From Halobacteriales archaeon QS_4_69_34 (lineage in GTDB: Archaea > Halobacteriota > Halobacteria > Halobacteriales > Halococcaceae): a stretch of DNA of 64,000 nucleotides. Shown here piece after piece: positions 1 to 64,000 of this stretch (the first letter of the stretch is position 1; each line of letters begins with the position of its first letter). The notes under the pieces were generated by a model that was given only the letters and a program-made list of their open reading frames with translations, made no database searches and was not told the DNA's origin. The DNA is taken from NCBI GenBank assembly GCA_003021045.1, contig PXRN01000003.1, positions 64,001-128,000 on the forward strand, given 5' to 3'. Made by a program: the position numbers and the translations under genes.

Positions 1-882
1 CCGTGCCTGGATGCGCGCGATGCGCTCGTCGAGCTCGCGTTCGAGCGCGGGTCGGCGGTCGCCCGCGTAGTAGTCGATCCGGGCGGCGATGGCGAGCTTG
101 CCCGCGAGCGCGCGCGCCGCCGAGCCCCGTTCCTCGGGACGCGTGCTCCGGACGTACTCGTGGGTGTAGACGACCCCGTGTTTCGGCGAGGGGGCCGCCC
201 CCCGGAGGTGGGCGAACAGCGCCTCCTCCGCGCCGAGGACCTGTATCGTGCCGCTGGGTTTCTTCGCCAACGATTCGAGGCTGCCGGCGAGCGCGAGCAG
301 CCGCGCCCCCAGCACTGGCCCCGCCAGCGCCGCGAGGTTCGGCGCGACCGCTCCTGCCGTGTGCTCGACGAACGCGCGCAGCCGGTCGGCCTCGGCGTCG
401 AGTTCGACGACGCGGGCCGCGAGTCCGGCGAGCGCCCCGTCGGCCGTGGGTGGCGTCCCGTCAGCCGTCGGGGCTGTCGCGCTCGCGTCGGGTCCCTCGG
501 CCGCCACGCCCCCGGCGTCGGCCCGGCGGACGAGCTCGCGGCAGTACTCGACGTCCGTACCCGACTCGCCGTACCGGCTCGCACTCCACTCGGCGACCCG
601 CTCGGCGAGCTCGTTGGCGGTCCGCTCAGCGTCGTCCATCGCGCGGACGGCGTGGATCGCCTGCCGGTCGTCCGCGCGCTCGCGCTCGGCGGCGGCCGTC
701 CGGGCGGCCTCGATCGCCGCCGCCCGGAGGCGGGCGTAGTACTCCCTCGAATCGTCAGCGAAGCCGGCCTCGACGGCCAGCCCGGGCCAGTCGGCGGGCG
801 CGTCGGCGCGCCCGTCCCGGATCGCCGCGGCCCCGGCTTCCGGATCGTCGGGCTCGACGCCGGCGAACCACCCTTCGCTCAT
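1..882 (-). CDS. nop5: NOP5/NOP56 family C/D box sRNP protein (3' end off the window)
   Basis: Core protein of archaeal C/D box sRNPs; it bridges L7Ae-bound guide RNA and fibrillarin for 2'-O-methylation of rRNA/tRNA. The minus strand reads open from ATG at 882 to the window edge (294 codons, no stop), so the C-terminus is missing. The NOP-domain signature lies near residues 228-268: a PSPKHGVVYTHEYVR block followed by RGSAARALAGKLAIAAR and an IDYYAGD segment. A short Asp/Thr/Ala-rich insert lies around residues 108-126. Fibrillarin (flpA) normally follows this gene and would be just outside the window. The plus-strand open frames over this region are Arg/Pro-rich shadows. Confidence 0.93.
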   Translation of the reverse strand, partial: MSEGWFAGVEPDDPEAGAAAIRDGRADAPADWPGLAVEAGFADDSREYYARLRAAAIEAARTAAAERERADDRQAIHAVRAMDDAERTANELAERVAEWSASRYGESGTDVEYCRELVRRADAGGVAAEGPDASATAPTADGTPPTADGALAGLAARVVELDAEADRLRAFVEHTAGAVAPNLAALAGPVLGARLLALAGSLESLAKKPSGTIQVLGAEEALFAHLRGAAPSPKHGVVYTHEYVRSTRPEERGSAARALAGKLAIAARIDYYAGDRRPALERELDERIARIQAR

Positions 883-1075
883 GGCCGCGGTAGCGAACGC
901 GGCGCGAAAAGCGCGCCGGTCCGGCTTCCATCGCTCGCGCCCATGGAATCCGCACGTCGAGCCGCCAGCGTACCGGTGAGTCCACGGGATAGGGGTCGAA
1001 TTTGGGTCGGATTTCGGAATACCTTCACATGCTGATACCACGGCGAGGGGAGTGTGCAGGAGGCACACTGAAATC

Positions 1076-1855
1076 ATGGTAGACCACGAAACCATCGCAG
1101 AACGAGTGAACGCGGGGAAGAGCTTCGTCGACGTCGAGGGATTCCAGTTCGACAACGCCGACGGAACCGACGACGTCAACCGGGAGGCCGAGAGCACGCA
1201 GGACTTGCTCGCGCGGGTCGGTGGCTACTTGAACCGTCGATCGTTCATGGGCACCGCGGCGAAGGCCGGGGCCGGGGCGGTCGCGCTCGGCAGCCTCGGT
1301 GCGGGCAGCGCGGCGGCCTACGACGAGGCGTCGGACGTCGACATCCTGAACTTCGCGCTCACGCTGGAGCACCTCGAAGCGGCCTACTACAACCAGTTCC
1401 TCGAGGAGAACGACGAGTTCGACATCGAGGCGTCGGAGTCGCTGGGAGCGAAGTTCGCGGACCCTCAGCTCCAGTTCTCGACGTGGCAGGAGCTCGTGGC
1501 GATCCGCGACCACGAGGAGGCCCACGTCGAGGCGCTCACCCGGACGATCAACGACCTCGGCGGCGACCCGGTCGAGCCGGCCGAGTACCGGTTCCCCTAC
1601 GAGGGGCTCGACGAGTTCGTCGAGCTCTCCCAGCGGGTCGAGGCGGTCGGCACGTCGGCGTACGCCGGCGCGGGACCGTTCATCGACAATCAGGACGTGG
1701 TGGCGGCCGCACTCAGCATCCACTCGGTCGAGGCGCGTCACACGAGCTTCTTCGGTGCGTACCTGCCGGCCAGCTCGATGCCCAACGCCTTCGACCCCGC
1801 CCGGGACATGAGTCAGGTCGTCGGTATCGTTAGCCCGCTGATCGTCTCCGAATAG
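1076..1855 (+). CDS. Ferritin-like domain protein with Tat signal
   Basis: 259-residue protein of the ferritin_2-like family, predicted to be exported folded. A twin-arginine motif (NRRSFMG, residues 53-59) precedes an Ala/Gly-rich hydrophobic stretch; about 50 residues lie ahead of it, an unusually long N-region. The mature part is a four-helix bundle with carboxylate/histidine pairs of a diiron type: LTLEHLEAAYYNQF, IRDHEEAHVEAL and IHSVEARHTSFF. ATG at 1076 is chosen over an in-frame GTG at 1052 because GGAGG (1059-1063) is well placed for it. Function in the family is not established; metal binding or stress protection is inference from the fold. Confidence 0.88.
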   Translation: MVDHETIAERVNAGKSFVDVEGFQFDNADGTDDVNREAESTQDLLARVGGYLNRRSFMGTAAKAGAGAVALGSLGAGSAAAYDEASDVDILNFALTLEHLEAAYYNQFLEENDEFDIEASESLGAKFADPQLQFSTWQELVAIRDHEEAHVEALTRTINDLGGDPVEPAEYRFPYEGLDEFVELSQRVEAVGTSAYAGAGPFIDNQDVVAAALSIHSVEARHTSFFGAYLPASSMPNAFDPARDMSQVVGIVSPLIVSE

Positions 1856-1945
1856 CGACCGTCCCGGCGGCTTCGGGTACGGTGTGGCGGAGCGTCGCAC
1901 CGACGGACGACAACCCTTTTGCGCCGGCCGCCCTCCGTCCGAGCC

Positions 1946-2266
1946 ATGTCGGAGTGGCCCCACGACCCGGACGGCGAGGAGGGCAGCGAGGGGATGCGCA
2001 AGTACGGGCTGGCGATTCTCGCTAAGAAGGTCGACGACGAGTCGTTCCCCCTCTCGGTCGCGTCGTTCGTCGAGGCCCACGGCGAGGAGCCGGTCCGGCT
2101 GAACAACCGGCGCGTCGTCGGCGTCGCCGACATCTTCGAGCACGTCGAGAGCGAGGAGTTCGAGGGGCTCCAGGACTTCCACCGCGCCGTCGGCACGGCG
2201 ATGCGCGAGGGGGGCCTCTGGGAGTACGACCCCGCCACCGAGAACCCCGACCGACCGCGGGCCTGA
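1946..2266 (+). CDS. Small conserved haloarchaeal protein (DUF5785-like)
   Basis: 106-residue acidic soluble protein with no signal or membrane segment. It carries the block WPHDPDGEEGSEGMRKYG near the N-terminus and DIFEHVESEEFEGLQDFH in the middle, which I recognise from a small family confined to haloarchaea (DUF5785 from memory). ATG at 1946 is chosen over GTG at 1919 because the conserved block starts right after it. The short distance to the previous gene and its own upstream space suggest a separate transcript. Function unknown. Confidence 0.85.
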   Translation: MSEWPHDPDGEEGSEGMRKYGLAILAKKVDDESFPLSVASFVEAHGEEPVRLNNRRVVGVADIFEHVESEEFEGLQDFHRAVGTAMREGGLWEYDPATENPDRPRA

Positions 2267-2410
2267 GCGGACCGCTCCCGCTTCCGATCGAACGTACAAT
2301 GGCTGCCATGGCGTGAACAGCTATTTGCGAGCTGCCCCCGTCGAGGACGGCATGAGCACGAGCGGAGCCGGCGTCCGTCCCGACCGACACCCTGACCGTC
2401 GTCACCGCCC

Positions 2411-2455
2411 CGATCGTCGTCTCCCCGATCGTCGTCTCCCCGACCGTCGCCGGCC
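2411..2455. repeat. Tandem 15-bp repeat upstream of the MDR gene
   Basis: Two exact copies of a 15-bp unit (CGATCGTCGTCTCCC at 2411-2425 and 2426-2440) are followed by a diverged third copy (2441-2455), with a further weak copy just upstream. They sit in the 231-bp gap before the gene at 2498. No protein is supported here; the repeat translates to Arg/Asp/Pro-rich five-residue units in several frames. Confidence 0.8.
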
Positions 2456-2497
2456 CGTCGATCCGGGAGCGAACGGCGCGGCGAGCCGCCGTGTTCG

Positions 2498-3586
2498 ATG
2501 AGCCGGCGCGTGCTCTACTTCACCGGCTCGGGGGAGGTCGAGGTCCGCGAGGAGCCGGTCCCCGAGCCGGGCGAGGACGAGGTGCTGGTGGAGACGGATG
2601 TCTCGGCGATCAGCCCCGGGACCGAGCTGCTCGTCTACCGCGGCGAGGTCCCGGCGGGGATGGCCGCCGACGCGACCATCGATGCCCTCGACGAGGAGTT
2701 CGAGTACCCGCTCCAGTACGGCTACGCCGCGGTCGGGCGCGTGGCGGCGGCCGGTGTGGGAGTCGACGACGCATGGCGGGATCGACGCGTGTTCGCGTTC
2801 GCCCCCCACGCGAGTCACTTCCTCGCCGTCCCGGAGGAGCTGCGGGGCGTCCCCGACGGCTCGGCCGGGAGGGCCGCCCTGTTGGCGAACGCCGAGGCAG
2901 CGGTCAACTTCGTGCTGGACGGCGCGCCCGCGGTCGGCGAGCGCGTCGCCGTGTTCGGTCAGGGCGTTGTCGGGCTGCTGACGACCGCGCTGCTCGCCGA
3001 GTTCCCGCTCGAAGCGCTCGTAGCCGTCGACGGCCACGAGCGCCGCCGCGAGCTGGCACTGGAGTTCGGGGCCGACGCGAGCGTCGCCCCCGGCGCGGAC
3101 GACCTGCGCGCGCACCTCGACGGCGACCGTTCGGGCGACGACGCAACCGACGGCTCGCCCCCCGGTGATCCGCCGTCCGGCAGCGGGGACGCGGCGGAAC
3201 GACGGGGGCCGGGCGGTGCGGACCTCGCCTACGAGCTCTCGGGCAACCCGGCCGCGCTCGACGGCGCGATCGCCGCGACGGGCTTTGCGGGACGTCTCGT
3301 CGTCGGCTCGTGGTACGGCACCAAGCCCGTCGAGCTCGATCTCGGGGGCGCGTTCCACCGGAGCCGCATCCGCCTGCTGAGCAGCCAGGTCAGCTCCATC
3401 GATCCGACCGACCGCGGCCGCTGGGACAAGGCCCGCCGACTGGCCGAGGCCCGACGGCTGCTCGAACGCGTCGACGCCGAGCGCCTGCTCACCCACCGCG
3501 TTCCACTCGAACGGGCCCCGGCGGCCTACCGGCTTCTCGACGAGTGTCCCGAGGAGGCCGTCGGCGTCCTGCTCACCTACTCGTAG
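2498..3586 (+). CDS. Zinc-less MDR (alcohol dehydrogenase-like) oxidoreductase
   Basis: 362-residue medium-chain dehydrogenase/reductase. The N-terminal catalytic domain carries VSAISPGTELLVYRGEVP (residues 35-52) where zinc enzymes have GxCGSD, so the catalytic Cys is absent; this resembles the BchC-like branch. The Rossmann motif is GQGVVG at 154-159. A Gly/Asp/Ser-rich insert (about residues 203-243) interrupts the nucleotide-binding domain, typical of haloarchaeal loop expansion. The substrate cannot be deduced. It stands alone, 136 bp before the pterin-synthase homologue. Confidence 0.85.
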   Translation: MSRRVLYFTGSGEVEVREEPVPEPGEDEVLVETDVSAISPGTELLVYRGEVPAGMAADATIDALDEEFEYPLQYGYAAVGRVAAAGVGVDDAWRDRRVFAFAPHASHFLAVPEELRGVPDGSAGRAALLANAEAAVNFVLDGAPAVGERVAVFGQGVVGLLTTALLAEFPLEALVAVDGHERRRELALEFGADASVAPGADDLRAHLDGDRSGDDATDGSPPGDPPSGSGDAAERRGPGGADLAYELSGNPAALDGAIAATGFAGRLVVGSWYGTKPVELDLGGAFHRSRIRLLSSQVSSIDPTDRGRWDKARRLAEARRLLERVDAERLLTHRVPLERAPAAYRLLDECPEEAVGVLLTYS

Positions 3587-3722
3587 CGCGACGTGGCCCG
3601 CCGAATCCGCGCGGCGTTCTTCCCATCGTCCCTTCCCCTACTTTCGTCTTCCCCTTGCCGTCGCCGGTCGACCGAACTGCCGCTGCGCCACCGTATTTAG
3701 GGTGGGCAGCCGTGTCGGGCGT

Positions 3723-4100
3723 ATGTACACGGTCACGGTGATCGAGGAGTTCCTCGCCCGGCACTGGCTGACGGTCCCCGATCCGGGCCCGGAGGGCGAG
3801 GTGAACGCCCATCGCTTCCGGGTCGAACTCACCCTCTCGGGGGCCGAGCTGAACGAGCACGACTACCTCGTCGACATCGACGACGCCGAGACCGTGCTCG
3901 CCGACGTCGGGGCGCGCTACGGGGACGCGACGCTCAACGACCTCCCGGAGTTCGAGGGCCACAATCCGAGCGTCGAACGCTTCGCGCGCGTCGTCTGGGA
4001 GCGCGCCGTCGGGACGCTCGACACCGACGGAATCGACGAGGTGGCGGTGAAAATCTGGGAGGACGACGACGCGTGGGCCGCCTACGAGGGGAGCCCATGA
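3723..4100 (+). CDS. 6-pyruvoyl-tetrahydropterin synthase-like protein
   Basis: 125 residues, the usual size for the PTPS/QueD fold. His14 (ARHWLTVP) and His30 (NAHRF) match zinc-ligand positions, but the second His of the family HxH pair is replaced by Arg, and no catalytic Cys is seen near residue 20-25. DYLVDIDD and HNPSVERFARVVWE match the later PTPS blocks. The stop overlaps the next start (ATGA at 4097-4100), so it is translationally coupled to the glycosyltransferase. With GTP cyclohydrolase IIa 2.4 kb downstream, a pterin or deazapurine role is plausible, but the reaction is inference. Confidence 0.8.
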   Translation: MYTVTVIEEFLARHWLTVPDPGPEGEVNAHRFRVELTLSGAELNEHDYLVDIDDAETVLADVGARYGDATLNDLPEFEGHNPSVERFARVVWERAVGTLDTDGIDEVAVKIWEDDDAWAAYEGSP

Positions 4101-5395
4101 GGATCGGGTTCGTCGTCTACGGCGACCTCGAAACACGGACGGGGGGCTTTCGCTACGACCGCCGACTGATCGCCGGCCTGCGCGAGCGCGGTGATCGGGT
4201 CGACGTGATCTCGCTCCCGTGGCGACGCTATCCCCGGGGACTGTTCGACGGCCTCTCGGCGAGGCTCGCCGACCGGCTCGACGGTCCCTTCGACGTCCTG
4301 CTCGAGGACGAGCTCGCCCACCCTTCGCTCGTCGGGCTGAACCGTCGGCTGCGCGCACGCAGCGACGTGCCGATCGTCTCGGTCGTCCACCACCTCCGGT
4401 GTAGCGAAGCCCGCTCCTCCCCCGCGCGCTGGTGTTCCCGGGCCGTTGAGCAGCGCTACCTCGACGCTCTCGACGGCGCGATCTGCAACAGCGAGTCGAC
4501 CCGAACCACAGTCGAGCGGCTCGCCGGTCCCGCCCTCCAGACGACGGTCGCACCGCCCGCGGGCGACCGCTTCGATCCCGCGATCGACGCCCGAGAGATC
4601 GAACGCCGCGCTCGCGAGCCCGGTCCCCTGAGGACCGTCTTCGTGGGCAGCATCGTCCAGCGGAAGGGCCTCGACAGCCTGATCGCGGGCCTCTCGCGGC
4701 TGCCCGGCGATTCGTGGACGCTCCGCGTCGTCGGCAGTCCCGACGCCGATCCGGGGTACGCGCGGGGAGTCCGCCGGCAGGTCGCGCGGCTCGGGCTCGG
4801 TAGCCGGGTCTTTTTCGCTGGCGAGCTGGCCGACGCGGCGCTGGCCGACGCGCTTCGGGCGAGTCACGTCCTCGCCGTGCCCTCGACCCACGAGGGCTTC
4901 GGCATCGCCTACCTCGAGGGGATGGGCTTTGGCCTGCCGGCGCTGGCGAGCGCGGCCGGCGGCGCGCGCGAGATCGTCGATCACGGCGAGACGGGCTACC
5001 TGCTCCGCCCGAACGCACCCGCGGAGATCGCTCGTGCCCTCCGAACCCTCGCGACGGACCGCGGGCACCTAGCCCGGATGGGCGGTGGGGCCCGCGAGCG
5101 CTTCGAGCGCCAGCCGGGATGGGCCGAGAGCACCGCCCGCGTCCGGCGGTTCCTCGAACGCGTCGTCGACGACGCGACGACCGGGAACGCCACTCCCGGT
5201 GGTGCGGACGCCGTCGACGGCAGGAACGGAAGCGGGCCGAGCGGCACGGACACGGACGGGAGGGGAGGCACGGATCCGGGCGAAACGAGCGATACGGACC
5301 CCGGCGAGAGCCGTGCTGATCCGGGGGTCGACGACGGTGCGGGAGTCGACGGGAAAGGACAGGAGCGGGGCGGGGGACGGCGTGTCGGGCTCTGA
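4097..5395 (+). CDS. Glycosyltransferase family 4 protein
   Basis: 432 residues, GT-B fold. The N-terminal domain has RTGGFRYDRRLIAGLRERGD; the C-terminal domain has VFVGSIVQRKGLDSLI, a donor-binding segment ending in VPSTHEGFGIAYLEGMGFG with the EGFG..YLE pattern of retaining GT4 enzymes, and GETGYLLRPNAP. The last ~80 residues are a low-complexity Gly/Asp/Thr tail that overlaps the next gene by 14 bp. ATG at 4097 overlaps the previous stop. Cytoplasmic; acceptor unknown. The placement between a pterin-synthase homologue and a methyltransferase suggests a small modified metabolite or lipid-linked glycan. Confidence 0.9.
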   Translation: MRIGFVVYGDLETRTGGFRYDRRLIAGLRERGDRVDVISLPWRRYPRGLFDGLSARLADRLDGPFDVLLEDELAHPSLVGLNRRLRARSDVPIVSVVHHLRCSEARSSPARWCSRAVEQRYLDALDGAICNSESTRTTVERLAGPALQTTVAPPAGDRFDPAIDAREIERRAREPGPLRTVFVGSIVQRKGLDSLIAGLSRLPGDSWTLRVVGSPDADPGYARGVRRQVARLGLGSRVFFAGELADAALADALRASHVLAVPSTHEGFGIAYLEGMGFGLPALASAAGGAREIVDHGETGYLLRPNAPAEIARALRTLATDRGHLARMGGGARERFERQPGWAESTARVRRFLERVVDDATTGNATPGGADAVDGRNGSGPSGTDTDGRGGTDPGETSDTDPGESRADPGVDDGAGVDGKGQERGGGRRVGL

Positions 5396-6365
5396 GGGAG
5401 GCGGTTCCGACGACCGGTTTCTGCGATACCTGACCGCAAAGCGCACCGTCGACGACCGGGCGGTGAACCGACGCGTGCTCGACCGCCTCGCGGCGGCGCT
5501 CGGCGCGCTCGTCGACACCACGGACCGCCCGCTCCGCGTCCTCGACGTCGGCGGCGGCCTGGGGGGAGCGCTCGTACGCCTGCTCGAACGCGACGCGTTG
5601 CCCGCCGACGCGGAGTACACGCTGCTCGACGTCCGTGAGGCGAACGTCGCGGCCGCACGCCGGCGGCTGCCGCGCTGGGCCGCCGATCGGGGCCACGGGG
5701 CGCGCGAAACCGATGCCGGGCTGGCGATCGAGTGCGAGGACGCGACGGTCGACGTCGAGTTCGTGGCGGCGGACGCCTTCGAGTACGTCCGGCGGACGGG
5801 GAGCGCGAGCGTGGACGATGGCGAAGGGACGACCGGGAGCGGAAGCGAGGACGAGCGGGGATGGGATCTGCTCGTCGGGCAGGCCTTTCTCGACCTGTTC
5901 GAGCCCGGGGAGGCCCTCGAAACGCTGCTCTCCGCACTGGCTCCCGGCGGGCTGTGTTACTTCCCGATTACGTTCGACGGTGGGACGGTGTTCGAGCCCA
6001 CTCTCGACGGGGAGCTCGACGCCCGGATCGAGCGGGCCTACCACGCCCACATGGACGACGGCGGCGACAGCCGGGCCGGCCGGCACCTCCTCGTCGAACT
6101 GCCGGCCGCCGGAGCCGAGCTGCTCGCCGCCGGGAGTTCGGACTGGGTGGTCCATCCCCGGGGCGGGGGGTACCCCGCCGACGAGGAGGTCTTCCTCGCC
6201 CACATCGTCGAGACCGTCGACGGCGCGCTCGCCGGAGGCGACCGCATCGACGGCGGCGCGCTCGCCGACTGGACCCGCCGGCGCCACGAGCAGATCGATC
6301 GCGGCGAACTCGTCTACGTCGCCCACCAGCTCGACGTGCTCGGGCGGGTTCCGGGCGAGCGGTGA
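5382..6365 (+). CDS. SAM-dependent class I methyltransferase
   Basis: 327 residues. Motif I is LRVLDVGGGLGGALVRLLER and motif II is YTLLDVREANVAAARRRLP, the standard SAM-binding Rossmann pattern; LLVGQAFLDLFEP and LAPGGLCYFPITFDGG fit the later motifs. The longest open frame starts at 5085, but its first hundred residues only mirror the glycosyltransferase tail in another frame, so GTG at 5382, preceded by a GGGGGA purine run, is preferred; it overlaps the upstream gene by 14 bp. Last gene of the PTPS-like/GT4/methyltransferase run. Substrate unknown. Confidence 0.83.
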   Translation: MSGSEGGGSDDRFLRYLTAKRTVDDRAVNRRVLDRLAAALGALVDTTDRPLRVLDVGGGLGGALVRLLERDALPADAEYTLLDVREANVAAARRRLPRWAADRGHGARETDAGLAIECEDATVDVEFVAADAFEYVRRTGSASVDDGEGTTGSGSEDERGWDLLVGQAFLDLFEPGEALETLLSALAPGGLCYFPITFDGGTVFEPTLDGELDARIERAYHAHMDDGGDSRAGRHLLVELPAAGAELLAAGSSDWVVHPRGGGYPADEEVFLAHIVETVDGALAGGDRIDGGALADWTRRRHEQIDRGELVYVAHQLDVLGRVPGER

Positions 6366-6549
6366 ACAGCGCTCCGGGCGGGGGAGAGGATCGAGCCGGC
6401 CCCGCGGCGACCGGTCGCAGTTCGTCGGGAAGCCGGGCCGGACGACCGGGCGACCGTGTTCGCTCGGGACGAGCACGCTCGGGGCGTGGCGGCGTGGCGT
6501 TCCCGTAACCAAAGAACGATACCGCAGCGGGTCGTACTCGGAGTCACCC

Positions 6550-7311
6550 GTGTCGAACACGCAGGTCGCGCTCATCCAGATCGACAACTACGGGCCGTGG
6601 ACGGTCACTCCCGAGCCGCGCCGGGAAGCCGACCTCCAGACGCTCCAATCGCGGCTGTACGCCGACCTCTGCCAGCTGATCGGCGACCGCGAAGGCTACG
6701 TTTTCTACGCCCGCGGCGACAACATGATCGCCGTCACGAACGGACTCTCGATCGAGGACCACGCACGCGTCCAGGAATCGGTCCGCAACCGCTATCCCGT
6801 GACGGTGAGCCTCTCGGTCGCCACCGGCGGGACGCCCGTCGCGGCGCTGCGGGAGGCGAGCTCCCAGCTACAGGCGGCCGGCAGTGCCCAGGACGGCGAC
6901 CGTCAGGAGATCCTCCGGGGCGAGACCCTGCGGGAGGAGCGTCGCACCGACGGGGACGTCCAGCTCGCCCACTTCGACGTCAACGACGCCACCGGCAAGT
7001 ACACCGACCGGCTCAACGAGTACGACACGTTCATCCGGATCGAGCAGGGCTACGCCGCGCTGATGCGGTACGTGCGCGAGACCCACGGCGCGCTCTCGTT
7101 TTTCGTCGGCGGGGACAACGTCATCACGGTCTGCCCGAACCTCGACGAGACGGCCTATCGGGACGTGATCGCCCACGTCCGGGAGGCGGTCGGCGTCGAC
7201 CTCAAGGTGGGCGTCGGCCGGGCGCGGACGGCGGGCACGGCGGGGATGGACGCGAAACACGCCCTAGAGGAGTGCCGTCACGACGGCCGCGGCGTCGTCC
7301 TCGCCTTCTGA
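6550..7311 (+). CDS. arfA: GTP cyclohydrolase IIa (GTP cyclohydrolase III)
   Basis: Converts GTP to a formamidopyrimidine nucleotide, the first step of archaeal riboflavin/F420 (and possibly methanopterin) biosynthesis. 253 residues, the normal family length. The tandem nucleotide-cyclase-like domains are visible: RGDNM at residues 55-59 and GGDNV at 187-191, both metal-binding. The C-terminal VGVGRARTAGTAGMDAKHALE block is also conserved. Start is GTG at 6550 (SNTQVALIQIDNYGPW follows), as upstream in-frame codons give only Arg/Ser-rich shadow. It lies 184 bp after the methyltransferase, probably with its own promoter. Confidence 0.94.
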   Translation: MSNTQVALIQIDNYGPWTVTPEPRREADLQTLQSRLYADLCQLIGDREGYVFYARGDNMIAVTNGLSIEDHARVQESVRNRYPVTVSLSVATGGTPVAALREASSQLQAAGSAQDGDRQEILRGETLREERRTDGDVQLAHFDVNDATGKYTDRLNEYDTFIRIEQGYAALMRYVRETHGALSFFVGGDNVITVCPNLDETAYRDVIAHVREAVGVDLKVGVGRARTAGTAGMDAKHALEECRHDGRGVVLAF

Positions 7312-7654
7312 ACCGCTGCCCCGGACCGATTCGGGGCCACCCGTCGGTCACGATCGCGTCGAACGCCGACGCTCGCCCACGCGTGTCCCGACCTAGTGGA
7401 CGAGTACGGTGTTCACGGCTCGGACTGCCCTCGTGGAAGCGAGCGTGCGTGGAACGGGGTGCAATGGAACGGAGACACGACGAACCCGCCGCCCGTCCCG
7501 ACATGTCGAGCGATCGGCCTCCGGCACGCCTGCCGGTCCGGCTCCCCCCGATCGGCAGTGCTCCGTCGTCTATCCCGAGAAAGCGATTCTGCACGACACC
7601 GTTCGATCGGAGGGGCCGACACAACGTTATGAGGGTCCGCTTCCAAGGGCGGCC
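7312..7654. other. Intergenic, no gene recognised
   Basis: 343 bp between GTP cyclohydrolase IIa and the G3E GTPase. Its longer open frames are shadows with Arg/Pro/Ser-rich composition. It must hold the promoter of the 7655 gene, but I see no clear TATA box or metal-responsive operator. Confidence 0.5.
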
Positions 7655-8794
7655 ATGACGACCGCAGCGGACGACGGCCGAACGCCGGTCACTCTCGTGA
7701 GCGGCCCGCTCGGCGCAGGGAAGACGACCCTCGTCAATCGCCTGCTCGCCGATCCCGGCGGCCGGGAGATCGCCGTGATCGTCAACGACATGGGCGCGGT
7801 GAACGTCGACGCCGATCTGCTCGCCCGCTCGGCCGGGGGCGAGGACGCGGGCATCGTCGATCTCTCGAACGGCTGTATCTGCTGTCGGCTCCAGGACGAC
7901 CTCCTGACCGAGGTCGCCCGTCTCGCCGAAACGCGGGAGTTCGACTGTCTCGTGGTCGAATCTTCGGGCATCAGCGAACCCATCCCGGTCGCACGGACGT
8001 TCCTCGAAGGATCCGCGGAGAGTACGGTCGATCCGACCGAGCACTACCGACTCGACACCATCGTAACGGTCGTCGACGGCTACGGCTTCTGGAAGGAGTT
8101 CGACGCGGGAACGTCGCTCCCGGCGGGGGCCGATCCCGACCGGCCGCTCGCGGACGTACTGGTCGAGGGGATCGAGTTCTGTGACGTCCTCCTGTGCAAC
8201 AAGTGCGACATGGTTCCCGCGGACGTGCTCGACGAGATGGAGGGCGTGATCCGGACGCTCCAGCCCCGGGCGGCGCTCGTCCGAACGACCCACTGCGACG
8301 TCGACCCGGCGACGGTGCTCGACACGGGCCGGTTCGACTTCGCGGCAGCCCGGCGCGCGCCGGGCTGGAAGCGGGCGCTCGCCGGCGAGCACCCCGACGA
8401 TAGCGACAGCCACGACCACGGGTCGGGGGCCGGAGAGCCCGCCGAGCCGGCCGCGGCGGTCCACGGCGTCTCCTCGTTCGTCTATACGCGCGAGCGGCCG
8501 TTCCACCCCGAGCGGCTCGACCGGTGGCTCGACGAGCGCGCCGACGGCGTCGTCCGGGCCAAGGGCGTCTTCCGGCTCGCGGGCCGTGAAAAAACGGTGA
8601 TGGGTCTCGACCGCGCCGGGCCGTCGGTCCGGGCGGGCCCGATCGGCGAGTGGGACCCCGCCCGGGACGACCCGCGGACGCGGCTCGTGTTCATCGGGAC
8701 CGACGTCGACGAGGACGCGATCGTTCGGGGACTTGACGGGTGTCTCCTCGGCGACGAGGACCCCGACGCGCTCGTCGACCCGTTCCCGGCGTGA
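7655..8794 (+). CDS. CobW/COG0523 (G3E) GTPase metallochaperone
   Basis: 379-residue cytoplasmic P-loop GTPase of the G3E class, used to insert or traffic zinc, cobalt or nickel. Walker A is GPLGAGKT (residues 17-24), the metal-binding CxCC is C74-I-C76-C77 in SNGCICCRL, ESSG (102-105) is Walker B-like, and NKCD (182-185) gives guanine specificity. A His/Asp stretch (SDSHDHGSG, about residue 250) separates the GTPase domain from the C-terminal CobW_C domain (KGVFRLAGREKTV). ATG at 7655 follows a GGGCGG run. Which metal is served cannot be told from the sequence. Confidence 0.93.
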   Translation: MTTAADDGRTPVTLVSGPLGAGKTTLVNRLLADPGGREIAVIVNDMGAVNVDADLLARSAGGEDAGIVDLSNGCICCRLQDDLLTEVARLAETREFDCLVVESSGISEPIPVARTFLEGSAESTVDPTEHYRLDTIVTVVDGYGFWKEFDAGTSLPAGADPDRPLADVLVEGIEFCDVLLCNKCDMVPADVLDEMEGVIRTLQPRAALVRTTHCDVDPATVLDTGRFDFAAARRAPGWKRALAGEHPDDSDSHDHGSGAGEPAEPAAAVHGVSSFVYTRERPFHPERLDRWLDERADGVVRAKGVFRLAGREKTVMGLDRAGPSVRAGPIGEWDPARDDPRTRLVFIGTDVDEDAIVRGLDGCLLGDEDPDALVDPFPA

Positions 8795-8820
8795 GCGGGC
8801 GCCTCACACGCCACCGCGTC

Positions 8821-9042
8821 TCATCCCCCGCCGGCGTCCGCGTCCGCCGTGTCCACCTCGGCCGCGCCCGCGTCGGCCGCGGGGCCGCTCCCCGGCGCGA
8901 CCTGCTCGCGGAGTTCGTCCCACGACTCGTGGAACCCGTAGTTCGACGCCTCGCTGGCGCCCGCCGCCTCCCGGTAGACGTCGTCGTACTCGAGGAGCGT
9001 CGTCCACCCGTCGTGTGCGGTGTAACCACAGTACTGGCACAC
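8821..9042 (-). CDS. Small CxxC protein, possible zinc-binding mini-protein
   Basis: 73 residues beginning MCQYCGYTAHDGWTTLLEYD: a single CxxC (C2, C5) at the extreme N-terminus followed by an acidic body and a low-complexity Ala/Asp/Gly tail. The acidic composition and codon use fit a real haloarchaeal gene better than the Arg-rich alternative frames. One CxxC alone would need a partner or dimer to hold zinc. Function unknown; it follows the G3E GTPase convergently. Confidence 0.6.
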   Translation of the reverse strand: MCQYCGYTAHDGWTTLLEYDDVYREAAGASEASNYGFHESWDELREQVAPGSGPAADAGAAEVDTADADAGGG

Positions 9043-9166
9043 GGTCGCGCTACTCGCGCGACGGTGTTAGGTGTTGTGCCGCCTCGAACGACTCACACCG
9101 AGCGCGGCGACGTCGGCCGCCCGCGCGGTTCACGGCGGGACGACGGCGCGGGGAGCGGTCGGTGGC

Positions 9167-10000
9167 CTACGCCCGCCCGGCTTCGACGTCCTCGCTTTCG
9201 GCCTCCGTCGGCTCCGAGGCCGTCCCGCGCGGCTCCAACACGAGATACTCATACAGGTACACCCCGAGGACGGCCCCGACGATCGGACCGAGGACGTAGA
9301 TCCACGCCTGCTCCCAGAGGTTGGGCGCGCCCTCGACGCCGAGCAGGCTCGCGACCGTGTTCGCGGCGTACGGTCCCAGCGTGCGGGCGGGGTTGAACGA
9401 GGCTCCGCTGATGTTGCCCGTCGCGAGGACCCCTGCGGCGACGATGAAGCCGATGAGGAACCCGGCCAGCCGCTCGGGACCCCGATCGTCGACGGCGACG
9501 GCCATGATCACGATCATCAGGAAGAAGGTGATGACGATCTCGTTCAGCAGGGCCTGCCACGGGACGACGCCGGGGAAGACCGCGGTCGCGCCCAGCGCGC
9601 CGACCCGTGCCGCCTCGGGGCCGCGAATGGCGAGAAACGAGAGCGCGCCGGCGAGCCCGCCGAGAAGCTGTGCGACCAGGTAGACTCCGGCTGCCCGCGC
9701 CTCGATCCGGTCGGTCAGCCAGAACGCGACGGTGACCGCGGGATTGATGTGCTGGCCCGACACGGGCCCGAAGACGTAGATCGGCAGCGCGACCGCGGCC
9801 CAGAACGCGAGCGCGATGCCGACCCAGCCGAGCGTACCCAGCCCTAGTCCCCCAGTGACGAACTCCCCGCCACCGCCCGTGACGCCCGGCGGGACGGTGA
9901 GAAAGTCGATCACGACCGCACCGGCACCGAAAAAGACGATCGAGTACATCCCCAGAAACTCCGCGAGCGCCTTCTGTGTGAGCGTGTACTCCTCGGTCAT
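9167..10000 (-). CDS. Aquaporin / glycerol facilitator (MIP family)
   Basis: 277-residue six-helix channel. Both NPA half-helix motifs are intact: GQHINPAVT (NPA 86-88) and GASFNPARTLGP (NPA 203-205) with Arg206 of the ar/R filter. Helix 1 has ALAEFLGMYSIVFFGAG and the C-terminus is an acidic tail (EAESEDVEAG). Water versus glycerol selectivity is not decided by what I can see. ATG at 10000 overlaps the stop of a ten-codon leader frame whose sequence repeats the start of this gene (see 9997-10029). Confidence 0.95.
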   Translation of the reverse strand: MTEEYTLTQKALAEFLGMYSIVFFGAGAVVIDFLTVPPGVTGGGGEFVTGGLGLGTLGWVGIALAFWAAVALPIYVFGPVSGQHINPAVTVAFWLTDRIEARAAGVYLVAQLLGGLAGALSFLAIRGPEAARVGALGATAVFPGVVPWQALLNEIVITFFLMIVIMAVAVDDRGPERLAGFLIGFIVAAGVLATGNISGASFNPARTLGPYAANTVASLLGVEGAPNLWEQAWIYVLGPIVGAVLGVYLYEYLVLEPRGTASEPTEAESEDVEAGRA

Positions 10001-10029
10001 GTCCGCGTGAGCGTGTAGTCGTCAGTCAT
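9997..10029 (-). CDS. Ten-residue leader peptide duplicating the aquaporin start
   Basis: ATG at 10029 encodes MTDDYTLTRT and then TGA, whose last two bases and the aquaporin ATG overlap as ATGA. The aquaporin itself begins MTEEYTLTQK, so the leader is a near copy of the first ten codons. It may be a fossil of a short tandem duplication or a true upstream minicistron that couples translation. Expression is not shown by sequence. Confidence 0.5.
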   Translation of the reverse strand: MTDDYTLTRT

Positions 10030-10052
10030 GAAAAATGCGTGGTGTGAGCCGG

Positions 10053-11216
10053 TCAGGGCTCCAGGAGGACCTTCGTGACGCCCTCCTCGCGATCGTCGAA
10101 GCGCTGATACATCTCGGGGGCGTTCTCCAGGGGCTCGCGGTGGGAGACGTAGAAGCTGGGGTCGGCTCGCCCCTCGATGATCATGTCGCGCAGCCGGCGG
10201 TTGTACTGCTTGACGTCGCACTGACCGGTGCCTAACTTCTGGCCCTTCTCGAAGAGCTTCCCGAAGTCGATGCCCAATCTCCCTTGGCCGGCCATCGCGT
10301 CCGGTGCGCCCGGATCGGAGGGGACGTACAGCCCGACGATGCCGAGCTGGCCGGTCGGGCGTACGGTGTGGATGAGGTTGTTGAGGACGATCGCCGGGTT
10401 CTCCCGGGCGGCGTCGTAGGCGCCGTCGCCCTCCTTGTCGGAATCGATCGCCTGGTAGCCGACGGCGTCGACGCCCTTGTCGACGCCGCCCCCGTGGGCC
10501 TCCTTGATCTGCTCGACCGGGTCCTGTTCCTCGAAGTTGATCGGGTGAGCGTCACAGTACTCTTCGGCTAGATCGAGTCGGCTGGGGACGCGATCGACGA
10601 TGTAGATCTCGGAGGCCCCCTGAAGCTTCGCGCTGTAGGCGGCCATCGTGCCGACGGGACCTGCTCCATAGATCGCGATCGACTCGCCCGGCTGGAGGTT
10701 CGCCAGTCGGGTGCCGTGCCACCCGGTCGGAAAGATGTCCGCGAGCAGCGCGAAGGCGTCCTCGTGTTCGTCGCCCTTCGGGAGCTGGAGGGCGTTGAAG
10801 TCCGCATACGGCACGCGGAGCTTCTCGGCCTGCCCGCCCTTGTAGGGACCCATCGCCACGTAGCCGTACGCGCCGCCGGCGAAGCCCTCGTTGACGTTGG
10901 TACAGAAGCCGGTCTTGCCGTTCTCGCAGTTCTCACAGAACCCACAGGCGACATTGAACGGCATGACGACACGGTCGCCCTCCTCGATCGTGCTCACCGC
11001 GTCGCCGACCTGCTCGACGATCCCCATGTTCTCGTGGCCGAAGACGATCCCCGGCTCGGCGTCCGTCCGGCCCTCGTACATGTGGAGGTCCGACCCGCAG
11101 ATACACGACGTCGTGATGTCGACCACCACATCGTTGGGATGTTCGATCGTCGGTTCGTCGACCTCCTCGACCGCCACGTTGTGTTCTCCCTGATACACGA
11201 CTGCACTCATTGACAT
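10053..11216 (-). CDS. Zinc-dependent alcohol/formaldehyde dehydrogenase-type MDR enzyme
   Basis: 388 residues. The catalytic zinc site is C40-G-S-D plus H61-E62; the structural zinc lobe is C91, C94, C97, C105 (CGFCENCENGKTGFC). The cofactor motif is GAGPVG (about 178-183). The length and the FAGGAYGYVAMGPYKGGQAE block resemble the glutathione-independent formaldehyde dehydrogenase branch, so an NAD(P)-linked aldehyde/alcohol oxidation is likely. ATG at 11216 is favoured over 11210 because GGAGGG lies 8 bases upstream. Divergent from the membrane glycosyltransferase at 11440. Confidence 0.92.
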   Translation of the reverse strand: MSMSAVVYQGEHNVAVEEVDEPTIEHPNDVVVDITTSCICGSDLHMYEGRTDAEPGIVFGHENMGIVEQVGDAVSTIEEGDRVVMPFNVACGFCENCENGKTGFCTNVNEGFAGGAYGYVAMGPYKGGQAEKLRVPYADFNALQLPKGDEHEDAFALLADIFPTGWHGTRLANLQPGESIAIYGAGPVGTMAAYSAKLQGASEIYIVDRVPSRLDLAEEYCDAHPINFEEQDPVEQIKEAHGGGVDKGVDAVGYQAIDSDKEGDGAYDAARENPAIVLNNLIHTVRPTGQLGIVGLYVPSDPGAPDAMAGQGRLGIDFGKLFEKGQKLGTGQCDVKQYNRRLRDMIIEGRADPSFYVSHREPLENAPEMYQRFDDREEGVTKVLLEP

Positions 11217-11439
11217 CTGTTGTTCCCTCCGCGTCTCAGAGACGAGACGAGAGGTGATAACGGTTCCCCTGATCGTGTATCCGATCCGCACGAGCGACTG
11301 GCCGACCCCAGCGACCGGGCCCGAAGCCCCCGTGTCCGGGGCCCAGTCCCACGCAGCCGCCGGCCGCGTTCCTGGGACCCGGCTGCGCCGCGATGGACAG
11401 ATTCTTTCGGCGGCCCCGAAGAGGGTCGAGCGGACAGTC

Positions 11440-13773
11440 GTGACCGACCGGACCGATCGCCGCCTCCGGAGACAGCACGCGACGCGGATCGCCGCGTTCG
11501 GCCTCGCGGCGCTCGCGGGCGCGCTCGTCTTTCTGGTGGCGATCGAGCTGTTCCCGTATCACTCGATCAACCACGACGAGGGCGTCTACCTCGAACAGGC
11601 GGCACTGCTGCTCGACGGGCGGCTCTGGCTTTCGCCGCCAGCCGTGGAGGCGTTCCGGCCGTGGTTCTTCGTTCGGGATGGGGGCAGGCTCTACCCGAAG
11701 TACGCACCCGTGCCCGCGGTCGTCTTCGCCGTCGGGATGGCGCTCGGGAGCGCGCGGCTCTCGCTCGCCGCGGTGGCCGCCGGGAACGCCGCCCTCGTCT
11801 ACGGACTCGGGAGCGCGGCGTTCGATCGCCGCACGGGCGCACTCGCCGTCCTCCTGCTGATCGCCTCGCCGCTGTTTCTCCTCACCTCGGCGCTCTTTCT
11901 CCCCTACGCGCCGACGACCCTGCTGAACCTCCTGTTCGCGCTCGCGTACGTCCGCGCCGTGCGCCGGGGAAGCCGTCGATGGGCGGCGCTCGCGGGCGTG
12001 GCCATCGGGCTCGCCTTCTTTGCCCGGCCCTACACCGCCGTCCTGTTCGCCCTCCCGTTCGTCGCCCACGCACTCCTGACCCTCGCCCGCCGGTTCCGTC
12101 GCGCCCGTCGGTTCGAACGCGCCGGCGAACCGGACGGAGCCGATGGGGCCGGCAGGGTCGGCCCGGCCGGCGCGGCCGGCGAGTCCCGAACCCGATCGAC
12201 CGGGACCGATCCCCGGAAGTCGTTCGTCGCGGCGCTCGGGCGATACGCCGCCGTAGCCGTGCCCGCCCTGCTGTTCGTCGGCGTCGCGTTCGGGTACAAC
12301 GCGCTCGTGACCGGTGACGCCCTCACCTTCCCCTACGAGGCGTTCGCGCCTCGGGACGGCCTCGGTTTCGGCCGGCGGCGACTGCTCGACCACGCGGTGA
12401 CCTACACCCCGGCGTTGGCCGTCGCGGCGAACGCTCGCGTCCTGTGGGCCTTCGCCACCCGCTGGGCCGCTGCCGGCCCGATCGGGACCGTCCTCGCCGG
12501 CGTGGGAGTTGCCGTCGCGGTGGCCCGGGCCGTGCGCGCTCGTGCTGGCTGGATGGGAGTCGACGGACCGACGTCCGCCGACGGGAGTCCGTCGGGCGCG
12601 AGCCGGCCAGCCGTCGACCGGACCGACCGTATCGACCTCACCGACGGCGGCGTGCGCGCGCTGCTCGTCGGGGTCACCGTCTCGGTGATCCTCGGGAACG
12701 TCCTTTTCTGGGGCAATCTCAACCTCCTCGGCCGGCTTGGGGTCCCGGGCGATGGCTTCGTCGCCCACTTCGGCCCGTTCTATCATTTCGACCTCCTCGC
12801 GCCGCTCTCGATCTTCGGGGCCGTGGGCGCGCTCGCCCTCGTCGGGCGGGTCCGCGCCGTCGCCCGCGAGCGCTGCTCGCCCCGGGCCGCGTGGACGCTC
12901 GTGCTCGTTCTCCTACTACTGTCGCTGCCGGTCGTCGCCGTCGCCGAGCGGGGCGTCCTCGGCCCCCCGATCGAGCGGAACGCGGCCTACACCGAGCGCT
13001 ACGAGCGGGCGTACGTCCCCTTCGAGAACCGCACGCTCGACGACGCGCTCGTCTACGTGCCGACGCCCTACGGCGACTGGCTCGCCCACCCCTTCCAGTC
13101 GCTTCGCAACGGCGGCTCGCTCGACGGCCCCGCCGTGTACGCGCTCGACGGGCCTCCCGAACGGGACTTCGCCGTCCTCGACGCCTTCCCGAACCGAACA
13201 CCCTACCGGTACACCTACCGCGGCGAGTGGACGCCCGCTCCCGACGGGACGATCACGGCCCGCCTCCAGCGCCTCCGGGTGCGCGAGGGCGCTCGCCACC
13301 GGATCACGACGACCGTCGGCGTCCCCGCGGGCAGCGAGTCGGCATCGGTCCGGCTCAGCACGGGAGCGGGGGCCGTCCAGTACGCCGTCGAGAACATCAC
13401 TACCGAGGTCGCCGTCGAGTGGATCGTCGGGACCGACGGCGCGTGGGTGGTAGGCGAGAGCCTGCGTCCCTTCGGCGCGAACCGGACGCTCGCGCTCGAG
13501 GGGACCGGGGAGGTGGCGCTCTCGATCACCTTCGTCGGACCGGGAGGATCGACCGTCACCTACCGCCAGGAGCTCGCGGTCGCCAGCGGGGATGGACGAA
13601 CGCGGCTGCTCTGGCCCCCCGAGACGACCGTCTGCCGGCTCGTCACCGACTGCGGCCGCGAGGGGAGCTATCTCCCCGGGGCGGACGGGTACCTCGACGG
13701 CGTAACGTTGAACGCGACGGTCGAGACACGGAACAGCGGGAACGCGACGGCGAGCGCGGACCGGAGCGTGTGA
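11440..13773 (+). CDS. Polytopic GT-C glycosyltransferase-like membrane protein (PMT/ArnT type)
   Basis: About 777 residues. After the first membrane helix comes HSINHDEGVYLEQAALLLDGR, matching the acidic catalytic loop (DE) of GT39/ArnT-like enzymes that use lipid-linked sugars. About ten hydrophobic helices follow, with two low-complexity loops, then an extracytoplasmic C-terminal domain of some 250 residues rich in Thr/Val beta-type sequence with N-glycosylation sequons. GTG at 11440 (TDRTDRRLRRQHATRIAAFG) is chosen because the open frame upstream to 11254 overlaps the divergent promoter region. Sugar donor and acceptor unknown. Confidence 0.82.
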   Translation: MTDRTDRRLRRQHATRIAAFGLAALAGALVFLVAIELFPYHSINHDEGVYLEQAALLLDGRLWLSPPAVEAFRPWFFVRDGGRLYPKYAPVPAVVFAVGMALGSARLSLAAVAAGNAALVYGLGSAAFDRRTGALAVLLLIASPLFLLTSALFLPYAPTTLLNLLFALAYVRAVRRGSRRWAALAGVAIGLAFFARPYTAVLFALPFVAHALLTLARRFRRARRFERAGEPDGADGAGRVGPAGAAGESRTRSTGTDPRKSFVAALGRYAAVAVPALLFVGVAFGYNALVTGDALTFPYEAFAPRDGLGFGRRRLLDHAVTYTPALAVAANARVLWAFATRWAAAGPIGTVLAGVGVAVAVARAVRARAGWMGVDGPTSADGSPSGASRPAVDRTDRIDLTDGGVRALLVGVTVSVILGNVLFWGNLNLLGRLGVPGDGFVAHFGPFYHFDLLAPLSIFGAVGALALVGRVRAVARERCSPRAAWTLVLVLLLLSLPVVAVAERGVLGPPIERNAAYTERYERAYVPFENRTLDDALVYVPTPYGDWLAHPFQSLRNGGSLDGPAVYALDGPPERDFAVLDAFPNRTPYRYTYRGEWTPAPDGTITARLQRLRVREGARHRITTTVGVPAGSESASVRLSTGAGAVQYAVENITTEVAVEWIVGTDGAWVVGESLRPFGANRTLALEGTGEVALSITFVGPGGSTVTYRQELAVASGDGRTRLLWPPETTVCRLVTDCGREGSYLPGADGYLDGVTLNATVETRNSGNATASADRSV

Positions 13774-13944
13774 CCGGGCCTACTCTCGCGACGGGTCCAC
13801 TCCGTAGTGGTGCCGGTCGTCCCGGCACAACCCATCGATCCGACGACGGTTTCCACGTGGATGACCCTCACCGGGAGGGCCGGAACTTCAACAACGCCGG
13901 CCACGGTGCTCGCGAGCCTCTTCCGAGCACGGAAGAAACACCCC

Positions 13945-14856
13945 CTACCGATAGCCGAGCGCGCGCAGGTGCTCGCAGACCGCCTCGTCGCTAGCATCCG
14001 AGCGGTGGTCGCTATCAGGCGTCTCGGCGACGGTCTCGCGCTGACCGTCGGCGACGACTGCCCACGGGACAGTCACAAGCTTGGGATGATATAATCCTGT
14101 CGGGTGGCCGTACTGTCGGAGTCCCAGCGGCGGGACGCGCTCGCCGAGCAACTCGCCGTGGTCGGCCGAGATCACGACTCGGCCCTCGATCCCGCTGAGT
14201 AGCTCGCACACGCTGTTGAGTGCGAGATCGAGGTTTTGCTGATAGGCCCGTCGGACGAGCTGCGGCGTAACCGACTCGTCGGTACTCCACTCACTTTCGC
14301 GCACGACGTCGGGGAACCGTTCGCCAAGCGACCCCAGAAACGGGGCATGGGGCTGGACGTAGTGGACGATATGACGTTTGCGAGGGTATCGATCGTGCAT
14401 ATCGAGCGCACGGCGAGTCACGGTGCCGGGCGTCACCACGGACTGGCCGTTGACTTCCTCCTGGCCGTCTTGCCAGACCCCCTCGACGGCGTGTAACTCG
14501 GCGTCGAGACTGTCGGCGTAGCGCTCGTAGTGTCCGTTCGCGGTCGTATAGACAGTATCGAGATAGGACTCACTACCAAAGGTTGCTCGCACCCAGTCGA
14601 GAGTGGTCGTGGCGGGGGAGGCCTGCGACGCAACCGCAGCGTCGAGGGCGTCCGCGGCGGCGAGCGCGTCGTACCGGCAGGCATCAAGGATGACGAGCGT
14701 ATCCCACGCTTCGGCCATTACATCAAGCGCGTCGGCGTCCGCCGGTGGGGAGTACCATCGCCGGGCAGCCTTGCGGGCGAGACCGTGGCGCGGACTCACG
14801 CTTGCGGCGTACTGCTCGCGCAGCGTCCGAAACTTCGATGTCAGCGGGAGGTCCAT
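13945..14856 (-). CDS. Sulfatase/alkaline phosphatase-fold protein
   Basis: 303 residues. LVILDACRYDAL gives the first metal-binding Asp and candidate nucleophile region, HIVHYVQPHAPFLG the middle His cluster, and VVISADHGELLGERV the conserved DHGE metal site. This short branch is common beside haloarchaeal glycosylation genes; the substrate (phospho- or sulfo-sugar, lipid phosphate) is not known. No signal peptide is seen, so it may act on the cytoplasmic side. Convergent with the membrane glycosyltransferase, with 171 bp between them. Confidence 0.88.
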   Translation of the reverse strand: MDLPLTSKFRTLREQYAASVSPRHGLARKAARRWYSPPADADALDVMAEAWDTLVILDACRYDALAAADALDAAVASQASPATTTLDWVRATFGSESYLDTVYTTANGHYERYADSLDAELHAVEGVWQDGQEEVNGQSVVTPGTVTRRALDMHDRYPRKRHIVHYVQPHAPFLGSLGERFPDVVRESEWSTDESVTPQLVRRAYQQNLDLALNSVCELLSGIEGRVVISADHGELLGERVPPLGLRQYGHPTGLYHPKLVTVPWAVVADGQRETVAETPDSDHRSDASDEAVCEHLRALGYR

Positions 14857-15194
14857 GCTACTCGTCGCTTCGGCAGCTCAAAAACGCTTTGTGGGAGTGA
14901 GTCGGCCCCTGCAGTCGAACGAGAGCACGAAGGGACACGACGGATCCACCATCGGAGCGGCGCTGGTAGTGGTGTGCTCGCGGCTGGCGTGGACGATCCG
15001 AGCCGGATCGAGTGCACGAGTGTGGCAACACGCGCGGAACGGTCGGCCGAATACGACGACTCGTATCCGTGAGGGGGAGTGCGATCTTCAGGCGCGAGAG
15101 AAGTGATCCACCTACTCTCGGGGGGACGACGGAAACGGGCGAGGTTGCAGTCGCCGGCACAAGCGGTTCATGCAGCGGAGGAGAAGCGAAGGCC
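14857..15194. other. Intergenic, no gene recognised
   Basis: 338 bp between divergent genes at 14856 (minus) and 15195 (plus). Open frames here have no acidic bias and no motif that I recognise. From here rightward the base composition begins to fall, marking the approach to the AT-richer island. Confidence 0.45.
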
Positions 15195-15485
15195 ATGGCA
15201 TCCGGATCCGACGAAGAGGCGATCTCGTGCGAACTCTGCGGGGAGGAGTTCAACCGGAGAGAGCAGCTCAACGAACATATGAAAGACGGTCACGATTCCA
15301 CCGGCGAAGAAACCCGAGGAGAAAGCGAGGGCGCTGCTGCCGCTTCCGGGGATGCGAGCGCATCGACGGGTTCGATGACCGTCGAAACCAACGAGTCACC
15401 GTCCGCCGCGGAGCCTGGCGAGGCAACCGGCCCCGGACAGGACGATGAGGTTCGTCCCGAGCCGGATGACAACAACGAGAACTGA
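15195..15485 (+). CDS. C2H2-like zinc-finger mini-protein with acidic tail
   Basis: 96 residues. One finger near the N-terminus: CELCGEEFNRREQLNEHMKDGH, i.e. CxxC then HxxxxH with a 12-residue finger between, close to the classical C2H2 spacing. The rest is a disordered Ser/Ala/Glu/Asp-rich tail. Such single-finger proteins are frequent in haloarchaea and are thought to bind nucleic acid or protein partners; no target is evident. ATG at 15195 follows a GGAGGAGAAG purine run. Confidence 0.78.
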   Translation: MASGSDEEAISCELCGEEFNRREQLNEHMKDGHDSTGEETRGESEGAAAASGDASASTGSMTVETNESPSAAEPGEATGPGQDDEVRPEPDDNNEN

Positions 15486-15500
15486 TTTAGCGGGGTAAAC

Positions 15501-15745
15501 CTATCGGGGGTCCTCGAGGTAGAGTTCGTTTTCCCCGTAGCGGTCGACATGCTCGCTGCTCAGGTCATTTCCATCGGAATCGTCCAGTCTCAGAAGTGTT
15601 TAACTTCGTCGGTGAGGCTGCCCTGCTCTTTGGTGGTCGATTCGACCGTAGCGTGATCGCCGTGGGCCTGCCTTACCCGTCCGAGTTGATCGTCTTCCGC
15701 GTTCAGGACGTTGCTATCTATACTATCGGTGAAATTTCGTGCCAT
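15501..15745 (-). pseudogene. Frameshifted PRC-barrel-like small protein
   Basis: ATG at 15745 opens a 51-codon frame (starts MARNFTDSIDSNVLNAED, ends LTDEVKHF) stopped by TGA at 15590-15592. One base out of phase, the same sense continues as LRLDDSDGNDLSSEHVDRYG and ENELYLEDPR to a stop at 15501-15503. Joined, the ~81 residues have the layout of small haloarchaeal PRC-barrel proteins (NADGxxxGxV...LTDxxxxxL...VxxxxxxELxL). A one-base loss near 15593 explains both halves. The AT-rich start region (TATATT just upstream) would be its promoter. Confidence 0.62.
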
Positions 15746-15949
15746 ATATTATGAACTGGAATCGAGGCCCCTATCGCCTCGTTGTTTGCTCTCGCCGGTC
15801 TCTCGATCCACCTACTCGGTGTCTGCTATCGGTCTCTACCGAGGAGTTCACGAGCGTGACGAGCAGGATTTGTGACGTACTGTCGAGAACGGACAGAGTA
15901 GGGCCTCCCACGTTACTTTCCACACTCGAGAACCAACAGGGTACATCGA

Positions 15950-16535
15950 TCGCCGCCTCGACTCCCATGAGAGTGTGATGGAATCGCCAGGGCTCAGTTG
16001 ATCGAATATTTCCGCCGCTGACCTCCTCGTTGGACGATCTCCACGTAGGGATCTTCACCCCAGCCGAGCCTGAGGCCAACACTACGGAATCCTCCTCTAC
16101 CTCGAACACTCCATCCTCGATCGAGGCCTTCCGGGATTGTGACTCGATTTCGACCGTGGACTCGTCGGTCGTCGGATCGAGTTCGGACACCCGTATTGAA
16201 GTTTTGATGTTCCCGTATCCATCCACGTGACAGACGGTAATCTCCGGCTTTACCGGTATGTCGTCCAGAGATCGCTCTTTTCCTATCGAGTCCGGCTCTC
16301 CACGAGCGACTTCGGCAACGTGGGCGGGGAAGTGGTCGCGAGAACGGAACTGAGAGCCTCTCTCGGGAGCGTCCACCTCTCGGAATTCCTGGATGTTGTC
16401 CTTGATGAACGGTAGACTGTAGCCGCCGTCGACTGCCAGGACGGGGACACCGTTTCCTAGTTCGAGATAGCGGAGCTGTTCGCCTTCGTTCGATCGTCCC
16501 GGAGCTCTGCGTCCGCCATCCCTCTCGGGGCTCGA
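15950..16535 (-). pseudogene. SAM hydroxide adenosyltransferase (DUF62) remnant, 5'-truncated and frameshifted
   Basis: The minus strand retains about the last 180 residues of a haloarchaeal SAM hydrolase in pieces: APRGMADAELRDD, then a frame change near 16493 to SNEGEQLRYLELGNGVPVLAV, GSQFRSRDHFP and VCHVDGYGNIKTSIRVSEL, another change near 16050 to GEDPYVEIVQRGG, and a last one to SAAEIFDQLSPGDSITLSWE. The family normally starts ~70 residues earlier, and that part is absent. It once hydrolysed SAM to adenosine and methionine. At least three frameshifts plus the missing N-terminus show it is dead. Confidence 0.75.
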
Positions 16536-16558
16536 CGCCGCTTGCCTATGCGCGCCCA

Positions 16559-16819
16559 ATGTTGAATATCCGCTACTACCGAAGGGAGACCGTGTCGGAG
16601 GACGATCCCCACGAGCGCGATATCACGCTCGCAAAGGAAAAAGACGAGGAGAGCCCACCAGAAGAGGCCGAGGCAGAGGCCGAGCGCGAGGAAGCCGCCG
16701 AGGAAGCACGTGAGGACGAGGCCGAGCAGGCCCGCGAGGAAGCCAAACAGCGCGAAGCAGCCGCCCGCGAGGCCGAAAACCCGGACAATCACCGCGACGA
16801 ACCACCGCACAACAGCTGA
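16559..16819 (+). CDS. Small charged coiled-coil protein (uncertain)
   Basis: 86 residues if ATG 16559 is used, 76 if GTG 16592 is used (VSEDDPHERDITLAKEKDEE follows). The body is almost only Glu, Ala, Arg, Asp and Gln with a heptad-like pattern, AEREEAAEEAREDEAEQ and similar. The opposite strand over the same bases is an implausibly uniform hydrophobic frame, which is what a Glu/Ala/Arg helix gives when read backwards. Acidic composition favours the plus strand. No family recognised. Confidence 0.45.
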   Translation: MLNIRYYRRETVSEDDPHERDITLAKEKDEESPPEEAEAEAEREEAAEEAREDEAEQAREEAKQREAAAREAENPDNHRDEPPHNS

Positions 16820-17298
16820 CGAGCGAAGCCGACGACTGCCTCCGATCGAACGATCACATCCGATAGAGAAACGGGCATCGGTATCGGTCCCGGCGAGTGG
16901 GACCCTCGGACCCCGCCCATCCTGTCTTCCCTGGCGGAAGGAGGTCGACTACTGGCTCACGAAAATATCGAACCGTATCGGCACGAACCGCTACGACGAT
17001 AGTTCCTGTTGAACTGTGTACGACGCCAGGAACCCACCGATCGTAAGCGTTCTATCAGCGATCGGCAATGTTAGACTATTCTACAGTTTGACGCTGCTAG
17101 ATTGAGGCTGAACTGAGCCGAGTTCCTCGAGTGTGGTCCAACCGCCTCGAAGAACTCCAGGTGGAGGTCACGAACTGCTCGGAAGTACTGTCGTTGGACG
17201 CGGATCGGGCCCACACCAGCGACCGTCGGCGACTCTCTCGTTGAACTCGTCGGGTGGGTCGACTCCGAAGAGTAGGGGGAGACGCGTTCGAGCAGGCC
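16820..17298. other. Gene-free stretch, possibly decayed mobile DNA
   Basis: 479 bp at the 3' side of the gene at 17299. It contains AT-rich patches (for example 17070-17110) and several in-frame stops on every frame. I looked for transposase blocks and saw none clear enough to call. It is likely decayed sequence of the accessory island. Confidence 0.4.
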
Positions 17299-17739
17299 CT
17301 ATTCGCTCTCTATGCCGAACTCCTCAGCGAGTTGTTCGATCATTCGTTCTTGTGATATGTTTCCTTTCACATCCGTATCCTGAGTGAGCGATTGAAGCTC
17401 CCTGTACGATAGCTCTTCGAGTTCCTCTCGTGTGTCGGGTTTTTCGTCAACTGGTCCGTCGTCCGTGGAGTCTTCATCACTCGCTGTTCCGTCGCTAACA
17501 GCTTCATCTTCTGTGGGTTCATCGGATTCGCTTCCGGCCGCGCCGAATGACGCATCGAGTTTTCGTCCAAGGACGGCGCCGATCTCGCGCCCGGCCGCCG
17601 AACCGAGGCTACCGAGTACTGTTTCGAGCTGCATCTGCTGGAAGAGCTCGTAGAGATCCGTCTCCTGGAGTATCTCTTCGATGTCGATGTGCTTGAGTAG
17701 CTCTGCCGTGCCGTCTCTGTGCGCTGATTTATCGCTCAT
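17299..17739 (-). CDS. Glycine-spaced helix protein A with SAP-like tail (unknown function)
   Basis: 146 residues, soluble, acidic. Residues ~13-45 are three ~10-residue repeats, HIDIEEILQE / TDLYELFQQ / MQLETVLGSL. Next comes AAGREIGAVLGRKLD, a helix with Gly every three to four residues and GR pairs, shared with the genes at 17833 and 19878. A disordered Asp/Glu/Ser linker leads to a C-terminal module TREELEELSYRELQSLTQD... with ERMIEQLAEEFG, resembling SAP/Rho-N helical folds. GGAGG at 17748-17752 is 8 bases before ATG, as expected for the second gene of an operon; the previous gene ends 93 bp upstream. Function unknown. Confidence 0.8.
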   Translation of the reverse strand: MSDKSAHRDGTAELLKHIDIEEILQETDLYELFQQMQLETVLGSLGSAAGREIGAVLGRKLDASFGAAGSESDEPTEDEAVSDGTASDEDSTDDGPVDEKPDTREELEELSYRELQSLTQDTDVKGNISQERMIEQLAEEFGIESE

Positions 17740-17832
17740 GATCTGATCCTCCGAGTTCCGAGGGCTACTCGCCAGAGAACTATCTCGTTTTTCGACACCC
17801 AGCGCCTCACTCCGGTTGAACCGTTCATTGTC

Positions 17833-19164
17833 TCAACCGTCGGTAGATTCTTCGTCGTCGGCGTTCCCGCCGAGCGAGCGCGCGATCGCCTCTCCGATCT
17901 GCCGGCCGGCCGTCTCCCCCAGCTGCTGGCCTGCTGTCCTGACGGCTGCCCCATCGCTGTTTTCAGAGGGGTCCTCTCCCGAAAGTTCGTTGATGATACT
18001 TGCAGCTCTTCGGGCAGACTGGTCGACATCCGGCAGTGTGTTCAAGACGCGGGCTCCGGCGCTCCCCGCTCGGCTCTGGTCGCCTCCTGATCCGTCGTCA
18101 CCGCTGTTTTCTTCGGCTTCCTCGGGCTCTTCGTTCTCTTCGTTTTCACCCGATCCGTCGTGGAGCCAGCCGAGGGGCGCGGTTAGCACGCTCCAAACTC
18201 GGCTCGCGGCACCCCGCAGCCAGTCTATCGGCTTCGTCGCCAGCCCCCAGGCGCGGCTTGCGAGGCTGCGAAGGGCGCTAATCGGCGACGTGAGCGAGTT
18301 TACAATAGTGCTTACGAGTTTAGTGATGCTATTGAGCAATCGGTTGAGCAGCACCGACAGCGGTCCGCCACCGAGCAGTCCCGCAACTGCGGATAGCAAG
18401 TTCCCGAGCAGGTTTCCGCCCCCCGGAATGGCTCGAACATCGAGAACGACCTCATGGAGATCGACCTCCAGTCCAAGCAGATCGAGAAACAGCCCTTCGA
18501 GGTCGAGATAGAGGACCGTCGTGCCGCGCTCGGTTCCGTGGCTCTTCGATTCCTCCTCCGAAACGTCGCCTTCCGCCTCCTTTGTCTCGTCCCCGTCATC
18601 CTCCTCGCTGGTATCGACAGTCAGCGTGATCTCTTCGTCCCCGCCATCGATCTCGACGGCTTGCTCGGTCCCTTCTCCGTCAACCTCGGCCTCGATGGTA
18701 TATTCACCGCTTTCGAGTTCGAAGTTGGCCTCGCCACCAGAATCGGTTTCCTGCTGTTCGGGGTCGTCGAGAAATCCCTCGACGAGCCCCATGTCGGAGC
18801 TTTTCACCGCAACGTCCGCTTGTGAAACGGGTTCGTCCTCTCCGGTCTCGACGAGTACCGTTAGTTCGTATACGTCCTCCCCCTCTTCGCTTTGTTCAGG
18901 TTCTTCGTTATCCTCCTCGGACTCGTTGCTTTCTTCGGTGTCTCCTTCTTTCTCGTCGCCTTCGTCTTCCTCCTCAGAGCTATCGCTCTCTTCTGGATCC
19001 GCGTCTTGTTCCGCTCCCTCGCTCTCCTCGTGCTCTTGCTCGGTTTCCCCGTCTTGCTCATCGCTGGCGTCGTCGTTGTCGGGGTCGCCACCGTCTGTGA
19101 GTACTGGATTCTTCCATGTGTGCTTCCTGGAGAGCTTTTCATCGTTTCCGCTGTCGAAACTCAT
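17833..19164 (-). CDS. Multidomain protein B: acidic head, beta-sandwich, GNLLGNLL domain, glycine-spaced helix
   Basis: 443 residues. Order: a ~90-residue Glu/Asp/Ser-rich head; an Ig/carboxypeptidase-regulatory-like segment (VYELTVLVETGEDEPVSQAD to EITLTVDTSEED); another acidic linker; LYLDLEGLFLDLLGLEVDLH followed by VPGG-type AIPGGGNLLGNLLSAVAGLLGG; amphipathic helices (SLASRAWGLATKPIDWLRGA and the similar SRVWSVLTAPLGWLHDG); and a C-terminal AGQQLGETAGRQIGEAIARS helix shared with its neighbours. The GNLLGNLL block is a domain of unknown function I recall from actinobacterial and haloarchaeal proteins. No signal peptide. First gene of a transcript with the 17299 gene. Confidence 0.85.
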   Translation of the reverse strand: MSFDSGNDEKLSRKHTWKNPVLTDGGDPDNDDASDEQDGETEQEHEESEGAEQDADPEESDSSEEEDEGDEKEGDTEESNESEEDNEEPEQSEEGEDVYELTVLVETGEDEPVSQADVAVKSSDMGLVEGFLDDPEQQETDSGGEANFELESGEYTIEAEVDGEGTEQAVEIDGGDEEITLTVDTSEEDDGDETKEAEGDVSEEESKSHGTERGTTVLYLDLEGLFLDLLGLEVDLHEVVLDVRAIPGGGNLLGNLLSAVAGLLGGGPLSVLLNRLLNSITKLVSTIVNSLTSPISALRSLASRAWGLATKPIDWLRGAASRVWSVLTAPLGWLHDGSGENEENEEPEEAEENSGDDGSGGDQSRAGSAGARVLNTLPDVDQSARRAASIINELSGEDPSENSDGAAVRTAGQQLGETAGRQIGEAIARSLGGNADDEESTDG

Positions 19165-19187
19165 GGTGGTGGCTTGTTCGCCCCACC

Positions 19188-19197
19188 CTTAAATAAG
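19188..19197 (-). promoter_or_regulatory. TATA box of the 19164 gene
   Basis: CTTATTTAAG on the minus strand, centred 29 bases before the ATG at 19164. Archaeal transcripts start about 25-27 bases after the TATA centre, so the message would be nearly leaderless. The stop codon of the decayed IS6 transposase (19198-19200) touches the box directly. Confidence 0.7.
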
Positions 19198-19741
19198 CTA
19201 ACTCGGCAAATGCGGGCAGGGCAGCGTTCGGGGAAGCCGGTTCCATGCGAACGCTCGCAACCACTCGTCGACAGTTTCTCCCTCGGCGTGACTGAAGCAG
19301 TTCGGGAACAAGGTGGCCGTTTTCCTTCAAAGACGGGTTCGACGCTGTTGCGTTCGCCGGTTTCTCGTAGCGGAACTGAAAGCCGTGCCGGCGACACGCG
19401 GCGTACAACGGCGTCGCGCCGCCGACGAGGACGGCGGCGTCGCCGACGTCGTGTCTTCCGCGGAGGCCGGTGGGAAAAACGCATGAGCGAGAACGGCGGT
19501 TCCGGTCGGTCCGAGCTTGGTGGAACGGATCGTTCAGCCGGGGTCGACGCCAGCGGAGAGCCAGTAGTCGTCGAGCCGGATTACGGTCTCGACGCCGAGA
19601 ACGGATACAGTATTCGAAAGCGACAGTTACGCGAGATGGGGTTGGGTGCCGAGCTTCGCCAACAGCCGCGGCGTTGCTTCGCTCCACGGAGTCCACGTCG
19701 ATCCGGTCAATACGCTCGCCTAAGCCGGCAGTTTCGGGCAT
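19198..19741 (-). pseudogene. IS6-family transposase remnant
   Basis: Reads as a decayed haloarchaeal IS6-type DDE transposase. The start MPETAGLGERIDRIDVD (ATG 19741) matches the family N-terminus; after a shortened, scrambled middle come HDVGDAAVLVGGATPLYAAC and RRHGFQFRYE, then in a second frame GERNSVEPVF (DDE region with the E/RN block), then in a third frame FPNCFSHAEGETVDEWLRAF and a stop at 19198-19200. About 181 codons against ~210 in intact copies, so there is also internal loss. Terminal inverted repeats were not identified. It lies between the two transcripts of the glycine-helix genes. Confidence 0.75.
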
Positions 19742-19877
19742 AGAGCGCCGCGAGATCGCCGCGCCTCGTCGTTCGATCCTTCCCCGACACCGCCGACGAG
19801 ACCCTTAGCGGACACTACACTCGGCAGATGCGGCTTCACCGATAGGAAAACGCCCGAAAGCGCTGGAAAGGAGAGGG

Positions 19878-20297
19878 CTACTCATACCCCCGTTCCTCGA
19901 GTTCCTCGGTCAGGTCTTCGGCTCTTGCCTGTAACGCTTCGTCGGACATTTCTTCCAGGTCCGCTGAATCGTCCCCAGCCGACTTTTCTTCGTTGTTCGC
20001 CCTGTCTTCGTCGTCCGCTTCACGTCTCTCCGCCGCTGTGTCGTCCTCGTTGGTTATCTGTTGGAGCTGCTCGTCGAGCTTCCGTCCGACGAGTTCGCCG
20101 AACAGACGGCCGACCTGTTCGCCGAGTTCGCGCCCCACCGACTCGAATCCGCCCTCTCCACTGCCGAGGCTTTCGAGCACTCCACCCCTGATCCCGTTTT
20201 GTAAGCTCTCGACGAACGCCGAAGAACCGCTACTGCCTGACTGGTCGCCCGTTTCTCCGCTTTCGCTCTCTCCCTGGACCGTTTCTGTATCGCTCAC
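19878..20297 (-). CDS. Glycine-spaced helix protein C (unknown function)
   Basis: 139 residues from GTG at 20297. A Ser/Gly/Glu-rich head is followed by SAFVESLQNGIRGGVLESLG and the extended helix SVGRELGEQVGRLFGELVG + RKLDEQL, with Gly at every third or fourth position and GR/GE pairs; this matches AGREIGAVLGRKLD in the 17299 gene. An acidic linker leads to DLEEMSDEALQARAEDLTEE, similar to the start of the C-terminal module there. GTG 20297 is chosen over the frame start at 20369 because a TATA box lies 30 bases upstream. Same strand and island as the other two, with an IS6 remnant between. Confidence 0.8.
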   Translation of the reverse strand: MSDTETVQGESESGETGDQSGSSGSSAFVESLQNGIRGGVLESLGSGEGGFESVGRELGEQVGRLFGELVGRKLDEQLQQITNEDDTAAERREADDEDRANNEEKSAGDDSADLEEMSDEALQARAEDLTEELEERGYE

Positions 20298-20322
20298 TAC
20301 CGATCTATTGTGGCGTTTGGTA

Positions 20323-20330
20323 CTTATATA
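20323..20330 (-). promoter_or_regulatory. TATA box of the 20297 gene
   Basis: TATATAAG on the minus strand, centred 30 bases before GTG 20297. It predicts a leader of only a few bases and supports GTG 20297 as the start. Confidence 0.72.
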
Positions 20331-20678
20331 TGACCCTCGCAAGTGCCGAAAGCGGTGTTCGGATGACACTCGGTACTTCAGAAAGCTCCGCGGTGGACCG
20401 TTTCCGAAACGTAAGTTCGATCGACGGGGTGGCGCCGAGCAACTGCTGAGGAGGGCGCTTCAACTGAGACCACCGAACTGTCACAGTCGGGGGCGTTCGC
20501 CGCGCTGTACGGCCGGCCGCCTCCGGAGCCCCGGCGGCGGTCGAGACGCCGCCACCGAACGTCCGCTATCGCCTCGACGAGGGAGATGCCGGCGAAACAG
20601 CCATCGAGTGGAGCGCACTCGACGGTGCTTCGTATACACCCGGACGTCCCGTTCGGGTCCTCCGGGCGCGGTCCCAAC

Positions 20679-20700
20679 GCCTAAGTTTAGGCCGGCCTAA
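20679..20700. promoter_or_regulatory. Palindromic operator candidate before the oxidoreductase operon
   Basis: TTAGGCCGGCCTAA (20687-20700) is a perfect 14-bp palindrome ending 10 bases before ATG 20711. A second half-site, GCCTAA at 20679-20684, pairs with the TTAGGC at 20687-20692 across two bases, so three half-sites are stacked. TTAGG...CCTAA arms resemble DtxR/IdeR-type metal-repressor sites. At this position a bound repressor would cover the likely transcription start. Confidence 0.5.
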
Positions 20701-20710
20701 TCCGAGCGCG

Positions 20711-21373
20711 ATGGAACTCACCCGTCGCGATGCGCTCGCCGCGCTCGCCGGGGGTACGACCCTCGTCGGAACCGGCGCGGCGGTGGTCGGTCGAGGCCCG
20801 GCCGATCCCGGCCGCGATGGATCGGCCGGAAGCGCCGCCGGGAACGGTGAGAAAGCCGATCCCGGTAATCGGCCGATTCGGTTCGATGAGGAAGAGCTGG
20901 AGGCTCTGGTCGCGGTCGCTCAGGTGCTCTACCCCTCGAAGGTGGCGGGCGTACGGGAGTTCGTCGAAACCTACGCCGCAGGACGGTTCGAGCGGCGGTC
21001 GGGGGCGTCGCCCACCGCAGGCGTTCGGGAGGCTCTCCAGACGCTCGACGAACGCGCACGCGAGTGGGAAGGTGAGGGATACGCCGCGCTCGATCCCGAT
21101 GCGCGCGAACGAGTGCTAGCTCAGATGGGTGCGAACACTGCCGAGTCCGATCCCCGGGGGACGGACGCCGAGCGGGTGCGCCACGGCGTCGTCGACGAGC
21201 TGCTCTACGCGCTGTACGCCTCGCCGGCGGGCGGGCGACTGCTCGGCATCGAGAACCCGCCCGGCTGGCCCGGCGGGCTCGACGCCTACCGGCGGGGGCC
21301 CGACGGACGACTCCCGGAGCGATGGCGGAGCACCGACGGGCGGGCGCCGACAGGGCGGCGCGGGGGACGATGA
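20711..21373 (+). CDS. Gluconate 2-dehydrogenase subunit 3-like Tat protein
   Basis: 220 residues. N-terminal Tat signal LTRRDALAALAGG followed by a hydrophobic Val/Gly/Ala run. The mature part has FDEEELEALVAVAQVLYPSK and VDELLYALYASPAGGRLLG with GIENPPGWPGGLDAY, the pattern of the small third subunit that accompanies membrane GMC dehydrogenases. Its stop overlaps the start of the GMC gene (ATGA, 21370-21373). It is expected to escort or anchor that enzyme on the outer face of the membrane. A palindromic operator candidate lies directly upstream. Confidence 0.85.
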   Translation: MELTRRDALAALAGGTTLVGTGAAVVGRGPADPGRDGSAGSAAGNGEKADPGNRPIRFDEEELEALVAVAQVLYPSKVAGVREFVETYAAGRFERRSGASPTAGVREALQTLDERAREWEGEGYAALDPDARERVLAQMGANTAESDPRGTDAERVRHGVVDELLYALYASPAGGRLLGIENPPGWPGGLDAYRRGPDGRLPERWRSTDGRAPTGRRGGR

Positions 21374-23034
21374 CCACGGATCCCGATCGCGCGGGCCCGA
21401 AGCCGGATCGGGCGGGCGGGCCTCCCCGCTCGTCCACACAGATCGATCGAACACCCGGGCCACGGGTCGACGTCTGCGTCGTCGGGGCCGGACCCGCGGG
21501 CGGACTTCTCGCCCATCGGCTCGCCGAGCGCGGCCACGACGTGACCGTGCTCGACGCCGGGCCGCGCTTCGACATGGGTGAGAGAGCGCGGCTCGACCGG
21601 ATGGAACGTACCCTCCGGCCGGGCCACGCTGCTCCCGAGGTGTGGGAGATGGGCGGTGCGCGCGACGCCTACAGTACCGGAAGGCGGTCGTACCCCCTCA
21701 ACCACACCCGCGTGAAGGGGGTCGGCGGCTCGACGCTGCACTGGCAGGGGATCGTGATGCGCCTCCACGAGTCGGACTTCGAGCGCGGAAGCCGCGGCGA
21801 GGGGGACGCGGACTGGCCGATCGACTACGCGGACCTGCGACCCTACTACGCGGCCGCCGAGCGGGGGCTGGGGGTCGCCGGTGGCAGCGACAACCCGTTC
21901 GCGCCGCCGCGCGAGGAGCCCTTCCCGCTCCCGGCGTTCCCACCGTCCTACAGCGACGCACTGTTCGCGCCGGCGTGCGAGGAGTTGGGGATCACGATGC
22001 ACTCGGTGCCCGGTGCGCGGAACACCGAACCCTACGACGGCCGCCCGGTCTGTGACGGCTACGGGACGCGGCGGCCGGCCGGCCCCGCGGGCGGACAGTA
22101 CAGCGGCGACGTCCACGTCCGGAAGGCCGAGGCGGCCGGGGCACGCGTCGTCGACCGCACCCCGGTCCAGCGTCTCACCGTCGATCGCTCGGGCGAGCGC
22201 GCCACGGCCGCGGTGTACGCGACGCCCGACGGGCGCGAACACCGCCAGGAGGCCCGGCAGTTCGTCCTCGCGGCGGGTGGCGTCGAGACTCCTCGACTCC
22301 TCTTGCTCTCGACCTCCCCCGAACACCCCGACGGGCTCGCCAACTCCAGCGGCCTCGTCGGCCGGCACTTCATGGACCACTGCTTTGCGGGTGTGGGCGG
22401 GCGACTCGACGAGCGAACGCGCCAGCACCACCTCGGGTTCAACACCCGCGAGTCCCACCAGTTCTACGAGACCGACGATCCCGACGTGGGCGCGATCAAA
22501 CTGGAGTTCCTGAACTACGCCGGCCCGTCGCCGCTCGACCGCGCGCTCTCCGACGGCCGGTGGGGCGACGACCTGCTCGACGCGCTCCGGGAGTCCTATG
22601 GGAGCCACGTCGGCGTCGGCGCGCTGATCGAGCAGCCACCCCGCGCGGAGAACCGGGTGAGGCTCGATCCGTCGAGGACCGACGACCACGGCAACCCCGT
22701 CCCTCGGATCGAGTGGTCGCTCGGCGACCGCACCCGACGGACGATCGAGCGCGCCAACGAGATTCAACGAACCATCCTCGACGAGCTCGGCGCGACGATC
22801 GCGTGGACGGTCGGTCCCGACAGTACGGGGCCGGCGGCCCACCACATGGGGACGACGCGGATGGGCGACGATCCCGCGACGAGCGTCGTCGACGCACGCC
22901 TGCGTGCCCACGACCTCGCCAACCTGTGGGTCGCATCGAGCAGCGTCTTTCCGACCGGCGGCGCGATGAATCCCACCCTCACTATCGCGGCGCTCGCGCT
23001 CATGGCCGCCGAGAACGTCGACGAGGCGCTCTGA
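21370..23034 (+). CDS. GMC-family oxidoreductase (sugar/alcohol dehydrogenase)
   Basis: 554 residues, FAD-dependent. The ADP-binding motif is GAGPAG (residues 39-44) in VDVCVVGAGPAGGLLAHRLA; GGSTLHWQG contacts FAD; the C-terminal substrate side shows AAHHMGTTRMG and TGGAMNPTLTIAALALMA, both GMC hallmarks. ATG 21370 overlaps the upstream stop. It has no Tat signal of its own, so it probably crosses the membrane as a complex with the Tat-tagged 20711 subunit (inference from the bacterial gluconate/2-keto-gluconate systems). Electron acceptor is not encoded here. Confidence 0.92.
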   Translation: MTTDPDRAGPKPDRAGGPPRSSTQIDRTPGPRVDVCVVGAGPAGGLLAHRLAERGHDVTVLDAGPRFDMGERARLDRMERTLRPGHAAPEVWEMGGARDAYSTGRRSYPLNHTRVKGVGGSTLHWQGIVMRLHESDFERGSRGEGDADWPIDYADLRPYYAAAERGLGVAGGSDNPFAPPREEPFPLPAFPPSYSDALFAPACEELGITMHSVPGARNTEPYDGRPVCDGYGTRRPAGPAGGQYSGDVHVRKAEAAGARVVDRTPVQRLTVDRSGERATAAVYATPDGREHRQEARQFVLAAGGVETPRLLLLSTSPEHPDGLANSSGLVGRHFMDHCFAGVGGRLDERTRQHHLGFNTRESHQFYETDDPDVGAIKLEFLNYAGPSPLDRALSDGRWGDDLLDALRESYGSHVGVGALIEQPPRAENRVRLDPSRTDDHGNPVPRIEWSLGDRTRRTIERANEIQRTILDELGATIAWTVGPDSTGPAAHHMGTTRMGDDPATSVVDARLRAHDLANLWVASSSVFPTGGAMNPTLTIAALALMAAENVDEAL

Positions 23035-23164
23035 ATCGCCGACGTCGTCGTTACGGCCACCCGTGTGGGCGTGCATGGACGAGCGACGCGGTCGGCGTGT
23101 CCCCCGCTGGCGTCGCACGACGCGCGCCGTCGCTCGTCGAGGAGTGACAGCGCGGCCGGCCCGC

Positions 23165-26100
23165 TCACATGAAGTCGGCGATACCGCTCTGTTTGTTCGT
23201 GTCGTCCTCGAAGACGCTCTCGATGGTGCGTTCGAGCAGCGCGAGGCGCTGTCGGGTGTACGGGCGACAGCCGTACTCCGCGGCGACGCGGCGAGCGACG
23301 TCGATGTACTTGCTCACCGAGCCCTCGTGTACGGTCAGGTTCACGTCGCCACCACACTCCCGGCAGCTCCCGGTAAGGGGCGCGCGGCGGTACTTCGTCC
23401 CACAGCCCAGACAGCGCATCTCCTGGCGCGAGAAGGCACGCAGGTTGCCGATCAGGTCGGGCAGGAAGTGGTACTCGATCACCCGCTCGGCGACGTCGGT
23501 CTCGTCGACCGCCCGGAGCGTGCGCGCGAGCTCGAGCTGAGCGTCCATCTTCTCCATCATCGATCCCAGCGTCTTGTACGCCGACAGCGCGGGCCCGAGC
23601 GCGACGTTCGAGGTGTCGTGGGTGTGGCGAAAGCCGGTGTACTCGGCGTCCGTGCCCAGCGAGTCCGCGGCGATCTCGACGTCGACCTCGCCGGGATCGG
23701 CCATCCGCCGGGTCGCCTCGTAGAACTCGCGGGAGTAGCCCGAGACGACGTCCATGTTGTGGGCCTCGTCGTCGATCTCGGCGGGATCGATCCGCGAGGA
23801 CATGACGAGAGGGGCGTCCATCTTGCCACCCCTCTTATCGGGAAGATAGGACTTGCTGAAGTTCAACAGGCCGTCCATGAGAAGTATCAAACAATCTTCA
23901 TCCCCGTCACAGTTGCGACGTTTCGATGCATGAAAGTAGGGGTGAGCGTAGCCCACGGCGGCGTCGGTGAAGCCGACGATCCGACCGACGACCGCCGCGG
24001 AGGTGTGGGGAGCCATCCCGAAGACGAGCTCGCCGACGAGATCGTCCCGGTCCTCGACCCCGTAGAACGGCTCCATCCCGTAGTAGCGCTCCAGGAGGTC
24101 GTCGACGAACGCCCCGATCCGCAGCAGGTGCTCGGCCGCGCCATCGGAGAGCACGACGTCCTGGACGCGGAGCTCGACGAGCTGATCTTCGTGTTCGAGG
24201 GGGTTTCCCCGGAAGTCCTCGTGATAGCCGAGCTCGCGGAAGCGCTCGACGGAGACGTCGAGCTCTGCGGGTCTGACGGCCGTCACGGGGAGGTCGGTCA
24301 TGTCGTACCTGACCGTGCCGTCTTTGAACGTCGAGACGTCGTGTTTCGCGCGCAGGACGCCCTTCTCCATCGGTTCGGGCGTCTTGAGCTTCGAGGTCAG
24401 CCCCTTCACCCCTTTGAGGATCTCGAAGGCGCTCTCGCGCTCGCCGACGGCAGCGAGCGCCCCACCGTACTCCTCGCGGACGTTCACCGGCCGCCACTCG
24501 ACGGGACTCGCCGCCGCGCCACAGCGGGGACACTCCGCACGACCCGCCTCGTCGGGTTCGACGCGGGTCTCGCAGTCGGGACACTCATAGCGGGGCTCGG
24601 TGACGCCACCGCAGTCGGGACAGCGCGCCTCGAAGCCCTGCTTGCCGCAGTCGGGACACTCGCGGCGACCGACCTGTACGGGAACGCTCCCGCGCTCCGC
24701 GCCGCGTTCGGCGGTGTACTCGGTCGCCTCGCTCACGTCGCGCTGGTCGCCGCCGGCCTCGCCGATCGGAAAGAGGGTGTGGACCGCCGGGGAGAGCTCG
24801 CGTTTCTCCGATTTCTCGGGCCGCCCCATCCGACCGCCGATCCGGGTGGGGGCGCGCTCGCGGATCGAGAACGGCGCGACCTCCTCGACTGCCTTCATCG
24901 AGCTCTCCCCGCCATCGTACGCGCGCGCCGCCGTCGAGAGTTCGTTCCACTCGCGTTCGAGCGCGGCGGTGAACCCGAGCGAGCGCACCAGCGGCCGGGC
25001 GTCGGGGATCGTCACCGTCCCCTCGCCCTGTGTGTGTGCCACCAGCAGAGTTTCGAGGGCCGCACACACCGCGTCGCTCCGGGCGAGGACGAGCGCCCCG
25101 GCCGGTGGGTCCGCGTCGTCGATCTCGGCGGAGACGGCGGCTTGTGCGCCGTCGGTCCTTGCCGCCTCGTCGGGCCCTACCCCGCCGCCGGTTCCCGTCT
25201 CCCCGTCGATCCCCGTCCCGCCGTCGGCTCGTATGAGCGCACCCTCGGTGACCGCCGCGACGAGCGCGTCGAAGTGCTCTATCGAGAGGTCGTGCCAGCA
25301 GTACGTGTATTCGGGGTGTAGCGGCGCGTCGTACTCGGTGGCCCACTCGACCGCCGCCGCGGGAGTGGGGTCGTCGAGGTCGACGGCCGTCGAGTCCCGC
25401 ATGGCCTGGACGTCCGCGTCGCTCGCTTCGAGCTCCTGGACCCACCACTCGGTCGTGTAGGAAGCGGGCGCGAGCGGGTGGTTGTTCTCGACGAACTCCC
25501 CGTAGTTGACGAGGTACTCGCCGAGGTCGAGGATCCGATCGACGCCGTTGCGGATTTCGAGGGCCTCCGCGGGGTCGTCGATCCGGCGCACGTCGCCGTT
25601 GGCCAGCTTGACGGTGGGCCCCTCGATCGAGTCGACGGGGACGACGCCCGCAGCCTTCCCGGGCCGCTCGGTCTTGAGTTGGGTGCCCGTGGCGAGGAAA
25701 TCACCCACGAGGTGCATCGTCGCGGGGTGGACGCCCGCGGTGGCGAAGCCGTGGTTTCGTGCGCGCCCGTAGCGCAGCCGGAAGCCGCCGGGCCGGCTCG
25801 GATGTGAAAAGACCGGTCGGCCGGCGATGAGGTCGCGCAGGAACTTCCCGGAGGGGTCGGGCCGAAGCGGTCCATCGGTGTCGGCGTCAGCTGGCACCGT
25901 CGTTTCGTCGGCTGTCGCCGCTATCGTGTCGGCTTCAGTCGTCGATCCCCCGCTCGCGTTCGGGACGGCGTCTCCGTCGCCGCCGACGTCGGCGCTGTCG
26001 TCCGTCCCGCCGGTGTCGGTGCTGCCGTCCGCCCCGGGAGCGTCGACACCGTCGTCCGTCCCGCCGTCGGCACTCGTGCCGTCGTCCGCGCCGGCTGCCG

Positions 26101-26944
26101 AGTCGTCGATCGTACCCGCGACGAGGTCGCCGATCCACGGCCAGCTCACCTCCTCTAGCGCGGCGGTGTAGCGCTCGATCTTCGGGGCCTTCTGAGCGAT
26201 GCCCTCCGCGAGCACGAGGCACATCCCGCCCCGTGGGTTGTTCGTCCCCACACGTTCGAGGTCCCGATGACCCGAGACCTCCTCTTGGCCCGTGGCCTCG
26301 CCGTCGAGCATGATCGGACAGTTCCGTGCGGTGAACCTGACCTCCGTGGCCGACGGCGTGTACTGGAGACCGGTCTCGGCGTCGTAGAGGTCGACCTCCT
26401 CGGCGTAGCGCTCGATTTCGGCATCGCGGGGCTGGTAGGTCCCGATCCCGAGCAGCGCGCGGGCGTAGTCCGCGACCAGCACCGAGAGCGCCTGGGCGGT
26501 CCCGCCCGCCGAGCGGATGGGTCCAGCGTAAAAAACGCGGACGAACTCCGTCCCGTCGGGGTTGTCGAGCAGCTCCACGCGGTCGATCCCTTCGATCGGC
26601 GCGGCGACGACGCCCTCGGTCAGTAGCGCCACCGCGGTGCGGACCGCCCCCTCGATCTTGCCCGCGCGGGTCTCGTACTCGCCGACCCGGCCCTCGGCGA
26701 AGTCACGCGCGAGCTCGAGGGCGGCCTCCTCTCTGCTCATCTCGCCCTCTAGCTCGCGGACGCGCGCGGCGACGCCCTCGATCTCCAAGATGTTCTCCAC
26801 GCGGTCGGCCATGTCCGCGGCGACGGGGATCTCGACCTCCGGGGTCGGGTCGCCGCCCGCCGCCCGCGCCTCGTTTGCGACCGACAGCGCCTCCTCCAAT
26901 CCCGCTTCGATCCGCTCGAAGTAGCGCTCGTCTGCGGGTCTCAT
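23165..26944 (-). CDS. polC: DNA polymerase D (pol II) large subunit DP2
   Basis: Catalytic subunit of the archaeal replicative polymerase D. 1259 residues from ATG 26944 (MRPADERYFERIEAGLEEAL); the open frame upstream is Arg-rich and not conserved. FYAGPIRSAGGTAQALSVL is an N-terminal hallmark. Zinc ribbons: CPDCGKQGFEARCPDCGG and CPDCETRVEPDEAGRAECPRCG, and a C-terminal CLGCG..CRECG. The double-psi beta-barrel active-site motif NCDGDED is at 1011-1017. Two acidic low-complexity inserts (about residues 280-360 and 600-640) are haloarchaeal expansions. No intein is present, but codon use changes sharply at 23830-23945 around the active site. Confidence 0.96.
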   Translation of the reverse strand: MRPADERYFERIEAGLEEALSVANEARAAGGDPTPEVEIPVAADMADRVENILEIEGVAARVRELEGEMSREEAALELARDFAEGRVGEYETRAGKIEGAVRTAVALLTEGVVAAPIEGIDRVELLDNPDGTEFVRVFYAGPIRSAGGTAQALSVLVADYARALLGIGTYQPRDAEIERYAEEVDLYDAETGLQYTPSATEVRFTARNCPIMLDGEATGQEEVSGHRDLERVGTNNPRGGMCLVLAEGIAQKAPKIERYTAALEEVSWPWIGDLVAGTIDDSAAGADDGTSADGGTDDGVDAPGADGSTDTGGTDDSADVGGDGDAVPNASGGSTTEADTIAATADETTVPADADTDGPLRPDPSGKFLRDLIAGRPVFSHPSRPGGFRLRYGRARNHGFATAGVHPATMHLVGDFLATGTQLKTERPGKAAGVVPVDSIEGPTVKLANGDVRRIDDPAEALEIRNGVDRILDLGEYLVNYGEFVENNHPLAPASYTTEWWVQELEASDADVQAMRDSTAVDLDDPTPAAAVEWATEYDAPLHPEYTYCWHDLSIEHFDALVAAVTEGALIRADGGTGIDGETGTGGGVGPDEAARTDGAQAAVSAEIDDADPPAGALVLARSDAVCAALETLLVAHTQGEGTVTIPDARPLVRSLGFTAALEREWNELSTAARAYDGGESSMKAVEEVAPFSIRERAPTRIGGRMGRPEKSEKRELSPAVHTLFPIGEAGGDQRDVSEATEYTAERGAERGSVPVQVGRRECPDCGKQGFEARCPDCGGVTEPRYECPDCETRVEPDEAGRAECPRCGAAASPVEWRPVNVREEYGGALAAVGERESAFEILKGVKGLTSKLKTPEPMEKGVLRAKHDVSTFKDGTVRYDMTDLPVTAVRPAELDVSVERFRELGYHEDFRGNPLEHEDQLVELRVQDVVLSDGAAEHLLRIGAFVDDLLERYYGMEPFYGVEDRDDLVGELVFGMAPHTSAAVVGRIVGFTDAAVGYAHPYFHASKRRNCDGDEDCLILLMDGLLNFSKSYLPDKRGGKMDAPLVMSSRIDPAEIDDEAHNMDVVSGYSREFYEATRRMADPGEVDVEIAADSLGTDAEYTGFRHTHDTSNVALGPALSAYKTLGSMMEKMDAQLELARTLRAVDETDVAERVIEYHFLPDLIGNLRAFSRQEMRCLGCGTKYRRAPLTGSCRECGGDVNLTVHEGSVSKYIDVARRVAAEYGCRPYTRQRLALLERTIESVFEDDTNKQSGIADFM

Positions 26945-26984
26945 GGCTGGGGGACGACGCCGCGCTCGACCGCGTGCTTCCACC

Positions 26985-27407
26985 TCATAGCGGCCAGAGA
27001 TCGAGGTCCGTGGTCGAATCGTGCTCGCGTTCGAGACGAGCGTCGAACTCCCGGAGGTAGCACTCGCCGGCGAACACGGTCGCCGAGTCGAGGTGGCCCG
27101 CCACCGCCGAGCCGTCCGGGCGCGAGCAGACCGCGTGCGTGTGTGCGAAGCGCTCGCCGTCCAGAATGGAGACGTCGCCCACGCAGGCGGCCACTTCGAG
27201 GGGTTCCTCGAACGCGATCGCGTCGTACTCCGTTCGCTCCTGATCGTAGAAGAAGAACTCGGCCGCCGAGACCGCGCCCAGCGCGAGGAAGAAGCCGGCG
27301 TCGACGCCGGCGTCCTCGGCGAGCGCCTCGATCTCCGCTCGCCAGTCAGCGCCGGTTTCGAGTCGGGCGACGAACTCGCGGCCCCCCTCGACCTCCCGGT
27401 AGTTCAT
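26985..27407 (-). CDS. PPC/DUF296 domain DNA-binding-type protein
   Basis: 140 residues comprising one PPC (PCC, DUF296) domain, as in AT-hook plant proteins and stand-alone prokaryotic homologues. Seen: REFVARLETGADWRAEIEAL, DAGFFLALGAVSAAEFFFYD, the histidine segment FAHTHAVCSRPDG and GHLDSATVFAGECYLREFD, where the His residues fit the trimeric metal site. ATG 27407 is used because the open frame starting at 27434 adds nine unconserved residues. It lies 40 bp upstream of polC on the same strand and may share its transcript. Function unknown. Confidence 0.9.
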   Translation of the reverse strand: MNYREVEGGREFVARLETGADWRAEIEALAEDAGVDAGFFLALGAVSAAEFFFYDQERTEYDAIAFEEPLEVAACVGDVSILDGERFAHTHAVCSRPDGSAVAGHLDSATVFAGECYLREFDARLEREHDSTTDLDLWPL

Positions 27408-27517
27408 ACTCGCCCGATCGGTCGGGGGTGACAAAAGCGTGTCCGCTCACAGCGGCCTCGGGGAGAGGATGCGGGAAAAAGAAGAGTATCGGAGCCGAGG
27501 GAAAGGCACCCGATGTC

Positions 27518-27630
27518 CGTTCGGAGGAACTGTGGGCAGCGAGCGCGCCGGCGTCGACCGCGCGGACCGTCGCGTATAGCCGTGCTCGACGGCGGCTCGA
27601 AGCGCCGCCTCCTGCTCCGGCGGCAGTCCA
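27518..27630 (-). pseudogene. HTH_10 (bacterio-opsin activator type) fragment
   Basis: GLPPEQEAALRAAVEHGY followed, one frame over, by ATVRAVDAGALAAHSSERT on the minus strand. This matches the start of the C-terminal HTH_10 domain of haloarchaeal Bat-like regulators (LTxxQxxALRxAxExGYYxxPR...LAxxLGVSxRT). No start, no sensor domain and no recognition helix remain. It lies in the 314-bp divergent gap between 27407 and 27722, which otherwise holds only promoters. Short match, so tentative. Confidence 0.4.
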
Positions 27631-27721
27631 CCCGCTTCGTCGTTCCGCCGTCCGCCCCGTCCTCGACTTCGAATACCGGCGACCCGATAGCTATACGTGT
27701 GTGGCCGGACCGGAGTAGCAC

Positions 27722-29281
27722 ATGCGCCGTACGCGTGGCGAGCGCTCGACAGGATCGCCGGTCGCCGTCTCGATGGCCGCGGTGCTGCTGGCTGCGACAC
27801 TCACAGCCGCGACGCTCCTCGTCGCGGGCACGGGAGCGGGCCCGATCGGCGTCGCGGCCGGGCAGCCGACGGCGATCGACGCCTGCACGACGATCGACGA
27901 TCCGGGGAGCTACCGGCTCACCGCGAACATCACCGCTCCCGACGCCGAGGGGGCCTGCATCGAGATCACCGCGAGCGACGTGACCCTCCGCGGGGGCGGC
28001 AACACGATCGCGGGACCGACGCCCCGCTCGACCGGGACCGGGATCGACGGCGTGTACGTTTCGGGCGGATCCTCGGCACCGCTCACGAACGTCACGGTCG
28101 CGAACCTCCGTACCGTGGGCTGGAGCAACGGCACCCACTTCGAGAACGTCGACGACGGCACGATGCGCGACCTCACCGCGCGGAACGCCCTGACGAACGG
28201 CATCCGGCTCGCCGACGCCAGTGGCAACCGGCTGGTGGACCTCACCCTCGCCAACATTACCGAGGAGGAGCGCGACCTCGCGGGGGCGGGTCACGGCCTC
28301 TACGTCACCGACGGTAGCACGAGCAACGCTCTCTCGGATCTCACGTTCCGCGACACCAAGTACTCGCTCATCTTCGATGGCGGGAGCGCGAACAACGAGG
28401 TCTCCGGCGTCAGCGCGACCGAGACGACCTACGTCGCCTACCTCTTCGCCGCCAGCGACAACACCCTCTCGAACGTCACTTCCGAGGACAACAGCCGGTG
28501 GGTGGTCTACGTCGAGCGAGGCGCGGAGGGCAACGTCTTCCGGAACCTCACCACGAACGGAACGACCCTCTCCTTCCAGCCGACCGGCGTCGCCGTCCGC
28601 CCGGTGCCAGGACCGGGCCTCTCCTCGCCGCCCGCGCCCCCGGCCGGCGAGCGCGCCGTCGGTCCCTTCGTGGAGGTATCGGCCACGCAGGTCGACCAGC
28701 CCGGATCGCTGTCGCTGACGTTGCCTTACGATCCGGCCGCGCTCGAGGACGGCGCCGCCGCGTCGTCCGTCTCGCTCCAGCGCAGCGTCAACGGGTCGTG
28801 GTCGGCGGTCGGCGGCAGCGTCGACGCGACAGCGAACACCGTCAGCGCCGGGAACATCACGTTCGCACCGCTCTCGTCCGCGGACGTCAGCGACGGCGTC
28901 TTCGCGCCGCTCGCGCCCGCTCAGGGGACGCCGACCCCGACGGCGACGGCCACGCCGACCGCGACGACCGCGGCAGCCACGACGGCAGCACCCGCCACCG
29001 ACGCCGACGACACCACCGTGGCGACGGACGCCCTCGGGACGACCGACGGAGGGGCGACCGCCAGCGGCGAGGAAACCGCGACGGCGACGGAGACGGAGGC
29101 GACGACCGAGGAGGAAATGACGACTACGGTCCCGCCTGCCACCGGCGGCAACGGGGCGACCCCGACGACGGACACCGGCGGGGCCGCGACCACGTCCGAC
29201 GACGGTCCCGGCTTCGGCTTCGCGGCAGCGATCGCCGGGCTCGTCGTCGCGGTCCTGGTTTCGATCCGGCGATTCGACTGA
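27722..29281 (+). CDS. Secreted NosD-like beta-helix protein with PGF-CTERM
   Basis: 519 residues. N-terminal signal peptide (VAVSMAAVLLAATLTAATLL). From ~residue 60 comes a right-handed beta-helix of short repeats rich in N/G/T/S such as SNGTHFENVDDGTMRDLTA and NALSDLTFRDTKYSLIFD, as in NosD/CASH proteins, then a beta domain (SLSLTLPYDPAALEDG). A ~100-residue Thr/Ala/Glu stalk ends in GPGFGFAAAIAGLVVAVLVS + IRR, a canonical PGF-CTERM sorting signal, so it should be processed by an archaeosortase and lipid-anchored. Binding target, probably a surface polysaccharide, is unknown. Confidence 0.9.
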   Translation: MRRTRGERSTGSPVAVSMAAVLLAATLTAATLLVAGTGAGPIGVAAGQPTAIDACTTIDDPGSYRLTANITAPDAEGACIEITASDVTLRGGGNTIAGPTPRSTGTGIDGVYVSGGSSAPLTNVTVANLRTVGWSNGTHFENVDDGTMRDLTARNALTNGIRLADASGNRLVDLTLANITEEERDLAGAGHGLYVTDGSTSNALSDLTFRDTKYSLIFDGGSANNEVSGVSATETTYVAYLFAASDNTLSNVTSEDNSRWVVYVERGAEGNVFRNLTTNGTTLSFQPTGVAVRPVPGPGLSSPPAPPAGERAVGPFVEVSATQVDQPGSLSLTLPYDPAALEDGAAASSVSLQRSVNGSWSAVGGSVDATANTVSAGNITFAPLSSADVSDGVFAPLAPAQGTPTPTATATPTATTAAATTAAPATDADDTTVATDALGTTDGGATASGEETATATETEATTEEEMTTTVPPATGGNGATPTTDTGGAATTSDDGPGFGFAAAIAGLVVAVLVSIRRFD

Positions 29282-29417
29282 GGCCCCGGGTGGCGTCCAC
29301 CGACCGGCCACCGCACTCGCTCGGATCGCAGTCGCACGGGAACGAGCCACGCGACCGAGTCCCGCGTGATGGCGAACGGACGCCGACCGCGTTATCCTCT
29401 CCCCGCCCCTCTCGCGG

Positions 29418-30134
29418 TCACGATCGGTCCGTTGCGCGCGACCTCATCTCCGGGGCGTTCGCCTGCCGCTCGACGGTCTTCACGCGGATCGTCAGCGCGA
29501 GGAAGGTACCGAGGACGGTCGAGACGACGGCGCCCGCGGCGGCGACGTCGTGGGCGGGGACGGCGTGGGAGATCCCGGTCGCCGTGATCTCCGCCGGCAC
29601 GAACGTGTGCGTCGGCTCGCCGACGATCGGGACGAAGTAATCGACCACGTCGTTGAACGTATACCATGCCGCCGCGATCCCGACCGCCCACACTTGGAAA
29701 TCGCTGTAACGGTAGATGACGAACGCCTGGGCGACCATCGCGAGGTGGCTCCAGAACAGGAAGTTGTACATCCCCCACCAGAGCGAGGCGAAAGCCGACT
29801 CGAACGCGAGCAGCGTGAACGGCGTCCACAGTCCGAGCTTGATGCAGCCGAAGAAGGCGAGCGCGTTCAGCCACTCCCGATTCCATCCGAGCTTCCACGA
29901 CGCCAGCGAGAGCGCGATGAACAGCGTCGCCAGCGGGCTGTCGGGGACGAGGGGCCACACGACTGCGGGAGTGGCCGCGAACTGGAACCGATAGTACCAG
30001 AAGCCGAAGGCCGTCCCGAGCAGGTTGACGGCGACGACGACCCACGCGTACCGGAGCGCGAGTTCCTCGATCGACCGCGGAAGTGGCGCGAGATACCGCG
30101 GGAGCGAGTCCCGGTCCGGGAGGTCGGCGGCCAT
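29418..30134 (-). CDS. DUF1405 family membrane protein
   Basis: 238 residues with about six membrane helices. Recognised from the arrangement of conserved aromatic segments, LGTAFGFWYYRFQFAATP, SLASWKLGWNREWLNALAFF and MYNFLFWSHLAMVAQAFVIY, typical of DUF1405. ATG 30134 is chosen because it starts one base after the upstream gene's stop (30136), implying an operon with the DUF63 protein; the longer frame would overlap that gene. Function unknown. Confidence 0.85.
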   Translation of the reverse strand: MAADLPDRDSLPRYLAPLPRSIEELALRYAWVVVAVNLLGTAFGFWYYRFQFAATPAVVWPLVPDSPLATLFIALSLASWKLGWNREWLNALAFFGCIKLGLWTPFTLLAFESAFASLWWGMYNFLFWSHLAMVAQAFVIYRYSDFQVWAVGIAAAWYTFNDVVDYFVPIVGEPTHTFVPAEITATGISHAVPAHDVAAAGAVVSTVLGTFLALTIRVKTVERQANAPEMRSRATDRS

Positions 30135-30135
30135 C

Positions 30136-31152
30136 TCAGACCCCGAGCGCGATCCGGAGGGCTCCACGAACTCCCTGCGGGAGGCCGACGGCGGTCGCGG
30201 CGAACAGCACCAGCCAGTTCCACGTCGCGGTCACGTCCTCCTCGCTCGTCGCCACGTAGGAGACGATCAGCGTCACGATACCGAGCTTGAGCAGGAACGT
30301 CGAGCCCGCGAAGCCCGTAAGCTCGTATACCTGGCTGGTGATGAACAGTTTCGGAGTGTATCCGTAGACGCCCACCCCGAGGAGGTTCTGTGCCGCGTCG
30401 ACGCTCTGGCCGAACACGAGGAGCAACGCCAGCGGATGTCGGAGCGTCGGTCGGTCGAGGGCCGTTCCGGCCGCGTAGAACGCGCCAGTGACGAGGCCCG
30501 CGATGGCGAGCACGGCGACCGGGGCGAGCGGCCGGAACGCTCCCGGCCCCAGCCCGAACGCGAGCGCGACGGCGCCCGCGGCGAGCGTCCAGATCGAGCC
30601 GCCGATCGCGGCCACGGTCGGGACCGCGTTCGGGAGGTCGGTGCGATCCCGGACGAGCACGCCGGCCAGCAGCGCGAGCACCGCGATCGCCGCGACGACG
30701 AAGTAGATCGGCGGCGTGACGAACAGGCGATCGAGGGGGATTGGAAGCCGGCCGGCGTCTTCGAGCGCGCGCATCACTCCGCCGGCGACGAGGATGGGTG
30801 CCAGCCCGTACGCGAGCGCCGTGTCCAGCTCGACGTCGAACGTCTCGAAGAACGCCCGGACGCCGGGGAGCGCGTAGCCGGCGACCGCAACGTAGGTCAG
30901 GGTGTTGACCGGATTGTAGCCCTTGACGGCGGTGACCCCTTGGTGGGCGACGGGGGTTCCGGCGGCGTCGGCGACGACCGGCCCCCAGAGGTACTGCCAG
31001 ACGTAGCGGTCGTAGACGAGCTCCGGGAACGCGAACAAACCGAGTCCAAGGAGGACGAACGGCCCGAGGAGGTAGAGCAGCCACCAGGATCGGCTCCCCG
31101 TCGGCGGGAGGCGATCGGCAGCCCGCCCCGTGACCGACGCTTCCGTACTCAT
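30136..31152 (-). CDS. DUF63 family membrane protein
   Basis: 338 residues with about eight membrane helices. Conserved features: QYLWGPVVADA, KGYNPVNTLTYVAVAGYAL, YGLAPILVAGGVMRALEDAG and GQSVDAAQNLLGVGVYGYTPK, which I recognise from archaeal DUF63. ATG 31152 (MSTEASVTGRA) is used; the upstream extension is Arg-rich. First gene of a two-gene operon with the DUF1405 protein. Role unknown. Confidence 0.87.
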   Translation of the reverse strand: MSTEASVTGRAADRLPPTGSRSWWLLYLLGPFVLLGLGLFAFPELVYDRYVWQYLWGPVVADAAGTPVAHQGVTAVKGYNPVNTLTYVAVAGYALPGVRAFFETFDVELDTALAYGLAPILVAGGVMRALEDAGRLPIPLDRLFVTPPIYFVVAAIAVLALLAGVLVRDRTDLPNAVPTVAAIGGSIWTLAAGAVALAFGLGPGAFRPLAPVAVLAIAGLVTGAFYAAGTALDRPTLRHPLALLLVFGQSVDAAQNLLGVGVYGYTPKLFITSQVYELTGFAGSTFLLKLGIVTLIVSYVATSEEDVTATWNWLVLFAATAVGLPQGVRGALRIALGV

Positions 31153-31264
31153 GCACCGACTGCTCGCGCGAGCCGGATTAACGCTTCTGATCACCCGACG
31201 GCCGAAGCGAGCCGCCGTAATCGTCACGACGGACGCGGGAACTGCGATCCGATGGCGCTGTCTG

Positions 31265-31921
31265 TCAGTCGGTCTTCGACCGCGGCGATCGACGCGTCCG
31301 GCGGGTCGCCACGTAGCGGTAGGCCACGACCGCGAAGCCGACGAGCGTCAGGAGGAACTGTACGCCGGAGTTCGCCACGGGGAACAGCCGTTCGACGGTC
31401 GCCGGTTCGGTTCCGGCCTGGGCGGGCTTGGGATCGACGCCGGTCCGGAACTGCGTCGTCTCGGTCGTGCCCCGCGTGGTTCCCTCGACGTCGATCATCG
31501 TCTGGACGAGCCCCCGCTCGGTCGAGACGAGCATCTCACCCGAGAGGTCGTAGAACCGGTCCATCAGGGGGAAAAAGAGGTTCACGCCGTTGTAGAACAG
31601 ATCGACGCCGATGCCGGCGACGGCGAGGACGAGCACGCCGACCCACGCGATGTGGCCGGCGTCCGGTCCCCACCGCCGTGCGAGCGTCGAGCGCGACCGG
31701 AGCGACGTGTCGTAGTAGACGAGCGCCGCCAGCCCGAGCGGCACGAACACGTTGTTGAGGTAGGTCCGGTGAGCTCCCTCGATCCAGAGCCCGAGGAAGA
31801 CGTCGAGCTCCGGGATCACCACCGCGAGCGTGACGACACCGATCGCGCGCTCGTCGAACGTCTCGAGGAGCGCCGCCGCGAGCAGGCCGCCGACGGCGGC
31901 GTGAAAGAGCGTCGAGGGCAC
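31265..31921 (-). CDS. DUF457/YdjM-type membrane hydrolase-like protein
   Basis: 218 residues. It begins MPSTLFHAAVGGLLAAALLE, with the His of the membrane-bound metal-dependent hydrolase family, followed by AVVIPELDVFLGLW (the ExD pair) and AHRTYLNNVFVPLG (HR). About four membrane helices and a soluble loop of ~60 residues before the last helix. The family is annotated as a metal-dependent hydrolase by sequence only. It lies 112 bp upstream of the DUF63 start on the same strand. Confidence 0.82.
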   Translation of the reverse strand: MPSTLFHAAVGGLLAAALLETFDERAIGVVTLAVVIPELDVFLGLWIEGAHRTYLNNVFVPLGLAALVYYDTSLRSRSTLARRWGPDAGHIAWVGVLVLAVAGIGVDLFYNGVNLFFPLMDRFYDLSGEMLVSTERGLVQTMIDVEGTTRGTTETTQFRTGVDPKPAQAGTEPATVERLFPVANSGVQFLLTLVGFAVVAYRYVATRRTRRSPRSKTD

Positions 31922-32246
31922 CTCGTGCCGTCGGACGCGAGTGCCGATAACGCCGTTGGCCGGCTACTGGAACTGCATCGACCGTCGTCGGTACGCTCGC
32001 CCCTCCATCCCTCGTCCGGGTCGTGATGTCCGAGCCGTGGTGTGCTCAGGGTCGTGGTGCGCTCCGGGTCGCCCGCCACGGAGCGGGCGCGATCGGCGAG
32101 GATCGACGTCCGGGAGGCGTCCCGCCGCCCTCGACCGCGTCGGGAACGTACGACTATCGGAAGCGCGGCTTTCCCGCCGCGGGTAGCAGGGCGACGACAC
32201 GACGTCCGTGGCACTCGATCTCGGTCGCTCGAATCGTGAGCGGGTG
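31922..32246. other. Intergenic, no gene recognised
   Basis: 325 bp between the DUF420 gene and the DUF457-type gene, both on the minus strand. The frames are Arg/Ser/Pro-rich shadows. Nothing beyond ordinary promoter space is seen. Confidence 0.4.
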
Positions 32247-32867
32247 CTACCCGGCGAGTCGAAGCGCCTCCCAGCCGTAGACGTGGTTCAACATCAGGTA
32301 CGTGACGATGCCGAGCGCGAGGCTCACCGACCACGCGATGACGGCCGCCCGTCCGACCCGGGGGTGGGCGGTGTCGCCGAGCTCGCTCGGGGAATGGGTG
32401 AGCCCGAGGACGACCGCGTGCAACACGACCGGGACGGCGACGATCGACAGCAGGACGTGGATCGCCAGCATTCCCCAGTAGGCGTCGGTGATCAGCGTGG
32501 CGAACCCCGCAAGGAACTGTCCCTCGCTGACGACGAACTCCTTGGTGAAGCCGCCGGCCTGCTTCCAGACGTAGAGGACGAGAAAGAGCACGATGAGCGA
32601 AAACGAAGTGAGCATCGATCCCCTGTGCTTGCGGACGTCGCCGCGCCGGATGAACCACCAGCCGGCGAGGAGTGCGGTGAGCGCGGCCGCGTTGATGACC
32701 GCGATCAGATCGGCGAACAGGAGCACCGTTCCCCGCCCGAGCTCGGGGAACGGGACCAGTCCCGCGAACGACCCGATAACGACCGCGTAGCCGACGACGC
32801 TCAGCGCCGCCGTCACGACGCGCGGGCGGGTGCGCGTGCGCCTGCGAACGGTGTCGGTGATCGCCAT
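32247..32867 (-). CDS. DUF420 family membrane protein
   Basis: 206 residues, five membrane helices. HRGSMLTSFSLIVLFLVLYV and DAYWGMLAIHVLLSIVAVPV with VVLHAVVLGLTHS carry the spaced His residues characteristic of DUF420, a family related to cytochrome-oxidase assembly/CtaG-like membrane proteins. ATG 32867 (MAITDTVRRRTRTRPRVVTA) follows a CGGACATGG context. Its 5' end and leader (32851-32883) recur as a 33-bp copy at 36935-36967 on the plus strand. Heme or copper binding is possible but unproven. Confidence 0.85.
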   Translation of the reverse strand: MAITDTVRRRTRTRPRVVTAALSVVGYAVVIGSFAGLVPFPELGRGTVLLFADLIAVINAAALTALLAGWWFIRRGDVRKHRGSMLTSFSLIVLFLVLYVWKQAGGFTKEFVVSEGQFLAGFATLITDAYWGMLAIHVLLSIVAVPVVLHAVVLGLTHSPSELGDTAHPRVGRAAVIAWSVSLALGIVTYLMLNHVYGWEALRLAG

Positions 32868-32883
32868 GTCCGAACGGATAGTG
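32851..32883 (-). repeat. 33-bp dispersed repeat, copy 1 (DUF420 5' end)
   Basis: On the minus strand, CACTATCCGTTCGGACATGG and the next 13 bases cover the leader and the first six codons of the DUF420 gene. 32 of 33 bases match the plus-strand copy at 36935-36967. Confidence 0.9.
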
Positions 32884-33367
32884 CCGAGAGTGAATGGTCT
32901 TCCGGTGTGAGCCGTTCCGTAACCGTGTCTCACGATAGCCCCGGAGGCGTGTGCAGTTGGCGTGGCCGCGCGCCGCTCCGTCGGCGCGCAATGCCCGTGC
33001 GGGGACGAGTGAGCGAGGGCCGCGGCTGCGGTTGCGGTGCGGTGGCCCGAGCGAGCGGATCGGCCGAGGAGGCGCGTGGGCTGTGCGTCGCGGTGTGGCC
33101 GCGGGGCGGTACGGTCCGGGTGCGGTCGCGGGTCGGTGCGGCCGCGGGGCGGTGCGGTCTCTCGTGTGTATCGACACTCGCGGTCGTCTCCTCGCCCCCT
33201 CGACACCCGTGGTCTACATCTGGTTTCGACCGATCGAGCCGCCGAAGCGGGCGAATCGATCGGAACGCGAGCCGAGAGCCCCCTCGTGGTCACCGACCGC
33301 GTCCCGACCTCCCGAGTTCGATTCACGAACCCGACCGCTTTTTCGCGCCCGCGGTGCTCCCCGGGGT
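32868..33367. other. Intergenic with GC-rich local repeats
   Basis: 500 bp between divergent genes. It carries the leader of the DUF420 gene and a very G-rich stretch with partial direct repeats, for example GGCCGCGGGGCGGTACGGT and a near copy about 45 bases later (33103-33165). No gene supported; the long plus-strand frame over it is Arg/Gly-rich shadow. Confidence 0.45.
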
Positions 33368-33928
33368 ATGTCGATCGCAGCCGAGACGCGCAGAGCGGTC
33401 CGCCGTCGGCCGTTCGTCCACAGGGCGCTCCGGGCGGGCGTGCTGAACTACGCCGCCGCCGCGCGCATGCTCGATATCGGTGAAACCGAGGCCGTCACGG
33501 CCGCACTCCGGCGCTACGCTGCGGAGCTCCCCGCCCACGAAACCGCCGAGCGCGAGGCGCGCGTGACGATGCGGAGCGGGCTCGGCATCGTGGGCATCGA
33601 CGACCGAGACGAGGGACAGGGGATGGACGAAAGCGAACGGGCGGCGAGCGGATCGAGCGACCCGCTGCTCGCGGTCGGCGGGACCGCGATCGTCCCCGAC
33701 GGCGGCTCGCTGACGGGCGTGCTCGCCACGGGCGCAGTCGACGCGAGGGCGCTCGCACACGCCCTCGACCGGCTCGCCGTCGAGGAATGCGAGGTCGTGG
33801 CCGCGGGCGTCGCCGGCGGGACGTTACTGGTCGTCGTCGCCCGGCGCGACGGGCCGGACGCGGTGCGGGTAGTCGAGGACGCACTCGAAGCGGTGCCACG
33901 GCCGGCAAGTACGTGTTCGACGGATTGA
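33368..33928 (+). CDS. Conserved haloarchaeal protein, possible regulator
   Basis: 186 residues. The N-terminal ~55 residues (AETRRAVRRRPFVHRALRAG, VLNYAAAARMLDIGETEAVT) form a helical segment of the kind found in small haloarchaeal DNA- or ligand-binding proteins, with a GE..AV.AALRR continuation. The C-terminal half (SLTGVLATGAVDARALAHAL to GGTLLVVVARRDGPDAVRVV) has an alternating pattern like an ACT-type alpha/beta domain. ATG 33368 lies 26 bp before the next gene's stop-free leader, so it is probably cotranscribed with cysS. Family name not certain; function unknown. Confidence 0.75.
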   Translation: MSIAAETRRAVRRRPFVHRALRAGVLNYAAAARMLDIGETEAVTAALRRYAAELPAHETAEREARVTMRSGLGIVGIDDRDEGQGMDESERAASGSSDPLLAVGGTAIVPDGGSLTGVLATGAVDARALAHALDRLAVEECEVVAAGVAGGTLLVVVARRDGPDAVRVVEDALEAVPRPASTCSTD

Positions 33929-33954
33929 AACGCCGGCCCGCGTAGGACGAAGCG

Positions 33955-35466
33955 ATGACCCTGCGGGTGACGAACACCCTCACCGGCGAGAAAGAGCCCT
34001 TCGAGCCACGCGATCCCGACTCGGTTCTCCTCTACTACTGTGGCCTGACGGTCTCGGACCGCGCTCACCTCGGGCACGCCCGCACTTGGGTCCACGTCGA
34101 CGTCATGCACCGCTGGCTCGACTGGCTGGGCTACGACGTGCGCCACGTCGAGAATTTCACCGACGTGAACGAGAAGATCGTCGCCCGCGTCGGCGAGGAC
34201 GATCTCGGCGACTCCGAGCCGGCGGTCGCCCGACGGTTCCTCGCAGCGACCCTGGAGGACATGCGCGCGCTCAACTTGAAGCGCGCGGAGGTCTATCCCC
34301 GCGTCTCCGAGCATATCCCCGAGATAATCGCGCTCGTCGAGTCGCTGGTCGAGGCGGGTCACGCCTACGAATCGAACGGATCGGTCTACTTCGACGTGAC
34401 GAGTTTCGAGGGGTACGGGAAGCTCTCGAACCAGCGGGTCGAGGAGATCGAGGCCCAGGGCGACCCCGACGAGCGAAGCGAGAAGCGCCACCCCGCTGAC
34501 TTCGCGCTCTGGAAGGCCGGCGGCGTCTCCCCGGCGGCCCTCGCCGAGCACCGCCGCGAGGGCACGGACCCACCCGACGGCTCGCCCGAGGACCCGCCCG
34601 AGGGGCAGGTCTGGGACTCGCCGTGGGGCCCCGGCCGGCCGGGCTGGCACGTCGAGTGCTCGGCGATGTCGATGGCCCACCTCGGCGAGACCATCGACGT
34701 CCACGTCGGCGGGCGCGATCTGGTCTTTCCCCACCACGAGAACGAGATCGCCCAGAGCGAGGCGAGTACGGGAAGGGAGTTCGTGCGCTACTGGGTCCAC
34801 GCCGACCTCTTCGAGAGCGGCGCGGAGAAGATGAGCACGAGCCTCGGGAACTTCGTCCCCGTCAGGGAGGCCGTCGCCGAGTACGGCACGAACGCCCTTC
34901 GGACCTTCCTGCTCGCCGGCACCTACAACAGCACCCAGACCTACAGCGAGGCCGCGATCGAGGAGGCGATCGAGCGCTTCGAGCGCCTCGACCGCGCCCA
35001 CGAGCGCGCCGTCGGGGCCCTCGATGGCCCTGATGCCCGGACGAAAGCCGAGGATGAGGCGCTCCGAGAGGCCGTCGTCGACGCCCGTACGGACTTCGAG
35101 GCCGCGATGAACGACGACTTCAACACCCGGGAGGCGATCGCCGCGCTGCTCGCGCTCTCGACGGCGCTCAACCGCCACCTCGACGAACGCGAGGCGTACG
35201 ACTACCGGGGGCTCCGCGAGGCCGTCGGGACCGTCGAGGGGTTCGGCGAGGGCGTGCTCGGGCTCGTGTTCGGCAGCGGCGAAACGGGAAGCGATACCGA
35301 AGGCGAGGCGCGGCTGGCCGACGAGCTCGTCGAGCTCGTCCTCGACGCCCGCGAGCGCGAGCGCGAGGCGGGCGAGTACGAGCGCGCCGACGCGCTCCGT
35401 GCGGAGCTCGAAGCGCTCGGCGTCACAATCGAGGACACCGACGACGGGCCGACCTACCGATTCTAA
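33955..35466 (+). CDS. cysS: Cysteinyl-tRNA synthetase
   Basis: 503 residues, class Ia synthetase charging tRNA-Cys. Zinc/Cys site YYCGLTVSD (C29), HIGH box as AHLGHARTW, VENFTDVNEKIVAR, the WHVECSAMSM and GGRDLVFPHHENEIAQSEA zinc-ligand region, and the KMSKS loop as EKMSTSLGNF. The C-terminal anticodon-binding part has DFEAAMNDDFNTREAIAALL and an Arg/Glu-rich helix. A short insert (EGTDPPDGSPEDPPEGQ) before the WHVEC block is a typical halophile loop. All key motifs are intact. Confidence 0.97.
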   Translation: MTLRVTNTLTGEKEPFEPRDPDSVLLYYCGLTVSDRAHLGHARTWVHVDVMHRWLDWLGYDVRHVENFTDVNEKIVARVGEDDLGDSEPAVARRFLAATLEDMRALNLKRAEVYPRVSEHIPEIIALVESLVEAGHAYESNGSVYFDVTSFEGYGKLSNQRVEEIEAQGDPDERSEKRHPADFALWKAGGVSPAALAEHRREGTDPPDGSPEDPPEGQVWDSPWGPGRPGWHVECSAMSMAHLGETIDVHVGGRDLVFPHHENEIAQSEASTGREFVRYWVHADLFESGAEKMSTSLGNFVPVREAVAEYGTNALRTFLLAGTYNSTQTYSEAAIEEAIERFERLDRAHERAVGALDGPDARTKAEDEALREAVVDARTDFEAAMNDDFNTREAIAALLALSTALNRHLDEREAYDYRGLREAVGTVEGFGEGVLGLVFGSGETGSDTEGEARLADELVELVLDAREREREAGEYERADALRAELEALGVTIEDTDDGPTYRF

Positions 35467-35805
35467 CGAACCTGCCTGCCGCGGGATGTCCTCGCTCGCT
35501 TCGCTCGCTGTGGCGCCCTACTTGCAAGAACGTTCATGGAAAGGCCGCTCGCTCCTTCGGTCGCTCGCGGTAGAACACTTGCCCGCACCGCGATCACACC
35601 GCCACAGCCGCCAACCGCGCCGCCCTGCGGCGACACCGGACGGTGGCACCGGCGCTCGTCAGCACACGGGGTGGGCCGGCCGTCGACCTCTCGAAGCGTT
35701 CGTCCATCGTCCCGGCGGCCGCGCTCCTCGTAACGATCGCCGACAAACGCGGAGCGCACGCGGGTCGAGGGGAGGGTTTTTGCCCCGGCCCGGTGACGGG
35801 CGCAC
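35467..35805. other. Intergenic, with TCGCTC-rich palindromic patches
   Basis: 339 bp between cysS and the DUF5779 gene. Two short inverted-repeat patches occur, TCGCTCGCTTCGCTCGCTG (35492-35510) and GCTCGCTCCTTCGGTCGCTC (35548-35567). No gene supported. Confidence 0.45.
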
Positions 35806-36105
35806 ATGAGTGAGTTCGACCTCGATCTGGGGGCCGTCGAGGACCGCATGGCCGAGGGGGGCGCGGACGACCGTGACACGCGGGTAGTGCTCGGGGTGCT
35901 CGACGGTTCGACCCCCGACGGGGAGTGGGTCGAAGCGGTCGAGGACGGCGCGGTGCTGGTGCTCGCCGTCGAAGGCGACCTGAACAGCCTCGCCGCGGGG
36001 TTCGCCCGCGAGATCCGCGACGCGGGCGGCGAGCTGATCCACTTCCGGCATTTTCTGATCGTCACCCCGCCCGGAGTGGGCATCGACGCCGGCCGACTCG
36101 ACTGA
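35806..36105 (+). CDS. Small haloarchaeal protein (DUF5779-like)
   Basis: 99 residues, acidic, single alpha/beta domain: FDLDLGAVEDRMAEGG, TRVVLGVLDGSTPDGEWV, GAVLVLAVEGDLNSLAAGFA and HFRHFLIVTPPGVGIDAGRL. I recognise the pattern as DUF5779, found next to cysS in several haloarchaea from memory. The ATG follows a purine-poor leader. Function unknown. Confidence 0.82.
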   Translation: MSEFDLDLGAVEDRMAEGGADDRDTRVVLGVLDGSTPDGEWVEAVEDGAVLVLAVEGDLNSLAAGFAREIRDAGGELIHFRHFLIVTPPGVGIDAGRLD

Positions 36106-36140
36106 GCTCCGCCCGATCCGATCGAGCGCCGTGGACCGGG

Positions 36141-36152
36141 CTGTCGCGACAG
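36141..36152. terminator. Short palindrome between convergent genes
   Basis: CTGTCGCGACAG is a perfect 12-bp palindrome in the 108-bp gap between the stops of the DUF5779 gene and the cupin gene. No T-run follows. It may mark the end of one or both transcripts. Confidence 0.3.
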
Positions 36153-36213
36153 TCAGTTCGCGGTTAGGGCGGTCGGTTCGGTGCGCACCCGTCGATCGGC
36201 GTCCCGGAGCCGA

Positions 36214-36708
36214 TCAGCCCGGCCCCGCACGGAGCCGGTCGGTCTCGGCCCCGCAGGCCGCACACGAGAGCACGTAGACCGGCTCGTCGTCGACCTCGCG
36301 TTCCTCGTGCGTTCGGTCGGTCGGCTCGCCACAGCCCGGACAGGGTTCGCTGATGACCGCCCCGTCGGCTGCCTTCGGTGCCCCTACGGCGATCACTTCG
36401 GCGGGCTCGTCGCCGACCGCGTGGGCGTGCTGGGGGGCACCCGGTGGAACGAACACCGCCTCGTCCGCGCCGACGCGGAACTCCCCGTCGGGAGTCTCGA
36501 TCGCCAGTTCGCCGGCGAGCACGTACAGGAGCTCCTCGTGATCGGGATGGGCGTGATAGCCCCACGGCAGTCCCTGCCCGGGGTCGGCGGTGTAGCGGTT
36601 GAAGCCGAACGCGCTCGCGCCGACGGCCTCGTCGACCTCCTTTTTGTGCCGCGTCGGGTTCGGCGCGTCCGGGAGCTCGGCGACCTGCACGCGTGGGTAC
36701 TCGGGCAT
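36214..36708 (-). CDS. Cupin domain protein with C-terminal zinc ribbon
   Basis: 164 residues. Cupin motif 1 is WGYHAHPDHEELLYVLAGE with the two His and Glu metal ligands; motif 2 is VFVPPGAPQHAHAV. A C-terminal CPGCG...CAACG pair, about 30 residues apart, forms a ribbon. ATG 36708 (MPEYPRVQVAELPDAPN) is chosen because the longer frame to 36882 is Arg-rich. Substrate unknown; such small cupins often bind sugars or act as sensors. Confidence 0.88.
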   Translation of the reverse strand: MPEYPRVQVAELPDAPNPTRHKKEVDEAVGASAFGFNRYTADPGQGLPWGYHAHPDHEELLYVLAGELAIETPDGEFRVGADEAVFVPPGAPQHAHAVGDEPAEVIAVGAPKAADGAVISEPCPGCGEPTDRTHEEREVDDEPVYVLSCAACGAETDRLRAGPG

Positions 36709-37215
36709 CCCGACCCGGTAGGGCCGTCCCACGTGAAATCTCCGTCGACTTCCGTGGTCGCTCGGCGACGCTCGACCGCGGAGTTCACACCCTAGCGAAG
36801 TACGGACCGCGAGCGCCGAAATGCGAGGGCTGTCCCCTGTCACGACCCGATCACACGGCGCCAGCCCTCCGACCGTTCGCACGTTCGGACGCTGTCGGAG
36901 CGGCCGATCGGCACACGGACCGCGAGTGCCAGCACACTATCCGTGCGGACATGGCGATCACCGACACGAGAGACCGCTACCGCCACCGCGGGCCACACGC
37001 CTCCCCAGCCGACTGCGCTCCTCGCTGCTCGCGGATTTGCCCGCTCACGGGCCGTCTCCCCGTTCGCCGCCGGAACGAGCGCCCCGCTCGTACGGATCGA
37101 GGCGCGTAGCGCCGCGCGCCGCTCGCTGCGGTGCTCGCCCTTCGCACGAACGCGCGCGATGGAGCGGCGCGGCCGCGCCACCGCGACCGCCCGTATCCGT
37201 TCGGCCGCTACACTG
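36709..37215. other. Gene-free stretch holding a duplicated gene start
   Basis: 507 bp. It contains the second copy of the 33-bp DUF420 leader (36935-36967), after which a 53-codon frame starting MAITDTRDRYRHRGPHASPA runs to 37109 with no DUF420 similarity. The rest (37010-37190) is GC-rich with GCTCGC/GCGAGC inverted patches. No real gene supported. Confidence 0.5.
36935..36967 (+). repeat. 33-bp dispersed repeat, copy 2
   Basis: CACTATCCGTGCGGACATGG plus 13 bases, differing by one base (G for T) from the leader and first six codons of the DUF420 gene on the other strand at 32851-32883. The similarity stops abruptly after the sixth codon. Confidence 0.9.
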
Positions 37216-37956
37216 CTATATCGACGGCTCGAACGTCAGCCAGTGACCGTCGGGGTCCCTGACGCGGGTCGCCGCCCCGCCGGCCACGTCGGGCTCGATC
37301 GCCAGTGCCGACGATTCGACGCGCGCGACCGTCTCGCTCGGGTCTGCGACGGCGAGGCCGAGGTCGACGTGGACGCCGCCGCGCGCCTCAGCCAGCCCGC
37401 GCTGGGGCTCCCAGAGTTCGAGGTCGAACGGCCCGGCGGTGAGCCGCGTCCGCCGGCGGCTCTCTCCCCGGTCGACGACCTCGAAGCCGAGCGCGGTGTA
37501 GAACGCCTCGGCCCGGTCGAGCGCCTCGACTTCGAGGACGACCTCGAAGATCCCCGTGATCTCGGGGTCGGCGGCTCCCGTCGCGCGGCTCGATCCGTGG
37601 CTCCCGTCCGCCGATCCGCCGGACTGCCCGATCTCGACGCAGTTGCGCTCGGTGTCGTAGAAGTACAGCGACTTCGACGTCCCGAAGGTATGCTCGTCGA
37701 GGTCGAACGCCGTCGAGAGCCGGTCGTACCACGCGCCGTACTGGTCGGCTGGCGTCGAGAGCGCGTAGTGGGTGTGCAGCCCACCCCGGGGCGCCGCCGA
37801 GGGCCGCCGGAGCACGAGCTCGCTATCGCCCGCGTGGAAGGCGACCGCCCGGTCGTCCTCGCGGGCGGTCGGCAAGCCGAGGTGCTCACGGTAGAACGCG
37901 ACGGCCGGATCGAGGAACTCGACTTCGAGCGCGAGCCAGCGCAGTCCGGAGATCAT
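37216..37956 (-). CDS. Tandem VOC (glyoxalase-fold) protein
   Basis: 246 residues made of two VOC modules. Module 1: ALEVEFLDPAVAFYREHLGL, HTHYALSTPADQYGAWYDRL and SLYFYDTERNCVEIGQ. Module 2: IFEVVLEVEALDRAEAFYTA, GVHVDLGLAVADP and VRDPDGHWLTFEPS. His/Glu metal positions are partly kept (H in HTHYA, E in CVEIG; H in VHVDL, E in FEPS). Activity could be dioxygenase, lyase or resistance type; nothing nearby decides it. Haloarchaeal acidic linker between the modules. Confidence 0.87.
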   Translation of the reverse strand: MISGLRWLALEVEFLDPAVAFYREHLGLPTAREDDRAVAFHAGDSELVLRRPSAAPRGGLHTHYALSTPADQYGAWYDRLSTAFDLDEHTFGTSKSLYFYDTERNCVEIGQSGGSADGSHGSSRATGAADPEITGIFEVVLEVEALDRAEAFYTALGFEVVDRGESRRRTRLTAGPFDLELWEPQRGLAEARGGVHVDLGLAVADPSETVARVESSALAIEPDVAGGAATRVRDPDGHWLTFEPSI

Positions 37957-38171
37957 ACTATTCCGTGGCCCCGGCCCGCCTTAACTGTCGGTCCGTCCCC
38001 GCGGCTGTCTCGAGTGACCCGATCGCCCCAGAGGTACCGATCGAGCGGATCGGACGCAACGGGAACCGGCCCGCCGTCGTTCCGGACTCGGAGACGCCCT
38101 CGGGAGCGACGCCGACGAGCGATAGTGGAACGTACCCCATGGCACGCCCGGCGTCGTCTACAGTGTGACCC

Positions 38172-39982
38172 TCATTCGTCCGCGTCGTCGGCCACGTCGG
38201 TTTCGCGCAACCGAATCCCCTTGCCGGCGAGGTGGTGGAGCCGTCGACGGGCGAACTCCTCCTCGCGGGTGCCCCGCGTGGCGAGCACGTACACCCGAGC
38301 GCTCCCGGTCGGGCGCATCGTCCGGCCGGCGCGCTGGGATCCCTGCCGACGCGAGCCACCCAGCCCCGAAGCGACGATCGCCACCCCAGCGTTCGGCAGG
38401 TCGATCCCCTCGTCGCCGACCCGCGAGACGATCAATCGACGACGGTCGCCCCGCCGGAACGCCTCGAACAGCCGCTCGCGCTCGGCGTGAGGGGTCTCGC
38501 CGCTGACAAAGGGCACTCCGAGCGCGTCGGCGTACTCCCGGCCCTGATCGAGCCACTCGACGAACACGAGCGCTTTCTCCTCGCTATGTTCGTCGAGCAG
38601 CGAGCGCACGGCGTCGAGCTTCGCGGGGTTCGTCCCGGCGACCTGCCGGCGCTCGTGGCCCGTGGCGCTGCCGTACTCGTTGCGGTCGGTCTCCGAGTTC
38701 CACGGGACGTACCGCAGCTCGACTTCGGGCTCGGCGACGAAGCCCGCTTCGAACAGCGCCGCCCAGTCGGTGCCGATCGGCGGGCCGATCAGCGTGAATA
38801 TCTCGGCCTGTTTGTCATCTTCCCGGAGGGGCGATGCAGACAGCCCGAGCCGCGCGTTGGCCTGAAGATCGGCACTTCGCCGGTGAACCGCGGCTGGAAT
38901 GTGGTGGACTTCGTCGTAGACGATGAGTCCCCACCGGCGCTCGTCGAACAGCCCCCGATGGCGGTCCATGCCCGCGCTCCGGTAGGTGGCGATCGTCACC
39001 GGCCGGATCGACTTCTCGCCGCCGTGGTACTCCCCGATCTCCTCCTCGTCGAGATCGGTGTGAGCGAGCAGTGCCGCGCGCCACTGGCCGGCCAGCTCGC
39101 GGCCCGGCACGAGGATCAGGGTCTCGCCGCCGATCGCCGCCATCGCACCGATCGCGGCGACCGTCTTCCCGCTGCCCGGCGGGCCGACGAGTCGAGCTCG
39201 CGCCGGTCCTGGACCGGGTAGCCCGCCTCGTAGAGGGTGCGCTTGATCTCGCTTTCGGCCCCCTCGACGACCCAGCTCTCGGTATCGGAGACGGGCGCGT
39301 GGAGCTGGTCGGCGTCGAGCCGCTGTCGAGCGACGTTGCCCATGAGCGACGCGCTCGCGGCTTCGAGGAGCGTGTACCCGTCGGGATGGGTGGTGAGTGC
39401 GAACTGCCGGGCGCGATCCCACTGGCGCTCGATCCACTCCTCCAGTCCGGGTGTGTGCTCGGGCAGGACCGCCCGCACCGTCCGGAGGAGCTCGTCGAGC
39501 CTCTCGTAGGGGGCCCACCAGACGTCCTCCGCGCGGATCTCGTAGACGTACCCGCCCGAGCGGTTCGTGTCGCGCAGGTGGGCGAACTGAGTGAGCCGGG
39601 CGCGGGTGACCTGCGCGGGCTGGTCGACGACGAGCTCCCGGCGGTCGGGAAAGGCGACGACGTGCTCGCGGTCGGCGAACGCATCGAGCTCGGCGGGGTA
39701 CCAGACCACGGGATCGCCGCTCGCGTCGACGCGCCCGATCCGGTCGTCTCTCGCCAGCGCGTCGAGGGCGTCGGTGGCGTCCGCGTGGGTCGATTCGAGC
39801 ACCCGCGCGACCTCGCTCGCGGTCGCCACCGGTCGACCGAGGCGTTCGAGGACGGCCCGGAACTCCGCCGCCGAGAGGCCGTCGTCGCCCCCGCCGAGCC
39901 CGGACTCCGAGGCCTCCACGCTCCCGCCTTCGTTCTCGTTCTCATCGCTATCGCCGCCGCACTCGTCGCCGGTGTCGGTCAC
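38172..39982 (-). pseudogene. rad25: RAD25/XPB-like DNA repair helicase broken by an internal deletion
   Basis: SF2 helicase in two frames. The N-terminal part (start GTG 39982 likely; GGYVYEIRAEDVWWAPYERL, LLEAASASLMGNVARQRLDA) runs to AGYPVQDRRELDS near 39200. The C-terminal part resumes in another frame at LVGPPGSGKTVAAIGAMAAI, with YDEVHHIPA (motif II), GLSASPLREDD (III), VSRVGDEGIDLP (V) and QRAGRTMRP (VI), ending at 38172. Intact homologues have some 30-40 residues between the two parts, including an LRxYQ segment that contacts ATP; these are missing here and the frame is shifted. Either a pseudogene or a sequence error. Confidence 0.78.
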
Positions 39983-40107
39983 TACCGGCGGGGAGGCCGC
40001 CCGTCGACAAACGACTTGCGTGTCGGGTGTCCGGACCCGATACGTTCTCCCCTGTCGTTCGACCTCGAACCCACAGTCGGTCCGGCGAGCGGGCACGCAC
40101 CGTCGAT

Positions 40108-41475
40108 TCAGTATAACGTCACTCGGTACGGACGGCGCTCCGCGGCGAGCTCCCGGTAGATCCGCCGCAGGCGCTCGCCGTCGCGGCCCCAGTTGTACTC
40201 GCGTTCGACGGCCCGTCGGCCGTTCGCGCCGAGCGCGTCCGCCAGTTCGGGATCGGCGAGCGCGGCGAGCGCGGCGGCCATCGCCCCCGGATCGTCGGCG
40301 GGGACGACCCGCCCGCAGTCGGTCGCCTCCACGATCCGCCCGCGGGGCGCGGCGTCGGTCGTGAGAACCGGCACCGACGCCGCCATCGCCGCGAACAGCC
40401 CGGGAGGAAGCTCCGTCTCCGTCGCGGAGTTGGGCCCCTCGGGCAGGACACAGACGTCGCTCGCGACCGGACGGGAGGGCTCCCGTCCGGGACCGGGCTC
40501 GACGATCGTCACCCGTCCCCCGGCCAGTCGCCGCCGGGCCAGCGCTTCGAGCTCCGCGACGTACTCCGCGGGCCCCTCGCCGACGAGCACTAACCTACTG
40601 TTCACGGCGTCGTCCGCCGCCCGCGCCGTCGCCTCGATCAGCGTCTCCAGCCCCCGGCCGCGCGCGAGCGGACCGAAGCAGGCGATCACGAACGCCGGTG
40701 CGGGGTCGAACTCCAGACCGAGGGTGCGCGCACCGACGGCCGCGGGTGTACCGGCGGCCCGACCGGTGGGCGTTCGTCCCGCGTCCCCGCCTGCATCGTC
40801 GCGGTCTCGACCTGTACCCGTCTCCCGGGAGGGCTCACGGGCGCGCTCGGCGTCGACATCGGCGACGTCGGTGGTGTCCCGGACGACTGCCACCGAGCGG
40901 GGGTCGAGGTCGCGCTCGCGGAGGTAGCGGGCACGTGCCTCCTCGCAGTTCACGAGCACTCGGTCCGCTTCGGGCAGGACGTTCGATTCGAGGCGTGCCA
41001 GCCGGCGCGGCCCCGTGAGCAGCCGTCCGGGAACGACGGCCGGCGAGCGGAGCGCCTCGCCGCGCCCCCGCGACTGCCGGCGGTTCCGCACTCGCTCCAC
41101 GCGATTCTCGCGGACGTCGACGAGGACGGCGGCGTCGTGGGTCGCACCCGCCCGGAGTCCGGTCTTCGAGAGCGACAGGCCGTGGGCGTGGACCGCGTCG
41201 ATCGCGCGCTCCTCGGCGACCTCGCTGACGGCGGCGAGCCACGCGGCGTCGACGAACGTGGCCGCGTGGCGCGCACGGCGGAGCGCGTCCCCGGAACCGG
41301 TGGGCTCGTCGACTCGCCACACGTCGACGCTACCGACGCGCTCGCGTTCGGGTTCGAGGGGCTCGCCCCGACAGAGGAGGGTGACGTCGTGGCCCACCAC
41401 CGAGAGCGCCGCCGCCTCCTTCCGGACGCGCTCGTCGGGCGGGAACCGGTCCCGGAGGAGCATACAGACGTGCAT
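40108..41475 (-). CDS. Glycosyltransferase family 4 protein
   Basis: 455 residues, GT-B fold. Starts MHVCMLLRDRFPPDERVRKE with the N-terminal acceptor domain (DAVHAHGLSLSKTGLRAGA). The C-terminal domain has IACFGPLARGRGLETLIEAT, LVLVGEGPAEYVAELEALAR and VPVLTTDAAPRGRIVEATDC, but the usual EGFG..LE pattern is replaced by NSATETELPPGLFAAMAAS, so donor binding may differ. A low-complexity insert (about residues 215-245) separates the domains. It lies 125 bp upstream of the helicase start; part of the surface-glycan region. Confidence 0.87.
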   Translation of the reverse strand: MHVCMLLRDRFPPDERVRKEAAALSVVGHDVTLLCRGEPLEPERERVGSVDVWRVDEPTGSGDALRRARHAATFVDAAWLAAVSEVAEERAIDAVHAHGLSLSKTGLRAGATHDAAVLVDVRENRVERVRNRRQSRGRGEALRSPAVVPGRLLTGPRRLARLESNVLPEADRVLVNCEEARARYLRERDLDPRSVAVVRDTTDVADVDAERAREPSRETGTGRDRDDAGGDAGRTPTGRAAGTPAAVGARTLGLEFDPAPAFVIACFGPLARGRGLETLIEATARAADDAVNSRLVLVGEGPAEYVAELEALARRRLAGGRVTIVEPGPGREPSRPVASDVCVLPEGPNSATETELPPGLFAAMAASVPVLTTDAAPRGRIVEATDCGRVVPADDPGAMAAALAALADPELADALGANGRRAVEREYNWGRDGERLRRIYRELAAERRPYRVTLY

Positions 41476-41683
41476 CGGCTACGCGCGCTCCCGATCGGGG
41501 ACGGCGTCGTCCGCGCGGACGATCGGCTTCGGAGGGAGGGCCTCCCACGTCGGGGCGAACTCCCGGGCAGGAGCGTGGGCGGTGATCCGTGTAGTCTTCA
41601 TGCAGCCCCGTCTCGGGCGTTCGGCTTCGGTCTTGTGGTCCGCTCGACGCTCGCTCGACAGCTGCCACGACGTGTGAACGGGT

Positions 41684-42754
41684 TCAGTGTGCGATCGCGC
41701 GGCTACGCTCGGCGTGGTGCTCGTAGGTGTCGAGCAGCGCTGCGGTCGCCGTCGACCACGCGTAGCGCTCGCCGGCCAGCCGGCGATTGTGCCGTCCCAT
41801 CGCCGCCGCCCGCTCGGGATCGTCGATCAGCTCGGCGAGCGCCGCCGCCAGTTCGGTCGCGTCGCCCGGCGCGACCAGCAGCCCTCCCTCGTCGACGACT
41901 TCCGGGATCGCCCCCGCCGTCGTCGAGACGACCGCATTGCCCGCGGCCATCGCCTCCAGGAGGGCGATGGGGAGCCCCTCCGCGTGGCTCGGGAGGACGA
42001 AGATCGATGCCGCGCCGAGCAGCTCCTGCTTTTCGGCTTCGGAGACGAACCCGAGGTACTCGACGTCTCCGTGGGCGGCCGCGAACGCTTCGACCCGGGG
42101 CGAGAACGTCCCTTTGCCCGCGATCGACAGTCGGAACTCCATCCCCGAGTCGAGCAGCTCTTCGGCCGCGGCGAGGAGTTCGGGGACGCCCTTGCGCTCG
42201 GAGAGCGTGGAGACGAACGCGACGTGGGGCACGCCGCCCTCGAACGCCGAACCGTAGTCGTCGGCGTCGACCGCGTTCGGGAGGGTCGTTATCTTCTCGC
42301 GGTCGGCGCGCAGGGCGACGACGTCCTTCCAGCCCGCCGAGAGCACGAGGATCTCCGCGGCCGCGTCGAACACGATCGACTGGTACCACCGCACCGGCAG
42401 GGGGGCGGTCCGGACGAACTCGTCGAACGAGGAGCCGTGGATATGGAGGACGACGGGCCGGTTCCAGACGTGGGTGGCGAACAGCACGTAGAAACCGGCG
42501 CGATAGAAGGAGAACCGGTAGGAGGAGTGGACGTGGAGGACGTCCGGCGGCGACCGGCGGGTGAAGGCGAGCGCGTTGCCGAGGATCAGTAGTACGGAGC
42601 GGAGAAAGGCGAGGACCCCCGCGGTCGAGAAGTCGCCGATCTGCTGGATCGAGAAATCGATCTCGCCGTCGAGGTGGCGGCGCTGCTCGGTGATGTACTG
42701 GCCGATTCCTCCAGGACCCTGCGTGCCGACGATCAGCAGATCGACGCCGCTCAT
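41684..42754 (-). CDS. Glycosyltransferase family 4 protein
   Basis: 356 residues. N-terminal domain: LIVGTQGPGGIGQYITEQRR and LHVHSSYRFSFYRAGFYVLF. C-terminal domain: VAFVSTLSERKGVPELLAAA, LSIAGKGTFSP and FVLPSHAEGLPIALLEAMAA with the E..G.P.ALLEAMA donor-sugar motif of retaining GT4. Its ATG overlaps the stop of the upstream phosphatase-fold gene by 4 bases (42751-42754), so the two are translationally coupled and probably serve the same glycan. Confidence 0.92.
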   Translation of the reverse strand: MSGVDLLIVGTQGPGGIGQYITEQRRHLDGEIDFSIQQIGDFSTAGVLAFLRSVLLILGNALAFTRRSPPDVLHVHSSYRFSFYRAGFYVLFATHVWNRPVVLHIHGSSFDEFVRTAPLPVRWYQSIVFDAAAEILVLSAGWKDVVALRADREKITTLPNAVDADDYGSAFEGGVPHVAFVSTLSERKGVPELLAAAEELLDSGMEFRLSIAGKGTFSPRVEAFAAAHGDVEYLGFVSEAEKQELLGAASIFVLPSHAEGLPIALLEAMAAGNAVVSTTAGAIPEVVDEGGLLVAPGDATELAAALAELIDDPERAAAMGRHNRRLAGERYAWSTATAALLDTYEHHAERSRAIAH

Positions 42755-44415
42755 TCCAGATACCCGAGCCCCTGGAGGCGCTCTTCGACCCCGCTGAAGT
42801 CCTCCTCGCCGTCGTCGCGTTCGGTGCCGTCGTCACGTTCGTCCCCGCCGTCCTCGCCGCTCCGTCCGTCCCCGCTCTCCTCGGCGTCGCCGGGGCGCCC
42901 GGTCCCCCCGTCGTGACCGTCGTCCGTCGTCTCGATCGGCCGCGTCGCGGCCGGCGAGCCGGGCGCGAAGATTTCGGTGAGAACCCGGCCGTCCATCCCC
43001 GAGGGAACGGCCTCGCCGGCGGCGTGGAGCACCGTGGGCGCGACGTCGAGGACCGAGCCCTCGATCCGCGCGCCCGCCGCGACGTCGGGCCCCCACGCGA
43101 GGAAGATCCCTTCGGGGCGGTGATCGGCGGCGTGTGCGTTCGGGTCGGTGAAGACCGCTTCCGAGAGAGTGGGCTTGACGTAGTAGCCCGCACGCGGCTC
43201 GATCACGAGGTCCGGCGAGCGCGGGTCGGTCGGGAACAGGTCGTCGCCGTCGTGGACCTCCAGCGCCGACTCGTCGGTCACGGGATCGCGTACGTCTTCG
43301 AGCAGCGCGGCGAGTTCGTCCTTGAGCGCGTCCACCCCGTCGGGAGCGACGATCCCCTGCTCGAAGCGCGCGGCGTCGTTGACATAGAGGTTGCCGGGGC
43401 CGTGGACGAACGCTCGCGTCTCGGGGTACGCGACGTCGTAGCGGGCGTTCTCGCCCGGCACGCGGGCGGCGACGCCATCGACGAGCGCCTCGGGCAGGTG
43501 GGTCACGAGCATCGCGTCGTCGATGCCGACGCGTTCGAGCCCGTCCATGACCCGCGATTTCGTCAGGCCGAGCCGCGAGAGGACGCTCCGGGAGCCCGAC
43601 TCGTTCTTCGGGGAGAGATGGCCCGCCCGCGCCAGCACGGTGTTCGGATGGACGTGCTTCGAGACGGGGCCGAAGCCGTGATCGGAGGCGACGAACAGCG
43701 TCGCGTCGCGCTCGGCGACGTACTCCCGGACGTCGCCGAGCACCGCGTCGAGCTCGCGGTAGTGCTCTATGAGGACCTCGTCCTCCCAGCGCAGGTGTTG
43801 GAGGCGATCGGGCGCGGTGTAGACGAAGAAAAAGAGCCGCCAGTCCTCGTCGTCGAGCAGCAACTGCATGAGTTCGCGGCGGGCGTCGAGCAGCGCCGAG
43901 AGCTCCGCGGCGAACTCCGTGGGGCGGTCGCCGTACTCGTTCCAGTCGAGGCCGACCGCGTAGTCGGGAACCTCCCGTTCGATCTCGGCGGCCAGCTCCG
44001 GCGGGTGGGTGAATCGTTCGTCCGTCCGGGGCGAGAGCATCCCGGCGACCATTCGGCCCTCGATCGGGCTCGCGGGGTAGGTCATCGGAACGTTCGCTAC
44101 CACCGCGGGCGAGAGGCGGTCCCACAGCGCCGGCCCCGACCGGTCGGCGCTCGTGTTGAGCCGGTGGCGGTAGTCGTCTTCGAGGGCGTGGAACGCGTAG
44201 ATTCCGTGCTTGTCCGGGCGGACGCCCGCCGAGATGGAGGGCCACGCGAGCGCGGTGTTGGCCGGTCTGGTGCTGTCGAGCGGGCCGGTCACACCCTCCT
44301 CGAACAGGGCGGCGAAGTTCGGGAGCTCGCCGGCTTCGACCCATCGAGAGAGTCGATCCCACGGCACCCCGTCGAGCCCGAGCACGAACGCCCGTCCCGC
44401 GTCGCCCTCACTCAT
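42751..44415 (-). CDS. Alkaline phosphatase-superfamily (type I phosphodiesterase-like) protein
   Basis: 554 residues. FVLGLDGVPWDRLSRW gives the first metal Asp; STRPANTALAWPSISAGVRP carries the Thr nucleophile region; VYTAPDRLQHLRWED and FVASDHGFGPVSKHVHPNTV give the later Asp/His metal ligands. The C-terminus holds a Asp/Gly/Arg-rich linker and a short FSGVEERLQGLGYLE end, a tail that recurs in haloarchaeal sulfatase-like proteins beside glycosylation genes. No signal peptide. Overlaps the GT4 gene by 4 bases. Likely acts on a phosphorylated lipid or sugar, substrate unknown. Confidence 0.87.
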   Translation of the reverse strand: MSEGDAGRAFVLGLDGVPWDRLSRWVEAGELPNFAALFEEGVTGPLDSTRPANTALAWPSISAGVRPDKHGIYAFHALEDDYRHRLNTSADRSGPALWDRLSPAVVANVPMTYPASPIEGRMVAGMLSPRTDERFTHPPELAAEIEREVPDYAVGLDWNEYGDRPTEFAAELSALLDARRELMQLLLDDEDWRLFFFVYTAPDRLQHLRWEDEVLIEHYRELDAVLGDVREYVAERDATLFVASDHGFGPVSKHVHPNTVLARAGHLSPKNESGSRSVLSRLGLTKSRVMDGLERVGIDDAMLVTHLPEALVDGVAARVPGENARYDVAYPETRAFVHGPGNLYVNDAARFEQGIVAPDGVDALKDELAALLEDVRDPVTDESALEVHDGDDLFPTDPRSPDLVIEPRAGYYVKPTLSEAVFTDPNAHAADHRPEGIFLAWGPDVAAGARIEGSVLDVAPTVLHAAGEAVPSGMDGRVLTEIFAPGSPAATRPIETTDDGHDGGTGRPGDAEESGDGRSGEDGGDERDDGTERDDGEEDFSGVEERLQGLGYLE

Positions 44416-44498
44416 GGCCGCCCGGCGTGGCTGTCGTCTGCCCGTATGCGACGCTCATCGGGCCCCGTTCGGCGGCGGCCGACTTCGTTATGTGTGAG

Positions 44499-46775
44499 TT
44501 ACCCCGCCGTGAGCTCGACCGCCGCCGACCCGGATACTCCACCGCCGTCCTCGTCTCCGCCCTCGTCGCCACCGTTGCTCTCCCCGTCGTCACCGCCGCC
44601 ACCGCTGTCGTCGCCGTTCTCGTCCCTACTGGCCGGGTCCGGCGGGACGTCGGTGTCGGGGAAGATCGGCTCCGAAGTCGGCGGGTCGGTCACCGGCGGC
44701 CCGGCGGAACCGCCGGGTTCGGGGCCGGCCGTCGCTGCGGACGCTTCGGTGTCGGGGAAGATCGATGCCGTGGTTCCAGTCCCTGTACCCGTCCTCGACG
44801 CCTCGTCCGTCGGCCCGGCCTCGGTGGGCGATGTCGTGGTGGTCGTCGCTGCGCCGGGGGACGGCCCGGCTCCGTCCCCGGGAGTCGGCGTGGCGGCGGG
44901 CGCGCCGGCCGACGCCGAGCTCGTGGGCGTCGTGCCGTTCGCCGCTACCGTGGCGTTGGTCCCGGGGAAGAGATACAGCGTAAGTCCGCCGTTGGCCCCG
45001 ACCCGGTGGGTGCCGAGCCGCGCTTCCAGCGCGGTGAAGTTCTGCCGGCTGTAGCGCAGCGAGTCGTAGACCAGCGTCTCCCGAACCGGGTCCTCGCCGG
45101 TGACCGCGAAGTACCGGTTCTCGGGGAACTGCTCGGTGATGTTCTCGCCGGAGATCGCCCGATCGATCTTCTCGGTGCGGGTCCCCCGGACGCCGCGCAG
45201 GCCCTGCTGGAACCGCCACGGCCCCTCGCGGACGCCGTACATCTGGATGCCCGGCGCGCGGTACTCGAAGGTAGTCGAGAAGCCCTCGACGGTGGCCTCG
45301 GACACCTGCTCGTTGGGCTGATAGACGTACGGTGAGGGAAAGAGGACGGCAAGCGAGAGCGCGAGCATGGCGACGAACGTGACCGACAGGACGAGACGCA
45401 CGCGATCGGCCGAGACGAACTCCGAGAGCGAGGAGACGTACCGATACAGCGCGATCGTCCCGAGGATCGTCCCGAAGGTCACGATCAGCCCGAGGTTCCG
45501 GAAGAACAGCTTCGAGATGCTGCCGACGAAAAAGACCAGCGAGTAGGGGATCAGGATCACGAGTCCGATGGTGAAGTACTTCACGATCGCGTCGGTGTCC
45601 GGGGAGTCCCGGAGCCGACCGCCGAGGCTGGTGAGCATCAGGAGGCCGGCGAGCGCACTGAAGACCGCGCTCACGGCGAACAGTTTCAGGAACACCTCGA
45701 CGAGGCCGCTCCCGACGGCGGCCAGCGAGCTCGCCCGTGAGCCGACGGCCCCACCGGCTCCGGCCGCGCCCGTGAGGAAGCTCGTCATCTCCCGGGCGAC
45801 GGCGTTCACCGAGTTCTGGTACCGGCCGCGCCCGATCGACCAGAGCATGAACGCGCCCACGAGGAAGACGGTCTGGCCGTAGAGGGGCTGGTGTTCGGTG
45901 ACCCGGCTGGCCGGGAAGAAGAGACGATAGCCGAACTGCACGCTGGAGATCGTCACGAAGAAGATGATGAGGTTCGCGGCCTGCTGGGGGTGGTACAGCA
46001 CTGTGCTCCCGAGGGTGATCGCGAGCAGGATACCGACAGAGGAGACGGGATAGCGCGACTCGAAGCCGTCGGTGTGGCTCGTGAAGTAGTTGATGAGCAG
46101 ATAGAGCACCACCGGGGTGAGCAACACTGCGTCGGTGATCGGATGGGCGGACATGTAGTTCATCCCCAGGTGGTTGATCGGCAGGATCAGCAGCCCCGCG
46201 AGCACGCCGATGGTCACCGCGCCGCGCTGGGTCGTCATCGAGCGCACACACAGCGGGACGAACACGACGTAGGCCACGAGAATCGAGAGCACCACCAACA
46301 GCATCGCCCGGGGGAGCGCGATTCCGAGGACCTGCCTCGTGAACGCCGAGTAGGTGTGGATGCCCGGATAGAAGAGCCCGAACGCGCTCAACGTCCCGTC
46401 GAGGAGGTCCTGCGTCCACCCGAGGTGGGTCAGCGCGTCGCCGGTCCCATAGAAGTAGTAGGTCCGGACGATCGGGAGCGCGGCGATGGCGACGACCGCG
46501 CCGCCGGCCAGCAGCGTGCCGGCCGTGCTGACGTAGCCCCGAGGGCTGTAGATCACGACCGGGACGGCGACGAGCAGCGCGGTCACGACGCCGAGCCAGA
46601 AGGGAAGCGGCGTCGCCGTGTAGAGCGAAGTCTCGTAGCCGTCGGCCGGGGCGGCGTAGGCGACGAGCACGGCTCCAGCGAGCGCGAGAAAGCCGATCGT
46701 GAGCGCGATCCGGCTCCCGCGGCCGTCCGTGCTCGTGGTCTCGTTCGAACGAGGAGACTGGGTGTACGTGCTCAT
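44499..46775 (-). CDS. Large polytopic membrane protein with acidic C-terminal tail
   Basis: 758 residues. About twelve membrane helices from residue 25 to ~490, including ALPIVRTYYFYGTGDALTHL with an early extracytoplasmic loop HLGWTQDLLDGTLSAFG, and MNYMSAHPITDAVLLTPVVL; the D..TH..W pattern is reminiscent of GT-C enzymes and Wzy-like polymerases. After a ~110-residue soluble domain (YRAPGIQMYGVREGPWRFQQ), the last ~140 residues are Thr/Pro/Gly then Asp/Gly-rich. Placed 83 bp upstream of the phosphatase-fold gene, so part of the same cluster. Polymerase or flippase role is inference. Confidence 0.8.
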   Translation of the reverse strand: MSTYTQSPRSNETTSTDGRGSRIALTIGFLALAGAVLVAYAAPADGYETSLYTATPLPFWLGVVTALLVAVPVVIYSPRGYVSTAGTLLAGGAVVAIAALPIVRTYYFYGTGDALTHLGWTQDLLDGTLSAFGLFYPGIHTYSAFTRQVLGIALPRAMLLVVLSILVAYVVFVPLCVRSMTTQRGAVTIGVLAGLLILPINHLGMNYMSAHPITDAVLLTPVVLYLLINYFTSHTDGFESRYPVSSVGILLAITLGSTVLYHPQQAANLIIFFVTISSVQFGYRLFFPASRVTEHQPLYGQTVFLVGAFMLWSIGRGRYQNSVNAVAREMTSFLTGAAGAGGAVGSRASSLAAVGSGLVEVFLKLFAVSAVFSALAGLLMLTSLGGRLRDSPDTDAIVKYFTIGLVILIPYSLVFFVGSISKLFFRNLGLIVTFGTILGTIALYRYVSSLSEFVSADRVRLVLSVTFVAMLALSLAVLFPSPYVYQPNEQVSEATVEGFSTTFEYRAPGIQMYGVREGPWRFQQGLRGVRGTRTEKIDRAISGENITEQFPENRYFAVTGEDPVRETLVYDSLRYSRQNFTALEARLGTHRVGANGGLTLYLFPGTNATVAANGTTPTSSASAGAPAATPTPGDGAGPSPGAATTTTTSPTEAGPTDEASRTGTGTGTTASIFPDTEASAATAGPEPGGSAGPPVTDPPTSEPIFPDTDVPPDPASRDENGDDSGGGGDDGESNGGDEGGDEDGGGVSGSAAVELTAG

Positions 46776-47580
46776 GTGATCCGGCCGATAACGCGCCGCT
46801 CGATGGAGGGTCGGCGAGTGCCGCCTCTAACTGATCGAGTCACTTCGTTGTATCGGAGTCACTCGGTGGGCGCGTCGCCGGGGGCTATCGCCGGACCACG
46901 CTGTAAACACGGGAGGAACGGCGCGGTTGTGCGGCCGTCAGTCACGCAGCATCCGTTCGACGGGCCGAACGGGATGGGAGCGAGGTCGTTCGCGGGACAG
47001 GATGTGGTGTGGATCGAGACCTCGGTGCCGACGAGCTGCGCTTCGTCGGGGAACGTAGATCATCGCCTGGTCGTCGTCCGTGCCCCCAGCTCACGGCGAG
47101 TGGCCTCGTAGGCCACGTCCGTCCGCAGTGCCGACTGCCCGGACTTGCAGTCCGCGTCCCGCGGCACCGTCTCCCCCCTCGTCTCGACCGTAAACGGCTC
47201 GTTGCGCCCGACGCCGTCGCCGCCTCATCACCGCCGATCTGAGCCCGGCCGCCGCGCTTTTCGGCCGCGGTGGCGGTGCCGCTCACCGCTGTGCGCCGGC
47301 CACCGCCGCGCCCGCCGCAGTCGCTTCCCTTCACAGTGCGGTCCGCCGAGCGGGAATCGTTGTCGTCGTGCTCCCGTTCGTGCTGTCCCGTCCGCCGGTG
47401 AGACGGCGCGAACGGCGAACGATCCTCCGAGAAATGTATCTGCACCAGAGGCAAAAATCGGGGATGAATCAACTCCGTCGAACCCCAGAGCAGTAACGGG
47501 ACCGGCCTCGTCGGGGAGCCCTGTCGTCCCCCGCCAGGGGATCGGGACACCTAAACCGAGCGGGGCCGCCGGTAACCGTA
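46776..47580. other. 805-bp divergent intergenic region, no gene recognised
   Basis: Lies between divergent genes. All frames are interrupted or Arg/Ser/Pro-rich; the longest (46942-47550 minus) has no acidic bias. One minus-strand piece (about 46970-47060, FPDEAQLVGTEVSIHTT) is protein-like but without start or family. Both flanking promoters must be here, and the length suggests that a gene has been lost. Confidence 0.45.
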
Positions 47581-49008
47581 ATGGAACGGCCGAACGTGGT
47601 CTGGGTGACCCTCGAGAGCACCCGCGCGGACCACACGACTCCCGGCGGGTACGAGCGCGACACGACGCCGAACCTCCAGCGCATCGCCGAGGCCCCCCGC
47701 GGCCGATCCTTCGATTCCTGTATCGCCCACGGCGTCTGGACGCTCGCCTCCTCGGCGTCGATCCTCACTGGCACCTACCCCTCCCACCACGACGCGGGCA
47801 TGGAGAGCGACGCCATTCCCGCCGGGATCGAGACGATCCCCGAGCGCCTCTCGGCGGCGGGGTATCACACCGCGTGTCTCTCGCCGAACTCCCACCTCAG
47901 TAGCGCGACGGGGCTCGACCGCGGGTTCGCGGAGTTCGATTGGTTCAGCGCCGACACACTGCTCGAAACCGCCGGCCCACGCGCGATCCTCAAGTACCTG
48001 CTGCACGTCCGCAAGCACGGCGGCGGGCTGACGACCGACACCGCAAAGCACGGTACGGGCTACGTGATGACCGACGTGGCCAAGCGGCGGCTCCGCACGT
48101 GGGAGAGCACTGGAGAGCCGTTCTTCCTCTACGCCCACTACGGGGGTCCCCACCACCCCTACCACCCGCCGCGGCGATTCGTCGAGCGCTACGCCGCGGA
48201 CTTCGGGATGAGCGCCGATGAGGCCCGGGAGCTCGGGATGGACCACCACGCGACCTTCCACGAGCGGATCGCGCAGGGCAGGTTCTACACGGACGACGAG
48301 TGGGCCGCGCTCCGGGCGCTCTACGACGGCGAGATCGCCCACGCCGACGAGCTCGTCGGCGGGCTGTTCGACTACGTACAGGAACTCGATCTGGGCGAGA
48401 CGGTGTTCGTCGTCACCGCCGATCACGGCGAGCTGTTCGGCGAGCACGGCCTGCTCGCACACATGATCGTGGTCGACGACGCCGTCACCCACGTACCGCT
48501 GGTCGTCCACGGGCTCGACGGCCTCAAGGGCGATGACGCCGGCGGCCCCGGTGCTGGCGAACTCGTCCAGCACGCCGACGTGATACGGACCATCCTCGAA
48601 GCGGCCGGCACACGCACCGAGGGGCTCCAGGGCATCGACCTGCGCGAGGAGCGCCGGGAGCGCGCGATCGTCCAGCGCGGCGCGAAACGCTGTCTGAAGA
48701 ACCTCGATCGGTTCCTCGAGATCGATCCCGACTTCGACGACGCGCGCTTTCACCGGGCGGCGCTGTCGGCGATCCGCACGGAGCGGTTCAGATACCAGCG
48801 GAGCGAGGAGCGAAGCGAACTCTTCCGTCTCCCCGACGAGGAGCACGACCGCTCGACGTCCTATCCGGAGGTGGTCGAACGCCTCGACGGGGAGCTGGAG
48901 CGCTTTCTCGAAACGGACGGTCGGCCGGCCGCGGACGGCGGCCGGGAGGGCGAGTTCACCGACGCGATGGAGCGCCAGCTCGCCGATCTGGGCTATCTGG
49001 TCGACTGA
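47581..49008 (+). CDS. Sulfatase-family protein
   Basis: 475 residues, sulfatase (PF00884-type) fold. NVVWVTLESTRADHTTPGGY opens the fold, with Glu in place of the usual first metal Asp; the nucleophile loop HGVWTLASSASILTGTYPSH has no C/S-x-P-S-R sequence, so it is not a formylglycine sulfatase of the standard type. YAHYGGPHHPYHPP and VFVVTADHGELFGEHGLLAH give the remaining metal site. No signal peptide is seen. It belongs to the haloarchaeal group found among glycosylation genes; ends EFTDAMERQLADLGYLVD, similar to the 42751 gene's end. Confidence 0.88.
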   Translation: MERPNVVWVTLESTRADHTTPGGYERDTTPNLQRIAEAPRGRSFDSCIAHGVWTLASSASILTGTYPSHHDAGMESDAIPAGIETIPERLSAAGYHTACLSPNSHLSSATGLDRGFAEFDWFSADTLLETAGPRAILKYLLHVRKHGGGLTTDTAKHGTGYVMTDVAKRRLRTWESTGEPFFLYAHYGGPHHPYHPPRRFVERYAADFGMSADEARELGMDHHATFHERIAQGRFYTDDEWAALRALYDGEIAHADELVGGLFDYVQELDLGETVFVVTADHGELFGEHGLLAHMIVVDDAVTHVPLVVHGLDGLKGDDAGGPGAGELVQHADVIRTILEAAGTRTEGLQGIDLREERRERAIVQRGAKRCLKNLDRFLEIDPDFDDARFHRAALSAIRTERFRYQRSEERSELFRLPDEEHDRSTSYPEVVERLDGELERFLETDGRPAADGGREGEFTDAMERQLADLGYLVD

Positions 49009-49061
49009 CAGGGAGTCTCGGCGTCAGCGACCGCTGGTTGCCCCGAACTGACCGCCCCGGA

Positions 49062-49940
49062 CTACCGCCGTGAGATGGCTCGCCGAAGCCGGTTCGTGGC
49101 CTCCCGCAGAAGGTAGCGTGCTTTCACGGCAGTAGTGACGTCCGAAGAGTAGTATACCGGCCCGAGCTCCTCCCGAGGGACTCGCTCGGGCTCGAAATCG
49201 GGATCGTCCAGGTTCTCGATCCCGGCGGCGAGCAGCGGGATCGACGCCGCGCCGAGCCGCCGACGGACCTCGGGGTAGGTATGGGCGTCGCCGATGTCGA
49301 CCGACGCGAAGGCGATGATCTCCCCGGCGTCGAGCTCCGGGGAGAGGCGCTGGAGGGTGACGCCGCTCTCGTCTTCGCCGTGCATGAACTCCCAGAAACC
49401 GTAGCCGATCCCCCGGTAGGCCCGGATGTCACCGTGGTGGAAGCCGAGCACGCCCGCCCGCGGCGCGGTCAGGACCTCGCCGGCGAGGATACCCACCCCG
49501 TTGTGGATCGCCACGTCGGCCGCGGCGGCGATCTCCTCAACGGCGGGATCGGGAATCGAAACCGCGGGACCGTCGGCCGGTTCGGTGGTACAGCGAACGG
49601 TCCGCGCGCCCGACAGGCAATCGAGCGCGTCGAGCGCGACCGGCTCGTGGGGGTCGGTGAGCGCGCCCTTGATCCGCCGGACGGGCCCCCAGCGCTCGAC
49701 GCGCGCGAGCAGCGTCCCGAGGTCGATCCCCCCGCCGACGTCGCTCGTGGACGTATCGCCGTCGTCGGCCCCGCCTCCACTACTGCTGCTGTCACCGCCG
49801 GGCTGCTCGTCGCTCGCGATCACGACCAGCGCGATCTCGACGGGCGTCTCCCGTACCATCCGCTCGACCGCCCGCGCGAACGGCTCCGGGACCGTCGCCT
49901 CGCCCACGAGCAGGCACGCGGTCTCGATGCGGTCGGTCAT
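49062..49940 (-). CDS. Formyltransferase-domain protein
   Basis: 292 residues. The catalytic segment GVLGFHHGDIRAYRGIGYGF matches the N/H...HxSxLPxYRG loop of folate-dependent formyltransferases, with His and Asp kept, followed by EDESGVTLQRLSPELDAGEI, equivalent to the GxTxxxMxxxxDxGxI block. Length and lack of the tRNA-binding C-terminal domain argue against methionyl-tRNA formyltransferase; sugar-amine formyltransferases in surface-glycan clusters look like this. An Asp/Gly/Ser-rich insert lies at about residues 48-70. It would use N10-formyl-THF to formylate an amino sugar (inference). Confidence 0.83.
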   Translation of the reverse strand: MTDRIETACLLVGEATVPEPFARAVERMVRETPVEIALVVIASDEQPGGDSSSSGGGADDGDTSTSDVGGGIDLGTLLARVERWGPVRRIKGALTDPHEPVALDALDCLSGARTVRCTTEPADGPAVSIPDPAVEEIAAAADVAIHNGVGILAGEVLTAPRAGVLGFHHGDIRAYRGIGYGFWEFMHGEDESGVTLQRLSPELDAGEIIAFASVDIGDAHTYPEVRRRLGAASIPLLAAGIENLDDPDFEPERVPREELGPVYYSSDVTTAVKARYLLREATNRLRRAISRR

Positions 49941-50067
49941 AGAGCGGGTGCTCGTGGCCGGATCATAAGCGGTTCCATCGCGCCCCCGGCGATCACGGCC
50001 ACTCCGTATCGAGGTGGCGGCCGAAACCGAGCGTTCAGCCGGTGTCGTCGGTGGGATCGAGCGCCGA

Positions 50068-51399
50068 TCACCGCCCGCCGCCGGCCGAGTGCAGGTACGA
50101 CGCCAGCGCGAAACACATCCACGCCTGACTCCAGCGCATGTAGGGGGTCAGGTCGTCGAACAGCCGGCCGCGCCGCCGGTAGAAGTAGCCCGACTCGTCG
50201 TAAAGGTTCGAAAGGCTCCAGCTGACGATCCGGCGGGCCATCTCGCGCTGCTCCGGGCGGCCGTCGCGGACGAACGTCCGGACCGACTGGGCGGCGGCGT
50301 GGGCATCGTAGGGGTGGGACCGGTCGTGCTCGAACTTCGGCGCTCCGTCGGGCTCGAAGAGGTGTTCGCGGTAGAAGGCGAGGCCGCGCTCGTAGGCCCG
50401 CTCGGTGGCCGCGAGCTCCGGGTTCTCGGTCCCGAGACGCTCTCCGGTTTCGGCACTCCCGGTGGCGTCGAGGTACTCCCGGAGCGATTCGAGGACGAAC
50501 CCCGTATGGAAGTTGTCGTGGCTGATCGGCGAGCTGTCCGCCGGGACCGAGTAGTGCCACGCCCCGCTCGGCTCCTGTGTGGCACGGACGAACGCGATCA
50601 GCTCGTCGGCGCGAGCAGTCAGATCGTCGTCGCCGGCCGCCGCGCCGACCGGCCCCAAGAGCCGCGCCGCGAGCGCGTTCACGTTGACGACGACGAACGA
50701 ATCGTCGGTGGCATAGGTGTAGGCCTCGTGGCCGTCGACGGTGCGGGTGTTGATCTCGGTCGTCAGGAACTCGCAGGTCCCGCGCGCGGTCGCGAGCGAT
50801 TCCCCCCGGCCGGTGAGGCGGTAGTGTTCGAGGAACGCCAGCGCGCCGAAGACGCTCACCACCACCGAGGGGCGGTAGGCGGGCAGGAAGAACTGTCGGG
50901 CGTTCTGCCAGTCGAAGTTGTACCCCCAGCAGGGGTACTCGAAGTCGGGAGCGGAATGTGCAGCGAGCCAGTCGAGCAGCCGCTCGGCTTCCTCGAGACG
51001 AGCGCGCTCGCCGGTCGCTTCATAACGTGCGAGGTGTGCGAGCGCGAACAGCGCGATCCCCTTCGGGTTGCGCTCGCGCGGGATCCGGAGGGGGCGATGG
51101 AGGTTCAGGGGGACGCGGTTCGGGAGGTGCATCCCGACGAGTCGAGTGAGCCACGTCCGCCGGAACGGGGCGAGATAGGGGCTGTTGAGCCCGTCGTAGG
51201 GGTCCCAGCCTGCGTAGCCGCGCTCGCGCGCCCACGCGAGCCCCGCCTCGCAGGCGTCGCGCGCGGTTGCGTCAATGTCGCCTGACGTCGTGTCACTACC
51301 GCTTTCCTTCGAGCGCCGCTCGCTCCCGGCTCTGTCGCCGGTCGCATCGTCGGCCGGCGCGTCACAGCCGGTCGTCGTGTCGTGGTCGCTCCCGGTCAT
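50068..51399 (-). CDS. Six-hairpin glycosidase-fold protein (first paralogue)
   Basis: 443 residues, predicted all-helical. Repeated helix hairpins with aromatic/Gly turns: FRRTWLTRLVGMHLPNRVPL, NPKGIALFALAHLARYEATG, HYSVPADSSPISHDNFHTGF and SHPYDAHAAAQSVRTF with YMRWSQAWMCFALASYL. This is the haloarchaeal family often mislabelled antibiotic ABC transporter permease; there are no membrane helices, and the alpha/alpha-barrel pattern suggests a glycoside hydrolase, lyase or uronate epimerase. ATG 51399 overlaps the DUF354 stop by 4 bases. A paralogue sits at 55490. Confidence 0.82.
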   Translation of the reverse strand: MTGSDHDTTTGCDAPADDATGDRAGSERRSKESGSDTTSGDIDATARDACEAGLAWARERGYAGWDPYDGLNSPYLAPFRRTWLTRLVGMHLPNRVPLNLHRPLRIPRERNPKGIALFALAHLARYEATGERARLEEAERLLDWLAAHSAPDFEYPCWGYNFDWQNARQFFLPAYRPSVVVSVFGALAFLEHYRLTGRGESLATARGTCEFLTTEINTRTVDGHEAYTYATDDSFVVVNVNALAARLLGPVGAAAGDDDLTARADELIAFVRATQEPSGAWHYSVPADSSPISHDNFHTGFVLESLREYLDATGSAETGERLGTENPELAATERAYERGLAFYREHLFEPDGAPKFEHDRSHPYDAHAAAQSVRTFVRDGRPEQREMARRIVSWSLSNLYDESGYFYRRRGRLFDDLTPYMRWSQAWMCFALASYLHSAGGGR

Positions 51400-52478
51400 G
51401 ACTCTCGGCACGAATCGACGAGTCGCTGTGTGAGCGCGACCACCTCCCGCCGTACTTCTTGGGCGCGCTCGCGGTCGGGCGCCACGTCCCCGGCGTCAAG
51501 CCCTTCGAGGTGGTCGAGGATCGCCCCGGGGTCGCGGGAGTGATACACCCGGCCCTGTTCGACGAGCTCGCGGTCGACCGAGAGCAGCGCGTTCGGGAAA
51601 AACGAGACCGCCGGTTTGCCCATCGAGGCCGCCTCCCGGCCCATCGTCCCCGAGCCGGTGAGTACACACCGGGCGTGCCACGCCAGCTGGAGGCCGTTGA
51701 TCGCGCCCTCGGGGACGTACACCTCCCCGGAGTCGTACCCACGTGCGTACTCCTCGTCGCCCCGCCCCCGCGGGAGGTAGACGACGCCGACGTCGCGCTC
51801 GACCGCACCCGCGAGCAGGTCGGGCACGATCGAGTCGGCGTCGACATACGCGGCGGTGAGCGCCTCGGGACGCACCACGACGTACTCAGTGAACGGGAGC
51901 CGGTCGGGAAAGTCGGGATCGGGCGAAAAGTCCGCGACGTAGACGTCCTCCTTGTAGCCGTCGTAGGTGTGAATCGAGTCGGGGTCGGCCCCCCATCGGA
52001 TGAGCTCGCGGCTGTCGAACGCCGCGGGCACGACGTTGTGGGTCGCGGTCGCCTCGAAGCGATTGTAGAGCTTCTCGATCCCCAGTCCGGGCACCTGGGC
52101 GGTGATGTCGTTGTCGGTGAAGTGGATCGAAGGGATCCCTCGAAGATGCGAGGCGATGACGCACATCGCGTTGCGTGCCGACAGCGAAACGTCGCAGTCG
52201 GGCGCACGGAGCCCGAGCTGGAGGGTGCGCAGGGGGATGCCGATCTTGCGGGCGAGCGTCGAGTCGAAGTCCCGGCCGACGACCCGGTGGGCGAAGCCGA
52301 CCTCGCGGGCGAGCGAGACGGTCTCGGTCTTCTCGCGCACCGTCGTCGTCACTGAGACGCCCTCCAGTCCGCGGGCGAGCGCCCCGAAAAAGAAGGGGTG
52401 AGAGGGGCTCACGAGGTCGACCCACGCCCGCGTCGGCGTCGCTCGCACGGCTGTCGCAGCCCCGGACGAGCCCGTCAT
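51396..52478 (-). CDS. DUF354 family protein (GT-B-like), first paralogue
   Basis: 360 residues. AWVDLVSPSHPFFFGALARG opens the fold; SIHFTDNDITAQVPGLGIEK and LPFTEYVVVRPEALTAAYVD lie in the middle; LTGSGTMGREAASMGKPAVS is the EA..G.P donor-site loop shared with MurG/UDP-GlcNAc 2-epimerase-like proteins. Followed by the six-hairpin gene with a 4-base overlap and preceded by wecC with 43 bp, so wecB-wecC-DUF354-six-hairpin look like one operon. Probably a glycosyltransferase or epimerase-like enzyme of the surface glycan. Confidence 0.86.
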   Translation of the reverse strand: MTGSSGAATAVRATPTRAWVDLVSPSHPFFFGALARGLEGVSVTTTVREKTETVSLAREVGFAHRVVGRDFDSTLARKIGIPLRTLQLGLRAPDCDVSLSARNAMCVIASHLRGIPSIHFTDNDITAQVPGLGIEKLYNRFEATATHNVVPAAFDSRELIRWGADPDSIHTYDGYKEDVYVADFSPDPDFPDRLPFTEYVVVRPEALTAAYVDADSIVPDLLAGAVERDVGVVYLPRGRGDEEYARGYDSGEVYVPEGAINGLQLAWHARCVLTGSGTMGREAASMGKPAVSFFPNALLSVDRELVEQGRVYHSRDPGAILDHLEGLDAGDVAPDRERAQEVRREVVALTQRLVDSCRES

Positions 52479-52521
52479 CGCCGACCACCGGCGCGAGCGC
52501 TCGCGGGGTCGACGGGACCGG

Positions 52522-53961
52522 TCATATCCTGCGGACGGCCGCGCCGGCGGCCTCCCACGCGGCGGCGTCGAGTACGCCCTTCGCGTCGACGACGAACGGT
52601 TCCTGGAGGCGCTCGCAGGCCGCGGGATCGAGGCCGGCGTACTCGTCGTGGTCGGCCGCGACGACGACGGCGTCGGCCCCCGAGAGCGCCTCGTCGAGCG
52701 GGCACAGCGCGAGGCGCTGGTCGGCCACGTGCGGGTCGTGGAGCCTGACGTCGAGAGGGCCGTCGCGCTTGCCGGCCGTCCCCTCGCCGCGCTCGCCGAC
52801 GGGCCGGTCGGGACCTCTCGTCCGTGGCGCCGCGTCCGCCAGGTGTCCCCGCGACTCGCTGGTGCTCTCGGCGACGGCTGCCGGCCGGGCCCGTGCGCGC
52901 TCTTCGAGGACGCCCGCGAGCCGGAGCCCGGGGCTCCCGCGGGTGTCGGCGACGTTGCCCTTGTAGGCGATCCCGAGGATCGCGACCTGCGCGCCGGCGA
53001 GCGATCCCCGGTGGGACTCGATCAGGTCCGCGACGTAGCCTGCCATCCCGTCGTTCACCGCGCGGGCGCGCTCGATCAGGTCGAGCTGGTCGGAGCTCTG
53101 CCCGAGAAAGAGGGGGTCGATCGGGATGCAGTGGCCCCCAACGCCGGGACCCGGCTGGTGGATCTCGACCCGGGGGTGGTGGTTCGCCGACGCGATCGCC
53201 TCGCGGGCGTCGAGCCCGTAGTCGGCGGCGATCTTGGCGAGCTCGTTGGCGAGCGCGATGTTCGTATCGCGGTAGGTGTTCTGGATCAGCTTGACGAACT
53301 CCGCGAACGTCGGGTCCGTCGTCGTCCGGAGCTCGCCGTCGACGAAGGAGGCATAGAGCTCGCGGGCCCGTCGAACCGAGCGCTCGTCGACCCCCCCGAC
53401 GTCCCGATCGTTCGTGCGCAGCTCGGCGACCACGCTCCCGGGCAGAACGGTCTCGGGGCTGTACGCCAGCGAGAACTCCCCGACTGTGAGCCCCGAGCGC
53501 TCCAGCAGCGGTCCGAGCACCCCCGTGGTGGTCCCCGGCGGGACCGTCGATTCGAGGATCACGGTGTCGTCGGGCCGGAGCACGCCCGTGATGGTCTCGC
53601 CCGCGGCCTCGACCGCCGAGAGGTCCGCGCCGATCCGCCCCGTGCCTACGTCCGCCTCTGTGTCCGCACCTGGACTCGCGTCCGCGCCTGCGTGTCCATC
53701 GTCGCTCGACAGCGGCGTGGGCACGCAGACGAGGTGGTACGCCGCGGGGACGGGCTCGGCGCTCGGGACGAGCGACTCCCCGAGGACGCGTTCGAGGACG
53801 GCTTCGAGGCCCGGCTCGTCGACGGTGGTCTCCCCCCGCGAGAGGCGATCGAGCAGCGCTCGGTCGACGTCGTAACCCGTGATCTCGTGGCCGGCGTCGG
53901 CGAGCAGCGCGGCGGTCGGCAGGCCCACGTAGCCCAGCCCGTGGACACAGACCGTGCTCAT
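52522..53961 (-). CDS. wecC: UDP-N-acetyl-D-mannosamine dehydrogenase-type nucleotide sugar dehydrogenase
   Basis: 479 residues, oxidises UDP-ManNAc (or similar) to the uronate with two NAD+. HGLGYVGLPTAALLADAGHE is the NAD-binding start; VPPGTTTGVLGPL and EFSLAYSPETVLPGS follow; EFVKLIQNTYRDTNIALANE and QPGPGVGGHCIPIDPLFLG contain the active-site Lys and Cys; AILGIAYKGNVADTRGSP is the C-terminal domain. Two low-complexity inserts (residues ~90-112 and ~345-385) are halophile-type. ATG 53961 overlaps the wecB stop by 4 bases. Confidence 0.93.
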   Translation of the reverse strand: MSTVCVHGLGYVGLPTAALLADAGHEITGYDVDRALLDRLSRGETTVDEPGLEAVLERVLGESLVPSAEPVPAAYHLVCVPTPLSSDDGHAGADASPGADTEADVGTGRIGADLSAVEAAGETITGVLRPDDTVILESTVPPGTTTGVLGPLLERSGLTVGEFSLAYSPETVLPGSVVAELRTNDRDVGGVDERSVRRARELYASFVDGELRTTTDPTFAEFVKLIQNTYRDTNIALANELAKIAADYGLDAREAIASANHHPRVEIHQPGPGVGGHCIPIDPLFLGQSSDQLDLIERARAVNDGMAGYVADLIESHRGSLAGAQVAILGIAYKGNVADTRGSPGLRLAGVLEERARARPAAVAESTSESRGHLADAAPRTRGPDRPVGERGEGTAGKRDGPLDVRLHDPHVADQRLALCPLDEALSGADAVVVAADHDEYAGLDPAACERLQEPFVVDAKGVLDAAAWEAAGAAVRRI

Positions 53962-55082
53962 CGGGTGACCTCCTCGGCCGACGCCCGCCGGGTGCCGATC
54001 CCGACGGTGTCGAGGATCCGTTCGGCGGCCCGGCCGTCGCCGAAGGGGTTCTCCCACCCGCGGGGGGCGCGTGCGGCCGCACGCGCCCCGGCGACGATCG
54101 CGTCGGGTTCGACCCCGATCACGCGATTGGCCCCCACCGAAACCGTCTCGGGACGCTCGGTGTTGTCACGCAGCGTGATACAGGGAGTCCCGAGGATACA
54201 GGCCTCCTCCTGGATGCCCCCCGAGTCGGTGAACACCAGGCGGGCGGCCGTTTCGAGCCGGAGGAAATCGAGAAAGGACTGTGGCTCGACGAGCCGGATC
54301 CCGGCGGGCACGTCGAGGTCGAACGCCTCGATGCGCTCGGCGGCGCGGGGATGAACCGGATAGATTACGGGCTGTTCGGCCGTGGCGGCACACTCGGCGA
54401 CGCCGGCGAGCAAGCGCTCGAACCGATCGCGGTCGTCGACGTTCTCCGCGCGGTGAGCCGTCAGGAGGAAGAAGTCCCCGGGCGCGACGCCGAACTCAGC
54501 GAGCACGGTGCTCTTCCGTTCGGCGAGGTCGCGGTGGCGGGTCACCGCGTCGACGATGGTGTTGCCCGTGACCGTGATGCGCTCGTCGGGTATCCCCTCC
54601 TCCCGGAGCGTCGCGGCCGAGTCCGCCGTCGGCGCGAACAGGTGGTCGGCGGCGTGGTCGGCGACCACCCGGTTCACTTCCTCAGGCATTGTCCGATCGA
54701 AGCTCCGGAGGCCGGCCTCGACGTGGCTGAGGGTCGTGTCGAGCTTGCTCGCGGCGACCGATCCCGCCAGAGCGGAGTTCGTGTCGCCGTGAACCACCAC
54801 CGTCTCGGGGGTCTCCCCGAGGAGCGCCCGCTCGATCTCGGCGACCATCGCGCCCGTCTGGGCGGCGTGGGTGTCCGAGCCCACGTCGAGATTATACGCC
54901 GGGGGCGAGAGCTCGAGCTGCTCGAAGAACACGCCGTCGAGGGTGCGAGAGTAGTGCTGGCCGGTGTGGATCACGGTGTACTCGGCCCCGCGGCGCTCGG
55001 CGGCGTTGATGACCGGCGCGAGCTTGATGATCTCGGGACGGGTCCCGAGGACGATCCCGAGGTCGGTTTCGCCCGCGCTCAT
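53958..55082 (-). CDS. wecB: UDP-N-acetylglucosamine 2-epimerase
   Basis: 374 residues, non-hydrolysing type making UDP-ManNAc. GIVLGTRPEIIKLAPVINAA, HTGQHYSRTLDGVFFEQL, VVVHGDTNSALAGSVAASKL, HVEAGLRSFDRTMPEEVNRV and VFTDSGGIQEEACILGTPCI with RDNTERPET are all intact, including the catalytic Asp, Glu and His residues. It feeds WecC, to which it is coupled by ATGA. The 407-bp gap upstream holds its promoter. Confidence 0.95.
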   Translation of the reverse strand: MSAGETDLGIVLGTRPEIIKLAPVINAAERRGAEYTVIHTGQHYSRTLDGVFFEQLELSPPAYNLDVGSDTHAAQTGAMVAEIERALLGETPETVVVHGDTNSALAGSVAASKLDTTLSHVEAGLRSFDRTMPEEVNRVVADHAADHLFAPTADSAATLREEGIPDERITVTGNTIVDAVTRHRDLAERKSTVLAEFGVAPGDFFLLTAHRAENVDDRDRFERLLAGVAECAATAEQPVIYPVHPRAAERIEAFDLDVPAGIRLVEPQSFLDFLRLETAARLVFTDSGGIQEEACILGTPCITLRDNTERPETVSVGANRVIGVEPDAIVAGARAAARAPRGWENPFGDGRAAERILDTVGIGTRRASAEEVTR

Positions 55083-55489
55083 CGGCGCGTGGCCGACTCC
55101 CCTCCCGGCCGGGCCGTGGGAGGGTTCGCGGCCGCGGCGGGGCTCGCGGTCGCGGACGATGACGGGGCCGTGGACGGTGACGCGAGCGGCGGGGGCGTAG
55201 GCGTCACGGAGGGTGCTGTGGGCGTGAACATGGGCGTTAGCGGGGATGTGGCTCGTTCGCGGGACGACCGCCGGATGCCGGATCGGCGTCGGCCCCCGGA
55301 CGGGGCGAGGCTGCTCGACTCCCGGTCGGCGCCCGCGATCGACGGCTGCCTGCGCTCATCGCCCGTGCATGCTTCGTTATGGGCCGTTGACCGGGCGCGG
55401 CGGGAGGCATATACCCTCCATTCGCACAGCCCCCTAATGAAACCCCACGGAACGGGGAGCCGGATCCGACGGCGACGGCGCGACCGTCC
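55083..55489. other. Intergenic, no gene recognised
   Basis: 407 bp between wecB and the upstream six-hairpin paralogue on the same strand. A long plus-strand frame runs through it as antisense shadow. Nothing with acidic bias or known motif seen; it should carry the wecB promoter. Confidence 0.4.
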
Positions 55490-56773
55490 TCAGCCGGTAC
55501 CGACGGTCCCGCCCGCCGGATCCGCGCGCGCCCGACAGCGGAGATACGTTGCCAGCGCGTGGGCCATCCACGCCTGACACCACCGCATCAGCGTCGTCCG
55601 ATTGGTGTAGAACCGTTCTTTCCGGTAGTAAAAGCGGCCACCGCCGGCGTAGAGCTGTGAGAGCGTCCAGTCGACGATCCGCTCGGCGAACGCGAGGTCG
55701 CCGGCGCGGCTGAAGACGATGATCCCCTGGGCGGCGGCGTGGATGTCCCGGGGGTACGCGCTCGACTCGTCCCAGTTGGGCGCGCCGCTTGTCTCGAACA
55801 GCGCCTCGCGGTAGAAGGCAAGGCCGCGATCGAGGGCGTCGTCGTAGCGGCCGTCGCCGACGAGCGCGTCGTACGCCAGCAGACACTCGACGACGAACCC
55901 GTTGTGGTGGTTGTCCATCGAGAGGTGGGATGCCTCGGGCGGGTCGCGGTACATCCAGCCGCCCCGCTCGGTCTGTCTGGAGACGACGTAATCGAGCAGC
56001 TTCCGCCCGCGCTCGCGGGGGCGTTCGGCGTCGAACCGGGACCCGACTTCGAGCAGCGCCCGCGCCCCGAGCGCGACCGCGTTCAGGGTGTAGTGCTCGC
56101 CCGACCACGCCGGCACGTACTTGCAGCGCGCGCCCGCAGGGATCTCCTCGTACTCGAGGTCCTCGACGACGAAGTCCTCGACCGAACGCACGGTGGCAGC
56201 GTAGTCGTGGGGCGAGTCGGCGTCGAGGCCGGCTTCGCTCGCCGCCAGCAGCGCCGACACCGCATAGGAGGTCGAGACCAGATCGGGATAGGAGGGCAGG
56301 CCCTTGAAGTCGGGGTACTGGATCTCGTGGCGTGAGGCCCCACAGAAGCCCGCATGTCCCGGCGTGCGCTCCTCGACCAGCCAGTCACACAGCGTGCGTG
56401 CCTCCGTGGCGTAGTCGACGGCGTCCCGACTGCCGCCCCCGGTGGCGTCTCTATTGCTCTCGAGTCCCGTGCCGAGCCCGAGCTGGTGGGCACGCAGGTT
56501 GGCGAACGCGAACAGCGCGATGCCCTTGTAGTTGCGGCGCTGCTCGACCCGCATGAGGGGCCGAATGTTGACGGGCGCGCGCTTGATGGTCTCCTGGACG
56601 GCGAGGTTCACCCACCGGTTGTCGATCGGCGCACGCTGGAGGAGGCGGCTGCTCATGCCGTCGGCGTAGTCCCAGCCGGTGTACTCGCGCGCCCGGGCGT
56701 AGCCGAGAGTGTCGGCCAGCAGTCCGTCCGACAGTCCGTGCGCGTCTCGGGGTTCGGTGTGTTCTTCGCTCAT
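55490..56773 (-). CDS. Six-hairpin glycosidase-fold protein (second paralogue)
   Basis: 427 residues, same family and layout as the protein at 50068-51399. Shared blocks: RAPVNIRPLMRVEQRRNYKG with IALFAFANLRAHQ, MYRDPPEASHLSMDNHHNGF, AYPRDIHAAAQGIIVFSRAG and LMRWCQAWMAHALATYL. The DNHHNGF/DNFHTGF and HAAAQ motifs recur in both and are good active-site candidates. ATG 56773 (MSEEHTEPRDAHGLSDG) is chosen over GTG 56797. No membrane helices. It lies 42 bp after the surface protein gene. Confidence 0.83.
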   Translation of the reverse strand: MSEEHTEPRDAHGLSDGLLADTLGYARAREYTGWDYADGMSSRLLQRAPIDNRWVNLAVQETIKRAPVNIRPLMRVEQRRNYKGIALFAFANLRAHQLGLGTGLESNRDATGGGSRDAVDYATEARTLCDWLVEERTPGHAGFCGASRHEIQYPDFKGLPSYPDLVSTSYAVSALLAASEAGLDADSPHDYAATVRSVEDFVVEDLEYEEIPAGARCKYVPAWSGEHYTLNAVALGARALLEVGSRFDAERPRERGRKLLDYVVSRQTERGGWMYRDPPEASHLSMDNHHNGFVVECLLAYDALVGDGRYDDALDRGLAFYREALFETSGAPNWDESSAYPRDIHAAAQGIIVFSRAGDLAFAERIVDWTLSQLYAGGGRFYYRKERFYTNRTTLMRWCQAWMAHALATYLRCRARADPAGGTVGTG

Positions 56774-56815
56774 GTCATCGATCGTCCGACGGTCCACGGT
56801 CGGTTCGAAGGCCGG

Positions 56816-58300
56816 TTATCGCCGGCCCGAGCCGCCCCGTCGCCGCGCCAGCAGCATGCCCCCGATCAGCGCGGCGACGAGCAGCGCGAGGAGCACGCTC
56901 GTGACACCGAGGCCGGGGCCGAACACCGACGAGCCACCGTCGCCATCGGTCGCTCCGGCACCGTCGCCGTCGGCGTCGCCGGCCCCGCCCCCCGTCGTCG
57001 CGGCCGTGCCGTCGGCCGTCGCGTCCACGCTCGGACCGGCGGTCGCACCCTCCGCACCGTCGCCCGCAGTGGTCGCGGCGGTGGTGGCCGTCTCCCCGGC
57101 CACGAAGAAGCTGTCGTCGGCGGGGCTCGTGGTGCTGTCGTCGTCGAGGCCCACGACCGCGTCCGGGTTCGCGACCGTGGTGATGGCGTACTGGCCCTGC
57201 CCGAGCTGGCCGGCGTCGATCACGGCGCTGCCGTCGGCGTCAGTCGAGAACTGCGTGACGATGCCGCCGAGCGCGCCATCCTCGACGGCTCGAACCTGAT
57301 AGCCCGCGTTCGGCTGGCCCGGATCGAAGTACAGCCGGGCGTTCCCGGGGTACTCGGTCCCCGCCTGCACCTGCGCGTCGGCGTCGACCACCGAGACGAA
57401 CCCGGTTGCGTTCACCGACCGACCGTTGTTGGCGAGCGGTACGTCCTGTTCGGGGTCGAACGTGCCCGCCGCGCGCTCGTTGAGGTTCGTTCCCTGAGAC
57501 TCGTAGAAGGGGATGGCCACCAACCGCTGGCTTTCGGTCACGCTGCCCCCGAGGCTCACCGTGTAGTTGCGCTCGTTGTACCGCGCCGGCCCGGTGGGGA
57601 CCGAGCCGACGAGCGCGCCCCGCGAGCCGTTCTCCCCCGTCCGGAAGATTCCGACGTACCCCCGATTCGGGACGACGCCCGAGACGGTGACGTTCTGGGA
57701 GCCGAACTGCGAGGCGCTCTGATTGGGGAAAGAAAGCGAAGCCCGGGCGATCCGGTAGGAGACCGAAACCGGCCCGTCGGTCGCACCGTCGGGCGTCGTG
57801 GCCGTCACCGCAGCCGTGTAGGTCCGCGCCGCCGTCGGGTTCGCGAAGTCGTAAGCCTTCAGGACGATGTCGTCGCCGGCGTCGATCCGCGCCGGATCGG
57901 CGAACGTGACGGTGAGCCGGCTGCCCGAGCCGTTCACCGTGAAGTCCGTGACGGGCTGGCGCTGGGTACCGTTGCCCTCGGGCTGGACGAACACGTCGAC
58001 GCTGCTCACGTTGGCGGTCGTGCCGTCGAACCGCCGGTCCGCGCCGAAGTCGACGGTGAGCCGGCCGAGCCCGTCGGCGACGATGGCGTCACCCCCCTCG
58101 GCCTCGACCGGTACGACGACCTGGGCCGACGAGCCGGGCTCGTGGGGGAAGGTTGCGCCGGTCTGTCCGCCGAGCGCCGCCGCGGGACCGCCGGCGACGA
58201 CGCTGGCGACCGCCGTGGCGACCGCCACTGCGGTCACGAGTACGGCGAGGGACGTCGTCGCGAACGAGCGGGAGGTCGTCGTGGGTGGGCGGGGAGTCAT
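56816..58300 (-). CDS. Secreted surface protein with C-terminal membrane anchor
   Basis: 494 residues. Signal peptide: SLAVLVTAVAVATAVASVVA. Two repeated beta domains follow, e.g. SSVDVFVQPEGNGTQRQPVT with DDIVLKAYDFANPTAARTYT, and SVVDADAQVQAGTEYPGNAR with GQGQYAITTVANPD, like the BGTF/S-layer-type modules of haloarchaeal surface glycoproteins, with many N-x-S/T sequons. A Gly/Ala/Asp/Thr stalk ends in FGPGLGVTSVLLALLVAALI and an Arg-rich end: position and shape fit PGF-CTERM, but Leu replaces Phe in PGF. ATG 58300 is used because the signal peptide starts there. Confidence 0.84.
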   Translation of the reverse strand: MTPRPPTTTSRSFATTSLAVLVTAVAVATAVASVVAGGPAAALGGQTGATFPHEPGSSAQVVVPVEAEGGDAIVADGLGRLTVDFGADRRFDGTTANVSSVDVFVQPEGNGTQRQPVTDFTVNGSGSRLTVTFADPARIDAGDDIVLKAYDFANPTAARTYTAAVTATTPDGATDGPVSVSYRIARASLSFPNQSASQFGSQNVTVSGVVPNRGYVGIFRTGENGSRGALVGSVPTGPARYNERNYTVSLGGSVTESQRLVAIPFYESQGTNLNERAAGTFDPEQDVPLANNGRSVNATGFVSVVDADAQVQAGTEYPGNARLYFDPGQPNAGYQVRAVEDGALGGIVTQFSTDADGSAVIDAGQLGQGQYAITTVANPDAVVGLDDDSTTSPADDSFFVAGETATTAATTAGDGAEGATAGPSVDATADGTAATTGGGAGDADGDGAGATDGDGGSSVFGPGLGVTSVLLALLVAALIGGMLLARRRGGSGRR

Positions 58301-58536
58301 GGATGGGAAGGAGGGATTGCTGCTGAGCGGCGAGATGACCGCCGCGGGGAAAAGGCGTTTCGGTTCGTCCGGTCTCGGGTCCGGTTCCGGCTGCCGGCCG
58401 ATTCGATCCTGGGGCGAGCGCACGTGTCGGGGGTGGCGATACCGGTGGTTTCATGTGCCGACGGGATTCCTGTACTGTCAGTGACCGGAGCGTCGGAACG
58501 AACGGCACCGAAACCGCTGTGGCGTCGCTCCTACCG

Positions 58537-59622
58537 ATGAGGTATCTCTTTCTCACCAACACTCCCGCACACGTCCATCTCTACAAGCACGCCGTGGCGG
58601 CCCTCGACGCGCGCGGCCACGACGTGCTGGTGCTCGGTCGTGACTACAGCTGCACGCGGGCGTTGTTGGAGTATCACGACCTGCCCTACGAGTGCTACGG
58701 CCGACTCGACACCACCAAGTGGTCGCTGTTCCGCCAGTTGCCCCGTCACTACTGGGCGATCCTCCGGAAGACCCGGCGGTACGATCCCGATCGGATCTTC
58801 GGGATGGGCGCGTACGCGGCCCACGCCGGCGCGCTCTCGCGGACGCCCGTGACGCTGATCCTCGATTCGGAGCCCACGTCGCTCGACCACGCTATTTCCC
58901 GCCCGTTCGTCGAGACCATCCTCACCCCCCACGCCTTCGGGAAGGATCTGGGACCCAAGCACTACCGCTTTCGCGGATTCAAGGAGTGTGCGTACCTCCA
59001 TCCAGACGTGTTCGATCCCCGAGAAGACATCCGCGAGCGCCTCGGCGTCGCGCCCGACGAACAGTACGCGCTCCTCCGGTTCAACGCCTTCGGTTCCCAC
59101 CACGACGTCGCCCGCTCGGGCATCGCGCCCGCGAAGCGCCACGAACTCGTCGATCACCTCGCCGAGCGCGCGACCGTCTTCGTCTCCGACGAGGGCGGCG
59201 AGATGGACCTCGACGCAACCCCCGCGCGCGCGTTCGACCTCCACCCCGGGCTGCTTCACGACGCGCTGGCCGCGGCCGACCTCCTCGTGGCGGACACCCA
59301 GACGATGGTCACCGAGGCCGCTCTGCTCGGGACGCCCGCGATCCGCTCGAACTCCTTCGTCGGCGACGCCGACATGGGCAACTTCCTCGAACTCGAACGC
59401 GCGGGACTGATCTTCAACCTCGATTCCTTCGACGCCGTGATCGAGCGCGCACTCACCCTGCTGGCCGACGACTCGGTGGCCGAGACGTGGCAGCGCCGGC
59501 GCGAGCGCTACATGGACGACACGGTGAACCTCACCGAGGTGATCGTGGAGCTGGCGACCGATCCGCAGGGTCCCGGGGCGCTCGATTCGCTTTCGCGGGA
59601 CCGGGCACTGATGCGAGCCTGA
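58537..59622 (+). CDS. DUF354 family protein, second paralogue
   Basis: 361 residues. MRYLFLTNTPAHVHLYKHAV begins the fold, followed by RIFGMGAYAAHAGALSRTPV, SFVGDADMGNFLELERAGLI and LLVADTQTMVTEAALLGTPA, where the T.T..EA..LG.PA loop equals that of the 51396 protein. ATG 58537 is chosen because the in-frame extension to 58453 is unconserved. Divergent from the surface-protein gene. Presumed GT-B-type enzyme of the polysaccharide pathway. Confidence 0.85.
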   Translation: MRYLFLTNTPAHVHLYKHAVAALDARGHDVLVLGRDYSCTRALLEYHDLPYECYGRLDTTKWSLFRQLPRHYWAILRKTRRYDPDRIFGMGAYAAHAGALSRTPVTLILDSEPTSLDHAISRPFVETILTPHAFGKDLGPKHYRFRGFKECAYLHPDVFDPREDIRERLGVAPDEQYALLRFNAFGSHHDVARSGIAPAKRHELVDHLAERATVFVSDEGGEMDLDATPARAFDLHPGLLHDALAAADLLVADTQTMVTEAALLGTPAIRSNSFVGDADMGNFLELERAGLIFNLDSFDAVIERALTLLADDSVAETWQRRRERYMDDTVNLTEVIVELATDPQGPGALDSLSRDRALMRA

Positions 59623-59796
59623 GGACGGATTGCAGCTGTCTTCCGTCGCCATCGCTCGTCCGACTCGAACGTCCATACTGGGATGCGCCACGTGGCGAGC
59701 GGCTGCCGAACTCGCCATCGCTCGGCGATCACCGTCACACCGCTTCGGTCCGGAGCTGACGGCGAACCCTGCTCTCGGCCGGAAGCGAGGGACGAA

Positions 59797-59925
59797 CTAC
59801 TCTTTCCCGTAGAACGCGGTGGAGACGACTTCGAGACAGCCGAAGACGATGAACAAGACGGCGTTCTCGACAAGCAGTAGCGTATTGCCTGGAGCGAGTG
59901 CGCTGACGAGTGCCAGCGTGGCAGT
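59797..59925 (-). pseudogene. C-terminal fragment of a membrane protein next to the TnpB element
   Basis: Reads VTATLALVSALAPGNTLLLV, ENAVLFIVFGCLEVVSTAFY and GKE then stop (59797-59799). These are one to two membrane helices without a start; the frame begins exactly at the right end of the TnpB element (GATGTCAC at 59924-59931). The rest of the gene is not on the other side of the element, so it was lost. Confidence 0.55.
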
Positions 59926-59933
59926 GACATCCT

Positions 59934-59983
59934 CCCCACCCTACCGCCCGCTTCCGCACCGCAGCGGGCGCTTGAGGGTGGGG
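59934..59983 (-). ncRNA. 3' hairpin of the TnpB element (omega/reRNA scaffold end)
   Basis: CCCCACCCT (59934-59942) pairs with AGGGTGGGG (59975-59983), and inside it CGCCCGC (59945-59951) pairs with GCGGGCG (59964-59970), leaving a 12-base loop. It overlaps the last codons of tnpB, as expected for the guide-RNA scaffold of TnpB elements, with the element end just beyond. Confidence 0.62.
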
Positions 59984-61011
59984 CTTCCTGTTTCAGCGAC
60001 GTGGTTTGCAGCGACCGGTTGAAAGGCGGTCGCCGTAGGGACCACGGTCTCCGCGGGCGTTGATTCGGCACAGCCCGTGCCTATATTCGCTTCCGTTTTC
60101 TCGACGCCGCGCTGGAGGACGGCTTGTCGGTAGCGACGCCGCACCGGGCACACTCCTTGGTCGTTCCCGCCGGGTCGACGGCGACGAAGTGCGTGCCTTC
60201 GCGTTCGCACTTGTAGGCGAGCATCCGGCGGAACGTCCCCCACGCCGCCGACGCTCGGTTGCGACTGTTGCCCGGCAGTTCCAGCAACCCCTTCGCGTCG
60301 AGGTCTTCGACTGCCACGAGGTCGTACTCGCGGGCGTAGTACGCCGAGAGTTTGTGCAGGAAATCCCGTCGCTTTCGCTTGAGGTCGGCGTGGCGTCGGG
60401 CCACTTTCCGCTGCTGTTTGCGGTAGTTGGCCGAGTCGTGTTTCCGGCGGGACAGAACCCGTTGTTCGTGTTCGAGCCGCTCGCGTTCGGCGGCGAGGTC
60501 GAGCGAGCCGACCGCCGTACCGTCGGTGTCGTGGGCGAACTTCAGGATGCCCACGTCGATGCCGACGCACCGCTCGGGGTCGGCGGGCTTCGCCGGTGGT
60601 TCTTCGGGCGTCTCGACCACCGATTTTCGGGAGGCACAGCCGGTCGTGGTCGCCCTTTTTGTGGAGCTCGAAACCGGACTGACTGTACGTGAACGAATGG
60701 TAGTATCCCGCTCCTTTCCACCGGAGTTGCCCGACGGGGTGGCCGTTCTCCTTGAGTCCCCGGAGCGTCGAGAGGTTGTCGTACAACCGCTGAACGACCT
60801 TCTGGAGTACCTTCGAGTGAACGTCCCCGAGGCCGTCCCACCACGTTTTGAGGTCGGGAAGGCGCTTCTGCTCGCTGTATGCGGACGTGTCCTCGACGCG
60901 ATTGAGGCGGTAGAGAAAATGGTTGTAGAGCTGTCGGCAGGTGTCGAGCGTCCATGCGAGCCGCTCCCGGTGGTCGGCGGTCGGGTCGAGCCGGAAGCGG
61001 TAGTTGAGCAT
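59941..61011 (-). pseudogene. tnpB: tnpB (RNA-guided nuclease) with two frameshifting deletions
   Basis: Starts MLNYRFRLDPTADHRERLAW (ATG 61011) and is normal to LHKKGDHDRLCLPKIGG. Near 60621 it jumps frame into VETPEEPPAKPADPERCVGI, so some 35 residues of the middle are missing. RuvC-I (CVGIDVGILK) and RuvC-II (LVAVEDLDAKG) are present, as is CARCGVATDKP; then near 60111-60124 a second deletion removes the other CxxC pair and the RuvC-III DRDxNAA, and the frame shifts to VLQRGVEKTEANIGTGCAES, ending VAETGSPTLKRPLRCGSGR. Loss of the third catalytic Asp makes it nuclease-dead. Confidence 0.85.
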
Positions 61012-61014
61012 GGT

Positions 61015-61155
61015 CTACTCGTCGGGTTCGCTGATGCGAACCACTTTGACCTCGGACCCGAGCCACCGCTTCGGAACGGTGACGTGGGCGCTGTTGCCGA
61101 AGGGCTTCACTTCACGGTCGAGGGCTTCCTCGCCGCCGATAGTGAACGAGGCCAC
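61015..61155 (-). CDS. DUF2080 transposase-associated protein
   Basis: 46 residues from GTG 61155. EEALDREVKPFGNSAHVTVP and KRWLGSEVKVVRISEPDE are the hallmark of DUF2080, an AbrB/SpoVT-like small protein encoded just before tnpB in haloarchaeal IS1341-type elements. It ends 3 bases before the tnpB ATG. It appears intact, so it may outlive the element as a DNA-binding protein. A longer frame to 61308 is possible but unconserved. Confidence 0.8.
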   Translation of the reverse strand: MASFTIGGEEALDREVKPFGNSAHVTVPKRWLGSEVKVVRISEPDE

Positions 61156-61309
61156 ACCGATGTATATGCGCGGAATATACTTGAACGTATTACTCGTGGT
61201 CCGGGCGGTCGGCGTACCGAGGCCACGGAAAACCAGATGATGACGGACGCTGTATCCCCTCTCTACCGCTCGGCCACGCACAGCGCCTCGCGCGGGATCC
61301 GGCAGCACG

Positions 61310-61531
61310 TCAGTCGCTGTGGCGGTTCGCCAGCGCCCACACGTTCGCCGCGACGAGCAACCCGACCGTCACGGCTCCGAGCGGTGCCACGATCGGGAGC
61401 AGCCGCTCCGGCTGGACGCCCACCGCGAGCAGCGCGAGGAGCACGACCCCAGCGAGGGCTCCGGCCGCGCCGGCACCGGCGAAGAGCGTGCCGGTCGTGC
61501 CGAGCTGTCGTCGGAGTTCGGCGCTGCTCAT
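61310..61531 (-). CDS. Small two-helix membrane protein
   Basis: 73 residues: a short charged start (MSSAELRRQLGTTG), helix 1 AGAAGALAGVVLLALLAVGV, a PERLLP turn and helix 2 VAPLGAVTVGLLVAANVWAL, ending NRHSD. Size and topology fit small haloarchaeal inner-membrane proteins. It lies 52 bp after the FemAB-like gene on the same strand, possibly the same transcript. Function unknown. Confidence 0.62.
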   Translation of the reverse strand: MSSAELRRQLGTTGTLFAGAGAAGALAGVVLLALLAVGVQPERLLPIVAPLGAVTVGLLVAANVWALANRHSD

Positions 61532-61583
61532 GACGTCCGTTCGTAGACGAGCGAGCGCAATAAGCGTTCGGACGGCTGAACCG

Positions 61584-62612
61584 TCACCCCGGACCGAGCC
61601 GGCCGCCTAGCCGACCCACCCAGTCGTAGGCCGCCTTCGCGGCATCCATCGCCATGCCGCCGGATTCGACGACGTAGTAGGGCGCGAGCTCCGCGCCGAA
61701 CTTCGATTTGTACGCACAGAGCCGCTCGGTGTTCGCGCCTACGAGGTCGTATTCCCCCACGGACTCGACCGGCGGGTCCGTGGCGACGTCCCGGATGATC
61801 CGCCAGTGGAGCAGGCTGTTGACGCTCGTCCCCTCGTGAGTCGCTCGGGTGCCGCCGAGCCAGTAGTAGGCGGCGTCGTTCGAGTACAGCGCGATGATCC
61901 CGCCGAGGTACTCGCCCGCCGGTGTGCGGGCGACGTACACCCGACAGCGCTCGTCGAGCGTCGCGATCAGGTCCCGGACGTAGGGCCACTCGACGCCGAA
62001 GCGCTGGTCGGTTTCAGTGTACCGGGCCGCGGTCTCGCGAAAGACCGTCTCGCCGCCGTCGATCCCCTCGCACCCGATCTCGATGGCCGCGTCCGCGCCG
62101 GCCCGTATCTCCCGGCGGAGGCTCCGGCTGAACGAGTCCAGCAGGGCGTCCGGCGAGCGGTTCCCGACGTCGAGCCGATACGTGAAAGCCGGCGACACGG
62201 AGAGTCCGTTCCACCGGTAGGGACGCGGGTCGCCGTAGGCGGGATGACAGACCGTCCGAAAGAGGGTCCTCGAAGAGCCGACGCCGAACGCATCGAGCAC
62301 CCCCTCGGCGAAGCGCCCGTTGACCGCCTCCTGTTTGCGCCGCTTCGGACTCGTCGCCATCACCAGCGGGCCGAGGTTCGGGACGGCCATCCCCGGTGGC
62401 GGCGAGGACACCACCCTCACGCCGGGACCGCGCCGCACGAACAGGGGGGCCATCGCCACCAGCTGCTCGCCGCGGTAGCCCCCCACGAGGGCGAGCTCGC
62501 CGGGCGCGTGCTCGGCGAGTACGGACAGCGCCGCCGGCGCGTGGAAGGGCTCGAATCCGCTCGACGGCAGCGCGGACGCCCACTCCCCGAGCGACAGCCG
62601 CTCGATTCTCAT
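61584..62612 (-). CDS. FemAB/GNAT-like acyltransferase
   Basis: 342 residues with two GNAT-like halves, as in FemAB/peptidoglycan-bridge enzymes and the haloarchaeal relatives in glycan clusters. First half: HAPAALSVLAEHAPGELALV with GGYRGEQLVAMAPLFV. Second half: LLDSFSRSLRREIRAGADAA, ARTPAGEYLGGIIALYSNDA and YYWLGGTRATHEGTSVNSLL, then YDLVGANTERLCAYKSKFGA, the KxxFG(A/G) signature. ATG 62612 (MRIERLSLGEWASAL) is chosen. It probably adds an amino-acyl or acyl group to a surface sugar; archaea lack peptidoglycan. Confidence 0.87.
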   Translation of the reverse strand: MRIERLSLGEWASALPSSGFEPFHAPAALSVLAEHAPGELALVGGYRGEQLVAMAPLFVRRGPGVRVVSSPPPGMAVPNLGPLVMATSPKRRKQEAVNGRFAEGVLDAFGVGSSRTLFRTVCHPAYGDPRPYRWNGLSVSPAFTYRLDVGNRSPDALLDSFSRSLRREIRAGADAAIEIGCEGIDGGETVFRETAARYTETDQRFGVEWPYVRDLIATLDERCRVYVARTPAGEYLGGIIALYSNDAAYYWLGGTRATHEGTSVNSLLHWRIIRDVATDPPVESVGEYDLVGANTERLCAYKSKFGAELAPYYVVESGGMAMDAAKAAYDWVGRLGGRLGPG

Positions 62613-62873
62613 GGCGCTCTCGCGCGACGGTGGCCGGCTTCGGTCATCGATGTCTTCCGTTGCCCGACTACCGGACAAAAGCGTTCCCGTTAGGATCGAG
62701 TCCCGCTCGGTTCCGGGCCGCCCGTCCCCACACCGGGACGGCGTGGCGCTGACGGGACGGTGGCGTCGCGTCGACGACGGACGATACGACCGCTGCCCGA
62801 CCATCACGCCAGTCGTCGGCCCGCGCCGTCTCCGACCGTTCTCGCGCCGTTGCCGTCCCCCTGTCCGTCGCTC

Positions 62874-63839
62874 TCAGTAGTCGAGCGCGTCGTACAGTTC
62901 GGCGGGCGGGCCGACCCACGCGCCCATGTCGAGCGCGCGCTCGATCAGCCGCCGATAGAGCCCGCGGTAGTCGGGGAACTCGGGCGCGAACAGTCGGGGG
63001 TGCCACAGCACCGTCATGGTCGCGCCGTGTGCGGCCGCCTCGGCGAGCAGGCGCTCGCACTCGTCCCACGCCGCCTCGATCCCGCCCGCCGCACGCACCA
63101 GCGCCACCTCCATGACGGTCAGCGGGAAGACGACGAACCCGTCGTCGAAGGGGCGCAGCGGGTCGTAGCCGTGCCGGAAGCCGTACTCCGTGGCTGATCC
63201 CAGGCTGCTGTCGTAGTCCAGCCCGAGCGCCCGGTGGTGCGCCCAGGTTTCCGGGGCCCGTAGGTTGAGGTAGTGCTGGCGGCCCCCGCGGACCGGGTGC
63301 CCGAGCGCGCGCTCGACGCGCCGCTTCTCTACGCGGAGGCGCTCGCGGTCGTCGGCCGTGTCGTAGGAGCCGTGCAGGCCGACCTCCCAGCCACCGGCGT
63401 CGAGCCGGCGGATCACCTCGGTCATACGGGGCGCGCCGACGTCGTACCGGCCGAGGTGTTCGAGCCACGCGATCGGGCGCAGCCACTCCCGAAGTGGACG
63501 CTCGCCGAGCCGGCGCGCGCTGAGGAAGTAGAACGCCGAGCGCACGCCCAGCTCGGCTTCCAGCGCCATCACCACCTCGAACTGCCAGTAGGGGTTCGTC
63601 CCGGCCCGGAGCGCACGGAGGTGGGCGGGGCGGCGCTCGGCGAGCGCGTAGTAGAGCGCCTGGTAGGTCTTGTGCGGTCGGTCGACGTCGTGGGTGAGAC
63701 AGAGCGCGAACGGGGCCTCTTCGGGCCCGGGAGTCCCGGCGGCCGGCGTCCCGTCGGGTGTCGGTGCGGCGTCCGCCGGCTCCCCGTCCACCGACGTCCG
63801 GCTCGCCGCCCCGTTGCCGCCGCTCGTGGACCCACCCAT
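62874..63839 (-). CDS. Polysaccharide deacetylase family protein
   Basis: 321 residues. After an acidic low-complexity head (~43 residues), FALCLTHDVDRPHKTYQALY gives the catalytic/metal Asp pair (HDVD) of carbohydrate esterase 4; GLHGSYDTADDRERLRVEKR provides the HxxxD/H ligand segment; TMTVLWHPRLFAPEFPDYRG gives the last His. No signal peptide, so it acts in the cytoplasm, perhaps on lipid-linked sugar. Two bases separate its start from the stop of the 2-epimerase gene upstream: likely one operon. Confidence 0.88.
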   Translation of the reverse strand: MGGSTSGGNGAASRTSVDGEPADAAPTPDGTPAAGTPGPEEAPFALCLTHDVDRPHKTYQALYYALAERRPAHLRALRAGTNPYWQFEVVMALEAELGVRSAFYFLSARRLGERPLREWLRPIAWLEHLGRYDVGAPRMTEVIRRLDAGGWEVGLHGSYDTADDRERLRVEKRRVERALGHPVRGGRQHYLNLRAPETWAHHRALGLDYDSSLGSATEYGFRHGYDPLRPFDDGFVVFPLTVMEVALVRAAGGIEAAWDECERLLAEAAAHGATMTVLWHPRLFAPEFPDYRGLYRRLIERALDMGAWVGPPAELYDALDY

Positions 63840-63841
63840 GC

Positions 63842-64000
63842 TCAGGCGTGGCTCTCGATGGCGTCGGCGATCCGGACGGCCGCGTCGCCGTCGCCGTAGA
63901 GTTCGGGTTTCGGGGGCAGCTCGATCGGCCGGGAGAGTGCGCGCGCGATCGCCGCCCGGTCGGCGCCCACCAGCGTGTTCCAGCCCGCTTCCACGGTCTC
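63842..64000 (-). CDS. UDP-N-acetylglucosamine 2-epimerase, C-terminal part only
   Basis: The last 52 residues of a gene entering from the right edge: ETVEAGWNTLVGADRAAIAR, IELPPKPELYGDGDAAVRIA and DAIESHA then stop at 63842-63844. The ETVExGWNxLVG and LYGDGxAAxRI blocks are the C-terminus of 2-epimerases. It differs from the wecB at 53958 (ETVSVGANRVIGVEPDAIV), so it is a second enzyme, probably of another subfamily. Confidence 0.82.
   Translation of the reverse strand, partial: ETVEAGWNTLVGADRAAIARALSRPIELPPKPELYGDGDAAVRIADAIESHA

Follow-up and report, generated by a model that had tools for sequence, protein, structure and literature searches.

The proteins of gas vesicles (gvp), flotation bubbles with a protein wall, are the closest known points of comparison for the three genes presented here, P1, P2 and P3. 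Vac regions devoid of gvpC have been reported in Halopiger, Haladaptatus, Natrinema, Natrialba and Natronobacterium, and the GvpC-less species named there are described as Vac-negative although the 11-gene cluster is kept (PMC4390858). According to the same report, many haloarchaea possess gvp clusters without gvpC and are devoid of gas vesicles for unknown reasons. By their neighbourhood, their co-occurrence, their small size and the lack of enzymatic domains, P1 to P3 are comparable to GvpF to GvpM and GvpO of the Halobacterium salinarum p-vac region and its relatives, but they match no Gvp family by sequence and are missing from the Halobacterium-type clusters examined. With the external wall protein GvpC (PF05465) they may share a role at the outer surface, and the genomes of this sample have either GvpC or the module formed by P1 to P3, never both. 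However, the 32-residue (32-38) repeats of GvpC are absent from the three proteins, a glycine zipper stands in place of its Arg/Leu/Phe binding pattern, and their genes are not located between gvpA and gvpN. No Pfam match to PF05465 was obtained in P1 to P3 or elsewhere in the genome that carries them.

The GvpI family, of which Natrialba magadii has a long form (Nmag_0338, PMC3403918), touches the module through a C-terminal STMP/STVP motif, which is common to its GvpI-like partner, named X, and to the gene at the gvpI position. P1 to P3 themselves are not GvpI-like, and the RLYG.R end is missing from the GvpI-like gene of stand-alone operons. GvpU and GvpT, involved in vesicle clustering in Bacillus megaterium (PMC10903477), provide a working analogy, clustering by way of an extended GvpA C-terminus; these proteins are reported to be exclusive to Bacillota, no sequence match was found here, and the likeness is one of analogy only.

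Organization of the three genes and of their products

The three genes were singled out by a sequence-only reading of the window, the whole stretch of 64,000 nucleotides analysed here. They are real open reading frames, located where that reading had placed them and all on the minus strand, as it stated (Table 1). The motifs that it quoted were found in the proteins, the acidic linkers were confirmed in all three by reading the sequence, and near-leaderless TATA promoters do precede two of the genes, P2 and P3. P1 is provided instead with a Shine-Dalgarno sequence (GGAGG) and begins 93 nt past the P2 stop; the location of this GGAGG just ahead of the P1 start suggests that P1 is co-transcribed with P2. 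A longer in-frame reading frame opens at 20369 upstream of the P3 GTG, and we favour the start at 20297 because of the TATA box and of the homologues.

Table 1. Features of the P1, P2 and P3 genes and proteins, with positions in the window
Feature	Position	Strand	Evidence
P1 of 146 aa, with a glycine-zipper helix, an acidic linker and, at the C-terminus, a helix-loop-helix domain (HeH, SAP/Rho_N-like)	17299..17739	(-)	Homologue alignment, AlphaFold2, Foldseek
P1 residues 29-65, long predicted helix with G46/G50/G54/G58	17545..17655	(-)	Alignment and AlphaFold2, pLDDT about 52-65
P1 residues 104-141, confident three-helix C-terminal domain, SAP/Rho_N-like	17317..17430	(-)	pLDDT about 90 or more
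Shine-Dalgarno GGAGG, 8 nt ahead of P1 start	17748..17752	(-)	Sequence
P2 of 443 aa, with an acidic N-terminus, an Ig-like domain, the conserved core, hydrophobic helices, an acidic linker and a zipper helix at the C-terminus	17833..19164	(-)	
P2 residues 98-183, Ig-like / carboxypeptidase-regulatory-like beta domain	18616..18873	(-)	
P2 residues 215-266, conserved core VLYLDLEGLFLDLLGLEVDL..NLLGNLLSAVAGLL	18367..18522	(-)	In all P2 homologues
P2 residues 408-431, C-terminal glycine-spaced helix	17872..17943	(-)	
TATA-like box TTATTTAAG, 24 nt ahead of P2 ATG	19188..19196	(-)	
P3 of 139 aa, with an acidic N-terminus, a zipper helix of five glycines, an acidic linker and an ELQ-type tail at the C-terminus	19878..20297	(-)	
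P3 residues 52-78, glycine-zipper helix	20064..20144	(-)	Alignment
P3 C-terminal tail LEEMSDEALQARAEDLTEELEERGYE	19881..19958	(-)	
TATA box TATATAAG, 26 nt ahead of P3 GTG, leaderless	20323..20330	(-)	

A glycine-spaced helix had been proposed for all three proteins. This proposal stands for P1 and P3, in which the glycines are invariant (G46/G50/G54 in an alignment of 15 P1 homologues, G55/G59/G63/G67/G71 in 18 P3 homologues); it fails for the P2 family, where the helix is restricted to the window, H. thailandensis and a second Halococcus genome (G008), the P2 proteins of other lineages stopping before it. The longest runs of glycine at every fourth residue comprise 4, 4 and 5 glycines in P1, P2 and P3. 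Such a run is unusual in P1 and P3 and not in P2, since it was matched by 70 and 63 of 20,000 composition-preserving shuffles, respectively, vs 1275 for P2. Conservation of the glycines is stronger evidence than this test: the helix is the most conserved feature of both proteins, the remainder of which has mostly diverged. P1 and P3 are also related to one another over the N-terminus and the zipper (hhalign probability 97.9, E 4.5e-13). An invariant glycine at each fourth residue makes both comparable to known glycine zippers (GxxxGxxxG). The latter are mostly membrane helices, whereas the P1/P3 tetrad (G-R/E-x-L/V/F) puts a charge at every turn; these helices are too charged to cross a membrane and more likely soluble or surface-bound. 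AlphaFold2 models the single P1 chain with a long helix of low confidence, and its confidence is low for the zipper and the P2 core in general.

No Pfam or NCBIfam family above its cut-off covers P1, P2 or P3. The P1 C-terminus resembles the HeH domains of SAP and of the Rho N-terminus, as well as DUF7440 (PF24224), in predicted fold and by weak sequence similarity, but P1 scores under the curated cut-offs and nucleic-acid binding is not implied. The best Foldseek matches of this domain (FAN1, 3'hExo, Rho and SAP domains) have E values of 0.8 or worse. DUF7440 was rejected as the P1 family, the score being 18.9 bits for a Pfam gathering cut-off of 25; its strongest order-wide matches examined are the tails of ribosomal protein S3 and Hsp20. 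By eye, the P1 C-terminal domain looked similar to the C-terminal domain of the GvpC of two genomes (G039 and G294), a kinship that was discarded when the P1 C-terminal HMM missed those GvpC even at E 10 among 9,274 ORFs. The Ig-like domain of P2 is missing from P2 in several other lineages. The P1 C-terminal domain is present on S3 and Hsp20, and the P2 core occurs in exported proteins devoid of gas-vesicle linkage; neither domain alone therefore implies gas vesicles.

Synteny and co-occurrence with gas-vesicle genes

The sequence-only reading overlooked the gas-vesicle gene context. Homologues of P1, P2 and P3 adjoin in many genera, and the outcome that it had envisaged of homologues never co-occurring did not arise. 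They are found inside or beside the gvp operon in Halococcus, Halocatena, Halohasta, Halalkalicoccus (including Halalkalicoccus paucihalophilus) and several MAGs. H. thailandensis and G008 share the gene order gvpF-G-H-I-J-K-L-M-P3-P2-P1; in four other genomes of the genus Halococcus and in Halocatena, P2-P3 lie between gvpH and gvpI, P2 overlapping gvpH by 4 nt. A separate operon, P2-P3-P1, in which the GvpI-like gene is usually last, exists in Natrialbaceae-like genomes, Haladaptatus and Haloarcula. The module is unlinked to gvp in many genomes, and stand-alone operons are found far from it, sometimes on plasmids amid stress and transport genes. In the window's genome, the gvp cluster (A-O-F-G-H-I-J-K-L-M) is on a different contig from the triad. 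Where P2 is absent from the gvp loci of Halococcus and Haladaptatus, one zipper-plus-tail protein is found instead, and the tail LEEMSDEALQARAEDLTEELEERGYE of P3 occurs also on other zipper proteins within gvp loci; no zipper-plus-tail protein was found in the GvpC loci examined.

X is related by alignment to the GvpI of gvp clusters, and in Halobacterium-type clusters its model matches ORFs that occupy the gvpI position (E 3e-11 and 2e-13). A long extension at the N-terminus characterizes the X sequences, which are visibly acidic where GvpI is basic (pI 10.8 in Halobacterium); such an extension was remarked on previously (PMC3403918).

The P2 core domain was detected in 99 of the 295 genomes of the order, 97 of which also encode GvpA. 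GvpA is present in 122 of the 295 genomes overall and in 25 of the 196 without P2, an association with a Fisher p of about 4e-51 when phylogeny is ignored, for genomes that are not independent and to whose counts one family (f7) contributes a large share. The two P2 genomes without GvpA correspond to one that has GvpN and one weak P2 match. P2 is found in none of the genomes with GvpC near gvpA, a sample of only nine, vs 97 of the 113 GvpC-less genomes (p 1.7e-7). GvpA tails measure 31-49 residues in GvpC-less loci vs 19-25 in GvpC loci. The module was also considered as a GvpN replacement, which was rejected: the two are not exclusive, many P2 genomes carrying GvpN.

The claim that no known haloarchaeal complex matches the three genes thus did not survive, the module belonging with gas-vesicle genes; the accompanying statement that no enzyme is encoded with them was borne out for what is a conserved, co-inherited module. 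The link of this module to gas vesicles is well supported. With a probability of roughly 0.75, P1, P2 and P3 are members of a haloarchaeal gas-vesicle accessory module that has a GvpI-like protein as usual fourth member and that accompanies gvp clusters lacking GvpC. Neither a description nor an annotation of it was found in the literature or in the records examined.

Proposed function and alternative explanations

P1 to P3 probably contribute to the building, coating or bundling of gas vesicles of a type that has received little study, P1 and P3 being putative helix-zipper oligomerisers and P2 the putative shell-binding partner in GvpC-less vesicles. The glycine-bearing helices of P1 and P3 would form homo- or hetero-oligomers by packing face to face, while the core and hydrophobic helices of P2 would bind the vesicle wall or an accessory Gvp. 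In molar salt, the acidic linkers would maintain the solubility of the assembly, and they may touch neighbouring vesicles. Together these proteins would form a scaffold or coat by which GvpC-less vesicles are reinforced, shaped or bundled, and which possibly docks on their GvpA, whose acidic C-terminal tail is longer. The window's organism has its triad and its gvp cluster on separate contigs, and the former would act in trans. We infer an outer-wall role only from the mutual exclusion with GvpC.

This same exclusion, which points to the outer surface, argues against a competitor to which we grant somewhat less than an even chance: the module and its GvpI-like partner may intervene early in the GvpF-M nucleation complex, either as a chaperone or by regulating length, and be absent from the finished vesicle. 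The insertion of P2-P3 precisely at the gvpH-gvpI junction of several genera fits this role, as do the GvpI-like gene usually included in the stand-alone operon and the GvpH-GvpI heterodimer of Halobacterium, where GvpI loss leads to longer vesicles (PMC9501494). The lone zipper protein of some species, however, suits a structural as well as a regulatory role. A gas-free or non-buoyant structure, made of the module and the gvp proteins in cells that no longer float and reflected in the co-occurrence, is improbable. The Vac-negative species that retain the 11-gene cluster (PMC4390858) would be explained in this way, but expression may simply take place under conditions other than those known, and homologues of GvpA, J, M, F, L, K and O, whose frames are open, are recognized at curated cut-offs or by HMM.

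Slightly less credible still is a function of its own, for example in stress or in the envelope, for a module that merely shares neighbourhoods and hosts with gvp. The operons remote from gvp, the P2 core of exported proteins and the P1 domain of S3 and Hsp20 could be invoked in its favour; against it stand the GvpA or GvpN found in all but one of the P2 genomes, the translational overlap with gvpH and the GvpI-like fourth gene. We also doubt that the triad of the window's genome is functionless, be it a decaying relic or an imported fragment, even if its GC content is 59.9% vs 71.6% for the gvp cluster of the same genome, its GC3 0.58-0.67 vs about 0.87-0.92 for the host genes compared, and even if it lies apart from that cluster, with P3 and P2 split by a 713-nt gap in which no convincing homologous sequence was found. 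The three frames are intact, the invariant residues are kept, promoter or ribosome-binding signals are present, and the identity to H. thailandensis (48-56%) lies between the extremes seen for gvp proteins (43-79%). A recent transfer from Halococcus, which the low GC would fit, was rejected, as these identities are not above those of gvp genes. A mobile or viral origin was set aside as well, no tRNA being found in the window and no P2 relative in viral contigs; a bacterial promoter and terminator scan gave no excess over shuffles and was uninformative.

Significance for GvpC-less haloarchaea

Returning to the accessory module, a broader proposal can be made tentatively, with less confidence than the early-acting role: GvpC-less haloarchaea would possess a separately encoded second gas-vesicle set (a P1/P3 zipper coat or bundling scaffold, the P2 shell-binder and a GvpI paralogue). 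This set, in many cases acting in trans from an operon remote from gvp, would replace GvpC and control the timing of vesicle formation. If true, the proposal would account for these species being scored vesicle-less. Since the literature calls those GvpC-less species Vac-negative, known conditions may not allow the vesicles of the carriers to form. The module now tied to this GvpC-less class is conserved, has no annotation in the records examined and provides candidate genes. Heterologous expression of GvpC-less clusters without the module, including that of gas vesicles engineered as ultrasound reporters, may have omitted needed parts.

Gene organization and predicted folds

The sequence-only reading had described three neighbouring genes on one strand, two of them with near-leaderless TATA promoters. 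The three minus-strand reading frames, P1, P2 and P3, are indeed open, and TATA boxes are present 24-26 nt upstream of the start codons of P2 and P3, a spacing typical of leaderless archaeal genes. P1, located 93 nt downstream of P2, has a Shine-Dalgarno sequence. No Pfam or NCBIfam family covers any of the three proteins above its own cut-off; the family search gave a weak Ig-like match in P2. The triad shares a stretch low in GC (about 59-62%, against about 70% in the surroundings) with a single C2H2 zinc-finger protein and a SAM hydroxide adenosyltransferase-like ORF. The window contains no tRNA.

In the predicted structures, residues 29-65 of P1 are modelled as a helix with low confidence and its HeH domain confidently, the nearest structural neighbours (FAN1, 3'hExo, Rho and SAP domains) being non-significant. 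The Ig-like domain of P2 is modelled confidently and resembles carboxypeptidase-D and pilin Ig-type folds; the fold of the P2 core is not confident, and helices are predicted at 252-327 and 408-431.

The P1 C-terminal model matches P1 relatives and the tails of S3 and Hsp20, and otherwise only P3 tails, weakly. Ribosomal protein S3 carries a P1-type HeH tail (SYRELQ..KANL) after an acidic linker in two other lineages of the order. The HeH tail is also found on Hsp20 proteins of one genome (G051), and within the order it appears to behave as a mobile C-terminal domain.

Coordinates of the genes and of related features at other loci (L-numbers)
Feature	Location	Strand	Remark
P1	17299-17739	minus	146 aa
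P2	17833-19164	minus	443 aa
P3	19878-20297	minus	139 aa
Low-GC stretch	window 14000-20700		
Decayed-looking gvp cluster	L067:800-5700		G008
TIGR00341-type	L017:3019-4398		
TIGR00341-type	L157:9866-11266		
TIGR00341-type	L106:13098-14459		
TIGR00341-type	L107:14953-16254		
Exported-looking P2 core	L091:9662-10207		
Exported-looking P2 core	L052:8763-9401		
Exported-looking P2 core	L053:3922-4527		
S3 with HeH tail	L011:844-1791		
S3 with HeH tail	L013:1483-2484		
Hsp20 with HeH tail	L014:1498-2127		G051
Hsp20 with HeH tail	L016:1498-2229		G051

Association with gas-vesicle genes lacking GvpC

The triad is genetically associated with gas-vesicle (gvp) systems devoid of the wall-strengthening protein GvpC. 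Co-occurrence elsewhere is borne out by the gene neighbourhoods: homologues of all three genes co-locate in the window's family (18 genomes searched), at loci where gvp genes are present, and GvpA and GvpF/L occur in 18/18 of these genomes. Four arrangements were mapped by HMM. In Halococcus thailandensis and in G008, gvpF-G-H-I-J-K-L-M-P3-P2-P1 occupy one strand, with gvpA-O divergent; in G001, G005, G006 and G009, P2-P3 lie between gvpH and gvpI, with a 4-nt overlap of P2 and gvpH, and P1 adjoins gvpO; in MAGs of genus g3, P2 and P3 are convergent to gvpM; in the window's genome, the triad is on contig C3 and A-O-F-G-H-I-J-K-L-M on C9, without P1-P3. A collection scan added Halocatena, Halohasta, Halalkalicoccus paucihalophilus, Haladaptatus, Haloarcula amylovorans and MAGs as hosts.

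A second gvp cluster of G008 looks decayed: its GvpF is a short fragment, gvpJ is followed by a transposase-like ORF, and GvpL was not found. Several gvp or module loci have a TIGR00341-type membrane protein nearby, two of these proteins being annotated as such and two identified from their similarity.

A survey of 295 genomes from the order gave matches to the P2 core profile in 99 and to GvpA in 122; the 99 include G007, whose matching protein is exported and related to the core. Of the 295, 97 have both, 2 P2 only, 25 GvpA only and 171 neither (Fisher p 3.6e-51, only a guide as genomes are not independent). The two P2-only genomes are a 70% complete MAG possessing GvpN (G097) and one whose P2 match is weak (G024). 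All families showing a strong P2 match, f1, f4, f5, f7, f12, f14 and f17 among them, have P2 only in gvp-positive genomes (G097 through GvpN). The P2 core also makes up the C-terminal portion of three proteins that look exported: a Caldilineaceae protein and two haloarchaeal ones with Tat-like signals. In these, Cys replaces the module's Ser in NLLGNLLS; Pfam gave no match in the two scanned.

GvpC repeats were found near gvpA in nine genomes; P2 occurs in 0/9 of these versus 97/113 GvpA-bearing genomes without GvpC (p 1.7e-7), a count leaving out three weak PF05465 matches, of which two are remote from gvp in genomes of the genus Halococcus and the third is in a GvpA-less genome. In seven GvpC-less gvp loci without P1-P3, four of Halococcus and three of Haladaptatus, the cluster includes a single protein that joins a zipper (a helix with Gly every fourth residue) to a P3-type tail; no such protein was found in five GvpC loci examined. 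The GvpA tail past FLHY measures 31-49 residues in GvpC-less loci versus 19-25 in GvpC loci. The longer tail is acidic, often with SSP/TSP near its end (L017, L062, L155, L163), and is a candidate docking site.

The glycine-spaced helix

A glycine-spaced helix had been proposed for all three proteins; it is borne out as a conserved feature in P1 and P3, but in P2 it is lineage-specific. The Gly run was reached in 70/20,000 shuffles of P1 and 63/20,000 of P3, which is unusual, and in 1,275/20,000 of P2, which is not; the P2 C-terminal helix is limited to the window and two Halococcus. The zipper glycines do not vary among 15 homologues of P1 and 18 of P3, the majority of which share only about 25-40% identity with the window protein, and the helix of these two is therefore beyond chance. 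Among 1,056 called genes of the inspected loci, spacing-four runs of at least 6 Gly are almost confined to the zipper family, a glycine-rich DnaJ being the exception. P1 and P3 are related across N-terminus and zipper (hhalign probability 97.9).

A stand-alone operon with a fourth gene

In Haladaptatus and Haloarcula, as in the Natrialbaceae-like genomes of family f7 (presumably Natrialbaceae), P2, P3 and P1 remain clustered, with gvpA far off or on another replicon. The order is often P2-P3-P1, with 4-nt overlaps and usually a fourth gene resembling X, the gene at the gvpI position. X matches GvpI-position ORFs of Halobacterium-type clusters (E 3e-11 and 2e-13), with a common STMP/STVP motif. 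Support for the fourth gene is uneven. In L084, L092 and L093 the match reaches E about 1e-30 or better; at other loci it lies between about 1e-3 and 1e-11, and L138 and L140 have only position and motif in its favour. On two Haladaptatus plasmids checked, PGAP labels P1-P3, and the fourth gene present on one of them, 'hypothetical protein'. A long GvpI form was known earlier from Natrialba magadii (PMC3403918).

Proposed function

The glycine face would be a surface for oligomerisation of P1 and P3, and the P2 core and hydrophobic helices would bind the shell or an accessory Gvp; such an assembly would probably coat, shape or bundle the vesicles. The main rival is that the module and its GvpI-like partner act early, in assembly or length control, since GvpI loss gives longer vesicles in Halobacterium (PMC9501494). 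Both share the gas-vesicle part, and their confidences therefore overlap. The whole system may also be silent in the laboratory or serve another purpose, because GvpC-less clusters are found in species reported Vac-negative (PMC4390858).

No description of P1-P3 was found among the open-access papers searched, few subscription papers being covered. Gas vesicles are already known; P1-P3 are an undescribed accessory module of them.
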